From Micromonospora sp. WMMD1102 (GTDB taxonomy: Bacteria; Actinomycetota; Actinomycetes; Mycobacteriales; Micromonosporaceae): a stretch of DNA of 64,000 bases. Of the stretch, positions 1-64,000 are shown in pieces. Position numbers and translations under genes: made by a program. Below the pieces are notes generated by a model that was not told where the DNA came from, made no database searches, and saw nothing but the letters and a program-made list of their open reading frames with translations. The DNA is taken from contig NZ_JARUBN010000001.1 in assembly GCF_029626265.1 (NCBI RefSeq), positions 5,583,001 to 5,647,000 on the forward strand, in the 5' to 3' direction. Within the stretch, counting starts at the first letter, position 1. Every line of letters begins with the position of its first letter.

Positions 1-1535
1 GAGGCGATCCGGGCCCGCAGCGAGGTGACCCCGGTCAGGTTCTGCCCGTTGTACGCCGCCCAGTCGCCCGGGTCCAGGTACCCGATCACCGAGCCGCCGA
101 CGGCGCTGGCCTTGCCGACCACGGTGACCCCGCTCTGCGCGCTGAACGCCTCGGCCTGCACGGTGGTGTTGGTGCCCGGGTCCGGGTCGGGGTTGCCGCC
201 GAGTTCCTTGATCCGGATGTTCCGGAACGAGACGTCGTCGCCGGTGCCGTGGTTCTGGATCCCGACGTAGCCGGCCAGTGACCGCACCGGGTCGGTGTTG
301 GTGAAGTCGTTCACCAGTGCACCGTTCAGGTAGACCCGCAGCCGCTCCCCCTCGACCAGGATCTCGTAGCTGTTCCACTCTCCCGGCGGGTTCAGCGCGG
401 CGTCCCGGGCGGCGATGTCCGCCGACTTGAAGCCGTAGATCGCCCCGGTGGTCCGGTCGGCGGTGTCGGTGGCGTCGATCTGCACCTCGTAGCCGTTGTC
501 GATCGCCGACTGCGGGTCGGTCGACGACGGGAAGCCGACGAACACCCCCGAGTTGTCGTCGCCGGGCATCCGCCAGTCCAGCTTCAGCGAGTACGACGTG
601 TACTGCTTGGCGCTGTACCAGTACAGGCCCATGCCGCCGGTCGAGGTGAGCGTGGCGTCGGAGTTGGTGAAGCTGCCCGGCCCGGCCTGGGACCAGCCGG
701 TGGTCGAGCCGTTGTAGAGGGCGGTATAGCCGGACTCGGGCCGGCAGTCCGCCTTGGTCCGGGCGGCCGCGTACCGGATGCCGCCGAGCAGGTGCGCCCG
801 GAAGTTCGACTCGGTGTACGAGGCCTGGGTGTGGCCGCCGCCGGTGTAGAAGGACCGGCCGCCCTCGTACGTCTTGCACCAGGCGTGCGGGTGGTCCGCA
901 CCCATCCCGCCGCCGGAGTACGACGACTCGTCGAGGGTGGCCAGCACCCGGGCGGTGGACCGGGCGTTGGTGCGGTAGTTGTACCACTCGTCGGTGCGGG
1001 TCCAGGTCTGCGGCAGGTGGGCCGTCGCCGCGTGCGCCCGGTTCTCCACCTTCACGTTCGCCTGCTGGATCGCCGGGTGCGAGGCGAAGTACGCCCCGAC
1101 CAGGTTGCCGTAGAAGGACCAGTCGTACTCGGTGTCGGCGGCGGAGTGCACCCCGACGTATCCCCCGCCGGCCCGGATGTACGACTCGAAGGCGCTCTGT
1201 TGGCTGGCGTTGAGTACGTCGCCGGTGGTGTTGAGGAAGATCACCGCCTCGTACTGGGCCAGGTTGGCGGTGGTGAACGTGGCCGAGTCCTCGGTGGCGG
1301 TCACGGTGAAGCTGTTCGCCGAGCCGAGTTCCCGGATCGCCTGGATCCCGGCCGGGATGGCGTCGTGCCGGAACCCGGCGGTCTTGGAGAAGACCAGCAC
1401 GTCGTAGGGGGCGTCGGCGGCGCTGGCCGGGGCTGCCGGCACGGTGGTGCAGGCCAGGGCCACGAACGCGGTGGTGGCGAGACCGAGCAGGGTACGGGTC
1501 GGTCTCCGGTCGGGGCGGAACGGTCGTCTACGCAT
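1..1535 (-). CDS. Secreted ThuA-domain / DUF1080 / CBM6 protein, C-terminus beyond window
   Basis: Read from an ATG preceded by a GAGGAG-type ribosome site. The first ~40 residues are a signal peptide (basic RRRPFRPDRRP stretch, hydrophobic core, APASA cleavage region). Residues ~42-250 form a ThuA-like domain (YDVLVFSKTAGFRHD, later GADHPHAW). ~265-440 matches the DUF1080 / 3-keto-disaccharide hydrolase lectin-like fold (GDDNSGVFVGFP). A CBM6-like module (VQAEAF, GDWAAYN) starts near ~455 and is cut by the left edge. Such proteins act outside the cell on sugars or glycans; the exact substrate is not visible. It lies downstream of the sugar dehydrogenase in the same direction, with a hairpin between them. 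Confidence 0.85.
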   Translation of the reverse strand, partial: MRRRPFRPDRRPTRTLLGLATTAFVALACTTVPAAPASAADAPYDVLVFSKTAGFRHDAIPAGIQAIRELGSANSFTVTATEDSATFTTANLAQYEAVIFLNTTGDVLNASQQSAFESYIRAGGGYVGVHSAADTEYDWSFYGNLVGAYFASHPAIQQANVKVENRAHAATAHLPQTWTRTDEWYNYRTNARSTARVLATLDESSYSGGGMGADHPHAWCKTYEGGRSFYTGGGHTQASYTESNFRAHLLGGIRYAAARTKADCRPESGYTALYNGSTTGWSQAGPGSFTNSDATLTSTGGMGLYWYSAKQYTSYSLKLDWRMPGDDNSGVFVGFPSSTDPQSAIDNGYEVQIDATDTADRTTGAIYGFKSADIAARDAALNPPGEWNSYEILVEGERLRVYLNGALVNDFTNTDPVRSLAGYVGIQNHGTGDDVSFRNIRIKELGGNPDPDPGTNTTVQAEAFSAQSGVTVVGKASAVGGSVIGYLDPGDWAAYNGQNLTGVTSLRARIA

Positions 1536-1568
1536 CGTCGCTCTCCTCACGAGGGCGGTGGGGGGGAA

Positions 1569-1594
1569 GGGCCCCCGCGTCGGCGCGGGGGCCC
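1569..1594 (-). terminator. GC-rich hairpin between sugar dehydrogenase and ThuA gene
   Basis: A perfect 11-bp inverted repeat (GGGCCCCCGCG / CGCGGGGGCCC) with a TCGG loop sits in the 70-base gap between the sugar dehydrogenase stop and the ThuA-protein start. There is no T-run, as is common for actinomycete terminators. It may attenuate read-through rather than stop it fully. Confidence 0.55.
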
Positions 1595-1605
1595 GACCGG
1601 TCACG

Positions 1606-4491
1606 TCAGGGCAGGGTCCAGCGCTGGTTGGCGGCGCCGGCTATGCACTCCCAGAGGTGCACGTCCTGGCCGTCGGTGGAGCTGTTGCTGGAGACGTCCA
1701 GGCACTTGCCCGAGTTCGGGTTGCGGACCGTGCCGTCGGACTGCGGAGCCCAGTTCTGGGCGGCACTGCCGTTACAGGTCCACAGCTGGATCTTGGTGCC
1801 GTTGGCGGTGCCGTTGCCGTTGACGTCCAGGCACTTGCCGAGCGTACGCAGGGTCTGTCCGTTGCGGGTCCAGGTCTGGTGGGCCGAACCCGTACAGCTC
1901 CAGATCTGTGCCTGCGCGCCGTCGGCGGTGTTGCCGCCGTCGATCTCCAGGCACTTGCCGGCCAGCCCGACGACCGGCCCGCTGCCCGACGGGGTGGAGG
2001 TGCCGGTGTTCAGGGTGAAGGCGTCGAGGTCGTAGAGGTGGCCGGTGCCGGAGCCGGCGAAGGTCAGGTAGAGCGTGGTGGTGCCGGACGGCGGGTTGCT
2101 GATCGTGCCGGAGACGTTGGTGAAGGTGTCCCAGGCCCCGGTGACCGGGACCGCGGCGCTGCCGAGCACCGTGCCGGTGGCCGAGCCGGCCCGGACCTGG
2201 AGGGTGCCGCCGGCGCCGGCCGACGAGACCCGGGCGGTGAACCCGTTGACGTTGTTCAACCGGTACGGCTGGAACGCGATCCAGTCGCCGTTGTTGATGT
2301 CGCCGACGGTGTAGCCGCCCTCGGCGGGCGTCTTGGCGTACTTGGCGACCCCGGAGGAGGTTTCGTAGTGCTCCGCCTGCCGGTGCTTCGGCGCCAACTC
2401 GCTCTGGCTACGGCTGGTCAGCCCGCCGTTGTCGGTGTACTGGGCGTCGAAGACCGGGAAGATGTTCGCCGCGTCGTCGTGTTCGCCGTCCACCGGGATG
2501 GTGATGCTGCCGGTGCAGCCGTTGGCCGAGGTGATCTCGTGGGCGTGGTTGTCGTGCCCGAGCAGGTAGGTCATCTTGACCTTGGAGCAGTCGACCGTGC
2601 CGTCCTCGGGGTCGGTGACGGTGATCTGGAACGGCACCGCCTCGCCGAAGCCGACCACCTGGCCGGGAGCCGGGGCGGTGATGGTGACCGTCGGCGCGGT
2701 GTTGCCGACGTTGATCGGCACGCTCGCGGTTCCGGTCGCGCCGGCCGGATCCCGCACGGTCAGCGTCGCGACGTACTGCCCGTTCGTGTTGTACGTCTTC
2801 GTCGGGTTGGCCGCCGTCGAGGTGGTGCCGTCGCCGAAGTTCCAGGAGTAGGTGAGCGCGCCGCCCTCCGGGTCGGTCGAGCCGGCCGAGGAGAAGGTCA
2901 CGCTCAGCGGTGCCGCCCCGGAGGTCCGGTTGGCGCTGGCCATCGCGATCGGGGCCCGGTTGCCGCCGCCGACGTAGTCGAACCGGTAGACCGCCGAGTT
3001 GGCGTCGCCGCTGCCCCAGCCGGCGCCGTAGTCGAGCACGTAGTAGGCGCCGTCCGGGCCGAACGCCGAGTCCATCACCTGCTTGCCGGACCACGGGAAG
3101 GTGTCGATGGTCCCCCGGGAGCCGTCGGCGTTCACGTGGATGGGCTTGATCCAGCCCCGGCCGAACTCGGTGGCGAAGAACTGGCCGTCGAAGGTGGCCG
3201 GGAACTTGGTGGCCGACGGGTTGTTGGCGTCGTACCGGTAGACCGGGCCGGCGTGCGGCGACTCGGAGCCGCTGCCGAACTCGGACGGGCTGCCGGAGTC
3301 ACCGGCGTACTTGATCCAGGCCGGCTGGGCCGGCGGCAGGGTGCCCTGGCCGGTGTTCCGGAACGAGTTGTTCGTCGGGCCGCCGGTGCAGTTGTACTTC
3401 GCCGCGCTCGGTCCGCTCGGGAAGGTGTACTCGTTGTAGGTCTCGGCGCTGGTGTTCGTTCCGGTGCAGTACGGCCAGCCGTAGTTGCCGGGCGCGGGGA
3501 CCCGGTTGAACTCGACCTGGCCGCTGGGCCCACGGCTGGAGTTGGTCGAGCCGGCGTCCGGGCCGTAGTCGGAGATGTAGACGACCCCGGTGGCCCGGTC
3601 GACGCTAAGCCGGAACGGGTTGCGGAAACCCATCGCGTAGATCTCCGGCCGGGTGTTCGGGGTGCCCGGTGCGAACATGTTCCCGCTCGGGATCGAGTAC
3701 GTCCCGTTGGCGTTCACCTTGATCCGCAGGATCTTGCCCCGCAGGTCGTTGGTGTTGCCGGCCGACCGCTGCGCGTCGTAGGCCGGGTAGCGGTTGGTCC
3801 GCTCGTCGAGCGGGGAGTAGCCGGACGACTCGAACGGGTTGCTGTCGTCGCCGGTGGAGAGATAGAGGTTGCCGGCGGCGTCGAAGTCGATGTCCCCGCC
3901 GACGTGGCAGCACATCCCCCGGTCCGCGGCCACGTCGAGCACCGCCACCTGGCTGCCCATGTTGACGGTGAAGTCGGAGTTCAGGGTGAACCGGGCCAGC
4001 CGGTTGACGCCGCTGAACGGCGCGAACTGCGCCGCCGTGCCGGTGCCCGGCGCGTCGCCGCCCGGGGTGGACAGCGGCGGGGCGAAGTAGAGGTAGATGT
4101 GCCGGTTGCTGGCGAAGTTCGGGTCCACCCCGACGCCCTGCAACCCCTCCTCGTCGTGGGTGTAGACCGGGATGTTCGCGATCACCGAGGTGTTCCCGGC
4201 GGCGTCGGTCCGGCGCAGCGTGCCGTTGCGGGCGGTGTGCAGGACCGAGCGGTCCGGCAGTACCGCCAGGGACATCGGCTCGCCCAGTTCGGCGACGCCG
4301 CGGGCCAGGGTGACCTGCTGGAAGTCGGCCGGGTTGATCGTGTGTGCGAGCGCCGGGGTGGGCTGGGCGACTACCGCTGGTACGGCGGTCGCCGCCAGCA
4401 GCGCGACCCCGGTGACCCAGGCCCGGCGCCTCGTCGCGCGGGCCCGACCGGCCTGGCGGCCGCTGCGTGGTGGGGATTGGTGTGGAGACAT
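1606..4491 (-). CDS. Secreted PQQ-dependent sugar dehydrogenase with PKD, CBM6-like and ricin-B domains
   Basis: 961 residues. I chose the ATG giving MSPHQSPPRSG followed by an Arg-rich stretch, hydrophobic helix and ALA cleavage site; the longer upstream reading is not protein-like. About residues 50-470 match the glucose/sorbosone dehydrogenase beta-propeller (GEPMSLAVLPDRS, THDEEGLQGVGVDPNF, FRNPFRLSVD). Next come a PKD domain (SGAAPLSVTFSSAGSTDPEG), a CBM6-like module (QAEHYETSSGV, GDWIAFQPY) and a C-terminal ricin-type trefoil with QTW/QNW/QRW repeats. The family oxidises soluble or polymer sugars extracytoplasmically; the modules suggest polysaccharide tethering. A sigma70-like promoter lies about 210 bases upstream. 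Confidence 0.9.
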   Translation of the reverse strand: MSPHQSPPRSGRQAGRARATRRRAWVTGVALLAATAVPAVVAQPTPALAHTINPADFQQVTLARGVAELGEPMSLAVLPDRSVLHTARNGTLRRTDAAGNTSVIANIPVYTHDEEGLQGVGVDPNFASNRHIYLYFAPPLSTPGGDAPGTGTAAQFAPFSGVNRLARFTLNSDFTVNMGSQVAVLDVAADRGMCCHVGGDIDFDAAGNLYLSTGDDSNPFESSGYSPLDERTNRYPAYDAQRSAGNTNDLRGKILRIKVNANGTYSIPSGNMFAPGTPNTRPEIYAMGFRNPFRLSVDRATGVVYISDYGPDAGSTNSSRGPSGQVEFNRVPAPGNYGWPYCTGTNTSAETYNEYTFPSGPSAAKYNCTGGPTNNSFRNTGQGTLPPAQPAWIKYAGDSGSPSEFGSGSESPHAGPVYRYDANNPSATKFPATFDGQFFATEFGRGWIKPIHVNADGSRGTIDTFPWSGKQVMDSAFGPDGAYYVLDYGAGWGSGDANSAVYRFDYVGGGNRAPIAMASANRTSGAAPLSVTFSSAGSTDPEGGALTYSWNFGDGTTSTAANPTKTYNTNGQYVATLTVRDPAGATGTASVPINVGNTAPTVTITAPAPGQVVGFGEAVPFQITVTDPEDGTVDCSKVKMTYLLGHDNHAHEITSANGCTGSITIPVDGEHDDAANIFPVFDAQYTDNGGLTSRSQSELAPKHRQAEHYETSSGVAKYAKTPAEGGYTVGDINNGDWIAFQPYRLNNVNGFTARVSSAGAGGTLQVRAGSATGTVLGSAAVPVTGAWDTFTNVSGTISNPPSGTTTLYLTFAGSGTGHLYDLDAFTLNTGTSTPSGSGPVVGLAGKCLEIDGGNTADGAQAQIWSCTGSAHQTWTRNGQTLRTLGKCLDVNGNGTANGTKIQLWTCNGSAAQNWAPQSDGTVRNPNSGKCLDVSSNSSTDGQDVHLWECIAGAANQRWTLP

Positions 4492-4693
4492 GGTCGTGCA
4501 CTCCCGTCCTGAACAGGTGCGTACAGGCAGGGCGCTCGCCGTTGCGCCAGATGCCGTCGGGGTGGTTCTCTGCCCGGGGGTCGCCGTTCCCGCCAAGCCG
4601 CCGCGACCGTCGACCGATGTGGACACACCGGTACGCCGATTGCCGTCGTGGGCTGACCGCGCCGCCGGTAACCTCGACGTAATACGAATGAGC

Positions 4694-4732
4694 TGTGCTC
4701 GACACACTAATTTCGATGTGTTGATGTGTCCA
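4694..4732 (-). promoter_or_regulatory. Promoter of the sugar dehydrogenase with TGTGTCGAGCACA block
   Basis: On the minus strand: TGGACA at 4732-4727, 17-base spacer, TAGTGT at 4709-4704. TGTGTCGAGCACA (4706-4694) overlaps the end of the -10 and the likely start site. The same 13 bases overlap the -10 of the ROK regulator promoter at 21106-21118. The rest of 4492-4923 holds a ~200-base leader on this side and nothing else that I can assign. The shared block could be an operator or a constrained initial transcribed region. Confidence 0.6.
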
Positions 4733-4923
4733 TACCTTCTGCCACACCAACATGAACTTCTGTCGCGATGGCAAAAAGTTGCGACTTGGTGATCAGATTT
4801 CTGTGGTCCGCGCCGCTCCGGACGGTCGTCCGGGCCGCCGCCGGCCGTACCGAGCCGCCGGGGCAGCACCGTCCGCGCCGGGACGCCGGGCAGCGCTCTC
4901 CGTGCCGAGCCGCCGGGACAGCG

Positions 4924-5991
4924 CTATCCGCGCCGCTGGACCGCCTCGGCCGTCAGGGCGGCGAGCACGGCGGCGGCCTCGGCCGAGACCGGCGCCTCCG
5001 CCAGCGCCGCCAGCGCGGCATCGGTACGTACCTTGATCATCTGCTCGATCCGGTCCAGGGCGCCGGTCTCGACGATTATCGAACGCAGCTCGGCGGCACC
5101 GTCCGGATCCAACTCCGGGTTGCCGAAGAGCGCCTTCAGCCGCCGCGCCTGTGCCCGGTCCGCACTCCCCCGGGCCAGCGCCATCATCACCGTCGGCTTC
5201 CCCTCCCGCAGGTCGTCCAGGATGGACTTGCCGGTCAACGCCGGGTCGCCGAAGACCCCCAACACGTCGTCGCGGAGCTGGAAGGCGTCGCCGAGCGGGT
5301 CGCCGAACGCGGCAAGCGCGGCGAGCAGCTCCGCCGACCCGCCGGCCAGCGCGGCGCCGATCTGCAACGGCCGGGTCACCGTGTAACGGGCCGCCTTCAT
5401 CCGCACCACGGTCAGCGCGCTCGCCACCGAGCCGTCCCCGACCCCGGAGACCAGGTCGAGGTACTGCCCGGCGATCACCTCGGTACGCATCGTCGCGAAG
5501 ACGCCGTACCCCTGGTGCACCTCCGCCGGGGGCAGGCCGCACTCGTGGAAGAGCTGGTCGGCCCAGGCGGCGCAGAGGTCGCCGCAGAGCAGCGCGGTGC
5601 TGCGCCCGTACGAGGCCGGGTCGCCGCGCCAGGCCGACCGGGCGTGCAGGTCGGCGAAGAGCCGGTGCACCGAGGGCTCGCCCCGGCGCCGGTCACTGCC
5701 GTCCATGATGTCGTCGTGGATCAGCGCGAAGGCGTGGAACAGCTCCAGCGCGGCGGCGGCGGCCACGATCGGGGTACCGTCGGCGCCGCCGGCCGCCCGC
5801 CAGCCCCAATAGCAGAAGAGCGGACGCAGCCGCTTGCCGCCGGCCAGCACGAACCGGTGCAGCGTGGTGAAGACACCCCGGGGCGCGCCGTCCGGCCAGT
5901 CCGGGTCCTGCCGGTCGAGGAACGCGACGAGCTGGGCGTCGAAGCGTTTCCGCAACTCGCCGAGGTCCGCCTCCGGCACGGTCGCCGTCAT
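4924..5991 (-). CDS. Polyprenyl (probably geranylgeranyl) diphosphate synthase
   Basis: 355 residues, full length for a trans-isoprenyl diphosphate synthase. The first Asp-rich motif is DDIMDGSDRRRG, preceded by ALELFHAFALIH; the second is LRDDVLGVFGD; GGKRLRP is the usual N-terminal substrate site. These enzymes condense IPP with an allylic diphosphate to make C15-C20 chains in the cytosol. Product length cannot be read safely. It overlaps the upstream EboF gene by ATGA, as the last gene of the ebo-type operon, so it probably supplies the prenyl donor for the operon's UbiA-family transferase. Confidence 0.92.
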   Translation of the reverse strand: MTATVPEADLGELRKRFDAQLVAFLDRQDPDWPDGAPRGVFTTLHRFVLAGGKRLRPLFCYWGWRAAGGADGTPIVAAAAALELFHAFALIHDDIMDGSDRRRGEPSVHRLFADLHARSAWRGDPASYGRSTALLCGDLCAAWADQLFHECGLPPAEVHQGYGVFATMRTEVIAGQYLDLVSGVGDGSVASALTVVRMKAARYTVTRPLQIGAALAGGSAELLAALAAFGDPLGDAFQLRDDVLGVFGDPALTGKSILDDLREGKPTVMMALARGSADRAQARRLKALFGNPELDPDGAAELRSIIVETGALDRIEQMIKVRTDAALAALAEAPVSAEAAAVLAALTAEAVQRRG

Positions 5992-7409
5992 GGCCGCTCC
6001 CCCGTCGCCGGGGCAGCGGCAGCGGTGGAACCGGTGCCGGCGAGGCGGAGCAGCAGGTCCTTGACCTCGGTGGCCCGGTAGCGGTCCCGGGCCGCCGAGG
6101 GATCCGAGCAGAGCAACACCGGGGCGTCCGCCGGGTCGGCGGGCAGCCGGCCGTGCGAGCCGCGTACCGCCCGCGCGCCCGCGTCCAACCCCACCACGCT
6201 CATCAGATAGCGCATCCCGAGCTTCTTGCGGGCCAGCGCCACCGCCGCCCGGCGCTTCGCCGCGCCCGGCGCGGCCGGATCGAAGAACAGCTCCGCCGGG
6301 TCGTACCCGGGCTTCCGGTGGATCTCCACCAGCCGGGCGAAGTCCGGGGCGCGGGCGTCGTCGAGCCAGTAGTAGTAGGTGAACCAGGCGTCCGGCTCGG
6401 CGACCAGCACCAGCTCACCGGCGCGCTCGTGGTCGAGCCCGTGCTCGGCCTTGCCGGCGGCGTCCAGCACCTCGGCCACCCCGGGCAGCCCGGCGCAGAG
6501 CTTCGCCACCGCCGGCACGTCGGCCGGGTCCCTGACGTAGACGTGCGCGATCTGGTGGTCGGCGACCGCGAACGCCCGGGAGGTCCACGGATCCAGGTAC
6601 TCCATCCCGTCCTGGGTGTAGACCCGGAGCAGCCCCTCGGCCCGGAGCAGCCGGTTCACGTCCACCGGCCGGCTCGCCTCGGTGATGCCGTACTCCGACA
6701 GCACCACCACCGTCGCGTTCCGGGCGGCGGCCGCGTCCAGCAGCGGGCCGAGCACCCCGTCGAGTTTGGTCGCGGCAGCCGCCGCCTGCTCCGACGACGG
6801 GCCGAAGCGTTGCAGGTCGTAGTCGAGGTGCGGAACGTAGACCAGGGTCAGGTCGGGATTCTTCTCGGTCATCACCTGCACGGCGGCCCGGCAGATCCAC
6901 TCCGACGACGGCAGCCCCGCCCCCGGACCCCAGTACGTGAACAGCGGGAACCCGCCCAGCTTCCCGGTCAGCTCGTCGTGCAGCTCCGGCGGGTCGGTGT
7001 AGCAGTCCGGTTCCTTGCGACCGTCGGCGTAGTAGATCGGCCGGGGCGTCACCGTCCAGTTCACGTCGGCGCCCATCGCGTACCACCAGCAGACGTTGGC
7101 GACCGTGTAGTCCGGGCGCTGCCGGCGGGCCGCCTGCCAGACCTTCTCCCCGCCCATCAGCGCGTGGTGCTGGCGCCACAGGAACACCTCGCCCAGGTCC
7201 CGGAAGTACCAGCCGTTGCCGACGATGCCGTGCTCGGCCGGAAGTACCCCGGTGAGCAGGGTCGCCTGCGCCGAGCAGGTCACCGCCGGCAGCACGGTGC
7301 CGAGTTCGGTCTGGCAGCCGGCTTCGGCCAGGGCGCGCAGCCGGGGCATCCGGGCCAGCAGCCGGGGGGTCAGCCCGACCACGTCGACAACCACAAGCTG
7401 ACTAGCCAT
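5988..7409 (-). CDS. eboF: EboF-like alkaline-phosphatase-superfamily phosphodiesterase
   Basis: 473 residues of the nucleotide pyrophosphatase/phosphodiesterase branch of the alkaline phosphatase superfamily. The N-terminus VVDVVGLTPRLL carries a metal Asp, PAVTCSAQATLLTG contains the nucleophile Thr/Ser, and VLSEYGI and VADHQIAHVYV supply later metal ligands. No signal peptide, so it should act in the cytosol. It overlaps EboE by 8 bases and the prenyl synthase by 4. In ebo clusters EboF is the phosphatase-like member. The natural substrate is unknown; a phosphorylated prenyl or cyclitol intermediate would fit the neighbours. Confidence 0.85.
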   Translation of the reverse strand: MASQLVVVDVVGLTPRLLARMPRLRALAEAGCQTELGTVLPAVTCSAQATLLTGVLPAEHGIVGNGWYFRDLGEVFLWRQHHALMGGEKVWQAARRQRPDYTVANVCWWYAMGADVNWTVTPRPIYYADGRKEPDCYTDPPELHDELTGKLGGFPLFTYWGPGAGLPSSEWICRAAVQVMTEKNPDLTLVYVPHLDYDLQRFGPSSEQAAAAATKLDGVLGPLLDAAAARNATVVVLSEYGITEASRPVDVNRLLRAEGLLRVYTQDGMEYLDPWTSRAFAVADHQIAHVYVRDPADVPAVAKLCAGLPGVAEVLDAAGKAEHGLDHERAGELVLVAEPDAWFTYYYWLDDARAPDFARLVEIHRKPGYDPAELFFDPAAPGAAKRRAAVALARKKLGMRYLMSVVGLDAGARAVRGSHGRLPADPADAPVLLCSDPSAARDRYRATEVKDLLLRLAGTGSTAAAAPATGERP

Positions 7410-8700
7410 CGTGCCTCCTCGGCGCGGATTCGGGGGTGGCCGGACCGGTCGGGTCGGCCGGGTCGGCGATCGCCGGATCAGCGCCCGCCGGGTCGGACAG
7501 GGCGCCGGTGATCCCGGTCGGTTCGCCGGGGACCTCGGTCAGCCCGAGCGCGACCAGTTCGTCGCGGGCGAAGGCCAGCTCGGCGGCGATCCCGCCGGCC
7601 AGCTCCGGCTCCGATCCCGGGCGCTGCCCGGCCGGCAACACCCCCCAGGTGTACGTCTCGACGTCCAGGTGGTCACAGCCGGCGGCCGGCCCGGCGAACA
7701 ACTCCCGCAGCGCCGCCCGGAGTACCGGGACCGTCGACTCCAGCGGTGCGGCGGGCACGGCGTGCAGCGGCACGTGGTAGTGCACCCGCCAGGCGCCGGG
7801 CAGGCCGGCGGCCAGCGCCGCGTCCAGGTCGTCGGCGGCGTGCGCCGGGTCGGCCGGGTCGGCGGCGTGCGCGCAGGCTTCGGTACGGGTCTGGTGCAGG
7901 AAGCGCGGCTCGACGTACCCGCGCAGGTCCTCGGCGGCGGCGACCGGGTCGGCGGCGGCCAGCGCGGCCGAGACCTGCACCTTCACCACCGGCAGCCCGG
8001 CGGCGCGCAGCCGGCCCAGCGCCTCGGCCGGGTCCTCCCAGGCGCAGGCGAGGTGGGCCAGGTCGAGGCAGATGCCGAGCCGGTCGGTGTCCACCCGGGA
8101 CAGCGCCTCGACCGCCTGGCCGGTCGACTCGACCACGCAGCCGGGCTCCGGCTCGAAGCCGACCCGCACCGCCCGGCCGGTACGCCAGGCGACCTGGGTC
8201 AGCCCGGCGGCCAGCTCGTCCAGCACCCGGGCCGCCCGGTCGGCCTGGCGCCGCTCCCACGGCTCGCGCCAGGCCAGCGGCAGGGTCGAGACCGAACCCC
8301 GGACGGCGTCGTCGGGAAGCAGGTCGACGAGTACGGTGGCCAGGTTGAGGGTGTAGACCAGCCGCTCCCGGGTGGTCCAGTCGGGATGGTAGACGGCCTG
8401 CTTCACCACCGGGGCGTGGAAGGACTGGTAGGGAAAGCCGTTCAGGGTCACCACCTCCAGCCCCCGGGCAACCAGTTCGGCGCGGAGCTTCCGCCGGGTC
8501 TGCGGGTCGGCGGCGAGCCCGGCCGCCACCGGCGCGGCCAGCCACAGCCCCAACCCGAGTACCCCGGCACCCAACCGCTCCCGGATCGGCACCGCGTACG
8601 TGTCGAGCTGCCCCAGCACCCCGGCCAGGTCCTCGGCCGGGTGCACGTTCGTGCAGTAGCTCAGGTGCACCGTCTGCCCGTCGGCGTGCCGCAGCCGCAT
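7402..8700 (-). CDS. eboE: EboE, TIM-barrel metabolite-traffic protein
   Basis: 432 residues. The start MRLRHADGQTVHLSYCTNVHPAEDL is characteristic of EboE, an AP-endonuclease-2/xylose-isomerase-like TIM barrel. Metal-site-like segments are GFEPEPGCVVES, ICLDLAHLACAWED, KVQVSAAL and LDVETYTWGVLP. In Nostoc the ebo genes are needed for moving a scytonemin precursor to the periplasm; the biochemical reaction is unknown. The final ~40 residues are rich in ADPA repeats and look like a disordered tail. It shares one base (TGATG) with the upstream EboB gene. Confidence 0.9.
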   Translation of the reverse strand: MRLRHADGQTVHLSYCTNVHPAEDLAGVLGQLDTYAVPIRERLGAGVLGLGLWLAAPVAAGLAADPQTRRKLRAELVARGLEVVTLNGFPYQSFHAPVVKQAVYHPDWTTRERLVYTLNLATVLVDLLPDDAVRGSVSTLPLAWREPWERRQADRAARVLDELAAGLTQVAWRTGRAVRVGFEPEPGCVVESTGQAVEALSRVDTDRLGICLDLAHLACAWEDPAEALGRLRAAGLPVVKVQVSAALAAADPVAAAEDLRGYVEPRFLHQTRTEACAHAADPADPAHAADDLDAALAAGLPGAWRVHYHVPLHAVPAAPLESTVPVLRAALRELFAGPAAGCDHLDVETYTWGVLPAGQRPGSEPELAGGIAAELAFARDELVALGLTEVPGEPTGITGALSDPAGADPAIADPADPTGPATPESAPRRHDG

Positions 8701-9596
8701 CAGCTGCCGCCCCGCAGGATCGAGTTCCCCTCGAAGGTGCCGGCCGCCCCGCCGGCCGGACCGTTCCCGCCGGCCGGGGCGTCGCCGTCGGCCGGGGCGT
8801 CCGCGTCGAGTTCCAGCCGGCCGGACTGGCCGTAGAACTCGACCGGGTTGCGCCAGAGCACCCGGTCGACGTCGTCGTCGTCGAAGCCGGCGGCCAGCAT
8901 CGCCTCCCCGGTGGCCCGGGTCAGCAGCGGATCCGACCGGCCCCAGTCGGCGGCCGAGTTGACGAGCATCCGCTCGGTGCCGTACCTCCGGAGCAGCTCG
9001 ACCATCCGCGGCGGCGACATCTTGGTCTCCGGATAGATGGAGAAGCCGAGCCAGCAGCCGCTGTCCCGGACCAGCGGCACGGTCACCTCGTTCAGGTGGT
9101 CGATCACCACCCGCCCCGGGTCGAGGCCGGACTCGGCGACCACCGCCAGGCTCCGCTCGGTGCCCCGGGCCTTGTCCCGGTGCGGGGTGTGCACCAGCGC
9201 CGGCAGCTCGTGCTCGACCGCCAGGGCGAGCTGGGCGGCGAAGACCTCGTCCTCCTCCGGCGTCATCGAGTCGTAGCCGACCTCGCCGACCGCCACCACG
9301 CCGTCCTTGTCCAGATAGCGGGGCAGCAGGTCGAGCACCTCCCGGCAGCGCGGGTCGTTGGCCTCCTTCGGGTTCAGCGCGATCGTGGCGTGGTGCCGGA
9401 TGCCGAACTGGCCGGCCCGGAACGGCTCCCAGCCGACCAGCGCGTCGAAGTAGTCGACGAAGGAGGCGGCGCTGGTCCGCGGCTGGCCGAGCCAGAACGC
9501 CGGCTCCACCAGGGCGCGTACCCCGGCGGCGGCCATCCGTTCGTAGTCGTCGGTGGTCCGCGAGGTCATGTGGATGTGCGGGTCGAAGATCCTCAT
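8700..9596 (-). CDS. eboB: EboB, TatD-like metal-dependent hydrolase
   Basis: 298 residues from ATG (MRIFDPHIHMTSRT). HIH is the usual amidohydrolase metal pair; GEVGYDSM, LVHTPHRDKA and VIDHLNE supply the other ligands, and NSAADWGRSDP the last Asp. The family hydrolyses phosphoester or amide bonds. Because the start overlaps the EboA stop (TGATG) it is likely translationally coupled. The tail after ~265 (DADAPADGDAPAGG) is low complexity. An upstream in-frame extension overlaps EboA and is not protein-like, so I rejected it. Confidence 0.88.
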   Translation of the reverse strand: MRIFDPHIHMTSRTTDDYERMAAAGVRALVEPAFWLGQPRTSAASFVDYFDALVGWEPFRAGQFGIRHHATIALNPKEANDPRCREVLDLLPRYLDKDGVVAVGEVGYDSMTPEEDEVFAAQLALAVEHELPALVHTPHRDKARGTERSLAVVAESGLDPGRVVIDHLNEVTVPLVRDSGCWLGFSIYPETKMSPPRMVELLRRYGTERMLVNSAADWGRSDPLLTRATGEAMLAAGFDDDDVDRVLWRNPVEFYGQSGRLELDADAPADGDAPAGGNGPAGGAAGTFEGNSILRGGS

Positions 9597-10279
9597 CACG
9601 CCTCCTCCACGCCGGACCGGCTCGGGGTCCCCGACCGGTCGGGCGTGCTCAGTCGGTCCAGCAGCGCGGTCGCGTCCGCCGGCATCTCCCGGCCGGCCGC
9701 CCGCCGCTCGTCGGCCAGGCCGGCCAGCATCACCGCCAGCTCGACGTCGGCCCGCTCGTCGAGCCGGTGCACCACGGCCAGCGGGATGCCGGTGAAGACG
9801 CACTTGAGCACCGCCTGCCGCCAGCCGGCCTGGTCGAGCCGGTCGGCGTACCGGCCGAGGGCGGCGGCGACCAGCCGGGTGTCGTTGGTCCGGATCGCGT
9901 CGTGCAGCAGCGGCACCCCGGCGTCGCTGACCGGCAGCAGCGGCAGCGCCCGCAGCACCGCCCGCTTCTCGGCCGCGTCGCCTTCGCGGTAGCGGGCCTC
10001 GACCTGGCCGGGCAGCTCGGCCGGGGGCAGCGCACCGAGCAGCAGCACCCGGGCGGCGTCGTCGGCGGTCCAGTCCGGCAGGCCGGGCAGGGGTGCCCGG
10101 CCGCACCTGCGGCCGGCCGCCGCGAAGAGCCGGCCGAGCGCGGCCGGTTCGGCGCCGACCCGGCGGACCGCCTCGGCCAGCCAGTCCCGGTCGGGCAGCC
10201 GGTCCCGGTCGGGCGGCGGTCCGTCGGGTACGGCCAGCAGCGCCGCCCGCAGTCGTTCCAGTTCCGGTTCCGGTTCCAT
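9596..10279 (-). CDS. eboA: EboA domain protein
   Basis: 227 residues, helical and Leu/Ala/Arg-rich with a HEAT-like look. ARVLLLGALPPAELPGQVEARYREGDAAEKRAVLRALPLLP and HDAIRTNDTRLVAAAL (broken here for length: see residues ~80-145) match the EboA domain, including the conserved GxxxxKCVFTGIPL-type segment (VLKCVFTGIPLAVVHRL). Function unknown; it is the defining member of ebo clusters. Lies 78 bases after the isomerase gene and overlaps eboB. Confidence 0.88.
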   Translation of the reverse strand: MEPEPELERLRAALLAVPDGPPPDRDRLPDRDWLAEAVRRVGAEPAALGRLFAAAGRRCGRAPLPGLPDWTADDAARVLLLGALPPAELPGQVEARYREGDAAEKRAVLRALPLLPVSDAGVPLLHDAIRTNDTRLVAAALGRYADRLDQAGWRQAVLKCVFTGIPLAVVHRLDERADVELAVMLAGLADERRAAGREMPADATALLDRLSTPDRSGTPSRSGVEEA

Positions 10280-10357
10280 CCGGTCCTCCCCAGTCTTTCC
10301 GGTGTGGATGGTGGTCGCGGTCCCCCCGGACGTCCCCCCGGTCGTGCGCGTTTCTCC

Positions 10358-11311
10358 TCAGCCCTGCCGGTCACCGCCCCGGTCCGGTGCGCCGCCGGTA
10401 GCCCGCACCGGCGTCCCCCGGCCCTCCGCCGCCCCGAACCCGGTCGGGCCGGCGGTACCGAGGCCCGCCTCGGCGGCGGCGGTGCGGAGGAAGCCGATCG
10501 AGTGCGCCGCCACCGACGGTGCGGCGTGCGAGTGCCGGGGCAGTTCCACGGCGACCAGCCCGGCGTACCCGGCCTCGGCCAGGGCCCGCAGTACGGGCGG
10601 GAAGTCGATCTCGCCGGTGCCGAACTCCAGGTGCTCGTGCACGCCCCGACGCATGTCGTCGATCTGCACGTTGACCAGGTGCGGTGCCACCTGCGCCACG
10701 CAGTCCGGCACCGGCGACGGCTCCAGGCACCGGCAGTGTCCGATGTCGAGGGTGATGCCGAGGCCGGGCGGAGCACCGAGGGCGTCCCGCAACCGCCACC
10801 AGTCGGCGATCTCGGCGACCAGCATCCCCGGCTCCGGTTCGAAGCCGAGCGGCATCCCGGCCGCGTCGGCGGCCTCGACCAGCTCGGCGCAGCCGGCGAC
10901 GAGCCGGTCCCAGGCGGTCGCCGGGTCGACGTCGGCCGGTCGTACCCCGGACCAGAAGGAGACCGCCTCGGCACCCAGGTCGGCCCCGATCGCGACGGCC
11001 CGGCGCAGGAACTCGACCCGCAGCGCGTTGTCGGCGTGCAGCAGCGTCGGGGCGTGCTTGTGCCAGGGATCGAGCAGGTAGCGGGCGCCGGTCTCGACCA
11101 CCACCCCGAGGCCGTGCGCGGCGAGGCTGCGGCCGACCGCCGCCACCCGGGCCGCGAGGTTCGGCCCGAACGGGTCCAGGTGGTCGTGGTCCAGGGTCAG
11201 CGCCACACCCTGGTAGCCGAGGTCGGCGATCACCCGCAGCGCGTCGTCGAGTCGGTGGTTGGCGAAGCCGTTCGTGCCGTACCCGAAGCGCAACGACGGG
11301 GCGGCGGTCAT
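10358..11311 (-). CDS. Sugar phosphate isomerase/epimerase-like TIM barrel
   Basis: 317 residues (MTAAPSLRFGYGTNGFANHRL). AP_endonuc_2/xylose-isomerase-like fold: FGYGTNGF, GVALTLDHDHLDP, GFEPEPGMLV, LGITLDIGHCRCLE (metal Asp and His), NVQIDDMRRGVHEH, VAVELPRHSHA. Members isomerise or epimerise keto-sugars or cyclitol phosphates using a divalent metal. The gene overlaps the prenyltransferase by ATGA, so the two are probably co-translated. It is a second TIM-barrel of the same fold as EboE within one operon. Confidence 0.85.
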   Translation of the reverse strand: MTAAPSLRFGYGTNGFANHRLDDALRVIADLGYQGVALTLDHDHLDPFGPNLAARVAAVGRSLAAHGLGVVVETGARYLLDPWHKHAPTLLHADNALRVEFLRRAVAIGADLGAEAVSFWSGVRPADVDPATAWDRLVAGCAELVEAADAAGMPLGFEPEPGMLVAEIADWWRLRDALGAPPGLGITLDIGHCRCLEPSPVPDCVAQVAPHLVNVQIDDMRRGVHEHLEFGTGEIDFPPVLRALAEAGYAGLVAVELPRHSHAAPSVAAHSIGFLRTAAAEAGLGTAGPTGFGAAEGRGTPVRATGGAPDRGGDRQG

Positions 11312-12228
11312 GTCGGCGACACCCAGCGGGCGAGCCGGCGGGCCAGCGGGGCGGCGGCGGCCACCGCGACGCCGAGCGGCGCGGCGCCGGCCCGGGCGAC
11401 AAGCGCGCCCTGCAACGCCGGCAGCCCGGTGATGCCGGCGCCGACGGCGGCCCGGACCCGGGACGCCTGCGGGTCGGCCGCGACCCGGGCCTGCGCACCG
11501 CCGTAGCGGAGGCCGTACCAGCCGACGAGGGCGGCCGGGACCAGGGCCCGCCAGCCGGGCCGGACGGACCCGGCGGCGTCGTCGGCCGGCAGCGACCCGC
11601 CAGCCGGCGGCGAGGGCCGGCGCCTCGGCCGGGCAACCGCGGCGGCGGCCACCGCGGCGGTACCGGCCAGGGTCGCCGCCGGCAGCGCCCGGGTGGCGCC
11701 GGAGACCTCCCGCCGGGACAGCTCGGTGACCGTGTACGTGTGCGCGGCCACCGTCAACGCCGCCGGCACCGCCCGGACCACCCGCCCCCGGCTGGCGCCG
11801 AGCAGCACGTCCAGCCCCCGGCAGGCGGCCATCACCGCCGGCCCGGCGGCGGTGTTCTTGGCCCGCAGGTCGTACGCCCAGACCGCGCCGGCCAGCGGCA
11901 CCGCCACGGCCAGCGCCCGGCGGCCACCGGCCAGCCCGGCGAGCCCGATCCCGGCGGCGGTCAGCCCGGCGGAGAGGCCGAGGGCGAGACCCGGCGAGAC
12001 CCGTCCACTGGGGATCGGCCGCTCCGGCCGCTCCCGCGCGTCGAGTTCCCGGTCGGCCCAGTCGTTGGCCGCCATCCCGGCCCAGTAGAGCAGCACCGAG
12101 GCGCCGGCCAGCCCGGGTACCCGGGCGTCGAGCGCGTCGGCAGCGGCCGCCCCGGCCACCACGTCCCCGGGCACCGAGAGCGCGGCCGGGGCCCGGACCA
12201 GCTCGGCCAGGTCACGCAGGGACGGCAT
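11308..12228 (-). CDS. eboC: UbiA-family prenyltransferase (EboC / SCO3242 type)
   Basis: 306 residues from MPSLRDLAEL; the longer reading into the upstream gene is not protein-like. Integral membrane with about eight helices. First Asp-rich motif NDWADRELDARERPERPIPS (NDxxDxxxD followed by RPIPSG) binds the prenyl diphosphate-Mg. The canonical second Asp motif near WAYDLRAKNT is also visible. UbiA enzymes prenylate aromatic, sugar-alcohol or cyclitol acceptors at the membrane. The start overlaps the upstream cyclase by 17 bases. With a cyclase and a prenyl diphosphate synthase in the same operon, a prenylated cyclitol product is plausible. Confidence 0.9.
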   Translation of the reverse strand: MPSLRDLAELVRAPAALSVPGDVVAGAAAADALDARVPGLAGASVLLYWAGMAANDWADRELDARERPERPIPSGRVSPGLALGLSAGLTAAGIGLAGLAGGRRALAVAVPLAGAVWAYDLRAKNTAAGPAVMAACRGLDVLLGASRGRVVRAVPAALTVAAHTYTVTELSRREVSGATRALPAATLAGTAAVAAAAVARPRRRPSPPAGGSLPADDAAGSVRPGWRALVPAALVGWYGLRYGGAQARVAADPQASRVRAAVGAGITGLPALQGALVARAGAAPLGVAVAAAAPLARRLARWVSPT

Positions 12229-13381
12229 CGGCGCCCCCCAAGGTCGGCCGGCGGTCCAACTCGCGGACGAAGGCGCGCAGCGTGGCCCACTGTTCGGCGA
12301 GGGCGTGCGGCACCTCGCCGAGCGGGTCCTTGAAGAAGAAGGCGAGTTCGGGAAGTGCACCGGTCCGGCCGGCGGCGTGCGCGGCGGCGGTCAGCCGGGC
12401 CAGGTCCAGCACCAGCGGTGCGGCGAGCGAGGAGTCGCAGCCGTGCCAGGTGAACTCCATCCGCATCGGGGTGCCGAGGAAGCCGGCGAAGGTGACCAGG
12501 TCCCAGGCGGTCTTGAAGTCGCCGATGTCGTCGACGTACTCGATCCGGGTGTTGCCCTGCGGGACGTAGCCCAGGGTCTCGCCGAGTACCCGCTGCTTGC
12601 TGGCGGACTTGGCCGCGTTCGCCGCCGGCTCGGCCAGGTTGGCGCCGTCCCCGCCGCCGAGCAGATTCGTCCCGGACCAGCTGCGCACCCGCAGGTGGCG
12701 CATGGCGAACATCGGGGCGAGGACCGACTTGACCAGGGTCTCCCCGGTCTTGCCGTCGTGCCCGGCGTACGGCACGCCGGCCCGCGCCGACAGCTCGGCC
12801 AGGGCGGGCAGCCGGGCACCCGTCGACGGGGTGAAGTCCACATAGGAGCAGCCGGCGGCGAAGGCGGCGTACGCGTACGCGGAGCTGGCCGGCAGCGGGC
12901 TGCCCTCGGCGAGCGCGGCGTCCAGGTCGGCGAGCCGGGCGTACGCCGGACGGGCCGCCGGGGCCGGCTCGGTCGAGGAGACGTTCACCACCACCACCCG
13001 GTCCAGCCGGTTCCGCTCGCGGAATGCGGTCAGGTCGGCGACGACCGCCTCGATCACCGCCGCCTGCGGGTCACCGGTCGGTGCCGGACGCAGCTCCGCC
13101 TCGACCCCGCCCAGTTCCTCGGTCAGCGCCGGCACCAGCCGCGCCGGCAGTACGCCCGCCTCGGCCAGTGCCTCGGCCTTCTTCACCAGTGGCGTGGTGG
13201 CCACGTCGTGCCCACCGAAGACCAGGTCGGCCAGGGCCGGCAGGGCTGCGCTGCGCAGCGCCGGCAGCTCGGTCACGCAGCCCGTCGGCTCGGCCAGCCC
13301 GGCCCGCAGGGCCAACGCCCCGATCGTGCTGGTGACGGCGACCGAACCACGCCCGCCCACCAGCCAGACACCCGTACGCAT
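12212..13381 (-). CDS. Inositol-1-phosphate-synthase-like sugar phosphate cyclase
   Basis: 389 residues from ATG (MRTGVWLVGGRGSVAVTS), with GGAGGGAGGAG just upstream. Rossmann start VGGRGSVAV binds NAD. MIPS signatures: GHDGKTGETLVKSVLAPM, SWSGTNLLGGGDGANL, AAKSASKQRVL, GYVPQGNTRIEYVDD, FTWHGCDSSLAAPLV. The family converts glucose-6-phosphate to inositol-1-phosphate. As first gene of the ebo-type operon it sits where many ebo clusters keep the dehydroquinate-synthase-like EboD, another sugar phosphate cyclase. Whether its product is true myo-inositol phosphate is unknown. Confidence 0.9.
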   Translation of the reverse strand: MRTGVWLVGGRGSVAVTSTIGALALRAGLAEPTGCVTELPALRSAALPALADLVFGGHDVATTPLVKKAEALAEAGVLPARLVPALTEELGGVEAELRPAPTGDPQAAVIEAVVADLTAFRERNRLDRVVVVNVSSTEPAPAARPAYARLADLDAALAEGSPLPASSAYAYAAFAAGCSYVDFTPSTGARLPALAELSARAGVPYAGHDGKTGETLVKSVLAPMFAMRHLRVRSWSGTNLLGGGDGANLAEPAANAAKSASKQRVLGETLGYVPQGNTRIEYVDDIGDFKTAWDLVTFAGFLGTPMRMEFTWHGCDSSLAAPLVLDLARLTAAAHAAGRTGALPELAFFFKDPLGEVPHALAEQWATLRAFVRELDRRPTLGGADAVPA

Positions 13382-14370
13382 CAGTACTCCTCCCTCCGGT
13401 GCCGGCACGACCCTGGGTCCACCGGGGGCGTACGACGACGAACCAGTGCATATGCCCGACGTTGCCGCCGAGTCCGCCTATCGGGACATCTTGCCTCGGA
13501 TCTGAAAAGAGCGCCCCGCCCGCCCGACCGTCGCGGTGGAACATCCCGTCGGCAGCGCCGGAGTCGGCGGCAACGACACTGCTCGGGTCCGTGACCGTGC
13601 GGGCGGACGGGGCTTGGTAGGCAGGGCCGGTCGGCGTCGCGGTCCTGCCTCCCCCGGTCCAGGCGACCGGGCGGCGGGGGTTGCCGGCTCCGGTCGCGAG
13701 TTCCCTGTGCAGTTGTGGTGCCCCGCCGGAACGACGGCGGGGTGAGGTCGTCGGCGCGGGCCAGCCCGGACGGCGGGCGTGGTCGCGGTGCGGTGCGGTC
13801 GGTGCGGTCCGGTGCGGTGCGGTGCGGTCCATGGTCGACGGTGCGGGACGGTCCATGGTCGACGGTGCGGGGGCCGCGACGGTGCGGCGCCGCCCACCGG
13901 CCGGGGGTCGTCCGGTGTGGTGGTGCCACCGGGCGGGGGCCGTCCGGTGTGCTGCTGCGGTGGTGCGGGGTGGTGCCCTACCGGCCGGGGGTGGCCGGTG
14001 CGGTCTTACCACCAGCCGGGGGTGGCCGGTGTGCTGCTGCCGCCGGCTCGGGTGGCCGGGGTGGTTCCGGCGTCCGGTGTGGCCGGGGAATCCCGGTCCG
14101 GCCGCACCGGACGGCCGTGTCACCTGCCGCACACCCCCGGTGTGGAGCGGACTCCGCCGGGCGTGTGCGTACTCCTTCCGGTTCGACCTGCTCCGGTCGC
14201 GGGGCGCAACCGCGACCGGACCCTCGCCGGCCGTTCCGGAAAGCTCTCGGGTCGGGTCCGCCGGCCCGCTCTGCCGGGCCGGCCCACCCGACGGGGTGGA
14301 CGACTTCGTCTCCGGCGGTGCCGGCCGCTCGCCACGACATGCGGGCGGCCGGGTACGCCGGACGGACGCG
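13382..14370. other. 990-base non-coding region upstream of the ebo operon, repeat-rich
   Basis: No convincing gene. 13780-14100 is low-complexity G/C sequence: runs of GGTGCGGTGCGGTCC, a 23-base unit (CGGTCCATGGTCGACGGTGC plus GGG) present twice at 13825 and 13849, and several copies of GGCCGGGGGTGGCCGGTG-like units up to 14080. The 13440-13520 portion is less GC-rich (GATCTGAAAAGAG) and is the best place for the operon's promoter, but I see no clear -35/-10 pair. Confidence 0.6.
13800..14100. repeat. Low-complexity direct repeats
   Basis: Imperfect direct repeats of GGTGCGGTCC and CCGGGGGTGGCCGGTG-type units, including two identical 23-base copies at 13825-13847 and 13849-13871. The region is free of genes and lies between a sugar operon and the ebo operon. 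Confidence 0.6.
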
Positions 14371-15579
14371 TTACGCGGTGACCGCGGCGGGCACCGCCGC
14401 CACCTCGGTCCAGGAGGAACCCTGTTCCGAGGAGCGCTCCACGGCGTCCAGCACGAGCTGGACCTGGAGCGCGTCGGCGAAGGACGGGGTCGGGTCCGAG
14501 CCGCTGGCGATCGCCTCGAGGAAGTCCCGCAGCTCGTGCGTGAACGAGTGCTCGTACCCGATGATGTGCCCCGGCGGCCACCAGGCCGCCATGTACGGGT
14601 GGTCGCCCTCGGTCACCAGGATCCGCCGGAAGCCCTGCTCGACCCCGGGCTCGGAGGCGTCGTAGAACTCCAGCTCGTTGAGGCGCTCCAGGTCGAACGC
14701 CACCGAGCCGAGCGAGCCGTTGATCTCGACCCGCAGCCCGTTGCGCCGGCCGGTGGCGAACCGGGTCGCCTCGTAGGTGGCGATCGCGCCGCCGTCGAGC
14801 CGGGCCACGAAGACCGCCGCGTCGTCGACGGTGACCTGGCCCATGGTGGCACCGGCACCGTCGGCCGACGCCGCCAGCCCGCTGGAGGAGGCCGGCAGCG
14901 GCCGCTCCTTCACGAAGGTCTCGGTGATCGCGCTGACCCCGCTGATCCGCTGACCGGTCACGAACTGGGTCAGGTCGATGATGTGCGCCCCGATGTCGCC
15001 GAGCGCACCTGACCCGGCCTTGTCCTTCTGGAGCCGCCAGACCAGCGGGAACTGCGGGTCGGTGATCCAGTCCTGCAGGTAGACCGCGCGGACGTGCCGG
15101 ATGGCGCCGAGCCGGCCGGATGCGACCAGTTCGCGCATCAGGCTGACCGCGGGCACCCGGCGGTAGTTGAACCCGCACATCGCCCGTACGCCCACCGTCT
15201 GGGCCTTGGCCGCCGCGGCGACCATGGCCCGGGCCTCCTCGACCGTGTTGGCGAGCGGCTTCTCGCACAGTACGTGCTTGCCCGCCTCCAGGGCCGCGAT
15301 GGTGATCTCGGCGTGGCTGTCCCCGGGTGTGCAGACGTCGACGATGTCGATGTCGTCCCGGGCGATCAGCTCGCGCCAGTCGGTGGTGTGCCCGTCCCAG
15401 CCGAGCCGGCCGGCCGCGTCGGCGACCTTCGACTCGTCACGGCCGCAGATCAGGGCCATCCGGGCGCGTACCGGTAGGTCGAAGACGCGGTTCACGGTGC
15501 GCCACGCCTGTGAGTGCGCGGCGCCCATGAACGCGTAGCCGACCATGCCGACCCGCAGTTCTTTCTCGTTCGTGGACAA
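14371..15579 (-). CDS. Gfo/Idh/MocA-family NAD(P)-dependent sugar dehydrogenase
   Basis: 402 residues. N-terminal Rossmann fold VGMVGYAFMGAAHSQAW, followed by the family hallmarks DIVDVCTPGDSHAEI and HVLCEKPLAN (the catalytic Lys is in EKP), then GALGDIGAHIIDL with the conserved Asp/His. These enzymes oxidise sugars or cyclitols, commonly inositol or disaccharide derivatives, in the cytosol. It is the last gene of the importer operon, 21 bases after the binding-protein gene, and so is probably the first catabolic step on the imported sugar. Confidence 0.92.
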   Translation of the reverse strand: MSTNEKELRVGMVGYAFMGAAHSQAWRTVNRVFDLPVRARMALICGRDESKVADAAGRLGWDGHTTDWRELIARDDIDIVDVCTPGDSHAEITIAALEAGKHVLCEKPLANTVEEARAMVAAAAKAQTVGVRAMCGFNYRRVPAVSLMRELVASGRLGAIRHVRAVYLQDWITDPQFPLVWRLQKDKAGSGALGDIGAHIIDLTQFVTGQRISGVSAITETFVKERPLPASSSGLAASADGAGATMGQVTVDDAAVFVARLDGGAIATYEATRFATGRRNGLRVEINGSLGSVAFDLERLNELEFYDASEPGVEQGFRRILVTEGDHPYMAAWWPPGHIIGYEHSFTHELRDFLEAIASGSDPTPSFADALQVQLVLDAVERSSEQGSSWTEVAAVPAAVTA

Positions 15580-15600
15580 GGTGGGTCTCCCCCCGGTGTG

Positions 15601-16686
15601 TCAGAACCCGAGCTTGGTGTACTCGCTCGCGTTCTCTTTCGTGATCGTCTCGGAGGCCAAGGTGATCTCCTTCGGCACCTGCAGCTCGACGAGGTCGGAC
15701 ATGCCCTTCCCCTGACCGATGAGCCGGGCCAGCGAGATCGCGGACGAGGCCATCGACGGGCTGTAGGTGACGGTTGCCTTCAGGACGCTGTTGTCGGCCG
15801 CGATGGCCTGGATGGCGGCCAGGGAGCCGGCGCCGCCGACCATGATGAACTCGGAGCGGTTGGCCTGCTTGATCGCGGCCAGTACCCCGATGCCCTGGTC
15901 GTCGTCGTGGTTCCACACCGCGTCCATCTTGGGCAGTGCCTGGAGCAGCTGGGAGGCTTCGGCCTGGCCGGTGTCGGCGGTGAACCGGGCGGCCCGCCGG
16001 TTGGCGACCTTGAAGCCGTAGACGGCGAGCTCGGCGTTGAAGCCGGCGGTCCGCTCCTTGGTCAGCTCCAGTTCGTCCATGCCGGCGATCTCGCCGATGA
16101 TCGGGTTGGCGATGCCCTTGGCCTTCATCTGCTCGCCGATGTAGCGGCCGGCCGCCACACCCATGCCGTAGTTGTCGCCCTTGATCTGGAGCCGGTACGC
16201 CAGCGCGTCCGGGAAGGCCCGGTCCAGGTTGACCACCGGGATGCCGGCCTTCATCGCCTCCAGTCCGGCGGCGTTCAGCTCCTTGCCGTCGTGCGGCAGC
16301 ATGACGATCACGTTCGGCTTCTGCGAGATCAGCGTGCTCAGCGCGGCCCGCTGGGCGGCGGCGTCCGCACCGGCGGCCACCGTCTTGAACTCCACGTCGG
16401 AGAAGACCTTCGCCTGCGCCTCGGCGTTCTTGGTGATGGCGGCGAGCCAGCCGTGGTCGGCGGCCGGGGCGGAGAAGCCGATGACCACCTTCTGACCCGG
16501 CGCGCTGTTCGGGTTGGCCGCGTCGTCCGCCTCCTTGACCTGCTCGTTCCCGCCGCCACCGGTGCCGGTGTCGTTGCTGGTGCAGGCGCTGAGCAGCAGG
16601 GCGCCGGCGCCCGCCGCCGCTCCGCCGAGCAGCAGCCGGCGGCGGGACAGGTCGCGCACCGGCCGGAGCGGATCGTGCTGGGTCAT
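15601..16686 (-). CDS. Sugar ABC importer substrate-binding lipoprotein
   Basis: 361 residues from the ATG behind AGGAGGT. The leader has a twin-arginine-like SRRRLLLGG and a lipobox LLSAC with Cys35. The body is a ribose/galactose-type periplasmic binding protein (VVIGFSAPAADHGWLAAI, PNVIVMLPHDGKELN, GIPVVNLDRAFP, AVWNHDDDQGIGVLAAI). It delivers a monosaccharide to the permease encoded just upstream. The sugar identity is not visible; the dehydrogenase and ROK neighbours support a sugar or cyclitol. Confidence 0.92.
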   Translation of the reverse strand: MTQHDPLRPVRDLSRRRLLLGGAAAGAGALLLSACTSNDTGTGGGGNEQVKEADDAANPNSAPGQKVVIGFSAPAADHGWLAAITKNAEAQAKVFSDVEFKTVAAGADAAAQRAALSTLISQKPNVIVMLPHDGKELNAAGLEAMKAGIPVVNLDRAFPDALAYRLQIKGDNYGMGVAAGRYIGEQMKAKGIANPIIGEIAGMDELELTKERTAGFNAELAVYGFKVANRRAARFTADTGQAEASQLLQALPKMDAVWNHDDDQGIGVLAAIKQANRSEFIMVGGAGSLAAIQAIAADNSVLKATVTYSPSMASSAISLARLIGQGKGMSDLVELQVPKEITLASETITKENASEYTKLGF

Positions 16687-16799
16687 GACGACCTCCTGGT
16701 TTATGTCGACTCGGGGTGGGGTGAGGGATGGGTGGGGGTGCATGCCGCTGGCCGGGGACGGCCACCGGCGGTGTCCGCCACCGGATCTGTTGCGGTGTG

Positions 16800-17930
16800 T
16801 CAGTTCGTCGAGGTGAGTTTGTTGCGGGAGAGGAGCTGGGTGACCGACTTGAACCGGAACTGCTGGACCAGTACGGCGGCGACGATGATGCCGCCCTTGA
16901 CCATGTTCTGCGCCTCGGTGGAGAGGCCGTTGATCGCGAACAGGTTGGTGATGGTGGCAAAGATGATCACGCCGAGCAGGGAGCCGACGATGGTGCCCCG
17001 GCCACCGCTGAGCAGCGTGCCACCGATGATCGCCGCGGCGATCGCGTCGAGTTCGTAGAGGTTCGCCATCGCCGCCTGCGCGGAGTTGGCCTGCGCGGTG
17101 AGCATGATCGCGGCGATCCCGCAGCAGAGGCCGGAGAGGGCGTAGAGCAGCATGCTGTGCCGGCGTACGTTGATGCCGGCCAGCCGGGCCGCCTCCGGGT
17201 TGCCGCCGACCGCGACCGTACGCCGGCCGAAGGTGGTGCGGTTGAGCAGTACCCAGCCGGCCGCGACCACCGCGGCGAGGATGAAGACCAGCACCGGGAT
17301 GCCGAGGACGTCGGTGCTCGCGATGCCGTTGATCGTGGCGTTGTTGGAGACCTGGGTCTGCTTGTCGGAGATCTCCGCGGCGAGCCCCCGGGCGGCGACC
17401 AGCATGGCCAGGGTGGCGATGAACGGCACCAGCCGGCCGTACGAGATCAGGAAGCCGTTCACCAGCCCGACGCAGACCGCCACCACGACCGCCGTGAAGA
17501 TCATCCCTCCGGCGCCGTAGCTCTGGGTCGCGACGGTGGTGCTCCAGACCCCGGCCAGCGCCACGATCGCGCCGACCGAGAGGTCGATCCCACCACCGAT
17601 GATCACGAAGGTCATGCCCACCGTCACCACGCCGACCACCGAGGCCAGGGTGAGGATGGAGAAGATGTTGGACCGCACCCAGGCCGGGTCGCCGTAGAGG
17701 TCGGGCCGGGTGACGATGCCGATCACGATCAGCACCACGAGTACCCCGACCAGGCCCAGGTTGCGCCGGAACGTCTCACCCGCGTCGCCGGCCCACCGGC
17801 CGTTCCCGTTCGCGGCCGCACCGGCTCCGTGTGGCGCCGGCGCTCCGGCCGGCGCCGGTGACACCGGCGCGGGCCGGTCCACGGGCGGCGCCGTTCCCGC
17901 CGGCGCGGCGGTCTCGGTACGTTCGGTCAC
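16800..17930 (-). CDS. Sugar ABC importer permease (RbsC type)
   Basis: 376 residues from GTG (VTERTETAAPAG), overlapping the ATPase stop by GTGA. After a ~55-residue Pro/Ala-rich cytoplasmic tail come about ten hydrophobic helices of the branched-chain/ribose permease family, with the signature GGGIDLSVGAIVALAG and AVGGNPEAARLAGI (ATPase contact). It forms the membrane channel of the ribose-type importer. Confidence 0.92.
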   Translation of the reverse strand: MTERTETAAPAGTAPPVDRPAPVSPAPAGAPAPHGAGAAANGNGRWAGDAGETFRRNLGLVGVLVVLIVIGIVTRPDLYGDPAWVRSNIFSILTLASVVGVVTVGMTFVIIGGGIDLSVGAIVALAGVWSTTVATQSYGAGGMIFTAVVVAVCVGLVNGFLISYGRLVPFIATLAMLVAARGLAAEISDKQTQVSNNATINGIASTDVLGIPVLVFILAAVVAAGWVLLNRTTFGRRTVAVGGNPEAARLAGINVRRHSMLLYALSGLCCGIAAIMLTAQANSAQAAMANLYELDAIAAAIIGGTLLSGGRGTIVGSLLGVIIFATITNLFAINGLSTEAQNMVKGGIIVAAVLVQQFRFKSVTQLLSRNKLTSTN

Positions 17931-19672
17931 GCTGGCGCCCCCTCCATAAGCGACCCCGCCATCACGAGGTCGAGCACGGTGTCTTCGTCGAGTTCTCCGG
18001 CCGGTGCCTCGTGCACCACCCGGCCCTCCCGCATCACCAGTACGCGGTCGGCCAGGCCGAGCACCTCCGGCACCTCGCTGGAGACCAGCAGTACGCCGAC
18101 GCCCTGGGCGGCCAGCGCCCGGATCACCTGGTACAGCTCGGCCCGGGCGCCGACGTCGACGCCCCGGGTCGGCTCGTCGAGCAGCAGCAGCCGGGTGCCG
18201 CCGAGCAGCCAGCGGCCGACCACGACCTTCTGCTGGTTGCCGCCGGAGAGGGTGCGTACCGGTCGTCGCACGTCCCGGGGCCGCAGCTCCAGCCGCTGCG
18301 CGACCTCCTCCGCCTCGGCCCGCTCCCGACCCGCGTCGGTGAAGCCGAGCCGGGCCCAGCGGCTGAAGGTGGCGAGCGTGACGTTGCGGTAGATCGGCTC
18401 GCCGAGCAGCAGTGCCTGGCTCTTGCGCTCCTCCGGTGCCATCCCCATCCCGGCCCGCACGGCTGCGCCGACACTGCCCGGCCGGACCGGCCGGCCGGCC
18501 ATCGTGACCGTGCCGGCGGTGGGCCGGCGGGCCCCGAAGATGGTCTCCAGCAGCTCGGACCGGCCCGAGCCGACAAGCCCGGCGATCCCGACGATCTCGC
18601 CGGCCCGCACGGTGAGCGACACGTCGGCGAACTCGCCCTCGCGGCCGAGGTCGCGCACCTGGAGCAACTCGTCGGCGGCCGGCACCTCGGCGGGGCGGTC
18701 CGGGAAGACGTACTCGATGGTCCGGCCGGTCATCCGGCTGACCAGGTCGCGGGTCGGCGTGGTCCGGGCCGGCAGGTTCGCCGCCGTGGTCCGGCCGTCC
18801 TTGAGTACGGTGACCCGGTCGCCGATCTCGCGGATCTCCTCCAGCCGGTGCGAGATGTAGATGACCGCGATGCCCTGTGCGGTCAGCTCCCGGATGATCC
18901 GGAACAGGTTGCCGACCTCGTCGTGTGCCAGCACCGCGCTCGGCTCGTCCATGATGATCAGTCGTGCCTCGTGCGAGAGTGCCCGGGCCATGCTGACGAT
19001 CTGCTTGCCGGCCGACGGCAGCGAGCGGACCATCCGGCGGGGCGGGATCTCCGGGTGCCCGAGCCGGGCCAGGATCTGCCGGGTCTGCCGGGCCATGTAG
19101 CCACGGCGGACGAAGCCGAGCTGGCGCGGCTCGTGCCCGAGGAAGGCGTTCTCCGCCACCGAGAGGTCGTCGACCAGGTCGAGTTCCTGGTAGATGGTGG
19201 CGATCCCGGCCTTCATCGCGGCCTGCGGGTTGCCGAAGGAGGCCGGCTCGCCGAGCCACTCCACCTGACCGGAGTCGGGCTGGTGGGCACCGGAGAGCAC
19301 CTTGATCAGCGTCGACTTGCCGGCGCCGTTCTGGCCGAGCAGGCAGTGCACCTCGCCGGCCCGCACCTCCAGCTGCACCCCGTCCAGGGCGCGTACGCCG
19401 GGGAAGGTCTTCACCACGTCGGTGAGCCTCAGCACGACCTCGCCGGGAACGGTGTCGGCGGGCGCGCTCACCAGCGGCGGCGGGTCGCCGGCCGGGGCGG
19501 TCGGGTCCGCACCCTCCGCGCCGGCCGTGCCTTCCGCGGCGGGTCCGCTCCGCTCGCCGGCAGCCGTCCGCTGCGCGGGGACGGTGGCTCCGGCGGCGGC
19601 GGACTGCTCGTCGGCGGCCTGCTCGGCGGCGGCTCGCCCGTCCGGGGTGGGTCGCTCGTCGGCTGCGGTCAT
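17927..19672 (-). CDS. Sugar ABC importer ATPase, duplicated cassettes (RbsA type)
   Basis: 581 residues. After an unusual ~90-residue Ala/Glu/Pro-rich N-terminal tail there are two ABC cassettes. First: LLGQNGAGKSTLIK (Walker A), RSLPSAGKQIVSMARALS (signature), LIIMDEPSAVL (Walker B). Second: GLVGSGRSELLETIFG (the degenerate Walker A normal in RbsA/MglA), LSGGNQQKVVVGRWL, LLLLDEPTRGVDVG. It powers sugar uptake. The extended N-terminus is the odd feature; an internal start after it is possible but I see no better ribosome site. Confidence 0.92.
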   Translation of the reverse strand: MTAADERPTPDGRAAAEQAADEQSAAAGATVPAQRTAAGERSGPAAEGTAGAEGADPTAPAGDPPPLVSAPADTVPGEVVLRLTDVVKTFPGVRALDGVQLEVRAGEVHCLLGQNGAGKSTLIKVLSGAHQPDSGQVEWLGEPASFGNPQAAMKAGIATIYQELDLVDDLSVAENAFLGHEPRQLGFVRRGYMARQTRQILARLGHPEIPPRRMVRSLPSAGKQIVSMARALSHEARLIIMDEPSAVLAHDEVGNLFRIIRELTAQGIAVIYISHRLEEIREIGDRVTVLKDGRTTAANLPARTTPTRDLVSRMTGRTIEYVFPDRPAEVPAADELLQVRDLGREGEFADVSLTVRAGEIVGIAGLVGSGRSELLETIFGARRPTAGTVTMAGRPVRPGSVGAAVRAGMGMAPEERKSQALLLGEPIYRNVTLATFSRWARLGFTDAGRERAEAEEVAQRLELRPRDVRRPVRTLSGGNQQKVVVGRWLLGGTRLLLLDEPTRGVDVGARAELYQVIRALAAQGVGVLLVSSEVPEVLGLADRVLVMREGRVVHEAPAGELDEDTVLDLVMAGSLMEGAPA

Positions 19673-19776
19673 GACGTCCCCTCGGTCTGCTCGTCGCCGG
19701 CCCGGCCCCCCGGCCGGGCCGGTGGCCGGGGTCGAAAGACGCGCCCGGCGGCTTTCACCGGTCGGTGCCGGCCGGT

Positions 19777-19882
19777 CCGGCCGTCGCCCGCGCTCCGGCC
19801 GGTCACGACGTCGGCTCGGCTGCCCGGTGCGTGTCGCGGCCCCCACCCCCGGCCGTCGCCCGCGCTCCGGCCGGTCACGACG
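19777..19882. repeat. 34-base direct repeat covering the ROK stop codon
   Basis: CCGGCCGTCGCCCGCGCTCC followed by GGCCGGTCACGACG occurs identically at 19777-19810 and 19849-19882, 72 bases apart. The second copy contains the stop codon of the ROK gene, so the first looks like a duplication of that 3' end in the gap before the ATPase gene. Confidence 0.75.
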
Positions 19883-21053
19883 CCTCCCCGAACGCGACGT
19901 CGGTGGCGAGCACGGCCGCCCCGGCGACCCCGGCCCGGGGACCGAGTTCGGAGAGCACCACCGGCAGGTTGCCGGTGGCCAGCGGCAACGAGCGCCGGTA
20001 GACCACGCTGCGGATCTCCGCCAGCAGGATGTGGCCGAGCTGGGCCAGCCCGCCGCCGATGACGATCATCGACGGGTTGGCGAAACTGACCAGGCCGGCC
20101 AGTACGCCGCCGACCCGGCGACCGCCGTCGCGGATCAGCCGGATGCAGGTGACGTCCCCCTCGATGGCGCCCTCGGCGACGTCCAGCGCGGTGACCGTAC
20201 CGGTGGCGGTGAGCCGCTCGGCCAGCGCCGGCGAGGCGCCGCTGCGGGCCGCCGTGGTCGCCTCCTTGGCCAGCGCGGCACCGCTGAACAGCGCCTCCAG
20301 GCAGCCGACGTTGCCGCACGAGCACATCGGCCCGTGCGAGTCGACCTGGATGTGCCCGATGTCGCCGGCACAGCCGTCGGTGCCCCGGTAGACCTCGCCG
20401 GAGAGGTAGATCCCGCAGCCGATGCCGGTGCCGATCTTGACGAACAGGAAGTCGTCGACCGAGTGCGCCACCCCGCCATGCCGCTCGCCGATGGCCATGA
20501 TGTTGACGTCGTTGTCCACCACCGCCGGGCAGCCGTGCTCGCGGGTCAGCAGTTCCCGGACGGGGAACCGGTCCCAGCCGGGCATGATCGGCGGCGAGAC
20601 CGGTACGCCGTCCCGGAAGCTCACCGGCCCGGGTACGCCGATGCCGACGGCGTGCAGCCGCTCGTACGCCCCGTCGACCTGGGCCTTGTGCAGCAGCTCG
20701 TTCACCCGTTGCAGGATCGCCTTGGGGCCGATCCGGATGTCGGTCGGCTCGGCGTACGCGGCGACGGGTTCGAGCCGGCCGTTGACCACCTCGACGTCGA
20801 TCGAGCTGGCGCCCAGGTCGACGGCGGCGAACCGCAGGTCGGGGCTGAGTTCGACGAGTGTGGAGCGGCGCCCGCCCCGGGAGGCGGCGAGTCCGGCCTC
20901 CGCCACGTAGCCCAGGCCGACCAGCCGTTCCAGCTCGGCCAGCAACCGGGGCCGGGGGATCTGCAACCGGTCGGCGAGTTCGGCCCGGGACACCGCGCCC
21001 TCGTCGCGCAACAGCCTGAGCAGCCGCAGATGCAGCGCTTCGGGGGTGCGCAC
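19875..21053 (-). CDS. ROK-family transcriptional regulator
   Basis: 392 residues. N-terminal winged helix (LLRDEGAVSRAELADRLQIP) followed by the ROK actin-like fold: DLGASSIDVEVVNG, GIGVPGPV, PAVVDNDVNIMAIGE, FVKIGTGIGCGIYL, and the zinc-binding GHIQVD...CSCGNVGCLEAL. Members sense a sugar and repress transport genes. It heads the importer operon and probably controls it; a strong inverted repeat and a promoter lie directly upstream. Confidence 0.92.
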   Translation of the reverse strand: MRTPEALHLRLLRLLRDEGAVSRAELADRLQIPRPRLLAELERLVGLGYVAEAGLAASRGGRRSTLVELSPDLRFAAVDLGASSIDVEVVNGRLEPVAAYAEPTDIRIGPKAILQRVNELLHKAQVDGAYERLHAVGIGVPGPVSFRDGVPVSPPIMPGWDRFPVRELLTREHGCPAVVDNDVNIMAIGERHGGVAHSVDDFLFVKIGTGIGCGIYLSGEVYRGTDGCAGDIGHIQVDSHGPMCSCGNVGCLEALFSGAALAKEATTAARSGASPALAERLTATGTVTALDVAEGAIEGDVTCIRLIRDGGRRVGGVLAGLVSFANPSMIVIGGGLAQLGHILLAEIRSVVYRRSLPLATGNLPVVLSELGPRAGVAGAAVLATDVAFGEAS

Positions 21054-21105
21054 AGGGACTCACCTCCGTCAGGCATCCGTTCACGTCGACGCAACGTCAG
21101 CGCGT

Positions 21106-21145
21106 TGTGCTCGACACAGTAGGAGTCTTCGGAAGGGCGTGTCTA
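21106..21145 (-). promoter_or_regulatory. Promoter of the ROK/importer operon, shares TGTGTCGAGCACA
   Basis: Minus strand: TAGACA at 21145-21140, 18-base spacer, TACTGT at 21121-21116, with TGTGTCGAGCACA (21118-21106) running through the end of the -10. The block from TA to CACA matches the sugar dehydrogenase promoter at 4694-4709 in 15 of 16 positions. The predicted leader is about 55 bases. Confidence 0.6.
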
Positions 21146-21165
21146 GAGCTTCATCCAAGATGACG

Positions 21166-21195
21166 CTAACTTTTGTCCTAACGGACGAAAGTTAG
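21166..21195. promoter_or_regulatory. 13-bp inverted repeat, candidate ROK operator
   Basis: CTAACTTTTGTCC and GGACGAAAGTTAG are inverted repeats matching at 12 of 13 positions around TAAC, just upstream of the ROK promoter. The GTTAG-TTT...AAA-CTAAC layout resembles known ROK (XylR/NagC-type) operators. It also lies ~50 bases after the YihY stop, so a terminator role is possible, but there is no T-run. Confidence 0.55.
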
Positions 21196-21243
21196 TTGTT
21201 GATCAAGGGAAGGGCTGCCTGACCGAGGGAGCGCTCTCGCCGA

Positions 21244-22194
21244 TCAGTCGCGATCCCGTTTCCTGAGCTTGCGGTCGTCCCGGAGCGAGACGTACGGTTC
21301 GCGGTCCGCCGGCCCGCCCGACCGGATCGTCCGCTCCCGTTCCAGTTCCGCGCTGAGTTCGGCACCGAGCAGGATGGCGACGTTGGAGAGCCAGAGCCAG
21401 ACCAGGAAGACGATCACACCGGCCAGCGAGCCGTAGGTCCGGTTGTACGAGGCGAAGTAGCTCACGTAGAGCGCGAAGCCGGCCGAGACCACCGCCCAGA
21501 CCAGCACCGCGAAGACGCCGCCGGGACTGATCCAGCGGAACCGCTGGCGCACGTTGGGCGCGGCCCAGTAGAGCACGGCGAAGATCAGACTGACCAGCAG
21601 CACGAGTACCGGCCACTTGCCGATGTCCCAGGCCGTCACGCCGGCCTCGCCGACGCCCAGCCGCCGGCCCAGCTGCGCGGAGAGCCGCCCGCTGAACACC
21701 AGCAGCACCAGGCTGACCAGCACCAGCAGCCCGACCAGGGCGGTCAGGCCGACCCGCAGCAGCAGGGTCCGGGCCAGCGGACGACCCTCCGGCACGTCGT
21801 AGATCACGTTGGCCGCCCGGGTGAAGGCGCCGAGATAACCCGAGGCGGTCCAGAACGCACCGAGGATGCCGAGCACCGCCACCACACCGGCGGTCCCGGT
21901 GCTCCCCTGCACCTGGTCGATCCCGGTCAGCAGGATGTCCCGGGCCGACGCTGCCGGTACGACGTCCCGGACCACGTTGCGCACCCCGCGCACCGCCGCG
22001 TCGCCGAGCAGGCCCAGCACCGCCACCAGGACCAGCAGGACCGGAAAGAGCGAGAGCACGCCGTAGTAGGTGAGCGCCGCCGCCCAGTCGGTGAGGTTGT
22101 CCGCCTGCGCCTCCCGGAGGGTCCGGCGCAGCACCGCGGCCCAGGCGCCCCGGGGCAGCCGCCACGGCGACCCGGACGTCCGCTTGCCGGTCAT
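21244..22194 (-). CDS. YihY/BrkB-family inner membrane protein
   Basis: 316 residues, ATG behind GAGGAGG. Six hydrophobic segments (YYGVLSLFPVLLVLVAVLGL first; VGLTALVGLLVLVSLVLLVF; VLWAAPN-type loop; GVFAVLVWAVVSAGFALYV; LAGVIVFLVWLWLSNVAILL) and the family motif AALTYYGVLSLFP. YihY proteins are membrane proteins of unclear role, once misnamed RNase BN. The C-terminal ~25 residues are charged (LRDDRKLRKRDRD). Confidence 0.9.
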   Translation of the reverse strand: MTGKRTSGSPWRLPRGAWAAVLRRTLREAQADNLTDWAAALTYYGVLSLFPVLLVLVAVLGLLGDAAVRGVRNVVRDVVPAASARDILLTGIDQVQGSTGTAGVVAVLGILGAFWTASGYLGAFTRAANVIYDVPEGRPLARTLLLRVGLTALVGLLVLVSLVLLVFSGRLSAQLGRRLGVGEAGVTAWDIGKWPVLVLLVSLIFAVLYWAAPNVRQRFRWISPGGVFAVLVWAVVSAGFALYVSYFASYNRTYGSLAGVIVFLVWLWLSNVAILLGAELSAELERERTIRSGGPADREPYVSLRDDRKLRKRDRD

Positions 22195-22253
22195 CCCGCC
22201 CTCCTCGCCGGCACCCCGCCGCCGACCACTCCGGCAGTCGGCGCTGTCGCCTA

Positions 22254-22268
22254 ACTACTCAAAGTAGT
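22254..22268. promoter_or_regulatory. ACTACT-CAA-AGTAGT inverted repeat upstream of the yihY-like gene
   Basis: A perfect 6-bp dyad with a 3-base centre, in a relatively AT-rich pocket about 60 bases before the yihY-like start. It could be an operator. No regulator for it is encoded nearby. Confidence 0.35.
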
Positions 22269-22372
22269 CATCCGGGATGGTCGCGTCCGGCTTATCGGTC
22301 AGGCTCGGGCCGGCACGCCCTGTCCCGTCCCGCCCCGGCGCGCCCTTTCCCCGTCCCGACCGCCGCCCGGGT

Positions 22373-23182
22373 TCACTTGCAGAGCAGCCGGCCCATCCGG
22401 CGGCCGGCGACGAAGAGGCCGAGCGCGGTCACTCCGAGCAGGTAGCCGACGTCGAGGAGTTCGGCCCAGCCGCCGCCCTGCACCGTGATGCCCCGGACCA
22501 GGTGCACCGCGCGGTAGAGCGGCGTCACCTCCACCAGCCAGCGCAGCACCGCCGGGTACGCCTCGGCCGGCACGAACGTCCCGGAGAAGAGGAAGAGGGC
22601 GAACTGGGCCGAGCCCATCAGGTCGAAGTCCTGCCAGCTGCGCATGAAGGTGGAGAGCGCCATGCCCAGCCCGCCGAACGCGAAGCCGACGAGCACGGCG
22701 GCCGGGAAGGCGACGAGTGCGCGTACCGGGCTGGTCAGGTCCAGCCCCACCATCACGGCCAGGAACGCCGCCGAGTAGAGGCTGCCCCGGAGCATCGCCC
22801 AGCCCAGCTCGCCGAGGGCGATCTCGAACGGCTGCACCGGGGTGGCGAGGATCCCGTCGTACAGCTTCATGTACTTCATCTTGCCGAAGAAGTTGAACGT
22901 CGTTTCGGCCAGCGCCCCGCTCATCGCCGAGGCTGCCAGCATCGCCGGCGCCACGAAGGCCGCGTACGACACCACGGTGCCGCCCGGCAGCGTCAGGTCG
23001 CCGACCAGCTCCCCCACCCCGACGCCGATGGAGAGCAGATAGAGCAGCGGCTCGAAGAAGCCCGAGATCAGCACCACCCAGTACGCGGACTTCAGTGCGG
23101 CGACGTTGCGTTCGGTCACCGAGGCCGCCCGCCGGGGCGCACCCTCGAAACTGATCAGCCGGGGCAGGACGATGCTGACCAC
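22373..23182 (-). CDS. ABC-2 type exporter permease (NodJ-like)
   Basis: 269 residues from GTG. Six hydrophobic segments of the ABC-2 membrane family (FFEPLLYLLSIGVGVGEL, YAAFVAPAMLAASAMSGAL, FNFFGKMKYMKLYDGILATP, SGTFVPAEAYPAVLRWL, TPLYRAVHLVRGI). NodJ/DrrB-like permeases export small molecules or lipids. It follows a sister permease and their ATPase, the three making one exporter; the 66-base gap suggests the same transcript. Confidence 0.85.
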   Translation of the reverse strand: MVSIVLPRLISFEGAPRRAASVTERNVAALKSAYWVVLISGFFEPLLYLLSIGVGVGELVGDLTLPGGTVVSYAAFVAPAMLAASAMSGALAETTFNFFGKMKYMKLYDGILATPVQPFEIALGELGWAMLRGSLYSAAFLAVMVGLDLTSPVRALVAFPAAVLVGFAFGGLGMALSTFMRSWQDFDLMGSAQFALFLFSGTFVPAEAYPAVLRWLVEVTPLYRAVHLVRGITVQGGGWAELLDVGYLLGVTALGLFVAGRRMGRLLCK

Positions 23183-23248
23183 GACAAGCCTCTCTGCTGC
23201 TCGGAACGGCCGGAAGACCGGACGGGGCGGACGGCGGCCGACGACGAC

Positions 23249-24061
23249 TCAGACCACCAGCCGACGACGGAACGCCGCGTGCGCCAGCCACCAGCCGACG
23301 GCGGCCCAGGCGGCGAGGTAGAGCAGGTGACCGGCGACCGACCAGGCCGGCGCGACGCCGAGGGTGGCGGCCCGGCACAGGTCGACGCCGTGCCAGAGCG
23401 GCGAGGCGTACGCCAGCCAGCGCAGCACCGCCGGCAGCGACTCGACCGGGAAGAACACCCCGGCGAAGAGGGTCATCGGGATCACCGCGAACCGGAACAG
23501 CAGCGCCAGGTAGCTGTCGCTGCGGATCGAGGAACTGTACGCGAAGACCGGTGCCGCCACCGCCGCCCCGACCAGCGCCACCAGCGGCAGGGTCGCCAGC
23601 GCCCACGGCGAGTGCAGCGTGCCGAACGCCGCCGCCACCAGCAGGAAGCCGAGGCTGCTGCTGAGCACCCGGAAGAGCACGAAGCTGAGCTGGCCGCCGA
23701 GGATGTCCGCGACCCGCAGCGGGGTGGCCGCCTGCGCGAAGTAGATCCTGATCCACTCGAAGTTGCCGAGCACCGGCCAGGTGGACTCGCCGATCGCCAC
23801 CTGGAGCACTGTCGAGGCGATCAGGCCCGGCACCAGGAAGTCGAGGTAGCTCACCCCGGCCACCGGCGCCTCGACGTACGCCCCGACGCCCACCCCGAAG
23901 CCGAGCATGGTGAGCAGCGGCAGCAGGAACGACGAGAAGACGCCGGCCCGCCAGGTGCGCCGGTATGCCACCAGGTGGTATTCGAGCACCGCCAGCGCGC
24001 GGAACCGGCCGACCACACCGGCCGGCGGCCGGGTCACCGGCGGGGTCTCCAGCAGGGCCAT
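23249..24061 (-). CDS. ABC-2 type exporter permease (second subunit)
   Basis: 270 residues (MALLETPPVTRP). ABC-2 family helices: FSSFLLPLLTMLGFGVGVGAY, YLDFLVPGLIASTVLQVAIG, FEWIRIYFAQAATPLRVADI, TLFAGVFFPVESLPAVLRWL, SPLWHGVDLCRAA. Clearly a paralogue of the next permease (same order of PV-x-x-LPAVLRWL and SPLWHxVDL motifs), suggesting a heterodimeric channel. Starts one base after the ATPase stop. Confidence 0.87.
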   Translation of the reverse strand: MALLETPPVTRPPAGVVGRFRALAVLEYHLVAYRRTWRAGVFSSFLLPLLTMLGFGVGVGAYVEAPVAGVSYLDFLVPGLIASTVLQVAIGESTWPVLGNFEWIRIYFAQAATPLRVADILGGQLSFVLFRVLSSSLGFLLVAAAFGTLHSPWALATLPLVALVGAAVAAPVFAYSSSIRSDSYLALLFRFAVIPMTLFAGVFFPVESLPAVLRWLAYASPLWHGVDLCRAATLGVAPAWSVAGHLLYLAAWAAVGWWLAHAAFRRRLVV

Positions 24062-24062
24062 C

Positions 24063-25025
<963 letters not shown>

Positions 25026-25185
25026 GCCCCACCGAGTTTCGGCCACACAGCGGCCCAGGTCACCCGGCCACCAGCGGCGGGCGCACCCCGGGTCGGATCA
25101 CCGACGGCAGCCCGGAGGTCGCGGTCCGACCGCGCCGGCTCGTCGGGCCACCGACGGCGGCCGGGAGCGATGCGACCGCGCCGGC

Positions 25186-25728
25186 TCAGAGGTCCGGGTC
25201 GGTCCCGGAGCGGGCCGCCGCCACCAGGCGGTCGGTCTCGGCCAGCACGGCGGGATCGTCGGCCGGGGTACCCGGGTCGTAGCGGACCGTCCAGGTCAGC
25301 CCGTCGACGCCGCGCACCTGCCGGGCCGCTATCCGCAGGCCGCCACCGGGCAACCGGTGGTGCGCCGTGTACCCCACCGACCGGGTCACCCTGGCCCGCA
25401 CCTGGTGCGGCACGTCACCCGGATCGAGGAGCAGGTACGTCCGGACCGCGCCGTCCGCCACCACCCGGTAGTCGGCGCGTTCCTCGACCAGCTCGGCCGG
25501 GGTGACCGCCAGATCCCGCCCCGACCAGACCGCCTTGTGCACGTCGTGCCAGCCGAGCCGGGCCACCTCGCCGGGCAGCCAGAGCCCACGGTCGGTGACC
25601 ACCACGATTTCCTCGCCGTCGGCCGCCCGGGCCCAGTCGAGCACCCGCTCGGCGGGCTCCAGCCGGGGACGCCGATCGGGCGGCAGCTTCCGGCCCCGCC
25701 GGAACAGGTTGAACCCCTGCACGGTCAC
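25186..25728 (-). CDS. Conserved protein encoded directly after dnaG, function unknown
   Basis: 180 residues from GTG (VTVQGFNLFRRG), overlapping the dnaG stop by GTGA, so translation is probably coupled. Soluble, mixed alpha/beta: EEIVVVTDRGLWLP, VARLGWHDVHKAVWSG, YTAHHRLPGGGLRIAARQV, LTWTVRYDPG. I know similar proteins next to dnaG in actinomycetes but no function. The 160 bases beyond it carry a short direct repeat (CGACCGCGCCGGCTC) and no gene. Confidence 0.8.
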   Translation of the reverse strand: MTVQGFNLFRRGRKLPPDRRPRLEPAERVLDWARAADGEEIVVVTDRGLWLPGEVARLGWHDVHKAVWSGRDLAVTPAELVEERADYRVVADGAVRTYLLLDPGDVPHQVRARVTRSVGYTAHHRLPGGGLRIAARQVRGVDGLTWTVRYDPGTPADDPAVLAETDRLVAAARSGTDPDL

Positions 25729-27605
25729 AGACCCCCCATCGCCTGCTCCCGCAGGGCTCGCGCGTGCTGTTCCAGGGAGAGCAACTCGCCGAAGAGCGCG
25801 AAGTACTCGTCCTTGTTGGCGGTCGGGTTGACCCGCTGCACCTTCGACTTCAGGTCCCGGATCCGGCTGGTCACCGACCCCCACTCCAGCCGGGCCAGGG
25901 TGATCGAGACGTACCGGGGATCGGGTTCGCCGTCCAGTCGCAGCGGCTCCACGGCCAGCTCGCCGACGAGCGCCGCCGCGGCCAGGTCGCCGCAGGCGTC
26001 CCGGACCCGTTCGATCCAGACCGCGCCGCCGGTCGCCGACGCCGCGCCGCCGGCCTCCTCGACCGCGGCCCGCACCACCCGGTGTACGGGGTGCAGGTAG
26101 ACCTCGGCGGCCAGCGCGTCGAACATCGGGCCGGCCAGCACCGGCACCTGGAGGGCGAGTTTGAGCGCCTCCCGTTCCACGAGCGACTGCGGGTTGTCGA
26201 TCACCGGCTCGGCGACCGGTCGCTGCGGCCGGGTCGGCTCGGTGCCCCGACGGGACTGCCCGGTCCCCTGCCCTGCGGCGGCGGCGTTCAGCACCGCCCG
26301 CTGCACCGGCTCGATCTCCATGCCGAGGTCACCGGCGAGCTTGCGGACGTACTCCGGGCGCTTCTCCCGGTCCTTGAGCCGGGCCACCAACGGCGCGGCC
26401 CGGCGCATCGCCTCCACCCGGCCGTCGACGGTGTCCAGGTCGTACCGGTCGAGGATCTGGCGCAGCGCGAAGTCGACGAGCGGTTCGCGGCGGGCGACCA
26501 GGTCCCGCACCGCCAGGTCGCCCTTTGCCAGCCGCAGCTCGCACGGGTCCATGTTGTCCGGGCTGATCGCGATGAAGGTACGCCCGACGAACCGCTGGTC
26601 GTCCTCGAAGGCCCGCAGCGCCGCCTTCTGCCCGGCGGCGTCGCCGTCGAAGGTGAAGATGATCTCGCCGGCCACCGAGTCGGTGTCCATCAGCAGCCGG
26701 CGCAGCACCGAGATGTGGTCGGTGCCGAACGCCGTGCCGCAGGTCGCCACCGCCGTCGGCACCCCGGCCAGGTGGCAGGCCATCACGTCGGTGTACCCCT
26801 CGACGATCACCGCCCGCCCCTGCCGGGCGATCTCCCGCTTCGCCTGGGAGATGCCGTAGAGCACGTGCGACTTCTTGTAGATCGGCGTCTCCGGGGTGTT
26901 CAGGTATTTCGGGCCGTCGTCGTCGTCGAAGAGCTTGCGGGCGCCGAAGCCGATCACGTCGCCGGTCAGGTCCTTGATCGGCCAGAGCAGCCGGCGCCGG
27001 AACCGGTCGATGAGCGAGCCGGACCGGGCCGGTTTGGCCAGCCCGGCGGTGACCAGTTCCTGCGCCGTGAAGCCCTGCTGCCGCAGGTGTTTGGTGAGCG
27101 GGTCCCAGCCGTCCGGGGCGAAGCCGCAGCCGTACGTCTGCGCCGCCGTGCGGTCGAAGCCGCGCTGGGCCAGGAACTCCCGGGCCGGCCGGGCCCCGGC
27201 GGCGCCGAGCTGGCCGGCGTAGAACTCGGCGGCGGCGGTGTGCGCGGCAACCAGCCGCTGCTTCTGGCCCTGCTGCGGCCGGACCGGCGCCGGGCCGGCC
27301 TCGATGTAGCGCAGCTGGAGGTTGGCCCGGTCGGCGAGCCGTTCGACCGACTCGACGAAGGTCAGGTGCTCGGCGTCCATCAGGAACTTGATCGCGTCCC
27401 CGCCTGCCCCACAACCGTGGCAGAAATAGACATTTCGGGCAGGAGCGACGGTGAACGACGGGGTCTTCTCGTCGTGGAACGGGCAGAGGCCCTTGAGGTT
27501 GCCGCCGCCGGCCGACCGCAGCGTGACGGTCTCGGAGATGATGTCGGCAATCGAGGTGCGCTCGCGTACCAGCGCGATGTCCTCGTCGCGGATCCGCCCG
27601 GCCAC
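25725..27605 (-). CDS. dnaG: DNA primase DnaG
   Basis: 626 residues from GTG (VAGRIRDEDIALVRERT), three codons after another GTG. CHC2 zinc finger near residues 40-65 (CPFHDE...VYFCHGCGAGGD), then the TOPRIM core (VIVEGYTDVMACHLAG with catalytic Glu; FTFDGDAAGQKAALRAF with the DxD). The C-terminal ~180 residues form a DnaB-interaction region. It makes RNA primers at the replication fork. Length is normal for actinomycete DnaG. Confidence 0.96.
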   Translation of the reverse strand: MAGRIRDEDIALVRERTSIADIISETVTLRSAGGGNLKGLCPFHDEKTPSFTVAPARNVYFCHGCGAGGDAIKFLMDAEHLTFVESVERLADRANLQLRYIEAGPAPVRPQQGQKQRLVAAHTAAAEFYAGQLGAAGARPAREFLAQRGFDRTAAQTYGCGFAPDGWDPLTKHLRQQGFTAQELVTAGLAKPARSGSLIDRFRRRLLWPIKDLTGDVIGFGARKLFDDDDGPKYLNTPETPIYKKSHVLYGISQAKREIARQGRAVIVEGYTDVMACHLAGVPTAVATCGTAFGTDHISVLRRLLMDTDSVAGEIIFTFDGDAAGQKAALRAFEDDQRFVGRTFIAISPDNMDPCELRLAKGDLAVRDLVARREPLVDFALRQILDRYDLDTVDGRVEAMRRAAPLVARLKDREKRPEYVRKLAGDLGMEIEPVQRAVLNAAAAGQGTGQSRRGTEPTRPQRPVAEPVIDNPQSLVEREALKLALQVPVLAGPMFDALAAEVYLHPVHRVVRAAVEEAGGAASATGGAVWIERVRDACGDLAAAALVGELAVEPLRLDGEPDPRYVSITLARLEWGSVTSRIRDLKSKVQRVNPTANKDEYFALFGELLSLEQHARALREQAMGGL

Positions 27606-27686
27606 CGGCCTCACCCCCTCGGCCCTACATCCTGCCCTGCCGGACCGACGCGCACGGCGAAGGGGTGGCGGTGCGCCGGGAGGGGC

Positions 27687-28526
27687 TCAGCCGACCGTCG
27701 CGGACTCCTCGGCCTCGACCTGCCGGTTCCAGTCGGCCTTGGCCGAGCGCCAGCTCTCGTCGTCGTCGCCGCGCCGCCAGTAGCCGGAGACGGAGAGCCG
27801 TTCCTTCGGCACCCGCAGCTCGGCGCGGAGCATCCGGCGCAGCTCGCGGACGAAGTACGCCTCGCCGTGCACGAAGGCGTGCATCCCGCCCGGCGGGAAG
27901 GTGGCCGCGCGTACCGCCTCGACCAGGGCCTCGCCGACGACCCGGCCGGCCCGGTGCACCCAGACGATCTCGGCGTCCGCCTTGGTCTCCAGGTGCTGCT
28001 CCTCGGCCGGGCCGGCGACCTCGACGAAGACCCGGGCGGGTACGCCGTGCGGCAGCCGCTCCAGCGCCGCGCCGATCGCCGGCAGGGCGCTCTCGTCGCC
28101 GACCAGCAGGTGCCAGTCGGCCAGCGGGTCCGGCGCGTACGCCCCGCCGGGGCCCCGGAACATCACCCGGTCGCCGGGGCGGGCGCCGGCCGCCCACGGG
28201 CCGGCCAGCCCCTCGTCTCCGTGGTAGACGAAGTCCAGGGTCAGCTCCCGGGCGGCCGCGTCCCAGGCCCGCACCGTGTACGTGCGCAGCCGGGGCCAGT
28301 GCTCGCGGGGCAGCTCGCGCCTGACCAGGTCGAGGTCGAGCGGGAAGGGATAGTCGACGCCGGCCGGCGGGAAGATCAACTTTACGTAGTGGTCGGCGTA
28401 GGTGTCCGCCGCGAACCCGGCCAGCCCGTCCCCGCCGAGCACCACCCGGATCATGTGCGGCGTGAGCCACGACCTGCGCAGTACGGTGGCATACCGGACT
28501 CCGGTACCGTTCGAACTTTCCGCCAT
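27687..28526 (-). CDS. Siderophore-interacting protein (ViuB/FAD-binding reductase)
   Basis: 279 residues. FAD-binding beta-barrel motif RTYTVRAWD (RxYT) near residue 90 and the C-terminal NAD(P)-binding half of the SIP family (LLVGDESALPAIGAALERL, AYFVRELRRMLRAEL, SGYWRRGDDDESWR). It reduces Fe(III)-siderophore in the cytosol to release iron. An iron box runs into its start codon and there is no ribosome site, so a leaderless mRNA is likely. The nearest candidate -10, TAGCCT, lies within the box. Confidence 0.93.
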   Translation of the reverse strand: MAESSNGTGVRYATVLRRSWLTPHMIRVVLGGDGLAGFAADTYADHYVKLIFPPAGVDYPFPLDLDLVRRELPREHWPRLRTYTVRAWDAAARELTLDFVYHGDEGLAGPWAAGARPGDRVMFRGPGGAYAPDPLADWHLLVGDESALPAIGAALERLPHGVPARVFVEVAGPAEEQHLETKADAEIVWVHRAGRVVGEALVEAVRAATFPPGGMHAFVHGEAYFVRELRRMLRAELRVPKERLSVSGYWRRGDDDESWRSAKADWNRQVEAEESATVG

Positions 28527-28544
28527 TAGATTAGGCTAGCCTAA
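28526..28544 (-). promoter_or_regulatory. IdeR/DmdR-type iron box
   Basis: TTAGATTAGGCTAGCCTAA (19 bases, plus strand) matches the actinomycete iron box consensus TTAGGTTAGGCTAACCTAA closely; the inner TTAGGCTAGCCTAA is a perfect 14-base palindrome. It reaches the first base of the SIP start codon, so the iron-loaded repressor would block the promoter and start directly. Confidence 0.88.
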
Positions 28545-28680
28545 GTTGTCGGATCCCGCAGGCCGGGGTCGGTCGATCCGCCCGCCCGGGACGTAGGCTT
28601 GCGGCACGGATCACCCCCTGACCGGCCGGTCGCCGACCCTCGGCCCGCCCGTGGGGGACGGCCATGTCTGGGGAGAGGTT

Positions 28681-28905
28681 ATGGGCCAGGGCGTACACGT
28701 GCAGGAGCTGCCGGGCATCGGCAAGCGCTACGACATCGACCTCGGGCACGGCGGCACCCGCGTCTCGGTGGTGGTACGCCGGGACGGCACCCGCGACCTC
28801 TACGTCTTCACCTCCCGCTCGGACGAGCCCACCGCCGTGGTCGAACTCTCCGAGGAGCAGTCCCGCAAGGTCGGCGCCGTACTCGGCGGCACCTTCTTCG
28901 CCTGA
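28681..28905 (+). CDS. Small cation:proton antiporter regulatory subunit
   Basis: 74 residues from the ATG behind GGAGAGG (MGQGVHVQELPGIGKRYDI). The sequence matches the N-terminal half of KhtT/TrkA-C-linked regulatory subunits (VQELPGIGKRYDIDLGHG, VVRRDGTRDLYVF, AVVELSEEQSRKVGAVLGG). It lies 50 bases before the antiporter gene and probably gates it. Earlier in-frame ATG at 28651 lacks a good ribosome site. Confidence 0.85.
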   Translation: MGQGVHVQELPGIGKRYDIDLGHGGTRVSVVVRRDGTRDLYVFTSRSDEPTAVVELSEEQSRKVGAVLGGTFFA

Positions 28906-28955
28906 CGCCACCCCCGGCTCCCCGCCGGACGCGACGCCACCCGATTGGAGACCCC

Positions 28956-30443
28956 ATGCACGCCGACCTGATCGGGTTCGGCGCCATCGTCCTGGTCGCC
29001 GGCCTGCTGGCCCGGGCCGGCCGCCGGATCGGCCTGCCCAGCGTGCCGTTCTTCATGCTGACCGGGATCCTGCTCGGCCCGGCCACCCCCGGCCCGGTAC
29101 TCGTCGCCCATCCCGAGGACCTGGCCCTGCTCGCCGCCATCGGCCTGGTACTGCTGCTGTTCAACCTCGGCGTCGAGTTCCCGGTACGCCAGGTCTTCGG
29201 CAGCGGGAGGCGGCTCTTCATCGCCGCCGGCTGCGCGATCGGGCTGAACGTCGGGGCCGGCCTGGTCTTCGGCTTCACCCTCGGCTGGGGCACCTCCGAG
29301 GCGTTCGTGATCGGCGGGGCGCTCGGCATCTCCTCCTCGGCGATCGCCACCAAGCTGCTCATCGAGCTGCGCCGGCTGGCCAACGCCGAGACCCCGATCA
29401 TCCTCGGCATCATCGTGATCGAGGACCTCTTCCTCGCCCTCTACCTGGCGCTGCTCTCGCCGATCCTGGCCGGCGCCTCCACCCCGGCCGACATCGCGCT
29501 GCACATCGGGATGAGCTTCGGCTACCTGCTGCTGCTGGTCGCGGTGGCGAAGTGGGGCGCCCGGGCGATCGGTGCGCTGATCGGCAGCCACGAGGACGAA
29601 CTACTGGCCATCGGGATGGTCGGGCTGGTGGTGCTGGTCGCCGGGCTCTCGGCCGAGGTGGGCGTCTCGGACGCGATCGGGGCGCTGATGATCGGCCTCG
29701 TCGTCGCCCGGACTGCCCTGCGGGAACGGGTCGAGCGACTGGTCCTGCCGCTGCGGGACGTCTTCGCCGCCGTCTTCTTCGTCGGCTTCGGGTTGAGCAT
29801 CGACGTCGGGGCGTTCGGCTCGGTGGCCGTACCGGTGGCGATCGCGGTCGGGGTCACCATCCTGATGAACGTCAGCTCCGGCCTGATCACCGGCGGGCTC
29901 TTCGGGTTCAACCAGCGCGGTGCGGCAAACGTCGGGCTGACCATGCTGGGCCGGGGCGAGTTCTCGCTGATCCTGGCCACCCTGGCGCTGGGCGCCGGGC
30001 TGGACGGCCGGATCGGCCCGTTCGTCGCGCTCTACGTACTGGTCCTGGCGGTGCTCAGCCCGATGTTCGCCGCGCAGTCCCGCTACCTGGCCCGGATCAT
30101 CCCGGACCAGCTGCTCCGGTCCCGCTTCCGGTACGTCCGCGAGGAGACCATGAGCACCGCCTGCACGCACCTCGACCGGATCCAGATCACCGAGACCGAC
30201 GCAGATGTCTGCCAGGAGTGCGCGGAGGCCGGTGAGGAGTGGGTGCACCTGCGGATGTGCCTGACCTGCGGCACGGTCGGCTGCTGCGACGACTCGCCGG
30301 GCCGGCACGCGACCGCGCACTTCTCCGAGACCGGGCACCCGCTGATCCGCTCGCTCGAGCCGCGCGAGGACTGGCAGTACTGCTACGTCGACGGCGCGCT
30401 GGTGCGCGAGCCGATCGGCCCGAGGGAGCCGGTGGAGTCCTGA
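28956..30443 (+). CDS. Kef-type cation:proton antiporter fused to a UBP zinc finger
   Basis: 495 residues from ATG behind TTGGAG. Residues ~1-385 form a CPA2 antiporter with about 12 helices (PFFMLTGILLGP, GISSSAIATKLLIELR, DAIGALMIGLVVART, MLGRGEFSLILATLALG). About residues 400-495 are a UBP-type zinc finger: CTHLDRI, CQEC, MCLTCGTVGCC, HATAHFSETGHPL. The CPA2 part exchanges K+ or Na+ for H+ at the membrane; the finger would lie in the cytosol. In eukaryotes this finger binds ubiquitin C-termini, a ligand not expected here, so it may sense something else or be regulatory. Confidence 0.92.
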   Translation: MHADLIGFGAIVLVAGLLARAGRRIGLPSVPFFMLTGILLGPATPGPVLVAHPEDLALLAAIGLVLLLFNLGVEFPVRQVFGSGRRLFIAAGCAIGLNVGAGLVFGFTLGWGTSEAFVIGGALGISSSAIATKLLIELRRLANAETPIILGIIVIEDLFLALYLALLSPILAGASTPADIALHIGMSFGYLLLLVAVAKWGARAIGALIGSHEDELLAIGMVGLVVLVAGLSAEVGVSDAIGALMIGLVVARTALRERVERLVLPLRDVFAAVFFVGFGLSIDVGAFGSVAVPVAIAVGVTILMNVSSGLITGGLFGFNQRGAANVGLTMLGRGEFSLILATLALGAGLDGRIGPFVALYVLVLAVLSPMFAAQSRYLARIIPDQLLRSRFRYVREETMSTACTHLDRIQITETDADVCQECAEAGEEWVHLRMCLTCGTVGCCDDSPGRHATAHFSETGHPLIRSLEPREDWQYCYVDGALVREPIGPREPVES

Positions 30444-30475
30444 CTCCATCGCCCGAGGAAGCCGGTGGAGTCCTG
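30418..30475 (+). repeat. 25-base direct repeat and hairpin at the antiporter 3' end
   Basis: GCCCGAGGGAGCCGGTGGAG (continuing TCCTG) at 30418-30442 recurs with one mismatch at 30451-30475. TGGAGTC-CT-GACTCCA at 30433-30448 overlaps the stop codon and could form a tight hairpin. The block lies between convergent antiporter and MFS genes, so it may serve as terminator. Confidence 0.5.
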
Positions 30476-30513
30476 GCAACCCCGGCCGGGTGACGGTTGC
30501 CGCGTCAGCACCG

Positions 30514-32121
30514 TCAGGGGTTGGCCTGGGCCGGCAGCAGGTGGCTCACCTGCGGTATCCCCTCGGCGTACTCCAGTGCCCGCAGCTCGGCGGCCTGGTC
30601 CGCCTTGGTCAGCCGGCCGCCGTGCTGGCGCAGGTGCTCGTCCCAGGAGGGCAGCTCGTAGACCTCCACGAACAGGTCCGCCGACTCGCCCTCCCGGAAC
30701 AGCCCCCAGCGTGACGCGCCGGTACGCTGCCGCGCCGCCCGGACCTCCTCCATCGCCGCGACGAACCCCTCCCGCCGCTCCCGGCGGACCGTGTAGGTCA
30801 GCACCACGATCACCGGCCCGACGCTCGGGTCCGGCTCGTGCACCAGGTCGAGGTCGGGCCAGTGCGTCGCCGGGTCCCGCTCCACGGCCCGCAGGTCCGG
30901 CAGCGGCCACATCCGCACGGTCAGCGCGCCGAGGATCATCAGCAGTGCGGCGACGAGGAACGCCAGGACCAGGCCGGCCGCGTCGGCACCGACACCCCAG
31001 ACGAGCGCGCCGACCGCCTGCCCGCCCGCGAACACCACCTGGTAGACGGCGAGGCCGCGGGCGCGTACCCAGCCGGGGAGGAAGAGCTGCATCTCGGCGT
31101 TCAGGTTGGCCAGTACCGTCACCCAGGCCAGACCGGCCGGGACCAGGGCGACCAGCACCACCGCCTCGACCGGGACCAGCGCCACCACAAGCATGGCCAC
31201 CCCGTAGGTCAGCCCGGCGGCCAGCAGGAAGAGGTTCGGCGGGAACCGGGACCGGACCCAGGGCAGCACCAGGCCGCCGACCACCGCCCCGGCACCGAGC
31301 GCGGCGAGCAGGACGCCGTACCCGCCCGCGCCGAGGCCGAGCCGCCGGTTGGCGATCAGCGGCAGCAGCGCCCAGAGCGCGCTACCGGGGACGAGAAAGA
31401 GCAGCGCCCGGAAGAGCAGCCGCTGCACGATCGGCGAGTGCCGGACGTACCGGCCGCCGGCCCGGAGCGCCGCGGTGAACCGTTCCGGCACCTCGACCGA
31501 GCGGGAGTTGCCGGGCTGCCAGCGGAGCAGGGTCAGCGCGAAGAAGAGGAAGGCCACGGTGTTCAGGGCGAAGACCAGTGGTACCCCGGTCCAGGCGATC
31601 AGCAGGCCGGCCACCGCCGGGCCGACCGACCGGGCCACGTTCACGCTTATCGAGCCGAGCCCGGAGGCGGACCGCAACAGGTCCCGCGGCACCAGGTCGG
31701 GGATGATCGCGGCCCAGGCCGGCAGGGTGAGCGCCTGCCCGACCCCGAAGGCGAAGGTGAGGGTGAGCAGCAGGGCCGGTGGCATCCGCCCGGTCGCGGT
31801 GAGCAGGGTGAGCGCCACCCCCACCCCGACGATGAAGAACTGCACGGCGATCAGCAGCCGCCGCCGGTCGAGCGTGTCGGCCAGGGCGCCGGCCGGGAGG
31901 GCGAGCAGCAGGATCGGCAGGGTACTCGCGGTCTGCACCAGGGAGACCAGGGTGGAGGCGTTCCGCTCGTCGATCAGCAGCCACTGCGCGCCGACGGTCT
32001 GCATCCAGGTGCCGATGTTGGCGACAAGCATCGCCACCCACAGGTTGCGGTAGGTCGCCACCCGCAGGGGCGCCCACGCCGAGGGTGGCGGCTCGGCGGA
32101 CGCCGGCCCGGCGCTGACCAT
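30514..32121 (-). CDS. MFS exporter with C-terminal monooxygenase-like (ABM) domain
   Basis: 535 residues from ATG (MVSAGPAS); a GTG at 32190 would overlap the preceding gene by 59 bases. About residues 20-400 form twelve helices of the EntS/MFS_3 class (LWVAMLVANIGTWMQTVGAQWLL is the family hallmark, residues ~25-47). Residues ~425-535 resemble the ABM ferredoxin-like domain (PVIVVLTYTVRRERREGF, SRWGLFREGESADLFVEVYE, WDEHLRQHGGRLTKAD). The combination recurs in actinobacteria. Likely exports a small molecule; no substrate visible. It follows an SDR gene closely. Confidence 0.87.
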   Translation of the reverse strand: MVSAGPASAEPPPSAWAPLRVATYRNLWVAMLVANIGTWMQTVGAQWLLIDERNASTLVSLVQTASTLPILLLALPAGALADTLDRRRLLIAVQFFIVGVGVALTLLTATGRMPPALLLTLTFAFGVGQALTLPAWAAIIPDLVPRDLLRSASGLGSISVNVARSVGPAVAGLLIAWTGVPLVFALNTVAFLFFALTLLRWQPGNSRSVEVPERFTAALRAGGRYVRHSPIVQRLLFRALLFLVPGSALWALLPLIANRRLGLGAGGYGVLLAALGAGAVVGGLVLPWVRSRFPPNLFLLAAGLTYGVAMLVVALVPVEAVVLVALVPAGLAWVTVLANLNAEMQLFLPGWVRARGLAVYQVVFAGGQAVGALVWGVGADAAGLVLAFLVAALLMILGALTVRMWPLPDLRAVERDPATHWPDLDLVHEPDPSVGPVIVVLTYTVRRERREGFVAAMEEVRAARQRTGASRWGLFREGESADLFVEVYELPSWDEHLRQHGGRLTKADQAAELRALEYAEGIPQVSHLLPAQANP

Positions 32122-32131
32122 CGCCGGCTGG

Positions 32132-32827
32132 TCACCAACGCCCGTCGGCGCGGAGCACCCGCTGCCCGGAGACGTAGAGGTCGTCGCCACCGAGCAGCAG
32201 CAGCCGGACGACCTCGGTGGCCACCTGTGCCGGCTCGGCGTAGACCGTGTCGAGGAACTCGGCGCCGACCCGTTCCTGGAGCCTGGTGGGCATCGGCCCG
32301 GGGTGGATCTCCATCACCTTGATGCTGTTCGTGCCCTGCGCCTCGGCCAGCGACTCGACCAGGCTGGTGCCGAAGCTCTTCGTCGCCCGGTAGAGCGGGA
32401 TGCCCGGCCGGGGCACGTCGGTGGCGAGCGCGCTGACGTAGACGATGTTGCCGTACCCCTGATCGCGCATCCGCAGCAGCGCCTCGTGCAGGAGGTAGGC
32501 CGTGCCGAGTACGTTCACCTCGACCGCCTGGCGGATCGTCTCCGGGGAGAGTTCCTCCAGCCGGCCGCCGGCCCAGATCGCCGCGCAGTGCGCCAGGCCG
32601 TCGATCGGACCGTACCGGTCGGCGACCTCCGCCAGCGCGTCCCGGACCTGGTCGCTGCGGGACATGTCGCAGACGATGCCGTCGCAGCCCAGCTCGTCGC
32701 GGGTCCGGGACACCTCCTCGGGCGCGTTGCCGAGGATCACGACCCGGTGGTCGGCGGCGAGGATCCGGGCGACCTCCAGCCCGAGCCCGCTGGTGCCGCC
32801 GTCCACCACGAACGTCCTGGAATCCAT
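32132..32827 (-). CDS. Short-chain dehydrogenase/reductase
   Basis: 231 residues. NAD(P)-binding GGTSGLGLEVA (TGxxxGxG variant), CDMSRSDQV, AHCAAIW in place of NNAG, catalytic Ser in VYVSALAT and YRATK (YxxxK). Full length for a classical SDR. Ribosome site GGAG precedes the ATG. Ten bases separate it from the MFS gene, so the pair is probably one operon; substrate unknown. Confidence 0.9.
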   Translation of the reverse strand: MDSRTFVVDGGTSGLGLEVARILAADHRVVILGNAPEEVSRTRDELGCDGIVCDMSRSDQVRDALAEVADRYGPIDGLAHCAAIWAGGRLEELSPETIRQAVEVNVLGTAYLLHEALLRMRDQGYGNIVYVSALATDVPRPGIPLYRATKSFGTSLVESLAEAQGTNSIKVMEIHPGPMPTRLQERVGAEFLDTVYAEPAQVATEVVRLLLLGGDDLYVSGQRVLRADGRW

Positions 32828-33401
32828 GATCCACTCCAGTTCTCACCTCGACGACGCGGTCCTACCAAGGAGGTTTCCACCTGGGGCCGGCGCGTGCGGC
32901 CATGATCGCCCAATCGGAGCCGGACCCGGCCACGATCGACCACGACCGGTCCGGCGAATCCGGACACCGGGGCCGGTCCGGGCACGGAATTCGGCTCGTT
33001 CGGGATTCACCATCCGACCGCGCTACCCAGGACCCGTCGGCCAGGTCTCCGAGCGGCGAAACCCTCACCTGGCGCCATTCTTCGACCGCCCGCCGATACG
33101 GCATTCCCCGTTCGGCCGACCCGTGTCGGACCAACGACCTGAAGCCTGCCACCTTCGGACAACTCCTGTCAGGTTGGCGTCAGGGCGCTTGAGCTGCCCA
33201 CAGTGGACTGATAAACCAGTGACCTGGTCGGAAATTCCCATCCGGCGACGACCGCCCTGACGAGCAGCAGCAACCGAATGCTTTCCCGGACACTTCCCCG
33301 GTGCGGGGAAATGCCAGATCCGCCATACCGTTTCCTTGCTGAACGCCCCGCCAGCAGCACGAATCCCGCCTCCGCCAGTTTCGCAACAGGAGCTTGATCT
33401 G
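32828..33401. other. 574-base intergenic region before the A-B-C operon
   Basis: Divergent spacer with no convincing gene. It is less GC-rich than its surroundings, particularly 33000-33250. A small TTCCCC-GGTGC-GGGGAA hairpin occurs at about 33293-33309. I see no clear sigma70 promoter; AGGAG at ~33389 serves gene A. Confidence 0.5.
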
Positions 33402-33794
33402 ATGGATCCCATCACCGTCGTGGTGACCGCTCTGGTGGCCGGTGCCGCGGCCGGGGTCTCCGGTGCCGCGTCGACGGCCGTCCAGGATGCCTACACCGGC
33501 CTGGTGGCCCTGGTGCGACGCCGGCTCGGCGGCGGCCACGGCGACGACGGTCCCGGCGCGGAGATCGTGGACGCCTACCGGGCGGATCCGGTCGGCCAGT
33601 ACGGCCGGCTGGTGGCCGAGTTGACCACGGCCGGCGCCGGTCACGACCGCGACCTGGCCGAGGCGGCGCTGCGGGTGCTCGCCCTGACCTTCCCGGCCAG
33701 CGGGGAGTCGGCCGCGCGTTACACCACGGACCTCCGCGGCGCCCAAGGTGTCTACCTGGGCGATCACGGCACCCAGACCAACACGTTCTCCTGA
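33402..33794 (+). CDS. Gene A: small helical protein ending in a RHIM-like amyloid motif
   Basis: 130 residues, ATG behind AGGAG. Residues 1-40 (MDPITVVVTALVAGAAAG..., then VQDAYTGLVALVRRRLG) form a Gly/Ala-rich hydrophobic helix with small residues spaced like a glycine zipper (G14, G18, G21), followed by an amphipathic helix. ~50-105 is helical and acidic. The last 20 residues hold LRGAQGVYLGDHGTQTNTF, closely matching the motif in the next gene (LRHAQGVLIGDHGRQRNVF). The V-x-x-G core with polar N/Q positions resembles RHIM and bacterial amyloid signalling (BASS) motifs. I infer an effector recruited by motif-templated assembly; effector activity is unproven. Confidence 0.75.
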   Translation: MDPITVVVTALVAGAAAGVSGAASTAVQDAYTGLVALVRRRLGGGHGDDGPGAEIVDAYRADPVGQYGRLVAELTTAGAGHDRDLAEAALRVLALTFPASGESAARYTTDLRGAQGVYLGDHGTQTNTFS

Positions 33795-33795
33795 C

Positions 33796-35160
33796 ATGGC
33801 AGCTCGACCCGAGGGCGCCGCCCGGCCCGAGCCGACCGGCACCCCACCCGCATCCGCCGGCACCCAACCCGCATCCGCCGATACGCAGCCCGCACCCGCC
33901 AGCAAGCAGCCCGAGCCCGTCGGCACGCACGCCGAGCCGGCAGGCACGCCGCCGGAGCCGGACAGGCCGCACCGGGGGGTCAGCCTGCCGGGGCAGCCGG
34001 GCCCGATCCTGCGGCACGCCCAGGGAGTGCTGATCGGCGACCACGGCCGGCAGCGCAACGTGTTCCGGGTGAACCTGCCCCGCAGCGTCCGGATAGCCCT
34101 GCTGAGCACCCTGGCGCTTGTCGTCCTCGTCGGTGCCGGTGTGCTCACCGTGACCTGGGTGCTCCCGCAGTTCGCGCCGACCTACAAGACCGAGTTCCTG
34201 ATCGACACGACCGCGGCCGGCACCGCCGAGGGCGTCGCCACCATCGCCGACTCGCTCAGGAAGGTGGTCGACAACTCCGGTGACAGCGACGCGCTGGCGC
34301 TGCGCCGCTTCGGTGGCGAGTGCGGCGCGCAGGACAACACCAGCCAACTAGTCGGCTTCGGCACCGGCAACCGGCAGGAGATCACCGACGCGGTCGGCAA
34401 CATCGGCCAGGGCGCCCAGGCGACGCTGCAACGCGGCATCGTCGAGGCCGTCGCCGACTTCTCCAAGCCCTTCGCCCGGCGGGCCAAGCAGGTCAACCGG
34501 ATCATCGTGGTGACCCGCAACGGCACCGACGCCTGTGACAGCGACACCGCGTTCGTCCAGCAGCAGATCAGCAGCCGGATCCGGGCCGCCGGCCTGGCCA
34601 TCGAGTTCCGGATGATCGGCTACCAGGTGCGTGACGACCAGCAGGAGCAGCTCACCCAACTCGCCACCGGCACCGGCGCCCCGGAGCCGATGTTCGTCGA
34701 CACCCCCGGGCAACTGGACGCGGCCCTGGACTGGTTCACCAACATCGAACCGGTGCTCCGCAACGCCAAGGAGATCGTCGACATCCTCAACCCCGCCGTC
34801 GAGCAGGTAAACAGCGCGGTGGCGGCGGTCGGCACCGGACGGCTCGACACGGCCGAGCGCACCCTGGACCGGGCCCGCGCCGCCATCGCGAGCACCGACA
34901 CCGAGTTCGAGGACCTCCAGGGTCGGGCCAAGAACGCGACGGCCCGGGACATCCACGCCCGGGCGTCCCGGCTTCGCGCCCAGCAGCAACGGGTGGTGAA
35001 ATCCGCCGACGACCTGGTCGGCACCGCCCGGTCCGGCACACCGCTGGGGCCGAAACACGCCGCCTTCGAGCGGGTCGCCACGGACTACAACAACGAGGTG
35101 AAGGCGATGAACGAGGCACTGGCCGCGCTCCGCGCCAAGGCACCGAGGAGTACCCGATGA
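33796..35160 (+). CDS. Gene B: membrane-anchored vWA-like protein with cytosolic RHIM-like motif
   Basis: 454 residues. Starts one base after gene A (TGACATG), so coupled. Residues 1-70 are Pro/Ala/Thr-rich; 72-90 carry LRHAQGVLIGDHGRQRNVF; 98-121 is a transmembrane helix; from ~133 a vWA-like Rossmann fold (FLIDTTAAG, DALALRRFGGECG, GIVEAVADFSKPFA, NRIIVVTRNGTDACD, EFRMIGYQV). The MIDAS DxSxS is degenerate (DTTAA). The C-terminal ~120 residues are helical/coiled (ERTLDRARAAIAS, ARASRLRAQQQRVV). Cytosolic motif and external vWA suggest a transmembrane sensor. The vWA part is paralogous to gene C. Confidence 0.75.
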   Translation: MAARPEGAARPEPTGTPPASAGTQPASADTQPAPASKQPEPVGTHAEPAGTPPEPDRPHRGVSLPGQPGPILRHAQGVLIGDHGRQRNVFRVNLPRSVRIALLSTLALVVLVGAGVLTVTWVLPQFAPTYKTEFLIDTTAAGTAEGVATIADSLRKVVDNSGDSDALALRRFGGECGAQDNTSQLVGFGTGNRQEITDAVGNIGQGAQATLQRGIVEAVADFSKPFARRAKQVNRIIVVTRNGTDACDSDTAFVQQQISSRIRAAGLAIEFRMIGYQVRDDQQEQLTQLATGTGAPEPMFVDTPGQLDAALDWFTNIEPVLRNAKEIVDILNPAVEQVNSAVAAVGTGRLDTAERTLDRARAAIASTDTEFEDLQGRAKNATARDIHARASRLRAQQQRVVKSADDLVGTARSGTPLGPKHAAFERVATDYNNEVKAMNEALAALRAKAPRSTR

Positions 35161-36347
35161 GCACCGTCCCCGGCCGCCCGGCTGGACGTCGACGGCGCTA
35201 CCTGCTGGTCGTGGCGGTGGCTGTCGTCGCCGTGCTCGGGGGCGGTGCCTTCCTGGTGGTGCGCTCCATCCCGGAGTACCGCACCGCGCTGCTCGTCGAC
35301 ACCTCGGTGGACCCGGCGGGCGGCGACTTCGCCGAGATCGCCGCCGCGGTGGGCGCCGCGGCGCAGAACTCCGCCGACGACGACGCGCTGTCGCTGCGCC
35401 GGTTCGGCGGTCGCTGCGCCGACGCCGGCAACACCGCACAGGTGGTGGAGGTCGGCACCGGCCGGGCCTCGGAGATCGCCGGGGCGGTACGCGGGCTCAC
35501 CCCCGACGGCCAGCCGACGCTGCTCGCCGGCATCCTCGCGGCGATCGACGACTTCGCCGACCCGTACCCCTTCCGGGGCAGCAAGGGAAACCGGATCGTC
35601 GTGGTCTCCCGACACGGCGTCGACGGGTGCGACCCCGATCCCGCCAAGGTGGCCGCCGCGATCCGGGACCGGGTCGGCGAAGCCGGACTCGACCTCGACT
35701 TCAGGTTCGTTGGCTACCAGGTGCCGGCCGAGCAGCGCCCGGTGCTGACCCAGGTGGCCTCGGCGACCGGCGCACCGGAGCCGACCTTCCCGGAAACCGC
35801 CGACGATCTCACCGCCGTGCTCAAGCAGTTCACCATCCCGCGCTCGCCCGACGCCGCCCCGGTGGCGATTCCCACCCCCGACCCCACCGCCGACTGGAAG
35901 CCGTACCGGAACACCGGGGGTGGTTACGCCCTGCGCTACCCGCCCAACTGGTCCACCCAGGAGTGCGAGACGGACCTCTGGCTCGCGCACGTCCCCGAAC
36001 TGCTGCCCGGATGCCTCGGCACCGACTTCTTCTTCTTCCTCGCCTGGGTCCGGGTCCAGGAGCCCGACCAGGCCTTCAGCGGCCCCTACGACGAGGAGAC
36101 CTTCGACGACATCGAGGTCCGGGACGTCACCGTCGACGGCGTCGCCGGCAAGCGCCACTCCGCCGTCTGGGCGAAGGAGGACATCATCGGGCGGGCCGCC
36201 GTGGGCACGGCTGTCGTCCGGTACGTCGTGCCGGCCAACGGACGGGTGTACACGATCAGCTACGAGAACGATCCGGACTCGGCCGGCGCGGCCGACCTGC
36301 TGGAGAAGTTCGACCTGATGGTCACGAAGACGTTCAGTTTCAGCTGA
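35157..36347 (+). CDS. Gene C: membrane-anchored vWA-like protein with C-terminal PsbP-like domain
   Basis: 396 residues; ATGA overlap with gene B. Basic N-terminus (RRRR), signal-anchor helix ~14-36, vWA-like domain ~44-225 (LLVDTSVDPAG, DALSLRRFGGRCAD, GILAAIDDFADPYPF, NRIVVVSRHGVDGCD, DFRFVGYQV) aligning throughout with gene B, including two Cys positions (GGxC and DxCD). Residues ~245-396 are a PsbP/lipoprotein-like domain (YRNTGGGYALRYPPNW, VDGVAGKRHSAVW, VYTISYEND). No amyloid motif. It is probably the extracytoplasmic partner of gene B. The stop codon lies inside a hairpin repeat. Confidence 0.75.
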   Translation: MSTVPGRPAGRRRRYLLVVAVAVVAVLGGGAFLVVRSIPEYRTALLVDTSVDPAGGDFAEIAAAVGAAAQNSADDDALSLRRFGGRCADAGNTAQVVEVGTGRASEIAGAVRGLTPDGQPTLLAGILAAIDDFADPYPFRGSKGNRIVVVSRHGVDGCDPDPAKVAAAIRDRVGEAGLDLDFRFVGYQVPAEQRPVLTQVASATGAPEPTFPETADDLTAVLKQFTIPRSPDAAPVAIPTPDPTADWKPYRNTGGGYALRYPPNWSTQECETDLWLAHVPELLPGCLGTDFFFFLAWVRVQEPDQAFSGPYDEETFDDIEVRDVTVDGVAGKRHSAVWAKEDIIGRAAVGTAVVRYVVPANGRVYTISYENDPDSAGAADLLEKFDLMVTKTFSFS

Positions 36348-36410
36348 GGTGTAAGGAAGGGCCCCTTCTTATCGCTTTTTGTATAAGAAGGGGCCCTTCC
36401 TTACACCTCA
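36345..36410. repeat. Perfect 28-bp hairpin repeat, bidirectional terminator
   Basis: TGAGGTGTAAGGAAGGGCCC continues to CTTCTTAT and is perfectly repeated in inverse after the 10-base loop CGCTTTTTGT. It lies between convergent genes C and dgt and includes the stop codon of gene C. Related copies occur at 49459 and 50589, so this is a dispersed palindromic family, probably also ending transcription from both sides. Confidence 0.85.
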
Positions 36411-36494
36411 GACATCCGTGCACACAGCCGGGCCAGCGGACCACGCGACCGCGGCGTCTGCCGCCCGCCGAGGGCCGCGGCGGTCGGCGCACGC

Positions 36495-37754
36495 TCAACG
36501 GGGGCCGGAGCCGAGCCGTTGGTGCCAGGCGACCGCCGCCGGGTCGGTGAGCGAGGCGACCTGGTCGACCACCACCCGCAGCCGGGCGGCGTCGTCCGGC
36601 GCCGCCTTCCACAGTGGCGCGAAGACCGGGTCGAGCGCGTCCGGCGCCCGGTTCAGCAGCGCCGTCACCAGCTCGGTCAGGATCTCCCGCTGCCGCTCGT
36701 ACCACTGGAGGGCGCCGGGACGCCGCATCACGTAGCGCAGCGCCATCCCCTTGAGCAGCGCACACTCGGCGCGGATCCGCCGGGGTACGACGAGTTCGGC
36801 GGCGTACCGGCACAGCGGGCCGGTGCCGTGCCGCCGCTCGGTCGCCTCGACCGCCGCCGCCACGAAGCGCCCGGTCAGCACGCTTGTGCTCGCCTTCAAC
36901 GCGGCCAGCGCCCGGTGACTGCCGTCGTACTCGCGCAGCGGGGCGAGCACCGGGTCGGCGAGCAGCCCGGACAGCACCTCGGCCAGGTAGTCCGCCGACT
37001 CGGTCGAGTACCGCCCGGCGACGTCGGCGCAGAGCGCGGCCCGCTCGTCCGGGTCGCCCCGCAACTGGGTCAGGCGCAGCCGCAGGTAGCCGCCGTGGAT
37101 GCCGTCCTCCACGTCGTGCACCGAGTACGCCACGTCGTCGGCCCAGTCCATCACCTGGGCCTCCAGGCAGCGTACGTCGCCGTCCGGGGCGCCCCGGCGC
37201 AGCCAGTCGAAGGTGTCGGCGTCGTCGGCGTACACCCCGAACTTGCGCTGCCCCGGGCGGCGTGGCCACGGGTACTTGCAGACGGCGTCCAGGGCGGCCC
37301 GGGTCAGGTTGAGCCCGGCGGAGGTGCCGTCCGGGCCGTACACCTTGGCTTCCAGCCGGGTCAGTACCCGCAGTGTCTGCGCGTTGCCCTCGAAGCCGCC
37401 GCAGTCGGCGGTGAGCACGTCGAGCGCGGCCTCGCCGTTGTGCCCGAACGGCGGGTGCCCGAGGTCGTGCGCCAGCCCGGCCACGTCCACGATGTCGGGG
37501 TCGCAGCCGAGCCGGCCGCCCATCTCGCGGGCGATCTGGGCGACCTCCAGCGAGTGGGTGAGCCGGGTCCGGAGGAAGTCGTCGGTGCCGGCGGTGTGCA
37601 CCTGGGTCTTGGCGGCCAGCCGCCGGAACGCCGCCGAGTGCAGCACCCGGGCACGATCCCGCTGGTACGGGCTCCGCCCGTAGCCGCTGTCCTTCGCCGG
37701 CTCGGCCACCCGGCGCTCCGCGTCGGGCTGGCTGAGCACGTCACCGATCCTCAC
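36495..37754 (-). CDS. dgt: Deoxyguanosinetriphosphate triphosphohydrolase-like protein
   Basis: 419 residues from GTG (VRIGDVLSQPDAERR). HD-domain phosphohydrolase: RLTHSLEVAQIAREM, GLAHDLGHPPFGHNGE (HD), EAQVMDWADDVAYSVHDVEDG (late Asp). The N-terminal PAKDSGYGRSPYQRDRARV and QVHTAGTDDF are typical of bacterial Dgt. It hydrolyses dNTP to deoxynucleoside and triphosphate. The final ~60 residues recur as a broken copy at 41469-41690. Confidence 0.93.
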   Translation of the reverse strand: MRIGDVLSQPDAERRVAEPAKDSGYGRSPYQRDRARVLHSAAFRRLAAKTQVHTAGTDDFLRTRLTHSLEVAQIAREMGGRLGCDPDIVDVAGLAHDLGHPPFGHNGEAALDVLTADCGGFEGNAQTLRVLTRLEAKVYGPDGTSAGLNLTRAALDAVCKYPWPRRPGQRKFGVYADDADTFDWLRRGAPDGDVRCLEAQVMDWADDVAYSVHDVEDGIHGGYLRLRLTQLRGDPDERAALCADVAGRYSTESADYLAEVLSGLLADPVLAPLREYDGSHRALAALKASTSVLTGRFVAAAVEATERRHGTGPLCRYAAELVVPRRIRAECALLKGMALRYVMRRPGALQWYERQREILTELVTALLNRAPDALDPVFAPLWKAAPDDAARLRVVVDQVASLTDPAAVAWHQRLGSGPR

Positions 37755-37773
37755 CCGGGCGCCCTCGCCGCCG

Positions 37774-38127
37774 TCAACTCCGCTGGGCGAGTACGCAGAA
37801 CTCGTTGCCCTCCGGGTCGGCCAGCACCGTCCAGCCCTCGTCCGGCATCTGCCCGACGTCGACGTGCCGGGCGCCCATGTTGACCAGCCGCTCGACCTCG
37901 GCCTCCTGGTCGGCCGGGCGCAGGTCGATGTGCAGCCGGTTCTTCGTCTCCTTGCCCTCCGGCACCGGCACGAAGACCAGGCCGGGCAGCGTCTCCGGGG
38001 TCCGGCGGATCTCGACCTCGTCCGGCAGCTCGTTGACGATCTGGTAGCCGAGCGCCTCGGCCCACCAGCGCGCGAGCCGGGCCGGATCGGCCGCGTCGAC
38101 CACCAGGTTCTCCCACACGCTGCCCAT
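37774..38127 (-). CDS. VOC (glyoxalase/bleomycin-resistance) family protein
   Basis: 117 residues from ATG (MGSVWENLVVDA); a GTG eight codons upstream is an alternative. Glyoxalase-like beta-alpha-beta-beta-beta halves: ENLVVDAADPARLARWWAEALGY, FVPVPEGKETKNRLHIDLRP, DEGWTVLADPEGNEFCVL (metal Glu region). Subtype not identifiable. Lies 19 bases before dgt in the same direction. Confidence 0.87.
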   Translation of the reverse strand: MGSVWENLVVDAADPARLARWWAEALGYQIVNELPDEVEIRRTPETLPGLVFVPVPEGKETKNRLHIDLRPADQEAEVERLVNMGARHVDVGQMPDEGWTVLADPEGNEFCVLAQRS

Positions 38128-38571
38128 GGGCCACACTCCGTCACTCGTCACGAGGGGAAACGACGTTCGGGTGTCGATCAGGTTACGCCCGGGTTCCCGG
38201 CTCCGCGCGCCGTCGGACGCTCCGACACACTACGCGGTTGACCTGCGCCTGGGCGCGCAACCGCCGAACAGCCGAGAGTTGTCGGACGATTGCCGATCGT
38301 CACGGGGACGACGCCGGGACCTTGCTCGGTGTAGCGTGCCGGAGTCGGTAGGTTACCGGACTGGAACCACCGACGGCGAGGGTGATCGGCGAGTAGCGGG
38401 CGGCGCTCCCCTCGACACCCCGAACCCGAGCGGCGGGTCGGGCCGGACGAGCACCGGCAGCGCCCCCGGAGGGGACCCGGCGACGTCGACCGGCAACGAG
38501 GCCACCGGCGGAGAAGCGACGGCACCGAGCAAAGTCCAGCGGCACGGACCAACGCCGAAGGAGAGTCACCA
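38128..38571. other. Intergenic region upstream of the roadblock gene
   Basis: 444 bases between divergent genes with no coding region I can support. It should hold promoters for both the VOC/dgt unit and the roadblock gene. GAAGGAGAG ending about 38565 is the ribosome site of the latter. Confidence 0.5.
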
Positions 38572-39078
38572 GTGAACACTGATGCCGCCCTGCTGGCCGA
38601 ACTGCACCGGTTGCGGCGCGCCGTGCCGGAGATATCGGGTGCCCTGCTGGCTGCCGTGGACGGGCTGCTCGTCGCCGGCGACCTGCCCGGAACAGATCCA
38701 CATCACGTCGCCGCCCTCTCGGCCGCCAACCTCGGCATCGGTGACCGCTTCGCCCACCTGGTCGGGGACGGGCCGCTGCGGGAGTCGGTGGTCCGGGGCG
38801 CCGACGGCTGTGTGGTCGTCTATCCGGCCGGCGAGAACGGGATCCTGACCGTCCTCGTCCACCCGGCCGCCGACCTGGCGCGGCTGCACGCCGAGGCCCG
38901 GCCGGCCGCCCAGCGACTCGGCGCGCTCTGGGACGCCCTCCGAGAGCCGACCGTGGCGACCGCGATCCCGCCGGCCACCGACCCGGACGCACCCCTGGCC
39001 ACCCGTACTCCGATGGCCGCGCTTCCCGCCGGCCTCTGGTCCTCCCCCGGCGGCCGGCGCTCCCCCGGCCGGCAGTAG
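38572..39078 (+). CDS. Roadblock/LC7-like protein
   Basis: 168 residues from GTG with GAAGGAGAG upstream. Residues ~5-115 have the roadblock pattern: LRRAVPEISGALLAAVDGLLVAGD, HHVAALSAANLGIGDRF, GCVVVYPAGENGILTVLV, LARLHAEARPAA. Such proteins regulate small Ras-like GTPases in actinomycete conservons. None of the usual conservon partners (histidine kinase, DUF742, GTPase) is nearby, so it is an orphan. The last ~50 residues are Pro/Ala-rich. Confidence 0.75.
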   Translation: MNTDAALLAELHRLRRAVPEISGALLAAVDGLLVAGDLPGTDPHHVAALSAANLGIGDRFAHLVGDGPLRESVVRGADGCVVVYPAGENGILTVLVHPAADLARLHAEARPAAQRLGALWDALREPTVATAIPPATDPDAPLATRTPMAALPAGLWSSPGGRRSPGRQ

Positions 39079-39223
39079 GACCTCGGGGCCGCCGACCGCC
39101 CCGAACAAGAAGTCGACGCCGTGCGCGAGGTGCAGGCTGCGACGGCAGCCGGGCACAACGACGCATCGACGGCAACTCGTTCGACCAGATCATCCTTGGC
39201 GTGGACGGGTCCAACCCCGATTG

Positions 39224-40129
39224 GTGAATCGATCTTCGACCGGTCGCCGGCCCACTCGCACCGGTACGGTGTGGATCTGCTGGCGGCTGGCTCCGGCTTT
39301 GGCGTCCATCGTGACCCTCGGCCTTCGGCTGTTATCGCTGCGGGCCACCGTGGCGGTCGATCCAGATCAGCTCGGCCGGCCGGGCGAACGCGTGCAGCCG
39401 AAGCTCGGTCACATGGAGAGCGGTCGTTACCAGCAGTTTCCCGACGACATCGCCGCCGTGCTGCGCGCCTGCGGCGCCCAGCAGCCGGCCATCGACCGAC
39501 TCACCACACTCGCCGGCCGCGCCGACTCTCGATCGTGGTGGGCACCCTGGGCCAACGTCGTACCCGACTGGTTCCGGACGTACGTCGGCCTCGAAGGTCT
39601 CGCCGACGGCGCGTTCGTCTTCGAGTCCATGGTGATCCCCGGCCTGTTGCAGACCGAGGCGTACGCCCAAGCGCTGACCCTGGGCACCGGATTCGTTCGA
39701 CCCGACCACGCCGAACGGTTCGTGTCGTTCCGGCAGGCACGGGCGCGGCGGCTCACCGACGAGGACAGCCCGCTGACCCTGCACGCGGTGATCGGCGAGG
39801 CGGCGCTACGGCTGCGCGTCAACGGCGACGAGACCCGGCGTGCCCAGCTCGTCCACCTGGTCACCATGTCCGAACTTCCGAACGTCACCGTCCAGGTTCT
39901 CCGTCCCGAGGACGGCCCGCACGCAGCAGGCGCGATCGGCAAGTTCGTTGTGCTGGAGTTCGGTCACGTCCGACCCATCGCCTACTCCGAACTACTGGAC
40001 GGGGCGATGTACGTGCAGGATCCGGACGGCGTGCGGACCTATAGCATGGTGGGAGACAACCTGCGCCAGGTCGCGCTCTCGCCGGCAGACTCGCGCGCCC
40101 TGATCCGGGAGCTGGCCGGCGCGGAATAG
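39224..40129 (+). CDS. DUF5753-family regulator with damaged N-terminal HTH
   Basis: DUF5753 is clear from about 39530 to the end (SWWAPWANVVPDWFRTYVGLE, VIPGLLQTEAYAQAL, VIGEAALRL, NVTVQVLRPEDGPHAA, DPDGVRTYSMV). The preceding part should be an Xre-type helix-turn-helix but only a remnant is readable (DQLGRPGERVQPKLGHMESG), and 39080-39355 does not look like a normal N-terminus. Translation might start at 39413 (MESGRYQQF). Possibly a decaying gene; the DUF397 partner follows. Confidence 0.6.
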   Translation: MNRSSTGRRPTRTGTVWICWRLAPALASIVTLGLRLLSLRATVAVDPDQLGRPGERVQPKLGHMESGRYQQFPDDIAAVLRACGAQQPAIDRLTTLAGRADSRSWWAPWANVVPDWFRTYVGLEGLADGAFVFESMVIPGLLQTEAYAQALTLGTGFVRPDHAERFVSFRQARARRLTDEDSPLTLHAVIGEAALRLRVNGDETRRAQLVHLVTMSELPNVTVQVLRPEDGPHAAGAIGKFVVLEFGHVRPIAYSELLDGAMYVQDPDGVRTYSMVGDNLRQVALSPADSRALIRELAGAE

Positions 40130-40143
40130 CCCCGGAGGTCCCC

Positions 40144-40350
40144 GTGTCCAGCCCCGATCTGAGCACCGCCCGCTGGTTCAAGAGCAGCCGCAGCACCAAT
40201 AACGGCGACTGTGTCGAGTGCGCGATCCTCCCCGCCCACGTCGCCGTACGCGACAGCAAGGACCAGGGCGGGCCGGTGCTCCTCATTTCCCCGGCTCAGT
40301 GGTCCACCTTCGTCCGCGCCGCTGCCACCGACTCCCTTCCAAGCTGCTGA
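40144..40350 (+). CDS. DUF397 protein, partner of DUF5753 regulator
   Basis: 68 residues from GTG with CCCGGAGG upstream. Contains the DUF397 pattern ARWFKSSRSTNNGDCVECA, HVAVRDSKDQGGPVL, WSTFVRAA. In actinomycetes these proteins (BldB-like) are encoded beside Xre/DUF5753 regulators and affect development or secondary metabolism. Fifteen bases separate it from the upstream regulator. Confidence 0.88.
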   Translation: MSSPDLSTARWFKSSRSTNNGDCVECAILPAHVAVRDSKDQGGPVLLISPAQWSTFVRAAATDSLPSC

Positions 40351-40478
40351 CACGCGATCGAGCCGACCGCTCGGTGACAGGCTCCCAGCAAGCCACGCTC
40401 CACATGGCTGCCTTAGGCAGGCGTCCATCCACCACCGAGCCCGGTCAGCGACCGCATGACGGTGAGGCCGAACGCTGA

Positions 40479-41399
40479 CTACTCCTCGAAGAATTCCTCA
40501 TCGACCTGCTTGAGGTCGAAGGTCTCGCGGACGGACGTACCGACGTTATACCTGACCATGAGCCTGGTCAGCTCAAGACCATCGATCAGCACGAGGCGCA
40601 TCGCGACACTCTCGGCGAACTGTCGTGCCCCCGGGCTGTATCGTCCGGTGGTAACGAAAACCCCGCGACTTGTCTGCGCGCCCTGGAGGGCGCCCACAAA
40701 AGCCTGAATCTCGGGTCGGTTCACCGTCGCGCTCTTGTCATATCGCTTCGCCTGCACGCCCACCAACTCCAACCCGAGGGCGTCCTGGCGAACGAGTCCA
40801 TTCAGCCCTGCATCGCCGGGCTTCCCGGTGTGCTCGGTCAAAGACTCGCGCCCGCCGTAGCCCATTGCCTGCAAGAGCCGCAGCGCGAGGCGCTCGAGGA
40901 AGGCTGGCGGCTGGGCAAGCACCCGTTCAAGTAGCTCACTGGCGACTGCGGCGTCTGCCGCCCGAACCAGTTGCCCAACTGCCTCGCTAGGTGAGATCTC
41001 ACTGGCGGTAATCGCCTCGTCAGCCGGATCAGCGGGATCGTCCGGAGAGGATGTCTTTGGTGTCCGGAAGGCTTGGTACTCGGGAAAGGTAAAGAGCAGC
41101 GTCATGTCGACCCGCTGAGGATTCTTCGCCAGAACCTCCTCACCACGTGGAGTGAGTGCGTACTGTGCCCGTGCCGGTCTGGACACAAGGCCGGCCTTCG
41201 TCATGTGCGTGAGCGCCCACGCGATGCGGTTGGAGTAGGTTGTCTGCTTACCACTCGGCAGCAACTGCGCCTGATCGTCCTCGTCAACTTCGAGCGCATC
41301 AGCGACCGACGCTCGGATCTCCGATAGGGAGCGCGGCTTCCCGCCCTCGAGAGCTGCCAGCGCAGGGCGCATGATCGTTTGAAAGTCAGGAACAGCCAC
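40479..41399 (-). CDS. Mrr-type restriction endonuclease
   Basis: 306 residues. N-terminal winged-helix Mrr_N (MAVPDFQTIMRPALAALEGG, RIAWALTHMTKAGLV, YALTPRGEEVL), linker, then PD-(D/E)xK Mrr catalytic domain: ALRLLQAMGYGG, GDAGLNGLV (Asp) and LVGVQAKRYDKS (QxK), GVFVTTGRYSPGARQFAE. Mrr cleaves modified foreign DNA. Base composition is clearly lower in GC than its neighbours and it sits in the patch bounded by the dgt duplication, both pointing to transfer. Confidence 0.9.
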   Translation of the reverse strand: MAVPDFQTIMRPALAALEGGKPRSLSEIRASVADALEVDEDDQAQLLPSGKQTTYSNRIAWALTHMTKAGLVSRPARAQYALTPRGEEVLAKNPQRVDMTLLFTFPEYQAFRTPKTSSPDDPADPADEAITASEISPSEAVGQLVRAADAAVASELLERVLAQPPAFLERLALRLLQAMGYGGRESLTEHTGKPGDAGLNGLVRQDALGLELVGVQAKRYDKSATVNRPEIQAFVGALQGAQTSRGVFVTTGRYSPGARQFAESVAMRLVLIDGLELTRLMVRYNVGTSVRETFDLKQVDEEFFEE

Positions 41400-41468
41400 G
41401 ATCAGAGACTAGCGGCCTTCGTGTTGGCCCAAGGTGACGAGTCGAACCAAGGCCATCGCTGGTCGTTG

Positions 41469-41690
41469 TCAGGAGATGGTCAGCCGCCCGTGCCAGGCGA
41501 CCGCTTTCGGGTCGGTGAGCGAGGCGACCTGGTCGACCACCATCCGCAGCCCGGCGGCGTCGTCCGGTGCCGCCTTCCACAGTGGCCCGAAGACCGGGTC
41601 GGGGCGCGTCCGGCTTCCGGTCCAGCAGCGCCGTCACCAGCTCGGTCAGGATCTCCCGCTGCCGCTCGTACCACTGGCGAGCAGCGGGGC
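41469..41690 (-). pseudogene. Broken copy of the dgt 3' end
   Basis: Aligns with 36510-36705 of dgt at roughly nine in ten bases. WYERQREILTELVTALLDRKPDA is readable (dgt has the same with LLNRAPDA), then an extra G near 41600 shifts the frame; the following frame continues LWKAAPDDAAGLRMVVDQVA to a TGA at 41471-41469. Only the C-terminal ~65 codons are present. 41691-41843 shows nothing else. Confidence 0.85.
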
Positions 41691-41843
41691 GCGCCCGTCG
41701 GGGCCCACCGACGCCGGCCGGCCATCGAGGCACGGCAACAACGGCCCGTCGAGGCCGACCACCGACGGGCGGCGGCCCGGCGCCGGTGGGAGCGGCGTTG
41801 GTCCCACCGGCACCGGGTCGACGAGTCTGCGGCGTAGCGGCGG

Positions 41844-44552
41844 TCAGCGGCTGTCGGAGCCGGTGGACTCGATCACCGCGCGGCCGGCCTCCAACCGGGC
41901 CACCGGCACCCGGAACGGCGAGCAGGAGACGTAGTCCAGCCCCACCTCGTGGAAGAAGTGCACCGACTCCGGGTCGCCGCCGTGCTCGCCGCAGACCCCG
42001 AGCTTGAGCCCGGGGCGGGCCGCCCGGCCCTCGTCGGTGGCGATCCGGACGAGCCGGCCGACCCCGTCGGCGTCGAGCGACTCGAACGGTGAGATGCCGA
42101 AGATGCCCAGTTCCAGGTAGCGCCAGAAGAACGCGCCCTCCACGTCGTCCCGGGAGAAGCCCCAGCCCATCTGGGTCAGGTCGTTGGTGCCGAAGGAGAA
42201 GAACTCGGCGGCCTCGGCGATCTGGCCGGCGGTCAGTGCCGCCCGGGGTACCTCGATCATGGTGCCGATCAGCACCTCGACGGCCTGCTCCCGGGTCACC
42301 TCCGCGATGATCTTCTCCGCTTCGGTGCGTACCGTCTCCAGTTCCTGCACCGCGCCGACAAGCGGGACCATGATCTCCGGCTTCGGGCTGCCGCCGGCCC
42401 TGGCCAGCTGCACCGCCGCCTCGACGATCGCCCGGACCTGCATGGCGAACAGGCCCGGGATGACCAGGCCGAGCCGGACGCCGCGCAGGCCCAGCATCGG
42501 GTTCTGCTCGTGCATCCGGCGTACGGCGCTGAGCAGCGCCTCGTCCCGGGCGGCGTCCTCGCCGCGCTCGTGCGCGACCGCGACGTGCACGGCCAGTTCC
42601 TCCAGCGAGGGCAGGAACTCGTGCAGCGGCGGGTCGATCAGCCGGACGGTGACCGGCTGGCCGTCCATCGCCCGGAGGACCTCGACGAAGTCGGCCCGCT
42701 GCAACGGCAGCAGTTCGGCAAGCGCCGCCCGCCGCTCGTCGTCGGTGCGGGCCAGGATCAGCCGCTCGACGAGCGCGCGCCGGTCGCCGAGGAACATGTG
42801 CTCGGTGCGGCACAGACCGATCCCCTCGGCCCCGAACCGCCGGGCCCGGGCCGCGTCCTCGCCGGTGTCGGCGTTCGCCCGCACGCCCAGCCGCCGCTTG
42901 GCGTCGGCGTGCGCCATGATCCGGTGTACGGCGGCCACCAGCGGATCTTCAGTGGTCTCGCCGTCCACGCTGCCCTCGAAGTAGCGCACCACCTCGGAGG
43001 GCCAGACCGGCACCTCGCCGAGGTAGACCTTGCCGGTGGTGCCGTCGATCGAGACGACATCCCCCTCGGCGACGGTCTGCCCGTGCACGGTGAACTTCCG
43101 GGCCCGTACGTCCACGTCGAGTGCGTCGGCACCGCAGACGCAGGTCTTGCCCATCCCCCGGGCCACCACGGCGGCGTGGCTGGTCTTGCCGCCGCGCGAG
43201 GTGAGGATGCCGCGTGAGGCGATCATGCCGGGCAGGTCGTCCGGGTTGGTCTCCCGGCGGACCAGGATGACGTCCTCGCCGGCCTCGGCCAGTTCGACCG
43301 CCCGCTTTCCCTCGAAGACCACCTGGCCGACGGCGGCCCCCGGCGAGGCGCCGATCCCCCTGGCCAGCGGGGTCGGGTCGTCGTCGAGTCTGAACCGGGG
43401 GAACATCAGCTGGGCGAGCTGGGCGCCGTTGACCCGGTGCAGCGCCTCGTCCAGGTCGATCAGGCCCTCGTCGACGAGCTGGGCGGCGATCACGAACGCG
43501 GCGGCGGCGGTCCGTTTGCCGACCCGGGTCTGGAGCATCCAGAGCTTGCCGCGCTCGATGGTGAACTCGATGTCGCAGAGGTCGCGGTAGTGCTCCTCCA
43601 GTTTGGCCATGATGGCCAGCAACTCGTCGTACGCCGGCTTGTTCAGCTCTTCGAGCTGTTGCAGCGGTACGGTGTTGCGGATCCCGGCCACCACGTCCTC
43701 GCCCTGGGCGTTGGCCAGGTAGTCGCCGTAGATGCCCTGCGATCCGCTGGCCGGGTCGCGGGTGAACGCCACTCCGGTGCCGGAGTCCGGGCCGAGGTTG
43801 CCGAAGACCATCGCCACGACGTTGACCGCGGTGCCGAGGTCGGCCGGGATCCGCTCCTGCCGGCGGTAGAGCACGGCCCGCTCGGCGTTCCACGACGCGA
43901 AGACCGCGTTGACGGCGAGGGCGAGCTGCTCCCGGGGCGGTTGCGGGAAGTCGCGCCCGGTGTGCTTGCGGAAAATCGTCTTGTACGTGTCGACGAGTGC
44001 CCGCAGGTCGTCCGCGTCGAGGTCGAGGTCGTCCTCGGTACCCCGGGCCCGCTTGGCGTCGTCGAGCGCGTGCTCGAAGTCCTCGCCCGGCACGTCGCAG
44101 ACGGTCTTGCCGAACATCTGGATCAGCCGGCGGTAGGAATCCCAGGCGAACCGCTCGTTGCCGCCGGCCTGGGCGGCCAGCCCGGCCACGCTGGCGTCGT
44201 TGAGCCCGACGTTGAGCACCGTCTCCATCATCCCGGGCATCGAGAACTTGGCCCCGGAGCGGACCGAGACCAGCAGGGGGTCGGCCGGGTCGCCGAGCCG
44301 CTTGCCCATCGTCTGCTCCAGCGCGGCCAGGTGCGCGTCGATCTCGTCGGCCAGTCCGTCGGGCTGGTCCCCGGTGCTCAGGTACGCCTGGCAGGCTTCG
44401 GTGCTGATGGTGAACCCGGGTGGTACGGGCAGTCCGAGGTTCGTCATCTCGGCCAGGTTCGCGCCCTTGCCACCTAGCAGGTCCTTGAGATCCTTGTTGC
44501 CCTCGGTGAAGTCGTAGACGTACTTCTGTCCCGCCGTCTGCTGAGCTGTCAA
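41844..44552 (-). CDS. ppdK: Pyruvate, phosphate dikinase
   Basis: 902 residues, complete for PPDK. TTG start (LTAQQTAGQKYVYDF, read as Met) behind GGGAGGG. ATP-grasp N-terminal domain (GGKGANLAEMTNLGLPVPPGF), phosphohistidine swivelling domain (LTSRGGKTSHAAVVARGMGK), C-terminal TIM barrel (GLCRTEHMFLGDR, GTNDLTQMGWGFSRDD, CGEHGGDP). Interconverts pyruvate, ATP and Pi with PEP, AMP and PPi, central to glycolysis/gluconeogenesis balance. Confidence 0.95.
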   Translation of the reverse strand: MTAQQTAGQKYVYDFTEGNKDLKDLLGGKGANLAEMTNLGLPVPPGFTISTEACQAYLSTGDQPDGLADEIDAHLAALEQTMGKRLGDPADPLLVSVRSGAKFSMPGMMETVLNVGLNDASVAGLAAQAGGNERFAWDSYRRLIQMFGKTVCDVPGEDFEHALDDAKRARGTEDDLDLDADDLRALVDTYKTIFRKHTGRDFPQPPREQLALAVNAVFASWNAERAVLYRRQERIPADLGTAVNVVAMVFGNLGPDSGTGVAFTRDPASGSQGIYGDYLANAQGEDVVAGIRNTVPLQQLEELNKPAYDELLAIMAKLEEHYRDLCDIEFTIERGKLWMLQTRVGKRTAAAAFVIAAQLVDEGLIDLDEALHRVNGAQLAQLMFPRFRLDDDPTPLARGIGASPGAAVGQVVFEGKRAVELAEAGEDVILVRRETNPDDLPGMIASRGILTSRGGKTSHAAVVARGMGKTCVCGADALDVDVRARKFTVHGQTVAEGDVVSIDGTTGKVYLGEVPVWPSEVVRYFEGSVDGETTEDPLVAAVHRIMAHADAKRRLGVRANADTGEDAARARRFGAEGIGLCRTEHMFLGDRRALVERLILARTDDERRAALAELLPLQRADFVEVLRAMDGQPVTVRLIDPPLHEFLPSLEELAVHVAVAHERGEDAARDEALLSAVRRMHEQNPMLGLRGVRLGLVIPGLFAMQVRAIVEAAVQLARAGGSPKPEIMVPLVGAVQELETVRTEAEKIIAEVTREQAVEVLIGTMIEVPRAALTAGQIAEAAEFFSFGTNDLTQMGWGFSRDDVEGAFFWRYLELGIFGISPFESLDADGVGRLVRIATDEGRAARPGLKLGVCGEHGGDPESVHFFHEVGLDYVSCSPFRVPVARLEAGRAVIESTGSDSR

Positions 44553-44744
44553 CGGACCCTCCCAGGTGCGCCGTTCGACACTGAACGAAGCTTTAGCCGC
44601 CCTGTACGTACCCAGGGGACGGCTGCCCGTACCAGCGGGGAACCGCCGGCTGCCGGTGGGCGAAGGCTAAGCGACCGGCGGGCGGGTTGGGACTGTTCGG
44701 TGACAATCCGCACACTCGCGAAGCCTGTCCGTGTTCGCGAGGTT

Positions 44745-44764
44745 GCATGGGAACGATCCCATGC
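44745..44764. promoter_or_regulatory. GCATGGGA-ACGA-TCCCATGC dyad, candidate LacI-type operator
   Basis: Perfect 8-bp arms around ACGA. The inner TGGGAACGATCCCA has CG at the dyad centre and resembles LacI-family operators such as TGGGAGCGCTCCCA (CebR). It lies between divergent ppdK and the hexosaminidase gene and could control either. No LacI gene is in the window. Confidence 0.55.
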
Positions 44765-44895
44765 GCAAGATCAGTCAGCCGGGCCCGGCGGCGGCACCCG
44801 GGGTCCGGCGCCGGGCTCCCCGCCCGGAAGAACCCGCACCGCCTCGACGTTGAGACGTGTCGACAGCCGGGCTCGCACCACAGGGTGACCGGCCC

Positions 44896-44924
44896 TTGAC
44901 ACGCGGCCATTTCGAACGTACGTT
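44896..44924 (+). promoter_or_regulatory. Sigma70-type promoter of the hexosaminidase gene
   Basis: TTGACA at 44896-44901, exactly 17 bases, TACGTT at 44919-44924. The start codon is about 45 bases further on. The operator-like dyad lies ~130 bases upstream of the -35. Confidence 0.65.
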
Positions 44925-44976
44925 TCATGAGATTTGCTCGGAAATCACCTGCGGCTCCCCCCGGAGAAGATCTGCC

Positions 44977-46701
44977 GTGCGACCTACCGCCTTTCCCTCT
45001 CGGACCCCTCTCGGCAACCCCGGCGACGCTCCACCCCGGCTCACCGACGTGCTGCCCGCCCCCGCCCGGGTCGAGCCGGCCGCCGGAGTCGAGTTCATCC
45101 TGACCCCCGGCACGACGATCCGGACCAGTCCCGGCCCCGAGGCGGGCGCCGTCGGGCGCCAGCTGGCCGAGCTGCTGCGCCGCCCCACCGGCTACCCGCT
45201 GCCGGTGGTCACCGCCGGCCGGTCCGACCCGCCGGGCGGGATCACCCTGCTGCTGACCGGCGACCGGACGGCACCGGACCGGTCCGGGCGGCCGAGGGCC
45301 GGTGGAGGTTCACCCGAGGACTACCGGCTGCTGGAGACCGAGGGCTACCGGCTGGAAATCAGCGCCGCCGGCGTGGTCGTCCGGGCCGGCACCGCGGCCG
45401 GGCTCTTCTACGGGGTGCAGACGCTGCGCCAGCTGCTGCCGGCGAAGATCGAGTCGGCCCGGCGGCAGCCCGGCCCGTGGGCGATCCCCGGCGGCACGAT
45501 CGACGACCGCCCCCGGTTCGGCTACCGGGGCGCGATGCTCGACGTGGCCCGGCACTTCTTCGCCGTACCGCACGTGCTGCGCTTCGTCGACCACCTGGCC
45601 CGGTACAAGCTCAACCACCTGCACCTGCACCTCACCGACGACCAGGGCTGGCGGATCGCCGTCGACTCGTGGCCGAGGCTGGCCAGCGTCGGCGGCGCCA
45701 CCGAGGTGGACGGCGGCCCCGGCGGCTACTACACCAAGGAGCAGTACGCCGAGATCGTCGCGTACGCCGCCGCCCGGCACGTCACGGTGGTGCCCGAGAT
45801 CGACCTGCCCGGACACACCAACGCGGCCCTTAACGCGTACGGCGAACTCGCCCCGGACAGTGTCGCGCCGCCGGAGTACACCGGCACCGACGTCGGGTTC
45901 AGCGCGGTGGCCGTGGACAACGAGCGGACCTACCGGTTCGTCGACGACGTGCTCGGCGAGATCGCCGCGCTCACCCCGGGCCGGTACCTGCACATCGGCG
46001 GCGACGAGGCATTCACCCTGGACCGGGCCGCCTACACCCGGTTCATGAACAGGGTCCAGCGGATCGTCACCGGGCACGGCAAGCGGGTGCTCGGCTGGCA
46101 CCAGCTCGCCGTCGCCGAGCCCAGCGCCGGCCGGGTCGTCCAGTACTGGGGCACCACCGACGAGGACCCGACGGTGGCGGCGGCGGTCCGGGACGGCGCG
46201 AAACTGCTGCTCTCCCCCGGCAACCGCAGCTACCTCGACATGAAGTACTCCTCGACGACCCCACTGGGCAAGGACTGGGCCGGGCTGGTCGAGGTGCGCG
46301 ACGCGTACGACTGGGATCCCGGCAACTACCTGGCCGGGGTGCCGGCCGAGGCGGTGCTCGGGGTCGAGGCACCACTGTGGACGGAGACGATCCGTAGCGT
46401 CGCCGACATCGAGTTCATGACCTTCCCCCGGCTGCCGGCCATCGCCGAGCTGGGCTGGTCACCTGCCGAGATGCTGGACTGGGCCGACTTCCGGCTGCGG
46501 CTGGCCGGCCAGGGTCTGCGGTGGAGCACGGCGGGGATCACCTTCCACCGCTCGCCGAACGTGCCGTGGAAGGGCGCTCCGGTCGTACCCGAGCCCAGGG
46601 CCGGCGGATCGACGGCGGGTGCACCTGGTGCGACGGCGCAGGCCGCTGCCGACGGCGGCCCGCCGCCCGCCGACGACCAGCCGCCGGTGCCGATCGCCTG
46701 A
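44977..46701 (+). CDS. Beta-N-acetylhexosaminidase, GH20
   Basis: 574 residues from GTG seven bases after GGAGAAG. N-terminal GH20b domain (~20-165: GVEFILTPGTTIR, YRLEISAAGVVVRAG, GLFYGVQTLRQLLP), catalytic TIM barrel: RGAMLDVARHFF, NHLHLHLTDDQGWRI, VPEIDLPGHTNAALNAY, LHIGGDEAF (catalytic Asp-Glu), WTETI. Releases terminal GlcNAc/GalNAc from chitin or peptidoglycan fragments. No signal peptide from this start, so it may act on imported disaccharides. The tail after ~535 is low complexity. Confidence 0.93.
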   Translation: MRPTAFPSRTPLGNPGDAPPRLTDVLPAPARVEPAAGVEFILTPGTTIRTSPGPEAGAVGRQLAELLRRPTGYPLPVVTAGRSDPPGGITLLLTGDRTAPDRSGRPRAGGGSPEDYRLLETEGYRLEISAAGVVVRAGTAAGLFYGVQTLRQLLPAKIESARRQPGPWAIPGGTIDDRPRFGYRGAMLDVARHFFAVPHVLRFVDHLARYKLNHLHLHLTDDQGWRIAVDSWPRLASVGGATEVDGGPGGYYTKEQYAEIVAYAAARHVTVVPEIDLPGHTNAALNAYGELAPDSVAPPEYTGTDVGFSAVAVDNERTYRFVDDVLGEIAALTPGRYLHIGGDEAFTLDRAAYTRFMNRVQRIVTGHGKRVLGWHQLAVAEPSAGRVVQYWGTTDEDPTVAAAVRDGAKLLLSPGNRSYLDMKYSSTTPLGKDWAGLVEVRDAYDWDPGNYLAGVPAEAVLGVEAPLWTETIRSVADIEFMTFPRLPAIAELGWSPAEMLDWADFRLRLAGQGLRWSTAGITFHRSPNVPWKGAPVVPEPRAGGSTAGAPGATAQAAADGGPPPADDQPPVPIA

Positions 46702-46763
46702 CCGGCACCGTCCGACGGCTGACCCGCTGGCTTCGGCTGGAGCCGGGCCGGCCCGTCGGCTCG

Positions 46764-46837
46764 GTGCACCGGCCCGACTCGGGTCAGTACAGTGCACCGG
46801 CCCGACTCGGGTCAGTGCACCGGCCCGACTCGGGTGA
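46764..46837. repeat. Three copies of a 23-base repeat at the 3' end of the S26 gene
   Basis: GTGCACCGGCCCGACTCGGG plus TCA/TGA occurs at 46764, 46792 and 46815. The last two overlap the stop and final seven codons (TRVGPVH) of the S26 peptidase gene. It lies between convergent genes. Confidence 0.75.
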
Positions 46838-47735
46838 CCGGCCAGGTGCGCAGGAAGACCCGGCCGACGACGTCGTCGGCATCCACCGGTCCCCAGATCC
46901 GGGAGTCGGCGGCGCCCTCGCGGTGGTCGCCCAGCAGGTAGACACCATCCGGCGGTACGGTGACCGGGCGGCAGTCGGTGCGGCTGCCGGCCGCCAGGTA
47001 GGGCTCGTCGACCGGCGCACCGTTGCGCCACAGGTGTCCGTCCACACAGGACATCTGATCTCCGGGCAGTCCGAGTACCCGGACCACGAAGGTCTCCGGC
47101 TTCCCGTCGGACAACGCCCTTCCGTCGACTCGGCCGGCTGGCTGGTCCGGGACCCGGAGCAGCACCAGGTCGCCACGGTCCGCCCCGGTCAGCCGGACGA
47201 GCCACCGGTCCGCCACGACCCGGTCCCCGACCTGCAGGGTCGGCTCCATGCTGATGCTGGGTACGTAGCGGACAGCCAGCAGGAACTGGCCGAGCAGTAC
47301 GCCCAGCAGCGCCGCCGCGCTTCCGGCGACCAGCAGCCGGCGCCGGCGGTTGTCGGGCCAGAGCACCGCCGCGACCTGCACGAACAGCCGTCGCCCGGGA
47401 CGGCGCTCCCGCCAGGAGAGCCAGACACCGCTGGCCGCCCAGCGCACCGCCTCCCAGCTTCCCGAGGTCTCGTCGAACTCGCCGAGGATCGCGGCACCCC
47501 AGGTTCCGGCCGCACCGGACCGGACTCCTCGGGCATCGCCCGGTGCCACCTCGGCCCGCCCGTGCACCGCCCGGGTCAGGACGGCCCGGGCGATCCGCCG
47601 CAGGCGCGGTTCCCGGACGGCGGCATCGGCGGCATCGGCGCTCGCCGCATCGGCGGCATCGGCGGTCGCGAGGGTGCGCATGCTGGTCGGAACGTCAGGT
47701 CGGGCCGGCGTACCCGGTATCGGCCGGGCCGTCAT
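46812..47735 (-). CDS. S26-family signal-peptidase-like protein, catalytic Lys not visible
   Basis: 307 residues; ATG overlaps the PadR stop (ATGA). A ~150-residue soluble N-terminus (with ADAADAASADAADAA) precedes one transmembrane helix (LLVAGSAAALLGVLLGQFLLAV), then PSISMEPTLQVGDRVV with the nucleophile Ser. The usual general-base Lys lies in a (I/V)KRVxGLPGD motif; here the same place reads FVVRVLGLPGDQ, with Val. GVYLLGDHREGAADSRIWG is the normal box E. Type I peptidases cut signal peptides at the outer membrane face. The missing Lys leaves activity uncertain. Confidence 0.8.
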   Translation of the reverse strand: MTARPIPGTPARPDVPTSMRTLATADAADAASADAADAAVREPRLRRIARAVLTRAVHGRAEVAPGDARGVRSGAAGTWGAAILGEFDETSGSWEAVRWAASGVWLSWRERRPGRRLFVQVAAVLWPDNRRRRLLVAGSAAALLGVLLGQFLLAVRYVPSISMEPTLQVGDRVVADRWLVRLTGADRGDLVLLRVPDQPAGRVDGRALSDGKPETFVVRVLGLPGDQMSCVDGHLWRNGAPVDEPYLAAGSRTDCRPVTVPPDGVYLLGDHREGAADSRIWGPVDADDVVGRVFLRTWPVTRVGPVH

Positions 47736-48061
47736 GAGGCACCGCCCAAGGCCGGGCCGGGACGCGGGGAGGGCGCCCGGCGAGCCGCACCGGCAAGTCG
47801 GGTACGGGCCAGTTCGGCACCCTCGGCGGTGAGCCGGTAGCTGTGCCGGGGTGGCCGCCCCGGGGTGGTGGGCTCTTCCCAGTGGGTCTCCAGCAGGGAC
47901 TGTTCGGCCAGCCGCATCAGGATCGGATAGAGCGTGCCGGAGGCGAGCGCCGTCTCCTTGCTGAGGTCGTAGCCGTACCGCCACTGGTCCGGCGCGGCGA
48001 GCAGCGCCTCGAAGAGGCGCAGTGTCTGTGGCGAGCTGTGCGGTATCCGGGGCATTTTCAA
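47732..48061 (-). CDS. PadR-family transcriptional regulator
   Basis: 109 residues. Winged helix: TLRLFEALLAAPDQWRYGYDLSKETALASGTLYPILMRL, then EQSLLETHWEEP and PRHSYRLTAEGAELA typical of PadR. PadR proteins repress membrane or resistance genes on binding small ligands. It is first in a two-gene operon with the S26 protein. An ACATATGT dyad at 48067-48074 just upstream could be its own operator. Confidence 0.87.
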   Translation of the reverse strand: MKMPRIPHSSPQTLRLFEALLAAPDQWRYGYDLSKETALASGTLYPILMRLAEQSLLETHWEEPTTPGRPPRHSYRLTAEGAELARTRLAGAARRAPSPRPGPALGGAS

Positions 48062-48314
48062 ACTCTACATATGTCGACTATCAACCGGCAAGCCCCTCCG
48101 AAGACCTGACGCAAGCCCCTCCGGATACCCGACGCAAGCCCCTCCGGACCCGACCCAGGTCGACCGGTTGCGCCGGGGGCAGGCGATGGAGGTGATCGTG
48201 GGCGCACAGACGGGGCAGCTCGACAGTCGCCGGTTCGCCAAGGTACTGCCCGGCCGACAGGCCCGAGCGCCACAGCCCGACAGGCCCGAGCGCCACAGCC
48301 GGCAGGTCCGGCGG
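48062..48314. repeat. 253-base gap with two sets of 23-base tandem repeats
   Basis: GCAAGCCCCTCCG-led units of 23, 23 and 21 bases run 48088-48154; CGACAGGCCCGAGCGCCACA plus GCC is tandemly duplicated at 48255-48300. No gene is visible. Position is between dusB's 3' end and the padR start (both minus strand), so the padR promoter lies at 48062-48090. Confidence 0.7.
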
Positions 48315-49526
48315 TCAGCCGCCGGAATCGGCGATCTCGGCGCCGGCCGGCACCTCGGCGCTGTCCCGGTCGGCCAGCCAGCCGTCCGGCAGGAAGACCT
48401 TGCCCGGCGAGTTGGTCCGGCCCCGGGGCTGGCCCAGCGTCTCCACCGGAAACGGCTCCGCCGGGTCGAGCTTGCCGAGCAGGTCGTTGAGCTCGGCCAG
48501 GCCGTTCACCATCGCCAGCGCCCGGCGCAGCTCACCGCCGACCGGGAAACCCTTCAGATACCAGGCGACGTGCTTGCGGAAGTCGACACAACCGTCCCGC
48601 TCGGCGGTCTCCGGCCGGTCGCCCCCGGCGAACCAGTCGACGAGCAGCTCGGCGTGCCGGCGCATGGTCAGGGCGACCTCGCCGAGCGCCGGCAACCGAC
48701 GTGCGAGGCTGCCGGCGAAGGCCGCCGACAGGTCGGCGAAGAGCCACGGCCGGCCCAGGCAGCCACGACCGACGACCACCCCGTCCGCACCGGTGTGCGC
48801 CACCATCCGGAGCGCGTCGTCCGCCTCCCAGATATCGCCGTTGCCGAGTACCGGCACGTCGAGCGCCTGCTTGAGGGTGCCGATGGCATCCCAGTCCGCC
48901 GTACCCGAATACCGCTGCGCGGCCGTCCGCCCGTGCAGGGCGACCGCCGCCACCCCGGCCTCCTGGGCGGCGAGCCCCGCCTCGACGTACGTCAGGTGGT
49001 CGTCGTCGATGCCCTTGCGCATCTTGACCGTCACCGGCACCCCGGCCGGGGCGGCCGCCTCGACCGCCGCCCGGACGATCCGGGCGAAGAGCCGGTGCCG
49101 CCACGGCAGCGCCGCCCCGCCGCCCTTGCGGGTGACCTTCGGCACCGGGCAGCCGAAGTTGAGGTCCACGTGGTCGGCCAGGTCCTCCTCGACCACCATC
49201 CGGACCGCCGCCGCCGTCACCGCCGGGTCGATCCCGTAGAGCTGGAGGCTGCGCGGTCGCTCGTCACCGCCGAAGGCGACCATCCGGAGCGTCTTCGGAT
49301 TCCGCTCGACGAGCGCCCGGGTCGTCACCATCTCGCAGACGTAGAGCCCGCCGCCCTGTTCCCGACAGAGCTGCCGGAACGCGACATTCGTGATCCCGGC
49401 CATCGGGGCGAGCACCACCGGCGGCCACACCACATGCCCACCCAACTCCAGCGGGCGGGGTGCAAGGAAGGGCCCCCGCTTATCGCTTTCTGTATAGGAA
49501 GGGCCCCCTCCAAACCGCTTAGCCAT
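48315..49526 (-). CDS. dusB: tRNA-dihydrouridine synthase DusB
   Basis: 403 residues from ATG 49526. FMN-dependent TIM barrel: VVLAPMAGITNVAFR, LYGIDP, DLNFGCPVPKVTRKGGGAAL (catalytic Cys in GCP), VTVKMRKGIDDDH, ALHGRTAAQRYSG, VLGNGDIWEADDA, GVVVGRGCLGRPW. Reduces specific uridines in tRNA. The first ~25 residues ([19 protein letters not shown]) are translated from a hairpin repeat; the family core begins around LELGGHVVWPP. Real initiation might instead use a TTG or GTG near 49420-49440. Confidence 0.92.
   Translation of the reverse strand: MAKRFGGGPSYTESDKRGPFLAPRPLELGGHVVWPPVVLAPMAGITNVAFRQLCREQGGGLYVCEMVTTRALVERNPKTLRMVAFGGDERPRSLQLYGIDPAVTAAAVRMVVEEDLADHVDLNFGCPVPKVTRKGGGAALPWRHRLFARIVRAAVEAAAPAGVPVTVKMRKGIDDDHLTYVEAGLAAQEAGVAAVALHGRTAAQRYSGTADWDAIGTLKQALDVPVLGNGDIWEADDALRMVAHTGADGVVVGRGCLGRPWLFADLSAAFAGSLARRLPALGEVALTMRRHAELLVDWFAGGDRPETAERDGCVDFRKHVAWYLKGFPVGGELRRALAMVNGLAELNDLLGKLDPAEPFPVETLGQPRGRTNSPGKVFLPDGWLADRDSAEVPAGAEIADSGG
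49459..49516 (+). repeat. GGGCCC hairpin repeat, second copy, inside the dusB 5' end
   Basis: TGCAAGGAAGGGCCCCCGCT runs into TATCGCTTTCTGTATA and GGAAGGGCCCCC. Same layout and loop as the 36345 copy but with degraded arm pairing. It overlaps the first codons of dusB and lies between divergent dusB and the DUF559 gene. Confidence 0.8.
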
Positions 49527-49631
49527 AGCACACTCCCCGTCCGCCGGTACGTCGTACACAACCCCCCACGTTATCCACAGACTCGTGGCAGAGGTCTGGC
49601 GGCGTACGGGCGATCGAAGCAGCCTGCACGA

Positions 49632-50654
49632 ATGACCAACGCCGACCCGTCCGCTGAACAGCGGCAGAGCATCGACAGCCTCGCGGTGCGCCAGCAGCAG
49701 ATTGTCACACGATCCCAGTTGCTTGCCGCCGGCTTCGACGACATGCACATGTACCGCCAGACCCGACGCGGTCGCTGGCAACGAGTGTTGCCGGCGACGT
49801 ACGCCCTGGTCACGGGCACTCTCACCGACGAACAGCGACTCATCGCCGCCGTGCTCTACGTCGGTCGGAGCGGACAGCTCACCGGACCGGCGGCACTACG
49901 GTGGTACGGCTTCCGCTACGCCCCGAAAACGCCGGAGACGCAGCTCATCGTGCCGCACGACACCCGTCGCGCCTCGGCAGGCCATGTCCGGGTCTGCCGG
50001 ACCCTCTCCCTCGACGATCGTGCCCGGGACGGGGGTCTATACCAGGTGTGCTCGCCAGCCCGCGCGGTGGTCGACACCTCCCGCGACCTGCGTGACCTTC
50101 GAATGGTACGGGCGATCGTGGCGGAGGCCATCCAACGGAGCTACACCGACCTGAGGGCGCTGGACGAGGAGGTCGTCCGGGCTGGCCGCAGCCGCACAGC
50201 GCTGGTACGCCGGGCCTTCCAGGAGGTCGTCCAGGGAACCCGATCGGCGCCGGAGGCGGAACTTCGGGCTTGCCTGTCCAACAGCCGGTTGCTGCCGGAG
50301 ATCATCTGGAATCCTCGACTGCTCGGCCCGGACCGGTCGAGCCTGCCGACCCCGGACGGCTACCTCGCGGACGCCGCGATCGCGCTGGAGGTCGACTCGC
50401 AGGAGTTTCACTTCGCGCCGGCCGACTGGCACCGCACCATGGATCGACACAACGAACTGAGCCGGCATGGCCTGCTGATCCTGCACTTTCCGCCGGCCCA
50501 GATCCGCCGGGAGCCCCATCGAGTTCGGCAGATCGTCGAGGACGCGTACCGGTCCCGCCGAGGTTTCGGCGCACGGTGCGGGGTGTTGTTAGGCGGGGCC
50601 CCCGCTACCGCAGAATCCGATAAGCGGGGGCCCTTCCTTACACCTGGGTCTTAG
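49632..50654 (+). CDS. AbiEi-like / DUF559 domain protein
   Basis: 340 residues. N-terminal ~60 residues resemble the winged-helix AbiEi antitoxin domain ([35 protein letters not shown]). The C-terminal ~110 residues match the Vsr/DUF559 endonuclease-like fold ([33 protein letters not shown]). Such orphan proteins are common in actinomycetes; whether DNA cleavage or toxin control is retained is unknown. The last ~20 residues ([13 protein letters not shown]) come from a hairpin repeat, so the native stop was probably replaced. Convergent with glyS, overlapping its stop by 4 bases. Confidence 0.78.
50589..50645 (-). repeat. GGGCCC hairpin repeat, third copy, between convergent genes
   Basis: On the minus strand it reads GTGTAAGGAAGGGCCCCCGC then TTATCGGATTCTG and GCGGGGGCCCCGCC. 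It matches the 36345 and 49459 copies in the left arm and loop start (CTTATCG). It lies at the junction of the DUF559 gene and glyS and can serve as a bidirectional terminator. Confidence 0.82.
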
Positions 50655-52030
50655 CAGCCGGGCAGGCGCTCGAGCAGGTACTGCTCGACCTGGTCGAGGC
50701 TGACCCGCTCCTGGGTCATGCTGTCCCGGTTGCGTACCGTCACGGCGTTGTCGTCCAGGGTGTCGAAGTCGACGGTGACGCAGAACGGGGTGCCGATCTC
50801 GTCCTGCCGGCGGTAGCGGCGGCCGATCGCCTGCGAGTCGTCGAACTCCACCACCCAGCGCCTGCGCAGCGCGGCAGCCAGGTCCTTCGCCTTCGGCGAG
50901 AGCGAGGGGTTGCGGGAGAGCGGCAGCACGGCCACCTTGACCGGGGAGAGCCGGGGGTCGAAGCGGAGTACGGTGCGCTTGTCGACCCCGCCCTTGGTGT
51001 TCGGCGCCTCGTCCTCGTCGTACGCCTCCAGCAGGAAGGCGAGCACCGCCCGGGTCAGGCCGGCGGCCGGCTCGATCACGTACGGCACCCAGCGCTGCTG
51101 CTTCTCCTGGTCGAAGTAGGACAGGTCGACACCGGAGTGCTTGCTGTGCGTGGAGAGGTCGAAGTCGGTGCGGTTCGCGATGCCCTCCAGCTCGGAGAAC
51201 TCGGTGCCGCCGAACCGGAAGCGGTACTCGATGTCGACGGTCCGCTTCGAGTAGTGCGAGAGCTTCTCCTGCGGGTGCTCGAAGAAGCGCAGGTTCTCCT
51301 CGGTCAGGCCGAGGTCGAGATACCAGTTCCAGCGCTCGCGCAGCCAGTACTCGTGCCATTCCTCGTCGCTGCCCGGCTCGACGAAGAACTCCATCTCCAT
51401 CTGCTCGAACTCGCGGGTCCGGAAGATGAAGTTGCCCGGGGTGATCTCGTTGCGGAACGACTTGCCGACCTGGGCGATGCCGAACGGCGGCTTCTTGCGG
51501 GCCGACGCGGCGACGTTGTTGTAGTTGACGAAGATGCCCTGCGCGGTCTCCGGCCGGAGGTAGTGCAGCCCCTCCTCGCTCTCCACCGGGCCGAGGTAGG
51601 TCTTCATCAGGCCGTTGAACATCCGGGGCTCGGTGAAGGTGCCCTTGTTGCCGCAGTTCGGGCAGTTCAGCTCGGCCAGCGAGGCCGGCGGGTTGCCGTG
51701 CTTCTCCGCGTACGCCTCTTCGAGGTGGTCGGCCCGGAACCGCTTGTGGCAGGACTGGCACTCGGTCAGCGGGTCGACGAAGGCGTCCAGGTGGCCGGAG
51801 GCGGCCCAGACGTCCCGGGCGAGGATCACCGCCGAGTCGAGGCCGACGATGTCGTCCCGCTGCTGCACCATGCTCCGCCACCACTGGCGCCGGACGTTCT
51901 CCTTCAGCTCGACGCCGAGCGGGCCGTAGTCCCAGGCCGACCGGGTGCCCCCGTAGATCTCGCTGGACGGGAAGACGAAGCCTCGGCGCTTCGCGAGACT
52001 GACGACGGCGTCGATGCGGTCGGCTGGCAT
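50651..52030 (-). CDS. glyS: Glycyl-tRNA synthetase, dimeric class II
   Basis: 459 residues, ATG behind GGAGG. Class II motifs: [65 protein letters not shown] (motif 2), [18 protein letters not shown] (motif 3), C-terminal anticodon domain ([22 protein letters not shown]). Charges tRNA-Gly. Full length for the alpha2 type. Confidence 0.96.
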
Positions 52031-52240
52031 GGCTACCTCCTACACCGGCTGGCGGCCGGCGGGGACATCTGTCGGGGCGGTCAACGGGGACAACGGTCGG
52101 ACACGGCGGGCAGGGACGGCACCAGGACCTGGCTCGGGCGGTGCTCCGCACCACGGTACGGCCACCCGCGTCCCCGAGCCCAGCAGATTACTCCACCTCG
52201 GCGGTGACACCGCCGCCGCCCGGCCGGGCGGCCACGCCGG

Positions 52241-52909
52241 TCAGCTGATCTCGCACACCCGCAGCCCGCCGCTGGACTGGTCCTGGTCGAGCAGGGCCCG
52301 GAGACTGTCCTGCCCCCCACTGGCGTACGTCACGTCCACCGGCACGCTCAGCTCGCTGGTCAGCGACACGTCGCCGATCCGGAACGAGGCGATGTCCGGT
52401 TCGGCACCGACCCGGCGGGCGAACTCGGCCGGCGACTCCACCTGCTGCGCGGACTCGCAGAGCAGGTCGTACGCCTTGTCGAGGTCGTCGTCGTCGAGTG
52501 CCTCGAAGTAGTCGGTGACCACCGAGCGGGCCTGCTCGTTCAACGCCTGGGAGCCGAAGACCAGCAGACCGGCCAGGGCGGCTCCGCCCCCGCCGCAGAA
52601 GAGTACGACGGCCAGCGCCGCCACCCCGAGCCCGAGCCACAGCCGCGCGCCACGCCCCTCGCTGGGCGGCGCGGCGAAGACCGGCTCGACACCGGGCCCG
52701 GCCGGCGGTGCCGGCACGGCCGGCAGAACCTGCCCGTAGCCGGGCGGCGGCCCGAAATTGGGCTGCATGGCGTAGCCGGGCGGCGGGGCGTAGCCGGGCG
52801 GCGGGGCGTAGCCGCGCTGCGGCCCGGGGGCACCGGGCGGGGCCTGGTCGTCGGGCCGGACGGACTCGGGTGGGGGCGGCGGCCCGCCGGGCGGCCCGGG
52901 AACGGTCAT
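52241..52909 (-). CDS. Proline-rich membrane protein with extracytoplasmic DUF4878-like domain
   Basis: 222 residues. N-terminal ~85 residues are Pro/Gly-rich with repeats (GYAPPPGYAPPPGY). One transmembrane helix (~88-118: LWLGLGVAALAVVLFCGGGGAALAG). The C-terminal ~100 residues (ARSVVTDYFEALDDDDLDKAY, LLCESAQQVESPAEFA, VTYASGGQD) resemble small NTF2-like lipoprotein/DUF4878 domains. Function unknown; probably a cell-envelope protein. Confidence 0.75.
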   Translation of the reverse strand: MTVPGPPGGPPPPPESVRPDDQAPPGAPGPQRGYAPPPGYAPPPGYAMQPNFGPPPGYGQVLPAVPAPPAGPGVEPVFAAPPSEGRGARLWLGLGVAALAVVLFCGGGGAALAGLLVFGSQALNEQARSVVTDYFEALDDDDLDKAYDLLCESAQQVESPAEFARRVGAEPDIASFRIGDVSLTSELSVPVDVTYASGGQDSLRALLDQDQSSGGLRVCEIS

Positions 52910-52959
52910 GGGGAAAGGGTAGTGCCCGGGTCATCACCGGCCGGAGTCACCGGGCAGAG

Positions 52960-53301
52960 TCACCGGGCGGGGTCGGTGGCCCGGTCGCTCGGGGTGACTT
53001 CGACCTGGCCGTCCGGTTCGGCGCTGGCCAGCGTCTCGTACGCGGAGGGCTCGTCGAGCGACTCGGCGAGCAGCGGAGTCGCGTCGACCTTGACGTCGAA
53101 GGCGCCGAGGGCCCGCCGGTAGGTGCCGACCGACTCCCACTCGGTGACCAGGCACCAGTGCCGGGGGTCGTCAAGGGCCCGCAGCAGTTCGCCCCGGCGG
53201 TATCCCGGCCGGGCGGCGAGGGCGGCCAGCGCGGCGTGGGCCCGCTCCGTGAAGGTCGCGGCGGTCTCCTCCGCCACCACGAACCGGTTGGTCACCAACA
53301 C
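52960..53301 (-). CDS. Antibiotic biosynthesis monooxygenase (ABM) family protein
   Basis: 113 residues from GTG with AGGAGG seven bases upstream. ABM ferredoxin-like fold: NRFVVAEETAATFTERAHAALAALAARPGYRRGELLRAL, WCLVTEWESVGTYRRALGAF. Members are small heme-degrading or quinone-forming enzymes; the Asn/Trp residues hinting at IsdG-type heme cleavage are partly present (N5, W near 53). Substrate unknown. Confidence 0.82.
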   Translation of the reverse strand: MLVTNRFVVAEETAATFTERAHAALAALAARPGYRRGELLRALDDPRHWCLVTEWESVGTYRRALGAFDVKVDATPLLAESLDEPSAYETLASAEPDGQVEVTPSDRATDPAR

Positions 53302-53346
53302 GTACGCCTCCTGCCGCAGGTTCCGGGATCTCGTAGAGTCTGTGGG

Positions 53347-53607
53347 ATGCAGCGTACGCAGAGCGCCCTGCTGACCCGCCTGGCCCGGGTCAACCCGACG
53401 ACGATGTTCCTGGCCGCACTGGTGCTGGTGCTGCTCGGCCTCTTCGCGCCGGGGATCGTCGGCGGGGCGGTGCTGCTGGCCCTGGCCGCCGGGCTGGCCG
53501 CGCTGCTGGTGACCACCTGGCCGGTGCAGCGCCCGGCGACCCGGACCCTCCGGCTGGTGATCCTGACCCTGCTGGTCGGTGCCGCCCTGGTGAAGATCGC
53601 CGGATGA
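53347..53607 (+). CDS. Small membrane protein, DUF6703-like
   Basis: 86 residues from ATG (MQRTQSALLTRLARVNPTT). Three hydrophobic helices (TMFLAALVLVLLGLFAPGIVGGAVLLALAA..., LRLVILTLLVGAALVKIAG). Similar short proteins are annotated in actinomycetes without function. Confidence 0.7.
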   Translation: MQRTQSALLTRLARVNPTTMFLAALVLVLLGLFAPGIVGGAVLLALAAGLAALLVTTWPVQRPATRTLRLVILTLLVGAALVKIAG

Positions 53608-53681
53608 CCCCCGTCCGCCCGCCGGTGGTCCGGCACCCGCGACGGAACCCGTGAAGCCGTTTCATGCAAGCATGCGTTTTT

Positions 53682-53700
53682 GACAATCATTCTCATTGTC
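53682..53700. promoter_or_regulatory. Zur-like box upstream of znuA
   Basis: GACAAT-CATTCTC-ATTGTC, an inverted repeat about 20 bases before the znuA start, similar to actinobacterial Zur boxes (TGAAAATGATTTTCA type). TTGACA at 53680-53685 is a likely -35 within it. Zur, encoded downstream at 56807, would repress here when zinc is plentiful. Confidence 0.75.
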
Positions 53701-53716
53701 GCGGAAAGTAGAGGGC

Positions 53717-54709
53717 ATGGTGATCCGCTCCGCCCTCCGTACCGCCGCCCTCGCCACCACCGGCCTGCTCGCGCTGACCGGCGTCGCCGCCTGCGGGGGT
53801 GACGGCAGCGGCGCCGACCCCGACCGGGTCGACGTCGTCGCCGCCTTCTATCCCCTCCAGTTCGTCGCCGAGCGGGTCGGCGGGGACGCCGTCCGGGTGA
53901 CGAACCTCGCCAAGCCCGGCGCCGAGCCGCACGACCTGGAACTCAACCCCGGTCAGGTCGGCCAGGTCAGCGACGCGGAACTGGTGGTCTACCTGGCCGG
54001 CTTCCAGCCGAGCGTGGACGAGGCGGTCAGCCAGCAGGCCGGCGACCGGGCCTTCGACGTGGCAGGCGTGGCGCCGCTGTTGGACGCGACGGAGGGCGGG
54101 CACGAGCACGAGGGCGCGGAGGGCCACCAGGAGGAGGAGGCGCACGAGGGCGAGGGCGCCGCCGGGGAGAAGCACGAGGGGGAGGCCACCGGCAAGGACC
54201 CGCACGTCTGGCTCGACCCGACCCGGCTGGCCGGGATCGCCGACAAGCTGGCCGAGCGGCTGGGCACGGTCGACCCGGACCGGGCCGCCGACTACACCAC
54301 CCGGGCCGGGACGCTGCGCACCGAACTGGAGGCCCTGGACTCCGAGTACGCCCAGGGGCTGAAGACCTGCCAGCGGCGGGAACTGGTGACCAGCCACACC
54401 GCCTTCGGATACCTGGCCCAGCGCTACCAACTGGAGCAAATCGGCATCTCCGGGCTGACCCCGGAGGACGAGCCGGCCCCGCAGCGGCTGGCCGAGGTGG
54501 CCGCCGAGGCCCGGGAGCACAAGACCACCACGATCTTCTTCGAGACGCTGGTCAGCCCGAAGGTCGCCGAGACGATCGCCCGGGAGGTCGGGGCGAAGAC
54601 CGCCGTACTGGATCCGATCGAGGGCCTGCAACCGGACAGCACCGGGGACTACCTTTCGGTGATGCGCAGCAACCTGGGTGCCCTGAGGACCGCGTTGGGA
54701 TGTTCATGA
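53717..54709 (+). CDS. znuA: Zinc ABC importer substrate-binding lipoprotein
   Basis: 330 residues from ATG. Lipobox LTGVAAC (Cys26). A9-family fold: VVAAFYPLQFVAERVGGD, LAKPGAEPHDLELNPGQ (metal His), PHVWLDPTR (His), VTSHTAFGYLAQRY (His), ETLVSPKVAETIAREV, GAKTAVLDPIEG (Asp). A His/Glu-rich loop (~130-165, GGHEHEGAEGHQEEEAHEG) marks a zinc binder. Captures Zn2+ outside the membrane. ATGA overlap with the ATPase gene. Confidence 0.94.
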   Translation: MVIRSALRTAALATTGLLALTGVAACGGDGSGADPDRVDVVAAFYPLQFVAERVGGDAVRVTNLAKPGAEPHDLELNPGQVGQVSDAELVVYLAGFQPSVDEAVSQQAGDRAFDVAGVAPLLDATEGGHEHEGAEGHQEEEAHEGEGAAGEKHEGEATGKDPHVWLDPTRLAGIADKLAERLGTVDPDRAADYTTRAGTLRTELEALDSEYAQGLKTCQRRELVTSHTAFGYLAQRYQLEQIGISGLTPEDEPAPQRLAEVAAEAREHKTTTIFFETLVSPKVAETIAREVGAKTAVLDPIEGLQPDSTGDYLSVMRSNLGALRTALGCS

Positions 54710-55467
54710 CCGAACCTGTCGTCACCGTGCAGCACGGGGTGGTCGCCTACGCCGACCGTCCCGTGCTGCGCGGCGTCTCCCTGCGGGTGGAGCCGGGCGA
54801 GGTGGTCGCCGTACTCGGCGCCAACGGCTCCGGCAAGTCCACGCTGATCCGGGCGATCCTCAACCTGGTGCCGCTGGCCGCCGGGGCGGTCACCCTGTTC
54901 GGCACCCCGCAGCGCCGGTTCCGGCAGTGGGCCAGGATCGGGTACGTGCCGCAGCGGATGGGCGCCGGCAGCGGCGTACCGGCCACCGTGGCCGAGGTGG
55001 TCGCCTCCGGCCGGCTGGCCCGGCGGGGCGTGTTCCGGCCGCCGGGGCGGGTCGACCGGGCGGCGGTGGCCGAGGCGCTGGCCGCCGTCGGGCTCGCCGA
55101 CCGGGCCGGCGACCCGGTGGCCACCCTCTCCGGCGGGCAGCAGCAGCGCACCCTGATCGCCCGGGCGCTGGCCGGCGGGCCCGAGCTGCTGGTCCTCGAC
55201 GAGCCGACCGCCGGAGTCGACTCCGCCAGCCAGGACGCCTTCGCCGAGGCGCTGCGCGGGTTCGTCGCCGGTGGCGGGACGGTGCTGCTTGTCGCGCACG
55301 AACTCGGGCCGCTGGCCGGGGTGGTCACCCGGGCGGTGGTCGTACACGACGGGACGATCGCGCACGACGGCGCGGTCCCGGAACCGGTCGGGCACCACGC
55401 CGCGCCCGGACACGACCACGTCCACCCGCACGCGCCGGAGGAGTCCACCGGGATGTGGGGCAAGTGA
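54706..55467 (+). CDS. znuC: Zinc ABC importer ATPase
   Basis: 253 residues; ATG chosen for ATGA overlap (an ATG six bases earlier also in frame). Walker A GANGSGKSTLI, signature LSGGQQQRTLIARAL, Walker B LLVLDEPTAGVDSA, H-loop LVAHELGPL. C-terminal tail is His-rich (GHHAAPGHDHVHPHAP), plausible zinc sensing. Drives the ZnuACB importer. Confidence 0.93.
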   Translation: MTEPVVTVQHGVVAYADRPVLRGVSLRVEPGEVVAVLGANGSGKSTLIRAILNLVPLAAGAVTLFGTPQRRFRQWARIGYVPQRMGAGSGVPATVAEVVASGRLARRGVFRPPGRVDRAAVAEALAAVGLADRAGDPVATLSGGQQQRTLIARALAGGPELLVLDEPTAGVDSASQDAFAEALRGFVAGGGTVLLVAHELGPLAGVVTRAVVVHDGTIAHDGAVPEPVGHHAAPGHDHVHPHAPEESTGMWGK

Positions 55468-55474
55468 GGGCGAC

Positions 55475-56440
55475 ATGAGCATCTTCCAGTACGAGTTCAT
55501 GATCCGCGCCCTGGTCGGGGCGCTGGTGATCGGGCTGACCGCCCCGGCCCTCGGCATCTATCTGGTGCAGCGCCGGATGTCGCTGATCGGCGACGGGGTC
55601 GGGCACGTCGCGCTGACCGGGGTCGGGGTCGGGCTGCTGCTCCACCAGTCCCCGGTGCTGACCGCGGTGCTCGTGGCGGCGGTCGCCGCGGTCGCCATCG
55701 AGCTGATCCGGGAACGCGGCCGCACCTCCGGCGACGTCGCACTGGCGATGCTCTTCTACGGCGGCATCGCCGGTGGCGTGATGCTCGTCGGGCTCTCCGG
55801 CAGCCGGAGCAACGCCAACCTGCTGGCGTACCTCTTCGGCTCGCTGACCACGACGTCACCGCAGGATCTGGTGGTGATCGTGGTGCTCGCGGCGGTGGTC
55901 CTGGTCACCATGGTCGGGCTGCGCCCGGCACTCTTCGCGATCTGCCACGACGAGGAGTACGCCCGGGTCTCCGGGCTGCCGGTCCGGGCGCTGAACCTGC
56001 TGCTCGCGGTGACCACGGCGGTGACCGTGACCATCGCGATGCGGGCGGTCGGACTGTTACTGATCAGCGCCCTGATGGTGGTGCCGGTGGCCACCGCGCA
56101 GCTGTTCACCCGCGGTTTCCTCGGCACCATGGTCGCCGCGATGGGGCTGGGCCTGCTCGCCTCCGGCTCCGGGGTGTGGCTGGCCGGCACCGCCAACACC
56201 GCGCTCGGAGCCACCATCGTGATCCTGGCGATCGGCCTGTTCCTGGTGGTGTCGGTCGGCGTGGCGGTACGCCGGGCGCTGGCCCGGCGGCGGGCCGTGG
56301 CCGGGCCGGAGCCGCACGTCGAACCCTGTGACGTGCTGCTCGGCCCGGCCGCACCGCCAGCCCCGGCGGCCGGTCCCGCCCCGGTCGACCCGGCGGCGGT
56401 CGACCTTGGGACGGCGCACCGAACGGCGGCCCGGCGTTAA
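55475..56440 (+). CDS. znuB: Zinc ABC importer permease
   Basis: 321 residues. Eight to nine helices of the ABC-3 family: FMIRALVGALVIGLTAPALG, LVQRRMSLIGDGVGHVALTGVGVG (conserved permease signature), SNANLLAYLFGSLTT, RAVGLLLISALMVVPVATAQL. C-terminal ~45 residues are Pro/Ala-rich and cytoplasmic. Eight bases after znuC. Confidence 0.93.
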   Translation: MSIFQYEFMIRALVGALVIGLTAPALGIYLVQRRMSLIGDGVGHVALTGVGVGLLLHQSPVLTAVLVAAVAAVAIELIRERGRTSGDVALAMLFYGGIAGGVMLVGLSGSRSNANLLAYLFGSLTTTSPQDLVVIVVLAAVVLVTMVGLRPALFAICHDEEYARVSGLPVRALNLLLAVTTAVTVTIAMRAVGLLLISALMVVPVATAQLFTRGFLGTMVAAMGLGLLASGSGVWLAGTANTALGATIVILAIGLFLVVSVGVAVRRALARRRAVAGPEPHVEPCDVLLGPAAPPAPAAGPAPVDPAAVDLGTAHRTAARR

Positions 56441-56459
56441 CAACCGTTACCGTTACAGG

Positions 56460-56759
56460 GTGACGAGCACGAACGCCTACGAGGCCTATGCGGGCGCCGG
56501 TGAGCTGCTGCGGGCACTCGCCGCACCGATCCGGCTCGCCATCGTCAGCGAACTCGCGCACGGTGAACGCTGCGTGCACGAACTGGTGGAAACCCTCGGC
56601 GCACCGCAGCCGCTGGTCTCCCAACACCTGCGGGTGCTCCGCGGGGCCGGCGTGGTGCGCGGCTCGCGGCGCGGTCGGGAAATCGCCTATACCTTGGTCG
56701 ACGAACACATCGCGCATATCGTGGCGGACGCGGTGAGCCATTCGGGGGAAGCCACCTGA
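56460..56759 (+). CDS. ArsR/SmtB-family metal-sensing repressor
   Basis: 99 residues from GTG. Winged helix AGELLRALAAPIRLAIVSELAHGERCVHELVETLG, recognition helix QPLVSQHLRVLRGAGVVRG. Possible metal sites: Cys/His in ERCVHEL (alpha3N) and the alpha5-like DEHIAHIVADAVSH. Sits in the zinc operon, 20 bases after znuB, so it probably senses Zn. Upstream GTTAACAACCGTTACCGTTAC may be its own control region. Confidence 0.85.
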   Translation: MTSTNAYEAYAGAGELLRALAAPIRLAIVSELAHGERCVHELVETLGAPQPLVSQHLRVLRGAGVVRGSRRGREIAYTLVDEHIAHIVADAVSHSGEAT

Positions 56760-56806
56760 CGCCCAGGACGTCCGGCAGGCACCTGAGACGACGCGAGGAG
56801 GGCGAG

Positions 56807-57214
56807 ATGGCGGCGACGGACAGCGGCGCGGCGGTACGCAACACCCGACAGCGCAGCGCGGTCAGCGCACTGCTCGGCGAGGTCGAGGGCTTCCACAGCG
56901 CCCAAGACCTGCACGCCATGCTCCGCAGCCGGGGCGAGCGGGTCGGCCTGACCACCGTCTACCGCACCCTCCAGGGGCTCGCCGACGCGGGTGAGATCGA
57001 CGTGATGCGACCGCCGGGCGGTGAGCACCTCTACCGGCGGTGCAGCGAGGGCCACCACCACCACCTGGTCTGCCGGGCCTGCGGCCGTACGGTCGAGGTG
57101 GAGGGGCCGGCCGTGGAGAGCTGGGCCGACCGGGTCGCCAACAAGCACGGCTTCTCCGACGTCAGCCACACCCTGGAAATCTTCGGCACCTGCCCGGACT
57201 GCGCCAAGCGCTGA
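56807..57214 (+). CDS. zur: Zinc uptake regulator Zur (Fur family)
   Basis: 135 residues. DNA-binding VGLTTVYRTLQGLADAGEID; metal ligands EHLYRRCSEGHHHHLVC (HHHH), CxxC in VCRACG and CPDC at the end. Represses zinc uptake genes in zinc-replete cells, matching the box before znuA. It lies in the same operon, giving autoregulation. Confidence 0.9.
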   Translation: MAATDSGAAVRNTRQRSAVSALLGEVEGFHSAQDLHAMLRSRGERVGLTTVYRTLQGLADAGEIDVMRPPGGEHLYRRCSEGHHHHLVCRACGRTVEVEGPAVESWADRVANKHGFSDVSHTLEIFGTCPDCAKR

Positions 57215-57237
57215 CCCCGGGGACCCGGCGAACCAGC

Positions 57238-57341
57238 CCGCACCCGGGACCCGGCTGGTCAGTCCGCACCCGGGACACAGCTGGTCAGCCCGCACCCGGG
57301 ACACAGCTGGTCAGCCCGCACCCGGGGCCCGGCTGGTCAGC
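57238..57341. repeat. Four tandem 26-base repeats between zur and the CHAT gene
   Basis: CCGCACCCGGGACACAGCTG followed by GTCAGC, four units starting at 57238, 57264, 57290 and 57316, the middle two identical. Each contains CAGCTG-like or CGGCTG variants. They fill the convergent gap and reach the CHAT stop codon. Confidence 0.85.
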
Positions 57342-59946
57342 CCGCTCCGAAGCAGACGAAGGCCGCCGCCGTGGCCCGCGCGGAACCGTCCCCGCTGGCG
57401 GCGAACTCCCGCTGGGCGGCGGCGAGCGCCGACGCCGGCCGGGCACCGGCAGCCATCCGGCGGTGCAGGTCCAGCATCAGCGCGGTGGTCAGGTCCGCCG
57501 GCACCGGCAGCACGGTGGCGACCAGGCTGCTGGCACCGATGGCCAGCAGTACGGAGCTGAAGCCCATCACCTCGTCCCCCGGGCGTACGCCGGAGCGCCC
57601 CGAGTCGCAGGCGGAGAGCACCACACAGCCGGGCGGCCGGGGCAGCCGCTCCAACTCGTAGGCGGTAAGCGGGCCGTCGGCGAGTTCCAGTGTGGAGAAG
57701 AGCGGGTTGTCGGCCCGGAACGTGCCGTGCGCCGCGACGTGTGCCAGTCGGGCCCCGTCCAAGGCGCTGGTCACCGCCTCGGCGGTCGCGTCCGCGCCGG
57801 TCAGCACGCGTGCCCCCGGCAGCACCCGGGCCAGTTGGCGTACCTCGGTCGCGGCGGCGGGCAGGCGCGGGCCGGCGGCCAGCAGCGGCGGGCCGTCCGG
57901 CAGCGTACGCCGGCTGGCGGCGAGCCACGCCGTCGCCGACGGAGCCACCGTCACCGGCCGTCCGGCGCAGGTCGGCAGCCCGGACCAGGCGACCGCGTGC
58001 AACTCCCCGATCGGCACCAGCACGAGTGGCCGGTCGGCCAGGTGTGCCCGGAGCGGCCCGAAGAGCTGCCGGTCCAGCACTTCCGAGGTGTGCGACACCC
58101 CGGCCCGGGCGTCCGGGGTGTCCCCGGTGACGACCAGCCGGCGCAGGCCGAACCGGTGCAGCCGGGCCGCGTGCAGCGCCGCCTCGACCTGGCCGAGGTC
58201 GTGCAGGGTCGCCCGGCCGTCCCGGAGCAGCACCGCCCGCAGCCGCTCCCGGTGGGCCACGAGTTCCACGAGTACCGCCGGGCCGAGTTCCTCGGCGAGG
58301 GTGCGCAGGCCCGGCGGTGCCAGCAGTCCGCCGCCGCCGTCGACCCCCCGGGCCAGTTCCCGGATGTGTCGTTCGAGCCGGGCCTGGCGACCGCGCAGCG
58401 CGGTCACCGGCCGGCCCGCGAGCAGGGCCTCCTCCAGCGCGCCGCTGACCATCCGCAGCTCGGCGAGGGCGGCGGCCAGTCCGACGTCCTGGGGTGGCAG
58501 GACGGCCCGCATCCGCAGCGTGCTGGCCCGCCACCGCTCCGTCCAGGCGAGCACCCGGGCCGGCGTACCGGAGCTGATCGCGAGGTCGACTCCCTCGGCC
58601 GCGAGTTCCTGGCCATGTGCGCCGCTGTGCGCGCGCAGTTCGGTGGCGCCCAGCGCGGCCCGGTAGCCGTCGAGCACCGCCAGTCCGCGGCGCAGGGCGC
58701 GGGCGCCACCCCGGTGGTCCCCGGCGAGCCGGCGGGACAGCGCCAACGCGTACCAGCCCTGCGCCCGCCGGGACGCCGTGCCCCGGCGGCGTGCCCGGGC
58801 GGCGACCGCCAGCAGTTCGAGGGCCCGCCCGGTGCGGTCGAGCGCGGCGGCCAGCCCGGCGGCCTCGATCCGGGTGGTAAGCGCCGGTCCCGGCCATCCG
58901 GTGCCGTCGAGCTGGTCGGCGGTACGGACCATCGCGGCCAGCAGCGCCGCCGAGCGGGTACCCCGGCGCAGTTCCGCGCGCAGTTCGACGTGCCGGGCGA
59001 AGGCGGCCCAGGTGCGGCGACCCTGGCGGCGGAACCGGACCCGGGCGGCGGCGGCGGACTCGGTGGCCGTGGCCAGGTCACCGGCGAGCAACGCGGCCCG
59101 CGCCTGGGCGAGCAGCGCCTCGGCGAGATCCGAAGCCATTCCGCGCCGCCGCAGTTCCCGGACGGCGAGGCCGGCCACCTCGACCGCCTCCTCCACCAGC
59201 GGCACCGAGAGCAGCAGTTCGAACCGGTCCAGCAGCAGCGCCGGCCGGGGCACCCTGAGCTGGGCGTACTCCTCCTCGACGGCGGCGAAGCGGCGCAGCG
59301 CCCCCGGGATGTCGCCGCCGTGGCCGGCGGCGATGCCGAGGTTCCACCGCACGTCGGCAGCGGCCAGGTCCAGTCCGAGCCGCTGGAAGATGGCGGCGGC
59401 GCAGCCGAGGTCGTCGGCGCCCAGGGTCGCGCCCCGGTGGGCGTTGAGCAGTCCCCGGTTGTTCCGGGCGCGTGCCTCCAGCGGCAGGTCGCCCTCGCGG
59501 CGGGCGATCTCCACCGCGATCCCGTACTCCCGGATCGCCTCCTCGAACTGGCCCCGGAAGTGCAGCACCACGCCCCGCTGCATCCGGGCCCGCCCGGCGT
59601 CGGCGCCGGTCAGCTCGGGCAGTGCCGAGGTGACCGCGGCCAGGGCGGCGGAGGTGCGGCCGGCGTTGGCGAGCACGTACCCGAGGCTCATCCTGGCCAG
59701 CGCCGCCACCCGGGGCGTCCCGGCGGCCCGCAGCGCGCGGCGCAGGTGCCGCAGGGCTCCCGGCAGGTCGTTGAGTTCCCGCAGGGCGAGCCCGATGGCC
59801 CGTTCGGCGGTGGACCGCTCGTCCGGGTCGGGTTGCCCGGTCGTCAGCACCCGCCGGCCGATGGTGATCGCCTCGCGGGGATAGCGCTGGACGGCGTCGA
59901 GCGCGGCCCGGGCCGTCGCCGCGGCGGAGCCGACGCTGTCACCCAT
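57337..59946 (-). CDS. TPR-CHAT protease
   Basis: 869 residues from ATG (MGDSVGSAAATARAALDAV); further upstream in-frame codons are not protein-like. Residues ~20-500 are Ala/Leu/Arg-rich tandem helices of TPR type. The C-terminal ~330 residues form a CHAT (caspase HetF associated with TPRs) domain with the catalytic dyad: HVAAHGTF (His) and VVLSACDSG (Cys), followed by GDEVMGFSSVLLAIGASSLVAT. CHAT enzymes are caspase-like cysteine proteases. Divergent from a subtilase/sigma operon; I infer a common circuit. Confidence 0.9.
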   Translation of the reverse strand: MGDSVGSAAATARAALDAVQRYPREAITIGRRVLTTGQPDPDERSTAERAIGLALRELNDLPGALRHLRRALRAAGTPRVAALARMSLGYVLANAGRTSAALAAVTSALPELTGADAGRARMQRGVVLHFRGQFEEAIREYGIAVEIARREGDLPLEARARNNRGLLNAHRGATLGADDLGCAAAIFQRLGLDLAAADVRWNLGIAAGHGGDIPGALRRFAAVEEEYAQLRVPRPALLLDRFELLLSVPLVEEAVEVAGLAVRELRRRGMASDLAEALLAQARAALLAGDLATATESAAAARVRFRRQGRRTWAAFARHVELRAELRRGTRSAALLAAMVRTADQLDGTGWPGPALTTRIEAAGLAAALDRTGRALELLAVAARARRRGTASRRAQGWYALALSRRLAGDHRGGARALRRGLAVLDGYRAALGATELRAHSGAHGQELAAEGVDLAISSGTPARVLAWTERWRASTLRMRAVLPPQDVGLAAALAELRMVSGALEEALLAGRPVTALRGRQARLERHIRELARGVDGGGGLLAPPGLRTLAEELGPAVLVELVAHRERLRAVLLRDGRATLHDLGQVEAALHAARLHRFGLRRLVVTGDTPDARAGVSHTSEVLDRQLFGPLRAHLADRPLVLVPIGELHAVAWSGLPTCAGRPVTVAPSATAWLAASRRTLPDGPPLLAAGPRLPAAATEVRQLARVLPGARVLTGADATAEAVTSALDGARLAHVAAHGTFRADNPLFSTLELADGPLTAYELERLPRPPGCVVLSACDSGRSGVRPGDEVMGFSSVLLAIGASSLVATVLPVPADLTTALMLDLHRRMAAGARPASALAAAQREFAASGDGSARATAAAFVCFGAG

Positions 59947-60135
59947 CCGGATAGAATCCCCGATAAATGACCTTCGGTCAATCTGTGCGGTTATCCGAAA
60001 AGAGGTGATTCCGGGCCGTCCGCCGGGCCGACAATTATTGACAACCAACTATCGGTGGAAAAGAATTGACGCCGCCGGGGAACGTCCGAGAAGTTGACCA
60101 CTCCACCGCACTTTCTTCGCTCATTTGGAGGACCG
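59947..60135. promoter_or_regulatory. Shared divergent promoter region of CHAT and subtilase genes
   Basis: 189 bases, noticeably AT-rich for this genome. Plus direction: TTGACA 60038-60043, 17 bases, AAGAAT 60061-60066. Minus direction: TTGACC around 59981 with GATTCT/TATCC downstream. A TGACC-TTC-GGTCA dyad at 59968-59980 may be an operator. No gene lies within. Confidence 0.5.
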
Positions 60136-61455
60136 GTGTCGCCGTCCCGTCCCGTCGCGCCGCGTTCGGCCGGTCGGTTCTCCCGTCGGCATCTCCTGGC
60201 GCTGGCCGCGCTGGCCGCGGCCACCCCGTTGGGCGCCGGACTGCGACCGGGTCCGGCCGGCGCCGGCTCCGGCGGCGAGGGCGACGACGACGCGTACCAG
60301 CGGGCATTCCAGCAACTGCTGGCCGCCGATCCCGAGGTGCGACTGCACGGCGAGACCGGCCGGGAGTTCCTCTACCGCCCCCGGCAGTTGCTGGTAGCCG
60401 ACCCGGACGCCCAACGGGTGCTGGCCGCGCTGCGGAAGGCGGGGCACCAGGCCACCCCGGGCGGCCGGTTCGCCGGCGTCACCCGGCTGCGCTTCGACCG
60501 GGAGACCGAGGTGCCCGCGGTGGTGGCGAAACTGCGCGACCCACGGCAGTGGCCCGAGCAGCCGGTCCCCCGGGTGCAGCCGCACCACCTGCTGGTCGGC
60601 TACGGCAACATCATGGGCAATCCCGGCGGCCCGCCCCAGGTCGCCGCCGCGCTGCCCGCGCCGGATCCGGCGCACGCGCGGGACGGCGCCGGGGTGACGG
60701 TCGGCGTCTGCGACACCGGGGTCTGGCGGCTCGCCGACAGCCGGCACCCGCTGTGGCTCGGCGGCAGCTACCTGCCGCAGGTCGACGACGAGGACCCGCT
60801 CTACCTGCACACCGACGTGCTCGGCCCGCAGGGCGGGCACGGCACCTTCGTCGCCGGAGTGGTCCGGCAGGCCGCGCCGGGCGTGTCGTTCGATCCCGAG
60901 CCGGCGCTGCACCCGACCGGCATCGGTGACGAGGAAATGCTGGTGGCCGCGCTGGCCGCCCTCGACCCCCAGGTGTCGATCGTCAACCTGTCGCTCGGTT
61001 GTTTCACCCAGGACGACCTGCCGCCGCTGCCGCTGGCGAACGTCCTCGGCGGCCGGCGGCAGGGCAGCGTCGTCGTCGCGTCCGCCGGCAACGCCGGCAC
61101 CAGCCGGCCGACCTGGCCGGCGGCACTGCCCGAGGTGCTCGCGGTGGCCGCGGTCAGCCGGGACGCGGCCGGGCTGGCCCCGGCACCGTACAGCAACCAC
61201 GGCTCCTGGGTGGACGTGTGTGCCGTCGGCGAGCGGACCAGCACCTTCGTCGACGGCCGGCTGCTGCTGCCCGGGCTGCCCGCCAGGCAGTTCCTCGGGT
61301 ACGCGAGCTGGGCCGGCACCTCCTTCGCGGCGGCACACGTCTCGGGCCGGCTGGCCGCCGTGATGACCGGCAACGGGCTCGACGCCGAACAGGCCCGCCA
61401 GTTCCTGCTCGCCCAGCCCGTCTGGCACCCCGACTATGGCGTACTCGTTGACTGA
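60136..61455 (+). CDS. Secreted S8 (subtilisin-like) serine peptidase
   Basis: 439 residues from GTG behind TTGGAGG. A Tat-like leader (GRFSRRHLLALAALAAATPLG), pro-region ~40-170, then catalytic residues in order: Asp in VGVCDTGVW, His in GGHGTFVAGV, oxyanion Asn in ASAGNAG, Ser in GTSFAAAHVSG. Complete subtilase. No proprotein lipobox or C-terminal membrane anchor is visible. Its end overlaps the sigma factor gene by 20 bases, so co-expression is expected. Confidence 0.9.
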   Translation: MSPSRPVAPRSAGRFSRRHLLALAALAAATPLGAGLRPGPAGAGSGGEGDDDAYQRAFQQLLAADPEVRLHGETGREFLYRPRQLLVADPDAQRVLAALRKAGHQATPGGRFAGVTRLRFDRETEVPAVVAKLRDPRQWPEQPVPRVQPHHLLVGYGNIMGNPGGPPQVAAALPAPDPAHARDGAGVTVGVCDTGVWRLADSRHPLWLGGSYLPQVDDEDPLYLHTDVLGPQGGHGTFVAGVVRQAAPGVSFDPEPALHPTGIGDEEMLVAALAALDPQVSIVNLSLGCFTQDDLPPLPLANVLGGRRQGSVVVASAGNAGTSRPTWPAALPEVLAVAAVSRDAAGLAPAPYSNHGSWVDVCAVGERTSTFVDGRLLLPGLPARQFLGYASWAGTSFAAAHVSGRLAAVMTGNGLDAEQARQFLLAQPVWHPDYGVLVD

Positions 61456-62182
61456 GCGTCCGGACCGGACCGCGCCCCCCGAAGCCTGCCCGACGCACGG
61501 GTCCGGGAGTGCGGGGCCGGACGTCCGGACCACGGACGGCCCGGCGCCGGACGGGATCCTCACCGTGCTGGTCGCCGCCGCCACGAACGGTGACGAGTTC
61601 GCCTGGGCAGAACTGGTCCGCCGCTACACCCCGCTGGTGCTCTCGGTCATCCGGGCGCACCGGCTCAACCGCACCGACGCGGCGGACGTGAACCAGACCG
61701 TCTGGCTGCGCCTGGTCGAGCACCTGGACCGGGTACGCGAGCCGGCCGCCCTGGCGACCTGGCTGGTCACCACCACCCGACGGGAGTGTTACCGGCTGGT
61801 CCGGGTCGGCCGGCGCACCCAGCCGTTCGACCCGCTCGACGACGCCGTCGAGGCGACCATCGGCGCTCTGCTCCCCCCGGACTTCACGGCGCCGGACGAG
61901 AACCTGCTCCGGGCCGAACGCCGGCAGGCACTCCGGGACGGTTTCGGCCAGCTTCCGGCACGCTGCCGGGAGCTGCTGTCCCTGCTGGTCGCCGACCCGC
62001 CGGCCAGCTATCGGGAGATCGCGCAGCGGCTGGGCATGCCGATCGGCAGCATCGGCCCCTCGCAGGCGCGCTGCCTGCGGAAGCTGCGCGACTCCCCCGC
62101 GCTCGCCGCGTACGTCGGGTCGTCCTCGGACGCCGAGGGGAACGGAGGTGACCGGAATGGGGCAGTGGCCGCCGGTCGATGA
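61436..62182 (+). CDS. RNA polymerase sigma-70 factor, ECF type
   Basis: 248 residues. Region 2: FAWAELVRRYTPLVLSVIRAH, LNRTDAADVNQTVWLRLVEHL, PAALATWLVTTTRRECY. Region 4: QLPARCRELLSLLVADPPASYREIAQRLGMPIGSIGPSQARCLRKL. It should direct polymerase to a dedicated promoter set. No canonical anti-sigma (zinc-finger) gene follows; instead a small soluble protein does. Confidence 0.9.
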   Translation: MAYSLTERPDRTAPPEACPTHGSGSAGPDVRTTDGPAPDGILTVLVAAATNGDEFAWAELVRRYTPLVLSVIRAHRLNRTDAADVNQTVWLRLVEHLDRVREPAALATWLVTTTRRECYRLVRVGRRTQPFDPLDDAVEATIGALLPPDFTAPDENLLRAERRQALRDGFGQLPARCRELLSLLVADPPASYREIAQRLGMPIGSIGPSQARCLRKLRDSPALAAYVGSSSDAEGNGGDRNGAVAAGR

Positions 62183-62624
62183 CGACGCCCTGCTGCGCGA
62201 GCTGGGTACGGCCCTGCGGGAGGCGGGACCGCCGCCGGAGCAGGAGTTCCTGTCCGCCGGCTTCGCGGCGCTGCGTTGGCGGGCCCTGGACGTCGAACTG
62301 GCCATCGCCGAGCTGACCTTCGACTCGGCCTGCGACCTCGAACCCGCCGGGCTCACCCGGTCCGCCGGCTCCGACCGGGCCCTGGCCTTCCACGCCGGTC
62401 CGGTCGCCGTCGCGATCGAGGTGACCGCAAGCGGCATCGTCGGCCAGTTGTCGCCGGCCCGCGGTGGCCGGGTCGTCGCCCGTACCCCGCACGGCCCGTA
62501 CGAGGAGGTGCCGGTGGATCCGGTCGGCTTCTTCTCGCTGGGTCCGCCGCCCGACGGTCCGGTCCAGCTGCACGCCCGCACCTCGGACTATTCGGTGGCG
62601 ACCAGTTGGGTCTCGCTCCGCTGA
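62157..62624 (+). CDS. Small protein coupled to the ECF sigma factor, function unknown
   Basis: 155 residues from ATG behind GGAGG, overlapping the sigma gene by 26 bases. No transmembrane segment or ZAS motif. [74 protein letters not shown] suggest an alpha+beta protein with a beta-rich C-terminal half. Position suggests a regulator, perhaps an anti-sigma-like factor or protease substrate. Confidence 0.7.
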
Positions 62625-62859
62625 CCCACCCCGCACCGCCGAGCGCCACGGGTACGGAACCCGGCCGGGAGCCGTAGCCCCCGGCCCAGCCGGCTTCCGC
62701 GCCTGACCTGGCCCGACCGGCCCGACCGGGGCGACCGCCCATCCCGGTCGAGGGGTGGCGCCGGCGGCCCAGAGGTTTGCCCCTGGCCACCACCTGCCAC
62801 AGACCAGCATCGGCCTCGCGTTCACTCTCGCCAGGTTTCTCGGCTTCCGCCGCTACTTT

Positions 62860-63090
62860 GACGACTGGATCACCATCACCACCCTCGCCGCTGACATCTG
62901 CCGTCAGCTCGACGACCGACGCCGCGAAGGCGGGGCGCTGAACAACCTCGGCCTCGCCCTGGCCGAGGTGCGCCGGTTCGACGAGGCCATCACCGCCCAC
63001 ACCCAAGCCGCTGAGATCTACCGCCAGCTCGACGCCCGACACGGCGAAGGCGGGGCACTGAACAACCTCGGCATCGCCCTGCAGCAGGTG
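62860..63090 (+). pseudogene. TPR fragment of an NB-ARC/TPR-type protein
   Basis: Two or three tetratricopeptide repeats readable on the plus strand ([48 protein letters not shown]). No beginning or end of a gene is present; reading stops being TPR-like at ~63090 where Tn3-like sequence on the opposite strand begins. Confidence 0.7.
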
Positions 63091-63545
63091 CAGGGCGAGC
63101 ATGGAGATCTCCTGGGCCTCGCGGTCGGTGCCGGGCAGCTCGGCCTCGCGGCCGTAGTGGATGGCCAGGTTCGCCGACTTCCACTGCTCGACGACCTGCA
63201 ACCCTTCGTGGATCTCGCGGCGCAGGGCCGGGTCGGCGAGGTAGTCGGCGATGAACGCCGTCCGCACCGCCCTACCCAGTTCCTCGATCGCGGCGAGGTG
63301 GGGTGCTTCGGGCCGCGGCTATGGAACCGGCGCAGGATCTGCTCGGCCTCGGCGGTGCCGAGCTGCAACGCCCGCGCGTACTTGATCATCTGGTCGTACT
63401 GTTGGGTGATCAGATCCCAGTTGATCGCCCGGGTCAGGACCGGCTCCAGACCCGGGTACGCCGCGCCGTCGTGCGGGCGGTACAGCCGGGCGGAGCCGAT
63501 GTTCTTCAACCGCGGCAGCAGCCGGTAGCCGAGCAAGTGCGCAGC
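63085..63545 (-). pseudogene. Truncated Tn3-family transposase
   Basis: Minus strand. LLPRLKNIGSARLYRPHDGAAYPGL and INWDLITQQYDQMIKYARAL, then a frameshift near 63290, then [28 protein letters not shown] and [14 protein letters not shown]. These are C-terminal pieces of Tn3-type DDE transposases. Both ends are missing. Confidence 0.8.
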
Positions 63546-63569
63546 CGGCTACCGCCGTTTTTTACAAGA

Positions 63570-63806
63570 TCAGGCGTCAAGGGCCAATTCGGACCAGTTG
63601 TCCTCGGGCCACCGCTCCTCGTCAGGGCTCCGGTCCGCCAAGGTGCAAAGCGCCTGAAGGATGGCATCAACGGTTGCCCACGTACGCGCCCGCCCGAGCC
63701 AAGCCAGCTCGGCCATGTGTGAGCACGAGATCGCCCCGGCAACGCCGGCGAGTACCACGACCGTGGCACCGGCCGCGACGGCGATCGCTCGATCGACGGT
63801 GCTCAT
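63570..63806 (-). CDS. DUF2637-like fragment of an integrative element
   Basis: 78 residues. MSTVDRAIAVAAGATVVVLAGVAGAISCSHMAELAWLG resembles the N-terminal two helices of DUF2637 (SpdB-like) proteins on actinomycete plasmids and integrative elements. The remaining ~35 residues (DRSPDEERWPEDNWSELALDA) differ, so this is a truncated or recombined copy. Confidence 0.55.
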   Translation of the reverse strand: MSTVDRAIAVAAGATVVVLAGVAGAISCSHMAELAWLGRARTWATVDAILQALCTLADRSPDEERWPEDNWSELALDA

Positions 63807-63895
63807 GGAGCACCACCACCGCGGACAGAAAGCGAAACGGTCGCCTCGATCACCAGTTGCCGTGGTGATTCAGACGACCGTGCCCATTTGCGGTG

Positions 63896-63941
63896 TGCCC
63901 CCGGCAGGATTCGAACCTGCGCTCCCGCCTCCGGAGGCGGG
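63896..63941 (-). tRNA. 3' part of a tRNA-Arg (CCG) gene, probable attachment site
   Basis: On the minus strand: anticodon-loop CTCCGGA, then the T-arm GCAGGTTCGAATCCTGC (63920-63904) and acceptor half CGGGGGCA. The expected 5' half (GCCCCCG acceptor and D-arm) is absent from 63942 to the edge, so the gene is incomplete. Such fragments commonly mark att sites of integrated elements. Confidence 0.7.
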
Positions 63942-64000
63942 TGTCGCTGTCGGTCTAAGCTTGGCCTCTGACCTGCGTCTTTGCAGGCCGCGTCTAGCCG

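What the first reader, a model, noticed from the sequence alone, without database searches (positions are those of the whole stretch)
33402..35160. A shared RHIM-like amyloid motif links a small protein to a transmembrane vWA-like protein
Gene A ends with LRGAQGVYLGDHGTQTNTF and gene B, one base downstream, carries LRHAQGVLIGDHGRQRNVF in its cytosolic N-terminal tail, before a single membrane helix. Of 19 aligned positions 14 are identical, while the flanking sequences are unrelated. Adjacent genes with the same short motif, one at a protein end and one next to a sensor, are the signature of amyloid signalling (BASS in bacteria, RHIM in animals, PP motif in fungi). A vWA receptor in place of an NLR, with a membrane span between sensor and motif, would be unusual. 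I infer: external signal, conformational change in B, templated assembly of A.
Basis: partly seen in the sequence, partly recalled or inferred. Interest (0 to 1): 0.88.

Follow-up and report, generated by a model that had tools for sequence, protein, structure and literature searches.

The report
Membrane receptor with prion-like signalling motif
Soil bacteria carry a three-gene cassette in which a membrane-spanning protein with an outside sensor domain and a small partner protein share the same short amyloid-type tag, which suggests that prion-like immune signalling is not restricted to the NLR receptors it is known from.

Summary
In detail: gene A (33402-33794) ends with, and gene B (33796-35160) carries before its only membrane helix, the same motif, 13 of 19 residues identical (not 14). 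A's motif resembles the bacterial RHIM-like family BASS3: 11 of 21 residues agree with a Frankia peptide shown to aggregate like amyloid. A resembles BELL effectors. What is new is B: its outside part is a vWA relative, not an NLR.

The link holds elsewhere. In 19 B loci the paralogue C always follows B. In 12 a small neighbouring gene ends with B's motif class; in a 13th a nearby TIR gene does. The class differs between loci (RHIM-like; Q-x-x-R/G-D; GGDN..STGD) and the neighbour differs with it, though these are only about three independent changes. Sister genomes lack the cassette as a unit. The same genome holds BELL-plus-STAND pairs with other motifs.

Best reading: a non-NLR, membrane-spanning amyloid signalosome. 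Templating, outside ligand and outcome are inferred. No description was found in the papers searched. The published question whether bacterial signalling amyloids exist without NLRs becomes testable.

The parts
33402..33794 (+). Gene A: 130-aa BELL-like small protein with C-terminal BASS3/RHIM-like motif (proposed effector)
   Evidence: all-helical but low-confidence model; relatives next to STAND/NB-ARC genes
33732..33788 (+). A copy of the motif, residues 111-129
33796..35160 (+). Gene B: 454-aa single-span membrane protein: P/T-rich tail with motif, TM, vWA-like domain, helical bundle (proposed receptor)
34009..34065 (+). B copy of the motif, residues 72-90, nine residues before the membrane helix
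34093..34149 (+). B membrane helix, residues 100-118 (hydropathy)
   Evidence: helix also in model
34183..34698 (+). B vWA-like domain, about residues 130-301, two conserved Cys (176, 247)
   Evidence: Profile match of A1 to a Pfam VWA protein; Cys; model low confidence here
34705..35136 (+). B C-terminal helical bundle, about residues 304-447
   Evidence: pLDDT mostly 80-92; similar fold to chemoreceptor ligand-binding four-helix bundles
35157..36347 (+). Gene C: TM plus vWA-like paralogue of B, no motif, overlapping B by four bases; additional C-terminal part
32979..36521 (+). Extent of the stretch missing in a sister genome at the same site (cassette)
   Evidence: L098; L100 similar

Best explanation
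A-B-C is a non-NLR amyloid-type signalling cassette. B and its paralogue C sit in the cytoplasmic membrane with vWA-like domains outside; B's cytosolic tail displays an amyloid signalling motif of the BASS3/RHIM type. A signal from outside (ligand, envelope damage or phage contact; inferred) clusters or rearranges B (with C). The concentrated motifs nucleate a cross-beta stack that recruits the matching C-terminal motif of A (inferred from the motif family). A's N-terminal BELL-like, partly hydrophobic domain then acts on the membrane, most likely causing cell death or dormancy (inferred from BELL; a relative of the system has a TIR domain in the effector place). Shown here: the shared motif, its resemblance to a tested amyloid peptide, the conserved B-C operon, the pairing within loci with motif classes that differ between loci, and presence/absence as a unit. 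Inferred: fibril formation, signal, direction, outcome.
For: Shared motif in A and B, 13/19, best six-frame partner. A's motif 11/21 identical to the Frankia BASS3 peptide (PMC8086366 Table 2, passages), which bound Congo red and gave aggregate FTIR spectra; best of 2000 shuffles of A was 9. 19 B loci: C follows B in 19 of 19, with the 4-base overlap in 16 of 19. Small motif-matched neighbour in 12 of 19; in 11 of those 12 it is the top six-frame match to B's tail. Three motif classes and four kinds of A domain (by eye); own-pair score sum 707 against permutation mean 380, 0 of 200,000 as high. In L049 a Pfam TIR_2 protein (1e-9) two genes away ends in AKGLQIGDGNTQHNTF and B there has a RHIM-like motif. 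Two Cys 71 or 75 residues apart in the vWA part in 19 of 19 (L054 has two more), none in the 40 residues before the TM, fitting an outside disulfide. B profile hits a Pfam VWA protein at 5.5e-11. Cassette missing as a unit in sister genomes. A relatives pair with STAND-type genes carrying a matching motif at G000:C1:1101402 and 1456509 and in G229.
Against: No wet evidence. Agreement of class within loci is partly by construction, since a neighbour was called A because it matched; the permutation figure shares this and the relatedness of loci. Class changes number about three on the B tree of the 12 loci; the pairs test finds 1 independent pair on well supported branches (2 on all), too few for significance. 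Within the Q class own pairs are not clearly better than mixed ones (17 of 120 permutations as high; RHIM class 2 of 720), and own A scores highest in only 7 of 12. The scores of L033 (41) and L034 (50) are within what unrelated segments reach in loci without A (up to 50). Six of 19 B loci lack a linked partner. The RHIM (I/V)Q(I/V/L)G core (recalled) is not intact in the window pair (VYLG, VLIG). Pfam misses B and its vWA part models poorly; the MIDAS DxSxS looks degenerate by eye.
Confidence: 0.66

Rival explanations
1. The motif is a homotypic docking tag that brings A to B at the membrane, without amyloid formation; A is a regulator or co-receptor subunit of a B-C complex.
For: Pairing within loci only requires specific A-B contact; the motif core deviates from the recalled RHIM tetrad.
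Against: A's motif is close to a peptide that aggregates in an amyloid-like way (PMC8086366); A relatives sit with STAND-type proteins that carry a matching motif, the known BASS arrangement; the motif classes seen have no evident common sequence, as reported for signalling amyloids (PMC8086366 passages).
Confidence: 0.2
2. The shared motif is a passive consequence of a short duplication or gene conversion between neighbours.
For: The copies start 277 bp apart and in the same orientation.
Against: Only 37/57 nucleotides agree and 7 of 13 shared residues have the same codon; in 4 of 12 loci A lies after C, not beside B, and still matches; matches recur with three different motif classes.
Confidence: 0.04
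3. The system works the other way or by sequestration: B tails hold A inactive at the membrane, and loss of B or of the outside signal frees A (antitoxin-like).
For: Sequence data do not fix the direction; A, B and C come and go together in the sister genomes compared.
Against: In known BASS pairs the N-terminal motif belongs to the sensor and the C-terminal one to the effector (PMC7889193, passages).
Confidence: 0.1

Closest known systems
BASS3 bacterial amyloid signalosomes: BELL effector plus NLR (Dyrka et al. 2020, not held; described in passages of PMC7889193 and PMC8086366)
   Same: Small BELL-like effector with C-terminal motif beside a gene whose N-terminal tail has the same RHIM-like motif; adjacent genes; actinomycetes; TIR effectors also occur with BASS motifs.
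   Different: The partner is a membrane-spanning vWA-like protein without a detected NTPase domain, always followed by a second membrane vWA-like protein (C).
Fungal PP motif / animal RHIM necrosome
   Same: Motif family said to be homologous to BASS3 (passages of PMC12261475, PMC7889193).
   Different: Known carriers are NLRs, kinases and adaptors; no vWA outside sensor (recalled); RHIM tetrad not intact in the window pair.
MoxR-vWA ternary conflict systems with effector-associated domains (PMC8195603, passages; PMC7159879, listing only, plus a term search without hits)
   Same: Conflict systems of multicellular bacteria with a vWA protein and matched adaptor modules.
   Different: No MoxR ATPase or VMAP/iSTAND component in the cassette; vWA part predicted outside the membrane; adaptor is a short motif, not a folded domain.
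Chemoreceptor four-helix-bundle ligand-binding domains (Tar, Tsr, PcaY)
   Different: B continues through a vWA-like part and one TM to a cytosolic motif. Helical bundles match one another easily, so this is a lead only.

Membership tests
BASS3 amyloid signalling motif | Sequence resemblance to the family (tested member VDLRDAKGVQVGDGNVQINRF) | tested here: met
   A 11/21 and B 10/21 identical; best of 2000 shuffles of A 9. One member only; the family's profile HMM was not available.
BASS3 amyloid signalling motif | Same motif in two proteins encoded by neighbouring genes, one C-terminal, one N-terminal | tested here: met
   (in B the motif is in the N-terminal tail, residues 72-90)
BASS3 amyloid signalling motif | Forms amyloid fibrils and seeds its partner | not testable with these tools
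   Needs peptides or an in vivo assay
BASS/NLR signalosome | Motif-bearing sensor is an NLR (NTPase with repeats) | tested here: not met
   B has no NTPase match in Pfam, NCBIfam or PADLOC at E up to 1; it is TM plus vWA-like
BELL effector domain | Small helical bundle with a hydrophobic helix | tested here: inconclusive
   Hydrophobic stretch at residues 4-22, all-helical model of low confidence; the BELL profile was not available
BELL effector domain | Relatives sit next to NLR-type genes and share a motif with them | tested here: met
   G000:C1:1101402 (Pfam AAA_16), G000:C1:1456509 (Pfam NPHP3_N) and G229 (ATPase start by eye) with matching motifs; G006:C12 next to Pfam NB-ARC without evident motif match
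vWA domain | Sequence homology to VWA | tested here: met
   B-profile hit at 5.5e-11 to residues 57-225 of a protein with Pfam VWA 8.3e-15 at 45-220; direct Pfam scan of B negative
vWA domain | Complete MIDAS metal site (DxSxS) | tested here: inconclusive
   By eye: D is kept, the second S is not
RHIM | (I/V)Q(I/V/L)G core (recalled) | tested here: not met
   Window pair has VYLG and VLIG; some relatives have VQIG or VQVG
MoxR-vWA ternary conflict system | MoxR AAA ATPase in the operon | tested here: not met
   The stretch missing in sister genomes holds A, B and C only; neighbours read by eye

The most novel reading that the evidence does not exclude
Actinomycetes have a family of membrane-spanning amyloid receptors: outside sensor domains (vWA-like B with partner C, and at least one further ectodomain type) pass a signal through the membrane by presenting an exchangeable prion-like motif that templates a matching death or dormancy effector (BELL, two-helix membrane protein, TIR). 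This would be amyloid signalling driven by a transmembrane receptor and independent of NLRs, with sensor, motif and effector as freely recombined parts.
Probability: 0.5. Interest if true: 0.92.

Novelty: new variant of a known kind. Interest (0 to 1): 0.82.

Why it matters
A 2021 review (PMC7889193, passages read) lists as an open question whether bacteria have signalling amyloids in pathways not dependent on NLRs. This cassette is a concrete, small, three-gene candidate with natural variants carrying different motif classes, so specificity and templating can be tested by mixing parts. If right, it extends prion-like signal transduction in bacteria to transmembrane receptors sensing the outside of the cell, and shows that the motif is a portable adaptor that can be exchanged while the receptor is kept.

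Tried and rejected
Rejected: chance match; recent duplication. B was not found on plasmids of the one collection searched. Pfam and NCBIfam gave no usable annotation of A, B or C (B had only sub-threshold matches), PADLOC none.

Weak results: AlphaFold with 4 and 2 rows gave low confidence for the vWA part of B and for all of A. PDB sequence search with the B profile gave nothing below 0.04; the vWA region of calcium-channel alpha-2/delta appeared at about 0.5. The only fold comparison that ran covers mainly the helical part; no vWA chain is among the 50 rows shown, which is no evidence against a vWA fold because that part of the model is poor. The independent-pairs test could not reach significance. 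Searching papers for the string QAGRD found nothing relevant, so I cannot say which BASS number, if any, the Q-type motif has.

Not in print, as far as searched: (open PubMed Central subset only). Dyrka 2020 is not held and I saw nothing of it; its list of motif pairs may contain more than I know.

Rows dropped before counts: one search reports 3 of 394 genomes, one of which (G367) is an ordinary vWA protein and was not counted as a B locus. Orphan C-like paralogues in G000, G581, G567 and G580 were read and left out of the B count because the profile match covers only the vWA part and no motif was seen. L003 and G006 are the same locus and counted once. The pattern scan of called genes is narrow (it misses several A genes) and saw no neighbour with a non-matching class.

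Full report
What is there. A three-gene cassette on the + strand: A (33402-33794), B (33796-35160) and C (35157-36347). A is 130 aa with a hydrophobic N-terminal stretch; B is 454 aa with a Pro/Thr-rich tail, the motif, one membrane helix, then the rest; C has a short basic N-terminus, one clear membrane helix early in the protein (a weaker hydrophobic stretch lies at residues 282-300) and a part homologous to B (43% identity over B residues 98-315). A and B share LRxAQGVxxGDHGxQxNxF, 13 of 19 identical. In a six-frame comparison, A is the best match to B's tail of 142 segments. The motif DNA pattern is found twice in the genome, both here.

What the motif is. PMC8086366 (passages) lists a Frankia BASS3 peptide, VDLRDAKGVQVGDGNVQINRF, which bound Congo red and gave aggregate-type infrared spectra. 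A matches it at 11 of 21 positions and B at 10; 2000 shuffles of A reached at most 9. BASS3 is described as the bacterial relative of fungal PP and animal RHIM (PMC12261475, passages; PMC7889193, passages). A resembles the BELL effectors described there. Relatives of A lie next to STAND-type genes: G000:C1:1101402 (Pfam AAA_16) and G000:C1:1456509 (Pfam NPHP3_N) in the window's own genome, G006:C12 (Pfam NB-ARC) and G229 (ATPase start, by eye). In three of these four the two genes share a motif, each its own: VSGGQGAVIGEHNTVTQNY with SGGQGAIIGDYATVFQSF; LREAKGVQVGDYSSMNINF with LRGATGVQIGDYPQMHLHV; GAQGVQVGDGNTQTNTF with GAHGVQVGDHNRQQNQ. In G006:C12 I see no clear match. A class-wide sample found A-like proteins in 7 of 246 genomes.

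How widespread. B was found in 2 of 61 genomes in the set of relatives, 6 of 300 of the own family and 11 of 341 of a second actinomycete family (4 of 200 in an earlier sample of the same family), own genome included where it belongs; a class-wide sample gave 3 of 394, one of them an ordinary vWA protein. Two further named loci come from Amycolatopsis azurea and Actinokineospora terrae; the third named locus, Plantactinospora endophytica, coincides with one of the relatives. Together with the window that makes 19 B loci. C follows B in 19 of 19; 16 of 19 have the four-base stop/start overlap.

Partner and motif. In 12 of 19 loci a small same-strand gene next to B (8 loci) or after C (4 loci) ends with B's motif class; it is the best six-frame match in 11 of the 12 (L052 is the exception; its A was found by reading). 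Three classes occur with a linked small partner: RHIM-like (window, L003, L033, L034, L050, L051), a Q-x-x-R/G-D type (L017, L048, L052, L053, L054) and GGDNxGIxSTGD (L032). Four kinds of A domain occur, by eye: BELL-like, a SEGWQ type, a two-membrane-helix type and the L032 type. In L033/L034 both partners lack the N-x-F end (GDHGYQDIRL in A, GDYGRQVVRL in B of L033). In a 13th locus, L049, a TIR protein (Pfam TIR_2, 1e-9) two genes away on the other strand ends with AKGLQIGDGNTQHNTF, and B has SHGFVIGDNAHLTN; TIR is a known companion of BASS motifs (PMC7889193).

How strong that is. Own-pair scores total 707 against a permutation mean of 380 (0 of 200,000 as high), but within the RHIM class 2 of 720 and within the Q class 17 of 120 permutations do as well, and own A ranks first in 7 of 12. 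Agreement of class is partly by construction, since a neighbour was taken as A because it matched. Nor are the loci independent: on the B tree the motif class changes about three times among the 12 (four among 19), and only one independent pair lies on well supported branches. The scores of L033 (41) and L034 (50) alone would not stand out: unrelated segments reach 50 in L061; there the case rests on the BELL domain, the C-terminal place and the alignment. So the matching is striking in kind but rests on few events.

Loci without a linked partner. L004 (two Q-type copies and two extra membrane helices), L005 (a further motif, ETVIQTGSFRGRVIS) and L060-L063. The genomes of L060-L063 (G799, G764, G812, G783) each have a BELL or two-membrane-helix protein elsewhere that ends in or next to GVQ[VI]GDHNTQ[TH]N[TR]F. 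The L049 contig ends within C, and the same genome has a BELL protein with a RHIM-like motif (L066), whose fetched stretch is cut short as at a contig end. Whether B uses these unlinked proteins is open.

A unit that comes and goes. In sister genomes G003 and G005 the genes flanking the window's cassette lie together without it: alignment to L098 stops at window 32978 and resumes at 36522. L003 and sister G001 differ likewise (L003 7279-10534 has no counterpart). The cassette is thus gained or lost as a whole in these comparisons, as expected for a functional module.

A second receptor type. In G265 and G131 a BELL gene lies next to another non-NLR membrane protein: motif, one hydrophobic stretch, about 120 aa beyond it. 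This protein was found in 5 of 200 genomes of that family; the other three have no BELL neighbour in the fetched stretch (about 1.5 kb each side), and in all three the first motif is eroded. This small natural comparison supports the idea that the motif serves the partner.

Mechanism. Most likely B (with C) senses something outside; clustering or rearrangement concentrates the tails; the motifs stack as a cross-beta nucleus and capture A; A acts on the membrane. All these steps are inferred, the last three from the BASS/BELL literature. Direction, ligand and outcome are unknown.

Novelty. Motif and effector are of a known kind; a membrane-spanning vWA-like partner in place of an NLR was not found in the papers searched, and PMC7889193 poses NLR-independent signalling amyloids in bacteria as an open question. 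The key paper (Dyrka 2020) is not held and was not read.

Noticed in passing
L084 and L091 (G265:C44), L086 and L092 (G131:C26); L093-L095: A second non-NLR membrane protein with an N-terminal RHIM-like motif next to a BELL gene; in three genomes without a BELL neighbour in the fetched stretch the motif is eroded.
   Followed up: partly
L049 2900-4015, minus strand (G728:C123): TIR protein with a RHIM-like motif at its C-terminus two genes from B, with a further vWA-like membrane protein gene just downstream of it.
   Followed up: partly
L079 3403-5036 and L078 3502-6821 (G000:C1): Two BELL-plus-STAND pairs in the window's genome, each sharing its own motif, so several apparently different pairs coexist in one cell.
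   Followed up: partly
L070, L074 (G783, G812): A BELL-like gene and a two-membrane-helix gene on opposite strands side by side, both ending in or next to GVQ[IV]GDHNTQHN[TR]F, with no NLR seen within about 1.5 kb.
   Followed up: no
L019 (G000:C1:4030000-4044000), about 7963-9237: A C-like vWA paralogue without motif, downstream of a DnaK-like gene; similar orphan C-like genes in G581, G567 and G580.
   Followed up: no
L004 7629-9224: Amycolatopsis azurea B carries two copies of a QA[GA]RDIRG-type motif and two extra N-terminal membrane helices, as if effector and receptor parts were fused.
   Followed up: no
window 34705-35136: Distal helical domain of B resembles chemoreceptor ligand-binding four-helix bundles in fold.
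   Followed up: partly
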